This document shows, in pieces, positions 1 to 15,196 of a stretch of DNA of 15,196 nucleotides. Each line of letters begins with the position of its first letter. Position 1 is the stretch's first letter. Both the position numbers and the translations under genes were made by a program. The notes below the pieces were generated by a model. It had not been told where the DNA came from, made no database searches, and saw nothing but the letters and a program-made list of their open reading frames with translations. Source of the stretch: Clostridia bacterium (GTDB lineage Bacteria; Bacillota_A; Clostridia; Oscillospirales; CAG-272); assembly GCA_017472105.1 (NCBI GenBank), contig JAFUQY010000453.1, positions 1 through 15,196 of the forward strand, given 5' to 3'.

Positions 1-24
1 GAGGGCAAAAACGGATTTTTTCAT
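1..24 (-). CDS. 5' end of a gene running off the left edge (partial)
   Basis: After the TGA of the MBOAT gene (26-28) an ATG follows at 24-22, one base away, and opens a frame reading MKKSVFAL to the window edge. The lysine pair followed by hydrophobic residues looks like the start of a signal peptide or membrane anchor. The ribosome site is weak (CAGG about 10 bases upstream, inside the MBOAT gene), so translation would depend on coupling. In Clostridia the gene after an MBOAT acyltransferase in this setting is often a DHHW/AlgX-like SGNH-fold exported protein, and that is my inference for it. Eight residues cannot prove this. Confidence 0.4.
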
Positions 25-25
25 A

Positions 26-1384
26 TCAGAACCTGAAATACAGAAAGGGATTGTACGACCCGTCCACGAGATACGCCGTCGAGATCAGCAGTGCGCCGAG
101 GCTCAGCACCGACGGAATCCACGTAACAGCCGGCTTCTTCTCCGTGAGAGTGCGCATGAGCTTTGCCGGATGCGGAGTCGATCCCACACACGCCGCAAGG
201 AGCGTCAGGGCATAACTGCGGACGTAGTACACGGACACCGGATCGGCGGGCTTCGTCACGTTAAAAAGCATCTGCACCCTGTTCCACGCATCTGTGACAC
301 CGGATGAATCAAACAGAATGAAGCTGACCATAATCAGAAACAGCACCGGAATCCGCCGTAATGACACGGGAATCTTGCAGAGAAACGGCTGACACAGCTT
401 CTCCAGCACCAGCAGGACGGCAAAATATACGCCCCACAGGACGAATGTCCACTCCGCACCGTGCCAGAACCCGGTCAGCAGCCACACCACACCCACGTTG
501 ACAATCCACCGGGAGAATTTCACACGGTTGCCGCCCATCGGGATGTACACGTAGTCGCGGAACCATGAGCCGAGGGAGATGTGCCACCGCCGCCAGAACT
601 CCGCAATTCCCGCGGAAACATACGGATAATTGAAGTTTTCCGGGAAATCAAAGCCGAAGATATGCCCGAGCCCGATCGCCATGTCGGAGTAGCCGGAGAA
701 ATCGAAGTAAATTTGCAGGGACGCGCCGACGGCATATGCCCACATCCCGAGCATCGACTGCCCGAGGGACGACGTGAACTCTCCGAGCACGTTTGCAAGA
801 AGCACTTTTTTCCCGAGCCCGACGGAAAACCGCAGAATCCCGCGCGAGAATCCGGTTATGGTGTGTTCCCGGTGATCCAGTGCATCGGCAACGTCGGAAT
901 AGCGCACGATCGGACCGGCGATGAGCTGAGGGAACAGGGAGACGTACAGCGCCAGCTTCAGCCAGCTCTTCTGCGGCTCACAGTCTCCGCGGTACACGTC
1001 GGCAGAATACCCAATGAGCTGGAACGTGTAGAACGAAATCCCGATCGGGAGCTTCAGACGGGGCACAGTCAGCGAGATTCCCGGGATCCGGTTCAGGTTT
1101 TCCGCGAAAAATCCCGCGTATTTGAACCAGAGCAGGGGTGCAATTGACAGAATCAGCGTCACGATCAGCCAGAGCTTCCGGTTCTGACGCATCAGGAGAG
1201 CACAGACATACGCCTGCGTACACGAAAACAGCATCAGGAGGATGAACACCGGCTCTCCTGCGGCGTAGAACAGCAGGGAAAACGCAAGCAGAACGGGATT
1301 TTTCGCCCGATCCGGCACGATGAAATACACCGCGAGCAGGACGGGCAGGAAGAAATACAGGAACGGCAGTCCCGAAAAGACCAT
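26..1384 (-). CDS. MBOAT family O-acyltransferase (AlgI/DltB-like)
   Basis: A 452-residue polytopic membrane protein of the membrane-bound O-acyltransferase family, closest in type to AlgI, which moves acyl (usually acetyl) groups across the membrane onto exported polysaccharide. Hydrophobic segments run from about residue 5 to 60 and recur to the C-terminus. The family core is clear: FWRRWHISLGSWFRDY at 263-278, with the conserved H268, and LLTGFWHGA at 302-310, with H308 as the expected catalytic histidine. Length is normal for the family. Its ATG overlaps the TGA of the DUF4358 lipoprotein gene by one base (TGATG), so the two are translationally coupled, and another short-spaced gene follows. 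The acceptor is unknown: it could be an exopolysaccharide, a teichoic-acid-like polymer or peptidoglycan. Confidence 0.93.
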   Translation of the reverse strand: MVFSGLPFLYFFLPVLLAVYFIVPDRAKNPVLLAFSLLFYAAGEPVFILLMLFSCTQAYVCALLMRQNRKLWLIVTLILSIAPLLWFKYAGFFAENLNRIPGISLTVPRLKLPIGISFYTFQLIGYSADVYRGDCEPQKSWLKLALYVSLFPQLIAGPIVRYSDVADALDHREHTITGFSRGILRFSVGLGKKVLLANVLGEFTSSLGQSMLGMWAYAVGASLQIYFDFSGYSDMAIGLGHIFGFDFPENFNYPYVSAGIAEFWRRWHISLGSWFRDYVYIPMGGNRVKFSRWIVNVGVVWLLTGFWHGAEWTFVLWGVYFAVLLVLEKLCQPFLCKIPVSLRRIPVLFLIMVSFILFDSSGVTDAWNRVQMLFNVTKPADPVSVYYVRSYALTLLAACVGSTPHPAKLMRTLTEKKPAVTWIPSVLSLGALLISTAYLVDGSYNPFLYFRF

Positions 1385-2172
1385 CAGCCGACGACGCTCA
1401 CCACAGAACCGACATCGGTGTAAACATCGGCGGCAGCTTCGGTCACGGCATTCATGATTGTGTCAACCTGCTCGGTACCGCCCATGACGAGAAGCACGTC
1501 GTCGTCCAGCGTCACGGAACGGACAGATTCCGCCGCAACACACACCCATTTCGCGGGATTGATCTGCTCATTCATGGCGTTCTGCAATTCCTTCGTGGAG
1601 GAACCGTCGGTGCGGAGCATCACCAGCGAATACGCGAACGAGCCGACCATGGATTCGGACAGAATGATGTCGTGGATCCCGGTCACATCGGTCAGCCCGG
1701 TGTTGTAGGTGACGGATTCGAGGTCATCCTTTGAGAGCACACGTGTCTCGGTCATCATCGGAACAGCGTCCGCGCACTTGCTGTACACATTCGCCGCGAT
1801 GAAATTGACCGCATCATCCGCATTCTTCACCTCCGTCACCGGCTCAAACTGGGTCATCTCGCCGTCAATGCCGTTGGTGTCTCCGTTCATCATCGTGTTG
1901 TCACCGTCCGTCTCCACCATGCCGTCGCCGTTTGTGTCACCGAGTGTGCCGTCGGTTTCATTGCCGGTTTCATTGCTGCTGCCGTTCTGATCGCCGGGGA
2001 GAACATCATCCACAAAATCCTTGACTGTCTCGCCCATTTCATCCATCATGCCGTTCTGCGTATCGTTCGAGGTGTCATTGCCGGTTTCATTTGCATTGTT
2101 TTTGTCCCGTCCGCAGGAGGTAAGGAGCAGGGACAGCAGTAAAGTGATCGTCAGTATTTTTTTCATGTGCAT
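1384..2172 (-). CDS. DUF4358 lipoprotein with acidic low-complexity linker
   Basis: A 262-residue predicted lipoprotein. The signal peptide MHMKKILTITLLLSLLLTSC ends in a lipobox L17-T18-S19-C20, so C20 should be lipidated and the protein held on the outer face of the membrane. Residues 21-108 are a linker rich in N, G, D, T and E with repeated NETG/NDT units. The folded part, about 112-262, matches my memory of DUF4358, a domain of unknown function that occurs beside MBOAT/DHHW acylation genes in Clostridia. It is first in an operon with the MBOAT gene (1-base overlap). The ATG at 2172 is used because AAAGGAA lies about 5 bases upstream; an ATG at 2166 (MKKIL) is possible. A role in assembling or guiding the acylation machinery is inference. 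Confidence 0.85.
   Translation of the reverse strand: MHMKKILTITLLLSLLLTSCGRDKNNANETGNDTSNDTQNGMMDEMGETVKDFVDDVLPGDQNGSSNETGNETDGTLGDTNGDGMVETDGDNTMMNGDTNGIDGEMTQFEPVTEVKNADDAVNFIAANVYSKCADAVPMMTETRVLSKDDLESVTYNTGLTDVTGIHDIILSESMVGSFAYSLVMLRTDGSSTKELQNAMNEQINPAKWVCVAAESVRSVTLDDDVLLVMGGTEQVDTIMNAVTEAAADVYTDVGSVVSVVG
1953..1976. repeat. Perfect 12-bp tandem duplication in the lipoprotein linker
   Basis: The unit cggtttcattgc occurs twice head to tail (1953-1964 and 1965-1976) and a near copy lies around 2077-2090. On the coding strand it encodes the NETG/NETD repeats of the DUF4358 lipoprotein linker. The unit is a multiple of three, so gain or loss of a copy keeps the frame and only changes linker length. 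Confidence 0.75.
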
Positions 2173-2249
2173 TCAGTTCCTTTCGTTGGTTTCGGCGTTA
2201 GTATGCGCACATGAAATCGGATTATTCACAGGATTTTTCGGAAATGATA

Positions 2250-2278
2250 TTGCAAGATCGCCGTTTTTGTGGTATGAT
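2250..2278 (+). promoter_or_regulatory. Promoter for the HD-domain gene
   Basis: A sigma-A type promoter with TTGCAA (2250-2255), a 17-base spacer and TATGAT (2273-2278), preceded by TG at 2270-2271, giving an extended -10 (TGG-TATGAT). Transcription would start near 2285, about 40 bases before the ATG at 2327. The ribosome site is AAAGGA at 2315-2320. For the divergent lipoprotein operon I find no equally good promoter in 2173-2326. Confidence 0.7.
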
Positions 2279-2326
2279 AAAATGAATGAAAATTGAAATC
2301 CAAACTTTTGATATAAAGGAAGACAT

Positions 2327-2986
2327 ATGATTACCTACGAAATGATCCGGCATAACGAAGCCATCAACACCTACATCACCAAAGCCGACGAATCCCTTGT
2401 GGCTCTCGGTTATACCGAACACAGCTTTGCGCATGTAACAAAAGTAGCCGAGGTCGGAGGATACATCCTCGAAACACTCGGCCATTCGGCACATGATGTG
2501 GAGCTTGTGAAAATCGCGGGCTACCTCCACGACATCGGAAATCTCGTCAACCGCGTGGAGCATTCGCAGAGCGGCGCGGTGATGGCGTTCCGTATTCTTG
2601 ACAAAATGGGCATGGATCCCGCCGACATCGCATACGTGGTCACCGCCATCGGCAATCACGACGAAGGTACTGGCACTCCCGTCAACGCCATCGCGGCAGC
2701 ACTGTTCCTTGCGGACAAGTCCGACGTGCGCAGATCCCGCGTGAGAAACATCAAGCACACGGAATTCGACATCCATGACCGTGTCAACTACTCCGTAACC
2801 TCCTCCAAACTGGAGATCAACGAAGACAAAACGGAAATTTCTCTCAATCTGACCATCGACACGCAGTATTCCAGTGTAACGGAATATTTTGAAATTTTCC
2901 TGGAACGCATGATCCTCTGCCGGAAGGCGGCGGAAAAGCTCGGACTGCGGTTCGGTCTGTCCATCAACGGTCAGATTCTCATGTAA
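2327..2986 (+). CDS. HD-domain metal-dependent phosphohydrolase, substrate unknown
   Basis: A 219-residue soluble protein with a full set of HD-superfamily metal ligands: H36 (HSFAHVTKV region), H68-D69 in GYLHDIGN, H79 after it, H111-D112 in GNHDEGTG and D130 in LADKSD. The HD domain spans about 28-150; the remaining 70 residues have no motif I can name. HD enzymes hydrolyse phosphate esters of nucleotides or cyclic nucleotides using a one- or two-metal centre. The HDIGN, NHDE and ADKSD strings resemble HD-GYP proteins, but the GYP motif itself is absent, so cyclic-di-GMP is not claimed. It is a single-gene unit with its own promoter. Its TAA ends at 2986 and the opposing gene's stop begins at 2987, with no room for a terminator. 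Confidence 0.85.
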   Translation: MITYEMIRHNEAINTYITKADESLVALGYTEHSFAHVTKVAEVGGYILETLGHSAHDVELVKIAGYLHDIGNLVNRVEHSQSGAVMAFRILDKMGMDPADIAYVVTAIGNHDEGTGTPVNAIAAALFLADKSDVRRSRVRNIKHTEFDIHDRVNYSVTSSKLEINEDKTEISLNLTIDTQYSSVTEYFEIFLERMILCRKAAEKLGLRFGLSINGQILM

Positions 2987-3544
2987 TCACAGTAGGATTA
3001 CGCCCAGCACGCCCGACAAAAGAATCAGCATCATCGGCGGCACCTTCCGTGTCAGGCACAGCGCAAAACTTCCGGCGAACAGGAGGATTGCTGTGACATT
3101 GACCCGGGCGGTGCCGATTTCGTTCAGGGAAGGGATCCCGAAAAACGTCAGCAGGGCAACGGTCACAAATGCGGAGAAAATCAGCGCGCAGACTGCCGGA
3201 CGGATGGACGCGAGAACGCTGTCAAATGCAGTGCTCCGGCGGAATTTTTCAAACAGCACGGCAAGTACGGACATCATCACGCACGACGGCAGGATGCATC
3301 CGAGCGTTGCCAGTACCGCACCCGCGATTCCGCCGACGGTGTATCCGGTGAACGATGCGGCGTTGACGGCAATCGGGCCGGGCGTGATTTCGGAGATGGT
3401 AATCAGGTCGGCGAGCGCGTCGTATCCGATCCATCCGTGACGCACCACTGCGGTTTCCTCGATCAAAGGGAGAACTGCGTATCCTCCGCCGAAGCTGAGC
3501 GCGCCGATTTTGCAGAATTCGAGAAACAGAAGCAGGTAATCCAT
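2987..3544 (-). CDS. Chromate transporter (CHR) family subunit, short form, second gene
   Basis: A 185-residue membrane protein of the CHR family (Pfam Chromate_transp), half the size of classic ChrA. The N-terminal signature is clear: LSFGGGYAVLP near residues 17-27, GWIG near 38-41, ITPGPIAVN near 54-62 and the FTGYTVGGIAGA run near 65-76, with about five to six hydrophobic segments in total. Short CHR proteins work in pairs, probably as a hetero-oligomer. The ATG at 3544 is one base past the TGA of the first subunit gene (TGAGATG), with AAGGAGG inside the end of that gene, so coupling is expected. Members export chromate in Bacillus, but physiological substrates in anaerobes are mostly untested, so an oxyanion or other anion is a safer statement. 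Confidence 0.9.
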   Translation of the reverse strand: MDYLLLFLEFCKIGALSFGGGYAVLPLIEETAVVRHGWIGYDALADLITISEITPGPIAVNAASFTGYTVGGIAGAVLATLGCILPSCVMMSVLAVLFEKFRRSTAFDSVLASIRPAVCALIFSAFVTVALLTFFGIPSLNEIGTARVNVTAILLFAGSFALCLTRKVPPMMLILLSGVLGVILL

Positions 3545-3545
3545 C

Positions 3546-4100
3546 TCACGCCTCCTTCTTTGCGGTGAACAGATGCACCAGAACGCCGATGAGACCCGCG
3601 CCGAGGATCACGTACACTGAGCTGACTCCGGTGAAGACGGCGAGAAACAAGGCAAGCGCAAAAATCACGATCCGCATGAACCCTCCCGCGAGGGCTTTTT
3701 TTGTCAGAACCAGCGCCGTATCCAAGAGTACCGCCGCAACGCCCGCCTGCATCCCGGTCATCAGCTTTCCGACGGTTTGGTTTTCGCTCATTCCGCTGTA
3801 CACGGCGGCAATGGCGGACATGATGACGAGCGGCGGCAGAACTGTTCCGATGACGGACAGCGCGGCTCCGGGCAAACCACCCAGACGGTATCCCACCAGA
3901 ATCGACGCGTTTACGGCGGCGGCACCGGGACAGGACTGCGCCAGCGTGGTGATATCGAGCATGTCCTCTTCCGTCAGCCAGCCGAGCTTGACAACGTAAA
4001 TCCGCCGCATGACGGAAATGATGACAAATCCGCCGCCGATCGTGGATGCGGACAGGGCAAGGGATCGCAGAAACAGCGTCAGATACAGGTGTTTTTTCAT
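3546..4100 (-). CDS. Chromate transporter (CHR) family subunit, short form, first gene
   Basis: A 184-residue membrane protein homologous to the gene after it. CHR features are STIGGGFVII near residues 19-28, LGWLTEED near 38-45, QSCPGAAAVNASILVGYRLG around 53-72 and LPPLVIMS around 86-93. The CPGAAAVN string replaces the GPIAVN of the partner, so the two halves are diverged paralogues and not a recent duplication. I place the start at the ATG at 4100, since GGAGAC sits just upstream; an in-frame TTG at 4112 would overlap that ribosome site. The gene is transcribed from a TTTACA-N17-TATAAT promoter (4130-4158) divergent from a LysR regulator, which most likely controls it. Confidence 0.9.
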   Translation of the reverse strand: MKKHLYLTLFLRSLALSASTIGGGFVIISVMRRIYVVKLGWLTEEDMLDITTLAQSCPGAAAVNASILVGYRLGGLPGAALSVIGTVLPPLVIMSAIAAVYSGMSENQTVGKLMTGMQAGVAAVLLDTALVLTKKALAGGFMRIVIFALALFLAVFTGVSSVYVILGAGLIGVLVHLFTAKKEA

Positions 4101-4129
4101 TTTGTCTCCCAATCAATTGTACTGTTTAC

Positions 4130-4158
4130 ATTATACACCTTGCAGAATGATATGTAAA
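4130..4158 (-). promoter_or_regulatory. Promoter for the chromate transporter pair
   Basis: On the minus strand there is TTTACA (plus positions 4153-4158), a 17-base spacer and a perfect TATAAT (4130-4135), which predicts a start near 4123. The -35 lies between the two copies of AATGATAT and touches the palindrome, as expected for a promoter controlled by the divergent LysR protein. Confidence 0.7.
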
Positions 4159-4168
4159 ATGATATAAT
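4140..4168 (+). promoter_or_regulatory. Promoter for the LysR regulator gene
   Basis: A perfect TATAAT (4163-4168) is preceded by TG at 4160-4161, giving an extended -10, with a weak -35 TTGCAG (4140-4145) at 17 bases. The -10 lies inside the 20-bp palindrome, so bound regulator would block its own transcription. The leader is about 33 bases and ends in AAGGAG (4197-4202), five bases before the ATG. Confidence 0.6.
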
Positions 4169-4177
4169 TTTATCATT
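4146..4177. promoter_or_regulatory. Probable LysR operator: palindrome plus direct repeat
   Basis: AATGATA (4158-4164) and TATCATT (4171-4177) form a perfect 7-bp inverted repeat with a 6-bp spacer. It contains a T-N11-A box (T4163 to A4175), the usual LysR-family contact pattern. A further direct copy, AATGATAT at 4146-4153, lies 12 bases before the first arm (AATGATAT at 4158-4165). Three half-sites spanning both promoters fit a recognition site plus an activation site. The regulator that binds is inferred from position only. Confidence 0.6.
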
Positions 4178-4207
4178 ACAATAAGGAATCGCTTATAAGG
4201 AGACACC

Positions 4208-5122
4208 ATGACGATACGACACATTAAAATTTTCGAAGCTGTCTGCGAATGCGGATGCAATATGACCAAGGCGGCGGAATGCCTGCACATGACCCAACCC
4301 GCGGTGAGCCTCGCCGTGAGTGAACTGGAATCGTACTACGGCGTGAAGCTGTTCGACCGGATTGCACGGCGGCTGTACCTCAGTGACGCCGGACGGACAT
4401 TCCGGGAATACGCAAAAACCATCACGCTCACGTTCGACGACATGGAAAAGACCGTCCGCGACTGGGATGCGCGTGGAATCATCCGCGTGGGCGCGAGTAT
4501 CTCCATCGGCTCTATGCTTCTGCCGGGGTATGTAAAATCGTTCCGCGAGACCCATCCCGATACGACGGTGAAGGTGAAAATCAATCGTTCCGACCGGCTG
4601 GAGCAGGCGCTTTCCGACAACTCCATCGACTTTGCGCTGATCGAAGGCGTGGTGCATGATCCCGCGCTCGTCTGCGAGGACTACATGGAAGACCGCCTCG
4701 CCGTGATTGTGTCGCCGGAAACCTGTGCAAACGGAAGTGTCCTTGAGGTGAGTGAATTTTCCGCAATGCCGTTCCTTCTGCGCGAGCACGGATCCGGTAC
4801 GCGTGAGATTTTCGAAGCGGCAATGCAGGCGAAATCCATCCCTCTGCCCGAACCCCTGTGGGAAAGTCTCAGCACGGCGGCACTCATGAACGCGGCGGAA
4901 GCGGGAATCGGGGCGGCTGTGGTTCCGTGGCGGATGGCGGCAGAGCGGATTGCATCGGGGACGGTTTCCGAGGTGTTTGCGCAGGGAATCGACTTCAGCC
5001 GGAAATACAAAATCGTGTATCACCGGGACAAAAAGCTGACCGGCGCGGCACTGGACTTCCTCGAGCTGTGCAGAACTGCCGAAAGCCGTGAAAATCCGGA
5101 GGAAAACGCGGAACCCTATTGA
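4208..5122 (+). CDS. LysR-family transcriptional regulator
   Basis: A 304-residue LysR-type regulator of normal family length. The winged helix-turn-helix is at about residues 1-60: MTIRHIKIFEAV, then the recognition helix region MTQPAVSLAVSELE and YGVKLFDR. The substrate-binding domain runs from about 90 to 290, beginning IIRVGASISIGSMLLPGYV, a pattern seen in the CysL/YeiE-like branch that senses small anions. It diverges from the paired CHR transporters across a short region with a palindromic operator, the classic arrangement of a LysR regulator and its target. The effector is unknown; sulfate, sulfite or chromate-like oxyanions are guesses from branch and target. Its stop codon (5120-5122) lies inside the -35 element of the Hsp33 promoter. 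Confidence 0.93.
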   Translation: MTIRHIKIFEAVCECGCNMTKAAECLHMTQPAVSLAVSELESYYGVKLFDRIARRLYLSDAGRTFREYAKTITLTFDDMEKTVRDWDARGIIRVGASISIGSMLLPGYVKSFRETHPDTTVKVKINRSDRLEQALSDNSIDFALIEGVVHDPALVCEDYMEDRLAVIVSPETCANGSVLEVSEFSAMPFLLREHGSGTREIFEAAMQAKSIPLPEPLWESLSTAALMNAAEAGIGAAVVPWRMAAERIASGTVSEVFAQGIDFSRKYKIVYHRDKKLTGAALDFLELCRTAESRENPEENAEPY

Positions 5123-5147
5123 AAGTACCGTGCGGATGTGGTATAAT
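5119..5147 (+). promoter_or_regulatory. Promoter for the Hsp33 operon
   Basis: TTGAAA (5119-5124), a 17-base spacer and TATAAT (5142-5147), with TG at 5139-5140 giving an extended -10. This is the strongest promoter in the window by consensus match. The -35 overlaps the TGA of the LysR gene, so the Hsp33 operon can be expressed on its own although no terminator separates them. The predicted start is near 5154, about 34 bases before the ATG. No CIRCE or CtsR-like repeat is visible. Confidence 0.75.
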
Positions 5148-5187
5148 ATTATGATACGAATAAAATCCCCGAAAGGATGAGAATACA

Positions 5188-6099
5188 ATGCCCAGAGAAA
5201 ACAGCATTATCAAAAGAGCAATTTCGGCAGACGGCGGCATCCGCGTGATTTTCTGCGACAGCACCGCAATCGTACGCCGTGCCTGCGAAATTCATCATAC
5301 ATCGAAAACCATGACCGCCGTTCTCGGACGCGCGCTGACTGCAACCTCCCTCATGGCGAGCCTTCTCAAGGATATGGACAACACCCTGACCCTCCAGCTC
5401 CGCGGCAACGGCCCGTGCGGCACCGTGGTCTGCGTCGGCGACTACAAGGGAAACGTGCGCGGCTATGCGGATGACATGACTGTGGAACTCCCGCCCAATG
5501 CACTCGGCAAGCTCGACGTCGGCGGTGCGGTCGGACGCGGCTCCCTCTACGTCATCAAGGACATGGGAATGAACGAGCCCTACATCGGCGTGTCTCCCAT
5601 CGTCACCGGCGAAATTGCGGAGGACATCACCGAATACTTTGCAAACAGCGAACAGACTCCCACCGTATGCGCGCTCGGCGTCCGTGTGGATACCGACAAC
5701 ATGTGCTTCGCGGCGGGCGGCTATCTGATCCAGCTCATGCCCGGTTATCAGGATTCCGACGTTGACCGGCTCGAGACCAACGTGAACATGGCGGGTTCCA
5801 TTTCCAAGCTCATCGCGGACGGTATGGACGGGGACGAGATCATCGCGCACCTGTTCGACGGCATCGAGTATCAGATGTTTGATGAGTTCGACATCGGCTA
5901 TCGCTGCAACTGCGAACGCGAACGCTACCTCAAGGCTCTCGTGTCCCTGAATGAAAAGGACATGCAGGAGCTCCGTGATGCGAAGGAACCCGTGGAAACC
6001 TGCTGCCGTTTCTGCGGAACCAAATTCACCTTTGAGCTTGACGAAATCGACGAAGCAAGAAACGCTGCAAGGAAAGCGGCAGAGAACGACGGGGAATAA
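5188..6099 (+). CDS. hslO: Hsp33 redox-regulated chaperonin
   Basis: Hsp33 is a cytosolic holdase switched on by oxidation. Its four C-terminal cysteines hold zinc when reduced and form two disulfides under oxidative stress, which unfolds the linker and lets the protein bind unfolding clients. Here the 303-residue protein has the usual N-terminal domain (about 1-180; the ALTATSLMASLL segment near 50-60 and the GNVRGYA segment near 89-95 are typical) and the zinc centre C240-x-C242 and C273-x2-C276, with an additional C272 beside it. Length is normal. The ATG at 5188 is served by AAAGGA about 10 bases upstream. It is first in a likely three-gene operon with a ThyX-like protein and a metal-ion transporter. 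Confidence 0.96.
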   Translation: MPRENSIIKRAISADGGIRVIFCDSTAIVRRACEIHHTSKTMTAVLGRALTATSLMASLLKDMDNTLTLQLRGNGPCGTVVCVGDYKGNVRGYADDMTVELPPNALGKLDVGGAVGRGSLYVIKDMGMNEPYIGVSPIVTGEIAEDITEYFANSEQTPTVCALGVRVDTDNMCFAAGGYLIQLMPGYQDSDVDRLETNVNMAGSISKLIADGMDGDEIIAHLFDGIEYQMFDEFDIGYRCNCERERYLKALVSLNEKDMQELRDAKEPVETCCRFCGTKFTFELDEIDEARNAARKAAENDGE

Positions 6100-6134
6100 T
6101 AACCGAACAATCCCCATAAAATAAGGAGAAACCT

Positions 6135-6761
6135 ATGATTTTGATTGAACGCACCTCCGTCATGAATCTGGAGAACGCCATCCGCGGCATGCGCAACCCC
6201 ATGAACGCGTGGGATCGTATCGACAGCCATTATGACTGCGACGGCAACTATATTCTGGGCGAAAACGATCTGACACGTGCGTCCAGTCTGGCAAAAGCCG
6301 GCTCCGACCACCGCAAGTACATGCGCATGATCTTCGTTTCCGTCGACGTGACCGCACCCCTGTACTGGTGGAAGGAATACGACACCTACAAGGTCGGCAC
6401 CGTCGCCAATTCCTGCTCCACGATGCACAAGATTCACGCCAAGGCATTCGGACGCGAGGATTTTTCCTGTGACCGCATGTCCGACAAGGCTCTCGCATGT
6501 CTCGACAATATCATCGAAGTGCTTGAAGAGCAGCGTCAGGCATATCTTGAAACCAAGGACACCGCATACTGGCACGACATGATCCAGCTTCTGCCGTCGT
6601 CCTACAACCAGATGCGCACCTGCACGCTCAATTACGAAAACCTCATCAATATTTATTATGCCCGCCGGAACCACAAGCTCCCTGAATGGCACAGATACTG
6701 CGACTGGATCGAGTCCCTGCCGTACGCGAAGGAGCTGATTACGGGGATCCGCGGTGAATAA
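6135..6761 (+). CDS. ThyX-like protein of unknown function
   Basis: A 208-residue soluble protein, 35 bases after Hsp33, with a good AAGGAG site (6122-6127). I recognise the central pattern, AGSDHRKYMRMI (55-66), APLYWWKEYDTYKVGT (74-89) and ANSCSTMHKI (91-100), and the C-terminal RTCTLNYENLINIYYARRNH (161-180) followed by KLPEW. It belongs to a family common in Clostridia and their phages, usually annotated as hypothetical or as resembling flavin-dependent thymidylate synthase ThyX. The R/H-rich central helix and the C-terminal R-x2-HxLPEW segment sit where ThyX has its substrate-binding parts. The canonical RHRxxSxNxxSxR signature is absent, so ordinary thymidylate synthesis is doubtful. 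Flavin or nucleotide binding is inference. The neighbours do not explain it. Confidence 0.6.
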   Translation: MILIERTSVMNLENAIRGMRNPMNAWDRIDSHYDCDGNYILGENDLTRASSLAKAGSDHRKYMRMIFVSVDVTAPLYWWKEYDTYKVGTVANSCSTMHKIHAKAFGREDFSCDRMSDKALACLDNIIEVLEEQRQAYLETKDTAYWHDMIQLLPSSYNQMRTCTLNYENLINIYYARRNHKLPEWHRYCDWIESLPYAKELITGIRGE

Positions 6762-6774
6762 GTCAGGAGTTAAC

Positions 6775-7935
6775 ATGACCGAAACCCTCAGCCCGGAAAA
6801 GAGAACGCAGATCGGCAGAAACGCGGGAATCGTCGGCATCGGCGTGAATCTGGCACTGTTCGGATTCAAGCTGGCGGCGGGACTTCTCTCGGGAAGCGTA
6901 TCCATCATCGCCGACGCCGTGAACAACCTGACCGACGCGGGATCGTCCATTCTCGTCATGCTCGGGTACATCATTGCGGCAAAACCGGCGGATAAGGAAC
7001 ATCCCTACGGTCACGCACGGATGGAATATCTCTGCGGGCTGTTCATTTCCATCATCGTCACCTTCCTTGGCTTTGAACTGTTCCGATCTTCAGCGGAGTC
7101 CCTTCTGAACACTGCTGAGGCGGCGGAATACAGTCCTCTCGCGATTGTCATCATGGCAGCAGCCGTCATCGCAAAGTTCGGTCTGGCGCTGTACTACCGG
7201 CTGACGGCGAAGAAAATCCACTCCGATTCCCTGAAAGCATCCGCAGCTGACAGCATCTGTGACGTCTGCGCGACGACAGCGGTTCTGATCGGCATTGCAC
7301 TGACGCCCGTTCTCGGACCGAAAACCGACGGCGTCATCGGCTGCATCATCGCCGTTTACATTTTTATCATGGGCGTGAAGCTCATCATCGATTCGTCCAA
7401 CACCCTGCTCGGTCAGGCACCGGACGTGGAGCTGGTGAAAAGCATCGTCGGCAAGCTCAAGTCCTACAACGGCGTGCTCGGCATCCACGATCTGGTCATC
7501 CACAGCTACGGCGTCGATCAGTGCTTCGCATCGGTGCACGTTGAGGTTGACGCGGAAAAAGACGTCCTCGAGAGCCACGACATGATCGACCGGATCGAGG
7601 TTGACATCCGGGAGCAGATGGGGATTGCGCTGGTTGTGCATCTTGACCCGATCACTGTCAACGACCGCCGCGTGGATGAGCTGCACCTTGCGGTTCACGA
7701 AATCATCGACGGACTTGCGGCGCAGTATTCCTCACCCATTTCCATGCACGATTTCCGCACCGTCTTCGGCAAAACGCACACCAATATCATCTTCGACCTC
7801 GCCGTGACCTCGGAATTCCCGCTTGCGAACAACGAGCTGGTCAACACCATCCGCGGAGAAATCGCACAGAAAATCGGCACGGACTACAACGTGGTCATCA
7901 CCATCGACCGGGACTTCATGACAACAAGATATTAA
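6775..7935 (+). CDS. Cation diffusion facilitator (CDF) metal-ion exporter with extra C-terminal domain
   Basis: A 386-residue proton-coupled efflux carrier for divalent metal ions. Six hydrophobic segments lie within about 15-205. The transport site is visible as N50-x3-D54 in ADAVNNLTDA (TM2) and D159-x3-D163 in AADSICDV (TM5). The absence of histidine argues against the HxxxD zinc pattern and favours manganese or iron, though that is inference. HPYGHARMEY (76-85) is the conserved TM2-TM3 loop. The protein is about 80-90 residues longer than a typical 300-residue CDF: a first ferredoxin-like cytosolic domain (about 215-290) is followed by a second, similar-looking region (about 295-386). 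The start is set at the ATG at 6775, with AGGAG at 6765-6769; an in-frame GTG at 6754 would overlap the previous gene. Co-transcription with Hsp33 hints at metal or oxidative stress. Confidence 0.9.
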   Translation: MTETLSPEKRTQIGRNAGIVGIGVNLALFGFKLAAGLLSGSVSIIADAVNNLTDAGSSILVMLGYIIAAKPADKEHPYGHARMEYLCGLFISIIVTFLGFELFRSSAESLLNTAEAAEYSPLAIVIMAAAVIAKFGLALYYRLTAKKIHSDSLKASAADSICDVCATTAVLIGIALTPVLGPKTDGVIGCIIAVYIFIMGVKLIIDSSNTLLGQAPDVELVKSIVGKLKSYNGVLGIHDLVIHSYGVDQCFASVHVEVDAEKDVLESHDMIDRIEVDIREQMGIALVVHLDPITVNDRRVDELHLAVHEIIDGLAAQYSSPISMHDFRTVFGKTHTNIIFDLAVTSEFPLANNELVNTIRGEIAQKIGTDYNVVITIDRDFMTTRY

Positions 7936-7938
7936 CAG

Positions 7939-7985
7939 AAAAAGCACATTGCATCACGATGAATGATACGATGTGCTTTCTTTTT
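7939..7985. terminator. Bidirectional intrinsic terminator between CDF and murE
   Basis: AAAGCACAT (7941-7949) pairs perfectly with ATGTGCTTT (7971-7979). The T-rich tail TTTCTTTTT follows on the plus strand and TTTTTC on the minus strand. The 21-base intervening segment can add a short inner stem (ATCA 7953-7956 with TGAT 7964-7967). It sits between two convergent genes, four bases after the CDF stop and a few bases before the murE stop, so it can serve both. Confidence 0.85.
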
Positions 7986-7989
7986 GTCG

Positions 7990-9480
7990 TTATACGGGCT
8001 GTGCCGCGAGGATTTTTGCCGCTTCGTCGAGGATGATCGCCTTCTCGGAGAAGGGAATCTTTTCACCGGCGACGATCTGGTAAGTTTCGTGACCCTTTCC
8101 GGCGAAGAGAACGATGTCGCCCTCATCCGCAATCCGCACGGTAAAGCGAACCGCTTCTTCACGGTCGGTGATGGTCGTGTAGGGTCTGGACTTGTCGAAA
8201 TATGTGAGAACATCCTCGATGATGACATCCGGGTCCTCGTTGTCCGGGTTGTCCGAGGTGATGACGGTGAAATCCGCCAGTCTGCCGGACGCTTCCGCGA
8301 GCTCCTTCCTACGGATCTGGGTTCTGCCGCCGATGCATCCGAAGACGCAGATGAGCCGCCGCGGGTTATAGGCACGGAGTACCTCGAGCGCGTGGGTAAG
8401 GCTGAATCCGTTGTGCGCATAATCGATGATGAAGGTCACGCCGGAGAGGGCATCGACGATTTCAAACCGGCCGTTGATCGAAATCGTGCGGAGCGCATCG
8501 GATGCCTGACGGACGCTGAGCCCGCAGAGGGAACATACCGCAATCGCTTCGAGTCCGTTGTACACGCTGAATTCTCCGGGCGTGCGCATCCGGATTCCGG
8601 TTTTTACACCGGCGAAGTCCACGTCGAAATCGATGCCGAGGGATGTGCTGTCGCGGTAGGGACGTATGTCGGATGCCTTGAAATCCGCGTCGTTTGCGAT
8701 GGAACAGCTCACGAGATTGGCACCGGAGCCGTCGATCATGTAAGCGTGATTCGCGTCGTCGAGGTTGTAAACGATGTTCTTCGCACCGTACCGCGTGAAC
8801 AGCTTGCGTTTGGCATCGCGGTATTCGTCGAAGGAGTCATGTTCTCCCGCGCCGATGTGGTCTTCCGACAGATTGGTGTAAACCACCGTCTCAAACGTCA
8901 GTCCGCAGACACGGTAGTTGTTCAGCGCCTGCGAGGACACTTCCATCACACAGTGCGTCACGCCGGATTCCACCATCAAGGCGAAATACCGGTGCAGCTC
9001 GCGGCTCTCGGGCGTGGTGTTGACGGTTTCGTAGTGTTTGTCCCCGATGCGGATGCCGTTTGAGCCGATGTAGGCGCAGGGAATGCCGCAGGAGCACAGG
9101 ATTTCGCGGATGAGAATGGCGGTGGTCGTCTTTCCCTTGGTGCCGGTCAGCCCGATCAGAGTCAGTTTGTCTGCCGGACTGCCGTAGAACCGTGCGGACA
9201 GATGTGCCAGCGATTCTCTCGCGTGGGAAACCACAATCTGCACAGCGTCATCCGGCAGATCGAGTTCACGCTCCACGACGAACGCACGGCAGCCCGCTTC
9301 ATAAACGGCAGGAGCGAAATCGTGACCGTCCATGCGCGCACCGGGCATGCAGAAGAACAGTGTTTCCGGGGACTTTGCACGCCGGGAGTCGTATTCGATT
9401 GCATCAACGGCAATACCGGAGGGATCACCGATGACACGGCAGGGATAGTCCGCCAGAAGGGTATTGAGTTTGATAGACAT
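7990..9480 (-). CDS. murE: UDP-MurNAc-tripeptide synthetase (MurE), probably not diaminopimelate-specific
   Basis: MurE adds the third residue to UDP-MurNAc-L-Ala-D-Glu in the cytosol. The 496-residue protein has all three Mur ligase domains: N-terminal UDP binding (1-105), the ATPase core with P-loop GTKGKTTT (113-120), NTTPES (154-159), VMEVSSQAL (178-186), TNLSEDH (202-208) and the lysine to be carbamylated, K224, in RDAKRKLF, then the C-terminal domain with DYAHN (353-357) and GKGHE (461-465). The residue-selecting motif is DNPD (410-413) rather than the DNPR of diaminopimelate-adding enzymes; DYAHNGFSL and TSDNPDNEDP resemble L-Lys-adding types. L-Lys is my preferred reading, unproven. 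It is last of four genes, 12 bases after the racemase, and GGAG lies seven bases before its ATG. Confidence 0.93.
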   Translation of the reverse strand: MSIKLNTLLADYPCRVIGDPSGIAVDAIEYDSRRAKSPETLFFCMPGARMDGHDFAPAVYEAGCRAFVVERELDLPDDAVQIVVSHARESLAHLSARFYGSPADKLTLIGLTGTKGKTTTAILIREILCSCGIPCAYIGSNGIRIGDKHYETVNTTPESRELHRYFALMVESGVTHCVMEVSSQALNNYRVCGLTFETVVYTNLSEDHIGAGEHDSFDEYRDAKRKLFTRYGAKNIVYNLDDANHAYMIDGSGANLVSCSIANDADFKASDIRPYRDSTSLGIDFDVDFAGVKTGIRMRTPGEFSVYNGLEAIAVCSLCGLSVRQASDALRTISINGRFEIVDALSGVTFIIDYAHNGFSLTHALEVLRAYNPRRLICVFGCIGGRTQIRRKELAEASGRLADFTVITSDNPDNEDPDVIIEDVLTYFDKSRPYTTITDREEAVRFTVRIADEGDIVLFAGKGHETYQIVAGEKIPFSEKAIILDEAAKILAAQPV

Positions 9481-9492
9481 AATGATCTCCGA

Positions 9493-10218
9493 TTACGAAA
9501 AACTTGCGGGAAGTCCAACGGTTTCGTGACCCATGAGCCTGATAGAGCACGCGGCGAGGGCCAGAAGGGAATCCACAAACCGCTCGTCGTCAATCTGCTC
9601 GCCGAGGAGGGAGAGCTCCGTGCATCCGAGAATCGCACAGTCACATCCCGCTTCAAACATGGGATCTGACACCTTGTAGAGCTCTTCCGGGGAGGGAATC
9701 ACGCCCTGCTTGACACTGCCGTAGATGATATCCATCAGCTTAGCCTTGCCGTTACCGTCGGGGATCATCCAACCGAGACCGAGCCGTTCCAGTTCTCGCT
9801 GATAGGAACCGGACAGAATCGTGCCCTCCGTAGCGAGAATCGCCGCTTTGCGGAAGCCGCATTTCTGAATATGTGCCGCCGTTTCCGAGATGATGCTCGG
9901 CATGGGAACACTGACGGATTTCTGCACTTCCTCAAGGAAGTAGTGCGCAGTATTGCACGGAATCACGATTGCGGTAGCACCGTAAACCTCGAGGGACTGC
10001 GCATCCGCGATCATGGCGGGGAGGGGCGACTTGTCACTCCGTCCGACAATGAAATCCGTCCGGTCGGGTGTGGAGGCGCGGCTGGATAAAATAATATCGA
10101 TGTGATCCTGATCGCTGGCGGCTTTGGTGTGTCGCGTAATCAGTTCGTAGAAATACGCACTTGCCATAGGTCCGAGACCGCCGATGATGCCGAGAAGCTG
10201 ACGTTTTTTCTCTTCCAT
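9493..10218 (-). CDS. Aspartate/glutamate racemase family protein, probable aspartate racemase
   Basis: A 241-residue cofactor-independent racemase. The N-terminal GIIGGLGPMAS (10-20) is the family signature, and both catalytic cysteines are present: C88 in VIPCNTAHYF and C199 in LGCTELSLL. The GGLGPMAS opening is typical of the aspartate racemase (RacD/YgeA) branch, while glutamate racemase MurI usually opens with D-S-G-x-G-G. It would turn L-Asp into D-Asp in the cytosol. Its place next to a D-aspartate-ligase-like gene makes supply of D-Asp for the crossbridge the likely role, as with Racfm and Aslfm in Enterococcus faecium. The gap to the ligase gene upstream is 19 bases; AGGA lies eight bases before the ATG. 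Confidence 0.9.
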   Translation of the reverse strand: MEEKKRQLLGIIGGLGPMASAYFYELITRHTKAASDQDHIDIILSSRASTPDRTDFIVGRSDKSPLPAMIADAQSLEVYGATAIVIPCNTAHYFLEEVQKSVSVPMPSIISETAAHIQKCGFRKAAILATEGTILSGSYQRELERLGLGWMIPDGNGKAKLMDIIYGSVKQGVIPSPEELYKVSDPMFEAGCDCAILGCTELSLLGEQIDDERFVDSLLALAACSIRLMGHETVGLPASFS

Positions 10219-10237
10219 GTGTTATATCCTGTAAATA

Positions 10238-11473
10238 TTACCGCTGGGGCTTGGGACAGTAAATCTTGTATTTTTTCTTCTGACGGCGGAGCTGTTCGAG
10301 AACGCAGATCGTCCGCAGGGGATTGAATTTCATATCGTGGGGATACCAGACGGAGGAGGATTCCTTGCCCGCCTTTGCGAGTTCCTTCGCGCGGTTGACC
10401 AGTTCGATGTCGTCCGTGTACTCGTATGCGGTGGACTTCGGGATATGGTGCCAGAAAACGGCATTTTCCACGCGTTCGCAGTCATCTCCGTCGGATTCGT
10501 ACACTTCCGCAGCCATTCTTGCGAGATTCATGCCGGCAGCGGTGCAGTAGAAATTGCTTCTGCCCTGTCTGAGGTTGATTTCAAATACGCGGTAGTCGTC
10601 CTTCGTGCCCTTGCGGAGCTTGATATCGAAGTTTGAATAACCGGTATAACCGATATCTTCCAGCAGAGCCTTGATGTTTTCGCAGAGGGGCAGGGAAGAG
10701 ATGGGTTCAGTGATGATGGCGGCATGGTTTCCGAGGCCCTTCGGCGTGTGTTCCTCCAGCATGGTGTGACCGAGACACATTGCGCGGACCTTGCCCTTCG
10801 CATCGGAGAAGCAGGTGAATACGCGCATCTGGGAGTCGCCGCCGTCGATGAATTCCTGAAGAATCATCTTGTCGGGATAGCCGGCATCGTAGATCTGATT
10901 GATGATCTTTTCCGCTTCCTCGGGAGTTTTTGCGACATAGACCTTTTTCATGCCGTCGAACTCATGCTTCCAGTAATCGGCGCTGGAAGAGGGCTTGACG
11001 ATGATGGGGTATTCAAATCCCAGCTTTTCGGGAGCGAGATCGGATACCGGCGCCTTTTTCGTGAGGATTACGGTTTCGGGATAGGGAATGTTGAATTTAT
11101 CGCAGGTTTCGTAGAATTCCGCCTTTTTGGCAACGGTGGTCAGCATTTCTGCGGGCGGATAGGGGATGATGTAGTCGGACAGCTCCGCGCGGTTGCGGAT
11201 GATCATTGCCGCGTAGTCGTCGGTGCATGCAAAGAGAAGGAGCTTGTCTCCGATGTGCGCGTCGGCGAAGCGGTGGAGGGTGTCCAGCATCACTTCGTCC
11301 TTGTCCATATCGGGAATGCTCTTGAATTCAATGAGTTTGGAATATTTGGTCGCAGAGATTGCGTAACGTCCGAAGGCGTAGGATCTGACGCCGTACTGTT
11401 CGTGGAACGCGCGCGCCATGTTATAGCAATTGAGGTCCGCGCCCAGAATTACGGGAGTGATTTGCTTTTCCAT
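10238..11473 (-). CDS. ATP-grasp ligase of the D-aspartate ligase (AslA/Aslfm) type
   Basis: A 411-residue ATP-grasp enzyme. The opening VILGADLNCYNMARAFHEQYG (8-28) resembles the N-terminus of D-aspartate ligases of Lactococcus and Enterococcus, which join D-Asp by its beta-carboxyl to the side-chain amine of L-Lys in the UDP-MurNAc-pentapeptide. ATP-grasp features follow: YPIIVKPSSS (155-164, K160), ILQEFIDGGD (204-213, E207), NFDIKLRKG (281-289, D283) and FEINLRQGRSNFY (297-309, E298 and N300). The N-terminal 110 residues form the pre-grasp domain. The flanking racemase and asparagine synthase give a consistent D-Asp to D-Asn story. Another ATP-grasp amino-acid ligase with a different acceptor remains possible. 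The start is supported by GGAGG seven bases before the ATG. Confidence 0.85.
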   Translation of the reverse strand: MEKQITPVILGADLNCYNMARAFHEQYGVRSYAFGRYAISATKYSKLIEFKSIPDMDKDEVMLDTLHRFADAHIGDKLLLFACTDDYAAMIIRNRAELSDYIIPYPPAEMLTTVAKKAEFYETCDKFNIPYPETVILTKKAPVSDLAPEKLGFEYPIIVKPSSSADYWKHEFDGMKKVYVAKTPEEAEKIINQIYDAGYPDKMILQEFIDGGDSQMRVFTCFSDAKGKVRAMCLGHTMLEEHTPKGLGNHAAIITEPISSLPLCENIKALLEDIGYTGYSNFDIKLRKGTKDDYRVFEINLRQGRSNFYCTAAGMNLARMAAEVYESDGDDCERVENAVFWHHIPKSTAYEYTDDIELVNRAKELAKAGKESSSVWYPHDMKFNPLRTICVLEQLRRQKKKYKIYCPKPQR

Positions 11474-11518
11474 GATGGTCCTCCGATGGTGATTTTATAT
11501 GAAATCTGTGGTTTCGGT

Positions 11519-13360
11519 TCAGCCGATGAACTGCTTGTGCCAGGTCAGGAAGGTGTAAGCCGTCCAGATTTTTCTCTGATTGTTCGCCGTGCCGTTCTTG
11601 TGGGCATCGAGAAGTCCGAGGAGTGCGGTCTGATTGAAATATTCCGCTGCGACATCGGACGCGAATGCTTCCCGGACAATGCCGTAATACTTGTCTTCGC
11701 GGAGCCACTGACGGATCGGAACGGGGAATCCCTTCTTCGGACGGTGTGCCCATTCGTCAGGGAGCGTCTTGTTGGCAGCCGTGCGGAGAACAGCCTTGGT
11801 GTCGCTGCCGTCGATCTTGTAGGAAGCCGGGAGCATCTGCGCCTCCGCCATCACTTCCTTGTCGAGATAGGGAACGCGAAGCTCGAGCGAATGTGCCATC
11901 GACATTTTGTCCGCCTTGAGCAGAATATCGCCGGGCAGCCACAGATTCATGTCGAGGTACTGCTTCTTTTCCAGCTCCGACAGACCCTTCACGCGGTCGT
12001 AAATGGGACGGGTGATGTCGTGTACGGCGGGGCCTTTTTTATACTTCTCATTCAGAATCGCCAGAGCCTCGTTTTCGGGGAATACCAGCGCCTGACCGAT
12101 GAAGTAATCCTCCGGCACGCCGCTGTTCTTGATGATGAAGTCGTGACCCTTGAAATAGGGCAGTCTCTTGGCAACTCCCGCGGCACCGCGTCTGAGGAAA
12201 CCGGGGATTTTCTTGTATTTTGCTGCCAGTCCGCGTTCATCGTACCATTCGTAGCCCGCCCAGATTTCGTCCGCACCTTCGCCGGAGAGCACAACGGTGA
12301 CATGTTCCGCCGCCAGCTTGGAGAGGAAGTACAGCGGCACGGAGGACGGATTGGACTGCGGCTCGTCCATGTGGTACTGGATGGCTGCAAACGCGTCAAA
12401 GCATTCCTCGGCAGTCAGATGCTTGAGGAAATTCTGCACGCCGAGACGTTCGGAAAGCTCCTTCGCTTCGCTGGTCTCGTCGAATTTTTCGTAATTGAAG
12501 CCCACGGAGAAGGTGTCGTTGGGCATGAGGGTCGCAGTGATGTAGGAGGACTCCACGCCGCCGGACAGGAAGGAGCCGACCTTCACGTCGCTGATGCGGT
12601 GAGCGGCAACGGATTCGTGCACACGCGCGTCAATCTGATCCGCCGCTTCCTGATAGGAGAGGGAAGTCTTCTTCGAGAAATCCACGTCCCAGTAGCGGGT
12701 CTTCGTGAGTTTTCCGTTTTCCCATGTGAACCAGTGCGCCTGCGGGAGCTTGAAGGTATTCCTGAAGAAGGTCTCTTCCATCGACGAATACTGGAAGGTC
12801 AGGTAGGGACGGAGCGCGTTTTCGTTCACTTCCGGCTTGAATTCGGGATGCTCAAGGAAGGATTTGATCTCCGAGCCGAAAATCAGGTGACCGCTTGGCG
12901 TAATCGTGTAGTAGAACGGCTTGATGCCGAAGGGATCGCGAGCACCGTAAAGGGTGTTTTTCTTCGTGTCGCAGATGACGAACGCGAACATGCCGCGGAG
13001 TTTCGATGCAAGATCGGTGCCCCATTCCTCATAGCCGTGGATGAGGGGTTCAGTGTCGCATCTGGTTTTGAACACGTGTCCCTTTGCGATCAGCTCGTCG
13101 CGGAGCTGCATGAAGTTGTAGACCTCGCCGTTGTACACGATGACAACACTGCCGTCTTCGTTGTACATGGGCTGGGAGCCGTCGGATAAGTCGATGATGG
13201 AAAGTCTGCGGAAGCCGAGCGTCACAGCGGTCGCGTCATTTTCTCCGCTCAGATGGAATCCGCCGGAGTCGGGACCGCGATGGATGATCCGGTTCGCCAT
13301 TGCTTCGATAACCTGCTGACGCCGGTCGATGATGCCGGTAAAGCCGATAAAGCCGCACAT
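11519..13360 (-). CDS. asnB: Glutamine-dependent asparagine synthase (AsnB family), probable crossbridge D-Asp amidator
   Basis: A 613-residue two-domain enzyme. The N-terminal class II glutaminase begins with the required C2 (MCGFIG), followed by HRGPDSGG (27-34), FRRLSIIDL (50-58) and YNGEVYN (76-82). The C-terminal synthetase domain has the PP-loop SGGVESS (266-272), MDEPQSNPS (331-339) and LSGEGADEIWAGY (358-370). It uses glutamine and ATP to turn an aspartyl carboxylate into an amide. The usual PP-loop is SGGxDS; here codon 12553-12551 is GAG, so Asp is Glu (E270). Being first in an operon with a D-Asp ligase, racemase and murE, it resembles AsnH of Lactococcus lactis, which amidates D-Asp of the crossbridge. 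Free asparagine synthesis is the alternative. AAAGGA lies about nine bases before the ATG. Confidence 0.93.
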   Translation of the reverse strand: MCGFIGFTGIIDRRQQVIEAMANRIIHRGPDSGGFHLSGENDATAVTLGFRRLSIIDLSDGSQPMYNEDGSVVIVYNGEVYNFMQLRDELIAKGHVFKTRCDTEPLIHGYEEWGTDLASKLRGMFAFVICDTKKNTLYGARDPFGIKPFYYTITPSGHLIFGSEIKSFLEHPEFKPEVNENALRPYLTFQYSSMEETFFRNTFKLPQAHWFTWENGKLTKTRYWDVDFSKKTSLSYQEAADQIDARVHESVAAHRISDVKVGSFLSGGVESSYITATLMPNDTFSVGFNYEKFDETSEAKELSERLGVQNFLKHLTAEECFDAFAAIQYHMDEPQSNPSSVPLYFLSKLAAEHVTVVLSGEGADEIWAGYEWYDERGLAAKYKKIPGFLRRGAAGVAKRLPYFKGHDFIIKNSGVPEDYFIGQALVFPENEALAILNEKYKKGPAVHDITRPIYDRVKGLSELEKKQYLDMNLWLPGDILLKADKMSMAHSLELRVPYLDKEVMAEAQMLPASYKIDGSDTKAVLRTAANKTLPDEWAHRPKKGFPVPIRQWLREDKYYGIVREAFASDVAAEYFNQTALLGLLDAHKNGTANNQRKIWTAYTFLTWHKQFIG

Positions 13361-13403
13361 ATGATAAAGTCCTTTCGGATGATACTCAAAACTGTTTCAT
13401 TAT

Positions 13404-13412
13404 ATTATATCA
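13404..13412 (-). promoter_or_regulatory. Extended -10 promoter for the asparagine synthase-murE operon
   Basis: The minus strand reads TGATATAAT here, a perfect TATAAT with the extended TGn. The region at -35 (13427-13432, TTTATT) is weak. Transcription would start near 13397, giving a leader of about 37 bases before the ATG at 13360. The rest of 13361-13536 is AT-rich and shows no riboswitch, T-box or other gene. Confidence 0.6.
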
Positions 13413-13497
13413 CAAATTTTTCCGTAAATAAATATATAATGTAAGAATTTTTCAGATTCCGTATGTTTTCCTGCCTGTGTAACCTGCCCGATAACGC

Positions 13498-13528
13498 AAA
13501 AAAACGGACGCAAAACTTGTTGCATCCG
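13498..13528 (-). terminator. Intrinsic terminator of the GNAT operon
   Basis: On the minus strand CGGATGCAA pairs with TTGCGTCCG (one T-G wobble; plus positions 13520-13528 and 13505-13513), with a six-base loop, followed by seven Ts (plus 13498-13504). It begins eight bases after the TAA of the GNAT gene and isolates it from the asparagine synthase operon. Confidence 0.9.
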
Positions 13529-13536
13529 CTTGATTT

Positions 13537-14043
13537 TTACAGTTCAATCCAATACCGCCGGATTGCGGTGCCGTCTTCGATGACCTCGTTTTCCAGCACA
13601 CCGCCGTTTTTCTCAATGGATCTTGCCGAGCCGCTGTTGTCCGCATTGCAGCACATCAGCACCCGCGTGATTCCGAGCTTCCGGCATTCTTCCAGCGCCA
13701 GTGCGATCATTGCCGTGGCATAGACCTTCTTCCGTTCGCTTGGTCTGACGCCGTCTCCGATGTGACCGCCGGAGAAGAGCAGGGATTCGCTCAGAGTATG
13801 CCGGATATTCACCGCACCGACGAAGCGGTTGGTCTCCGTTTCCAGTCCGAAGAACGTGGAGTCGGGAACCATGCCGTCCTTCGGTTCACTCAGCTCGAGC
13901 TCGGCGAGGTAGTGACCGAAATTCCGATAATCGTTTTTCCGGATGGAGTAGGGAATGATCTTCTCGCCCGACGCCGTCCATTCGTCCATCATGTCATTGA
14001 GCTGATCCCGGTAGTCCTCCGTCAGTTTAACGAGCTTCAGCAT
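13537..14043 (-). CDS. GNAT family acetyltransferase, COG3981-like, with altered acetyl-CoA loop
   Basis: A 168-residue single-domain GNAT protein resembling the COG3981 predicted acetyltransferases (MLKLVKLTEDYRDQ opening, GHIGDGVRPSER near 91-102). The acetyl-CoA pyrophosphate loop normally reads R-x2-G-x-A; here it is RKKVYA with valine at position 107 (codon GTC, 13725-13723), a single-base change from glycine. The rest of the fold looks intact, including CCNADNSGSARSIEKNGGV near the C-terminus. The ATG at 14043 gives a ribosome site (GGAGG, 10 bases upstream); an ATG at 14052 would touch it. The start overlaps the end of the double-GNAT gene by seven bases, so translation is coupled. Substrate is unknown. 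Confidence 0.87.
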   Translation of the reverse strand: MLKLVKLTEDYRDQLNDMMDEWTASGEKIIPYSIRKNDYRNFGHYLAELELSEPKDGMVPDSTFFGLETETNRFVGAVNIRHTLSESLLFSGGHIGDGVRPSERKKVYATAMIALALEECRKLGITRVLMCCNADNSGSARSIEKNGGVLENEVIEDGTAIRRYWIEL

Positions 14044-15146
14044 TCTTCCCATTCCTCCCGCAGAATTGCGTAAACGTACTCGTCATGCCCGTTCGGACGA
14101 ACCTTGCGGAATACGGCTTCGCGGGTCATGCCGATTTTCTCCATCACGCGCCATGAGCCGTAGTTTTCGGCGTCGCACCGTGCGAAAATGCGGTTGAAAT
14201 CGGAATGTTCGAAAACATGGTCAATCATTGCCAGTGCCGCTTCAGCCGCGTAGCCCTTCTTCCAGTGCGCCTTCGCAAGAACCCAGCCAAGCTCGACGCC
14301 GCCTTCCTCAATGCAGAAATCGCACGCGCCGATCAGCTCGCCCGATTCTTTCAGAATGATTCCGAATTCATGGTCCTTCTGCGGCCAAAGTGCCCACATC
14401 CGTTCGCAGTCCAGAAGGTAATTCTCCGTTTCGCGCAGTGTTTTGAAACCGCCGAAAAACATGTGCTGAGTCACTTCGGGATCCCCAGCGAATTTGTGCG
14501 CCGCCTGTGCATCATAAGCCGTGACAGGACGAAGAATCAGCCGCTCGGTTTCAAGAATGAGCTTCCGGGGATGCTTCCGTCTCTCCCATTCTTTCCGGAT
14601 CAGGGAATTGACTGCGATATTGTGATACTTTCCGTTGAAGAGCTGACAGTCAGGAAGATTCCAGCCGGAACGCTCAATCCCCTCGAACGTAAACCCGGAT
14701 TTGCGTGCAACTCTGCCGGACGCCGGATTCATAACCGCATGACGGATCACGAGCCGGTTTGCGCCGACCTCGGTGAAGAGATAGTCCGAGACGGCGCATA
14801 CTGCCTCCGTCATCAGACCCATTTTCCACCAGCTTTTTCCCATGCAGTATCCAAATTCCATGAGTTCGTTCCGGTCGGACTGACGTACAATCGAAACATT
14901 CCCGATCGGCACGCCGTCCAGTGTCATAACCCAGTTGTAGTACGCCGGATTATCGTAATTTGTGACCCAGTTTTCGAGCAGTGTGCGCGTTTCTGTGGCG
15001 GATTTGTGCGGCTGCCACGTGAGAAACCGGGTTACCTCCGCATCCGTTGCCCAGTTATCATACATCGCCTGCGCGTCGTCAGCGGTGAACTGCCGCAGAA
15101 CCAGACGCTCTGTCTGAATTGTCTTCGTACCCTTGTGATTCAGCAT
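14037..15146 (-). CDS. Tandem GNAT fusion: two RimJ/RimL-type acetyltransferase domains
   Basis: A 369-residue protein made of two GNAT domains of the RimJ/RimL/Acetyltransf_3 type. Domain 1 (about 8-185) starts TIQTERLVLRQF and has the acetyl-CoA loop WWKMGLMTEAV (106-116) and NPASGRVARKSGF (140-152). Domain 2 (about 196-369) starts LILETERLILRPV and has HWKKGYAAEA (294-303) and NYGSWRVMEKIGM (328-340). Both loops keep the glycine, so both could be active. Such enzymes acetylate N-termini of proteins or small amines; neither target can be read here. Single-domain members are about 180 residues, so this is a clear fusion or tandem duplication. AGAAGG lies six bases before the ATG. Confidence 0.9.
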   Translation of the reverse strand: MLNHKGTKTIQTERLVLRQFTADDAQAMYDNWATDAEVTRFLTWQPHKSATETRTLLENWVTNYDNPAYYNWVMTLDGVPIGNVSIVRQSDRNELMEFGYCMGKSWWKMGLMTEAVCAVSDYLFTEVGANRLVIRHAVMNPASGRVARKSGFTFEGIERSGWNLPDCQLFNGKYHNIAVNSLIRKEWERRKHPRKLILETERLILRPVTAYDAQAAHKFAGDPEVTQHMFFGGFKTLRETENYLLDCERMWALWPQKDHEFGIILKESGELIGACDFCIEEGGVELGWVLAKAHWKKGYAAEAALAMIDHVFEHSDFNRIFARCDAENYGSWRVMEKIGMTREAVFRKVRPNGHDEYVYAILREEWEEC

Positions 15147-15185
15147 GATTGACCTTCTTTCCGGATTTTATCTCTCTTTTGATGT

Positions 15186-15194
15186 ATTATAACA
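15186..15194 (-). promoter_or_regulatory. Extended -10 promoter of the GNAT operon
   Basis: The minus strand reads TGTTATAAT, a perfect TATAAT with extended TGn, giving a start near 15179 and a 33-base leader before the ATG at 15146. The -35 would lie outside the window. Confidence 0.65.
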
Positions 15195-15196
15195 TA

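Follow-up and report, generated by a model that had tools for sequence, protein, structure and literature searches.

Lysinibacillus (Bacillus) sphaericus is said, from work attributed to Tipper and Linnett in the 1970s, to combine a Lys-D-Asp vegetative wall with a diaminopimelate spore cortex and to use two residue-3 ligases. A D-Asp/D-Asn crossbridge on L-Lys is made by Aslfm and Racfm in Enterococcus faecium and by AslA, RacD and AsnH in Lactococcus lactis. According to PMC4155827, the ligase for the L. lactis bridge is AslA, the racemase is RacD, and AsnH amidates the D-Asp; amidation comes after ligation, and D-Asp bridges occur in most lactobacilli.

The same three activities were predicted from adjacent genes in the window (the whole stretch of DNA analyzed, 15,196 nt), where they are accompanied by a fourth gene for a second MurE, here called MurE2. 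The four genes lie on the minus strand in the order asnB, ligase, racemase and murE, with intergenic gaps of 45, 19 and 12 bases (Table 1), all as the initial annotation had placed them. A cation-efflux gene (6754-7935, plus strand) converges on the operon, and a GNAT gene lies upstream of it. The earlier claim that a promoter and a terminator flank the operon stood up well for the terminator, a strong hairpin 3′ of murE that 0 of 200 shuffled sequences matched in folding, whereas the promoter is a consensus match only, in a region with 8 promoter-like sites (3.9 ± 2.2 expected). Terminator-like sites in the region were not enriched (6 vs. 6.5 in shuffles), and the one at 13531-13502 belongs to the upstream GNAT gene.

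Table 1. Features of the four-gene operon and its flanks (positions in the window)
Feature	Position	Strand	Evidence
asnB/asnH-like asparagine synthase, 613 aa	11519..13360	-	TIGR01536; Pfam Asn_synthase, GATase_7
D-aspartate-ligase-type ATP-grasp enzyme, 411 aa	10238..11473	-	lactobacillar homology; modeled fold
Aspartate-racemase-type enzyme, 241 aa, both catalytic cysteines	9493..10218	-	TIGR00035; PDB 1jfl, E 9.1e-47
MurE2, second UDP-MurNAc-tripeptide ligase, 496 aa	7990..9480	-	TIGR01085; motif DNPD; P-loop GTKGKT
Intrinsic-terminator-like hairpin 3′ of murE	7936..7989	-	-22.6 kcal/mol, z -6.3
Promoter-like site TTTACG-18-TATAAT	13399..13428	-	consensus match only

At E 0.001 the ligase had neither a Pfam hit nor a PDB sequence hit. 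Its AF2 model (pLDDT 76.7, pTM 0.77) had the ATP-grasp fold, with 473 matches among PDB structures at E 0.001 or better; the best 50 of the 473, among them GAR synthetase, the L-amino acid ligase 3vot and PylC, we take to be ATP-grasp enzymes. A tblastn search of a plasmid collection returned 56 records, 4 of which covered at least 80% of the query. Identity was 51% to Subdoligranulum (419 bits), 34% to Lactobacillus crispatus (247 bits), and 33% to both Latilactobacillus curvatus (236 bits) and Limosilactobacillus fermentum (227 bits). The three lactobacillar matches spanned 93–99% of the query (33–36% identity over tblastn and an alignment of 20), and the next-best matches, 16 other records among those listed of the 56, reached at most 77 bits. 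The ligase is thus a full-length homolog of the lactobacillar genes and closer to them than to other ATP-grasp enzymes, which supports the D-aspartate-ligase type assigned to it initially; judged by similarity scores and not by a tree, it did not fall outside the D-aspartate ligase clade. The name D-aspartate ligase was attached to 5 of the 120 relatives listed for the L. crispatus protein, and most of the other names were carboxylate--amine ligase. The ligase gene follows asnB in L. crispatus and an amino acid racemase gene in L. curvatus, adjoins neither in L. fermentum, and precedes racemase and asnB genes in Subdoligranulum. The walls of the three lactobacilli are presumably D-Asp-bridged.

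The asparagine synthase scored 514.6 bits against TIGR01536, was 46% identical to the asnB product encoded beside the L. crispatus ligase gene, and is predicted to amidate the D-Asp branch. The racemase, whose gene adjoins the ligase gene in the window, scored 210.5 bits against the amino acid racemase model TIGR00035. Its closest PDB racemase was the solved aspartate racemase 1jfl, to which its PCNTAH and GCTE segments align, and the initial reading of an Asp/Glu racemase with both catalytic cysteines was confirmed. No racemase was seen in the operon stretch read for four family genomes (G126, G211, G065 and G130).

MurE2 scored 394.2 bits against TIGR01085 (cut-off 257.3), showed the three Mur domains of Pfam and the Walker motif GTKGKTTT, and had the diaminopimelate ligase model NF001126 as its best NCBIfam equivalog. 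The window enzyme carries DNPD and not the DNPR of meso-diaminopimelate-adding MurE. Among 120 listed homologs, 98 had DNPD and 22 had DNPN, and the P-loop was GTKGKT in all, as it is in the Enterococcus faecalis enzyme. DNPG was found as well in more distant MurE2 of the family, and DNPR in G075 and in one copy of G150. G075, counted as MurE2 (DNPR, GTAGKT), looks like MurE1, and G150 has two MurE2-like copies. According to PMC3829189, the Arg of DNPR, Arg-416 in Escherichia coli MurE, binds the diaminopimelate carboxylate, and the Lys-adding MurE of Staphylococcus aureus has DNPA; overexpression of this S. aureus enzyme is reported there to lyse E. coli. E. faecalis MurE, annotated as Lys-adding, has DDPA, and L. 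curvatus MurE has DDPG. In the MurE2 pocket the D and E positions are kept and the Arg is lost; GKGHE is kept, as in diaminopimelate enzymes (GKGAD in the E. faecalis enzyme). Because GKGHE is kept and PMC3829189 cautions against taking the motif by itself as decisive for specificity, we infer the third residue rather than read it from the motif. In the MurE tree, a supported branch (100/98) parted the dcw MurE group from MurE2 plus the Lys-type rows, and the Lys-type grouping lacked firm support (90/30). A long-branched Planococcus plasmid MurE sits on the dcw side of this tree. All eight names shown among the 120 homologs were diaminopimelate ligase; the database naming of MurE2 as a (2,6-)diaminopimelate ligase is probably wrong.

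A scan of genome contigs found loci in 17 MAGs, whose titles read Clostridia, Oscillospiraceae or uncultured Ruminococcus, with ligase identities of 72–93%. The four genes stood in order at 14 of the 17, some of the 14 being cut by a contig end; the exceptions were L018, where the 1.1 kb preceding the ligase gene contains no asnB, L019, with murE on another contig, and L021, which was truncated. Because the order was kept at 14 loci and the other 3 were truncated or rearranged, the arrangement is not a product of chance, and the survey bore out the view that the four genes form a single module. The initial annotation had also raised the question of another murE, and one was present in the genomes of all 17 named relatives (33–38% identity). 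This second MurE had DNPR in 16 and DNAR in 1, and the operon MurE of the same relatives had DNPD in 15 and DNPN in 2. Its gene adjoined murF in 17/17; the dcw PBP gene lay on its other side in 14/17, the other three stretches ending first, and the order rsmH-PBP-murE-murF-mraY-ftsW-murG was found in 8 of 8 larger regions. Since all 17 relatives have such a dcw MurE (MurE1), the operon MurE probably does not fix residue 3 for all peptidoglycan of the cell. The proposal that the operon MurE fixes the acceptor residue was therefore retained in part: the enzyme looks suited to a non-diaminopimelate acceptor but is accompanied by a dcw MurE. For the window organism itself, we infer MurE1 and sporulation from G001, a genome whose ligase, racemase and MurE are 88–93% identical to those of the window.

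The sample from the G001 family comprised 196 genomes, and a manually chosen threshold of E 1e-85 or better defined the MurE2 level; G084, with a MurE2 truncated at the end of a contig, does not reach this threshold. Matches at this level were found in 122/196 genomes and Asl matches at E 1e-30 in 102/196. Among the 81 genomes with the strongest Asl matches, 76 were also MurE2-level, and the two genes lay within 4 kb in 73 of these 76. With the module this common in the family, the operon looks like a trait that is old and widespread in the lineage, not one that was imported recently. Transfer from Lactobacillales, one of the origins suggested earlier, was rejected as a recent event: the ligase was 72–93% identical to the 17 Clostridia loci, 51% to Subdoligranulum and only 33–36% to lactobacilli, and it is widely present in the family. 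MurE2 is not strictly tied to the D-Asp bridge, because 45 of the 122 MurE2-level genomes had no Asl match at E 1e-30. These genomes, four with a strong Asl match and no MurE2-level match (G177, G181, G182 and G189), and Subdoligranulum restrict how generally the four genes can be said to act together.

MurE1 appears to be retained along with sporulation. MurE2 was found in 24 of 40 relatives of G001; three of the 24 (G019, G023 and G024) had no second MurE and no SpoIVA, and in the other 21 SpoIVA was missing only in G025, which keeps MurE1 (Fisher P 0.002). In all MurE2-level genomes, SpoIVA alone was absent from 9 of the 12 with one MurE match only and from 10 of the 110 with two, the latter counts being match numbers at E 1e-20 of which not every match was read. 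SpoIIIAE was added as a second sporulation marker because 9 of these 10 two-MurE genomes had it. The mraY match was unusable (none, or weaker than E 1e-30) in 7/196 genomes and usable in 117/122 of the MurE2-level genomes. Where mraY was present, both markers were absent in 9/9 MurE2-only genomes and, of the 108 genomes that had another MurE as well, in 1, namely G069 (Fisher P 1.2e-12, uncorrected for kinship). The difference persisted when three weak mraY matches (G045, G158 and G058) were dropped (7/7 vs. 1/107, P 1.9e-10), the MurE2-only genomes among them having E 8e-53 (G045) and E 8e-48 (G158), and when one genome was kept per apparent lineage, a crude collapse of kin (4/4 lineages, P 8e-7). 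MAG gaps and kinship inflate these statistics. The other three MurE2-only genomes, G162, G205 and G215, had SpoIVA and lacked SpoIIIAE; their mraY matches were E 4e-23, none and E 8e-19, respectively, and they are probably missing the dcw contig, so that murE1 may be unassembled.

In 6/6 MurE2-only genomes with a dcw cluster that could be followed along a single contig, no murE was found between PBP and murF (between PBP and mraY in G134). Missing sequence was accordingly rejected as the cause of MurE1 absence for these six, which represent about four lineages (G019; G060 and G165; G126 and G211; G134); the dcw regions of G041, G045, G065 and G158 were left out of the reading. In G023 the contig ends in murF, and G024 had no murF match. 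On a 42-row MurE2 tree, the MurE1-less state required 4 changes (bootstrap 4–5), 2 of them forced by well-supported branches; G041, G044, G045, G134 and G158 had long branches on this tree. Because MurE2 was the only MurE match in 9 mraY-bearing genomes and murE was absent from 6/6 dcw clusters, MurE2 can apparently serve as the sole MurE, its activity being predicted. The reverse assignment, with MurE2 serving spores, was rejected, as genomes without sporulation markers keep MurE2.

We consider it reasonably probable that growing cells of these bacteria have an L-Lys (or Orn)-D-Asp/D-Asn wall made by the operon, and that their spores have a diaminopimelate wall made with dcw MurE1. The operon would then serve the vegetative cell wall: the racemase would supply D-Asp, the ATP-grasp ligase would couple it, by way of the beta-carboxyl, to the amine on the side chain of residue 3, and the asparagine synthase would amidate the attached D-Asp. 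The dcw MurE1 (DNPR) would make meso-diaminopimelate precursors for spore peptidoglycan and would be discarded once sporulation is lost. That a large family of gut Clostridia has two peptidoglycan chemistries through two MurE genes, and has lost the spore MurE repeatedly where sporulation was lost, seems to us slightly better than an even proposition.

The distribution of MurE1 also bears on a different account, in which both MurE act together in growing cells to give a mixed wall, or switch with conditions, and MurE1 is lost by streamlining in asporogenous lineages. Presence data cannot show expression, and the loss of MurE1 shows dispensability and not spore-specific use; however, all 107 of the 107 MurE2-level genomes with usable mraY and at least one sporulation marker had two or more MurE matches, and retention closely tracks sporulation, which makes this account unlikely in our judgment. 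We find it more doubtful still that MurE2 adds meso-diaminopimelate, with the ligase placing D-Asp on the diaminopimelate amine or elsewhere and the asparagine synthase amidating diaminopimelate, the reaction of AsnB1 in Lactobacillus plantarum. The carboxylate-binding Arg position is D or N in the 120 listed homologs and two MurE with different motifs are maintained together, both of which speak against it, whereas the kept GKGHE and the NF001126 match are in its favor. DapF and/or Ddh were kept in 7/9 MurE2-only genomes with mraY, which also agrees with it; both, whose absence was examined as a sign that diaminopimelate is not made, were missing in 2/9, compared with 10/187 other genomes (P 0.10). 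Subdoligranulum is a further point on its side, as it has the ligase, racemase and asnB genes although its dcw MurE is of the DNPR type; its only other Mur-ligase match was a 27% partial one, in records that may be less than the whole genome.

It is very improbable, in our estimate, that the bridge residue is another D-dicarboxylate such as D-Glu, or that the operon makes a small peptide metabolite and not wall. ATP-grasp ligases also make D-Glu cross-links, according to PMC2922099, and TIGR00035 does not distinguish the substrates. The operon, however, also encodes an asparagine synthase and a MurE, the latter being the sole MurE match in some genomes; the nearest PDB racemase is an aspartate racemase, and the name D-aspartate ligase is given to some of the ligase's relatives in lactobacilli.

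If the vegetative Lys (or Orn)-D-Asp wall and diaminopimelate spore wall are real, a large clade of gut Clostridia would use different residue-3 chemistry in its vegetative and its spore walls, and MurE content would predict sporulation and wall type from sequence, a marker of wall type that can be read from genomes. Recognition by lysozyme, NOD1 and phage endolysins might be affected, and comparative genomics could address why the wall of a spore may be unlike that of a growing cell. Among titles and abstract openings of the open-licence literature, we found no recognizable account of this operon arrangement in Clostridia, and in that literature no account of the B. sphaericus two-wall system; the accessible parts of PMC9781867, PMC6955911, PMC4015370 and PMC3533761 do not describe a dual MurE.

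In comparison with known systems, MurE2 resembles the Lys-type MurE of S. aureus (PMC3829189) and of E. faecalis (record annotation) in that the Arg of DNPR is replaced; it differs from them in keeping GKGHE, and its sister placement is not firm (90/30). The likeness to the Aslfm and AslA systems rests on the sequences of lactobacillar members (ligase identity 33–36%) and not on those of E. faecium or L. lactis. Unlike those systems, the operon described here has a dedicated MurE as its fourth gene, and the relatives keep a second MurE of the DNPR type. With L. sphaericus, the likeness would extend to two MurE types, a D-Asp bridge and a coupling to sporulation. The bacteria studied here are Clostridia and not Bacilli, their MurE2 shares an operon with the predicted bridge enzymes, and the absence of MurE1 was observed in relatives without sporulation markers.

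Among the 122 family genomes with a MurE2-level match (E 1e-85 or better), 45 showed no match to the D-aspartate-ligase-type enzyme Asl at E 1e-30 (loci including L096, L097, L098, L103, and L112). A racemase gene adjoined MurE2 in two of these loci, L097 and L103. A single contig (L101, G150:C92) carried two MurE2-like genes, which shared the P-loop GTKGKT and had the motifs DNPR and DDPE, respectively; the pair possibly represents a specificity switch.

At 1-2727 of locus L119 (G049:C1:332000-338500), diaminopimelate epimerase (DapF) was joined to the C-terminus of the carbamoyl-phosphate synthase large chain, with the domain order CPSase domains, MGS, DapF (Pfam scan of this one frame). Of the 108 genomes in which DapF was matched, 52 or more had such a match within an open frame of more than 1000 aa (hand count among the matches listed), L119 being the one example scanned with Pfam and the others being judged by frame length.

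Some other genes of the window are listed below. In a profile search, chromate-efflux models matched the short gene at 3546-4112, with scores under the model cut-offs.

Other genes of the window
Feature	Position	Strand	Detail
Two short neighbouring genes, 185 and 188 aa	2987-4112	-	2987-3544 and 3546-4112
Protein with two GNAT-domain stretches	14037-15146	-	Domain search
Further GNAT gene	13537-14052		Adjoins the 14037-15146 protein

Subdoligranulum variabile (loci L001 and L066) combined ligase, racemase, and asnB genes without an operon MurE, and the dcw MurE of this species had the motif DNPR. Possibly, D-Asp is attached to a diaminopimelate stem in S. variabile, or else MurE2 is encoded elsewhere in its genome.
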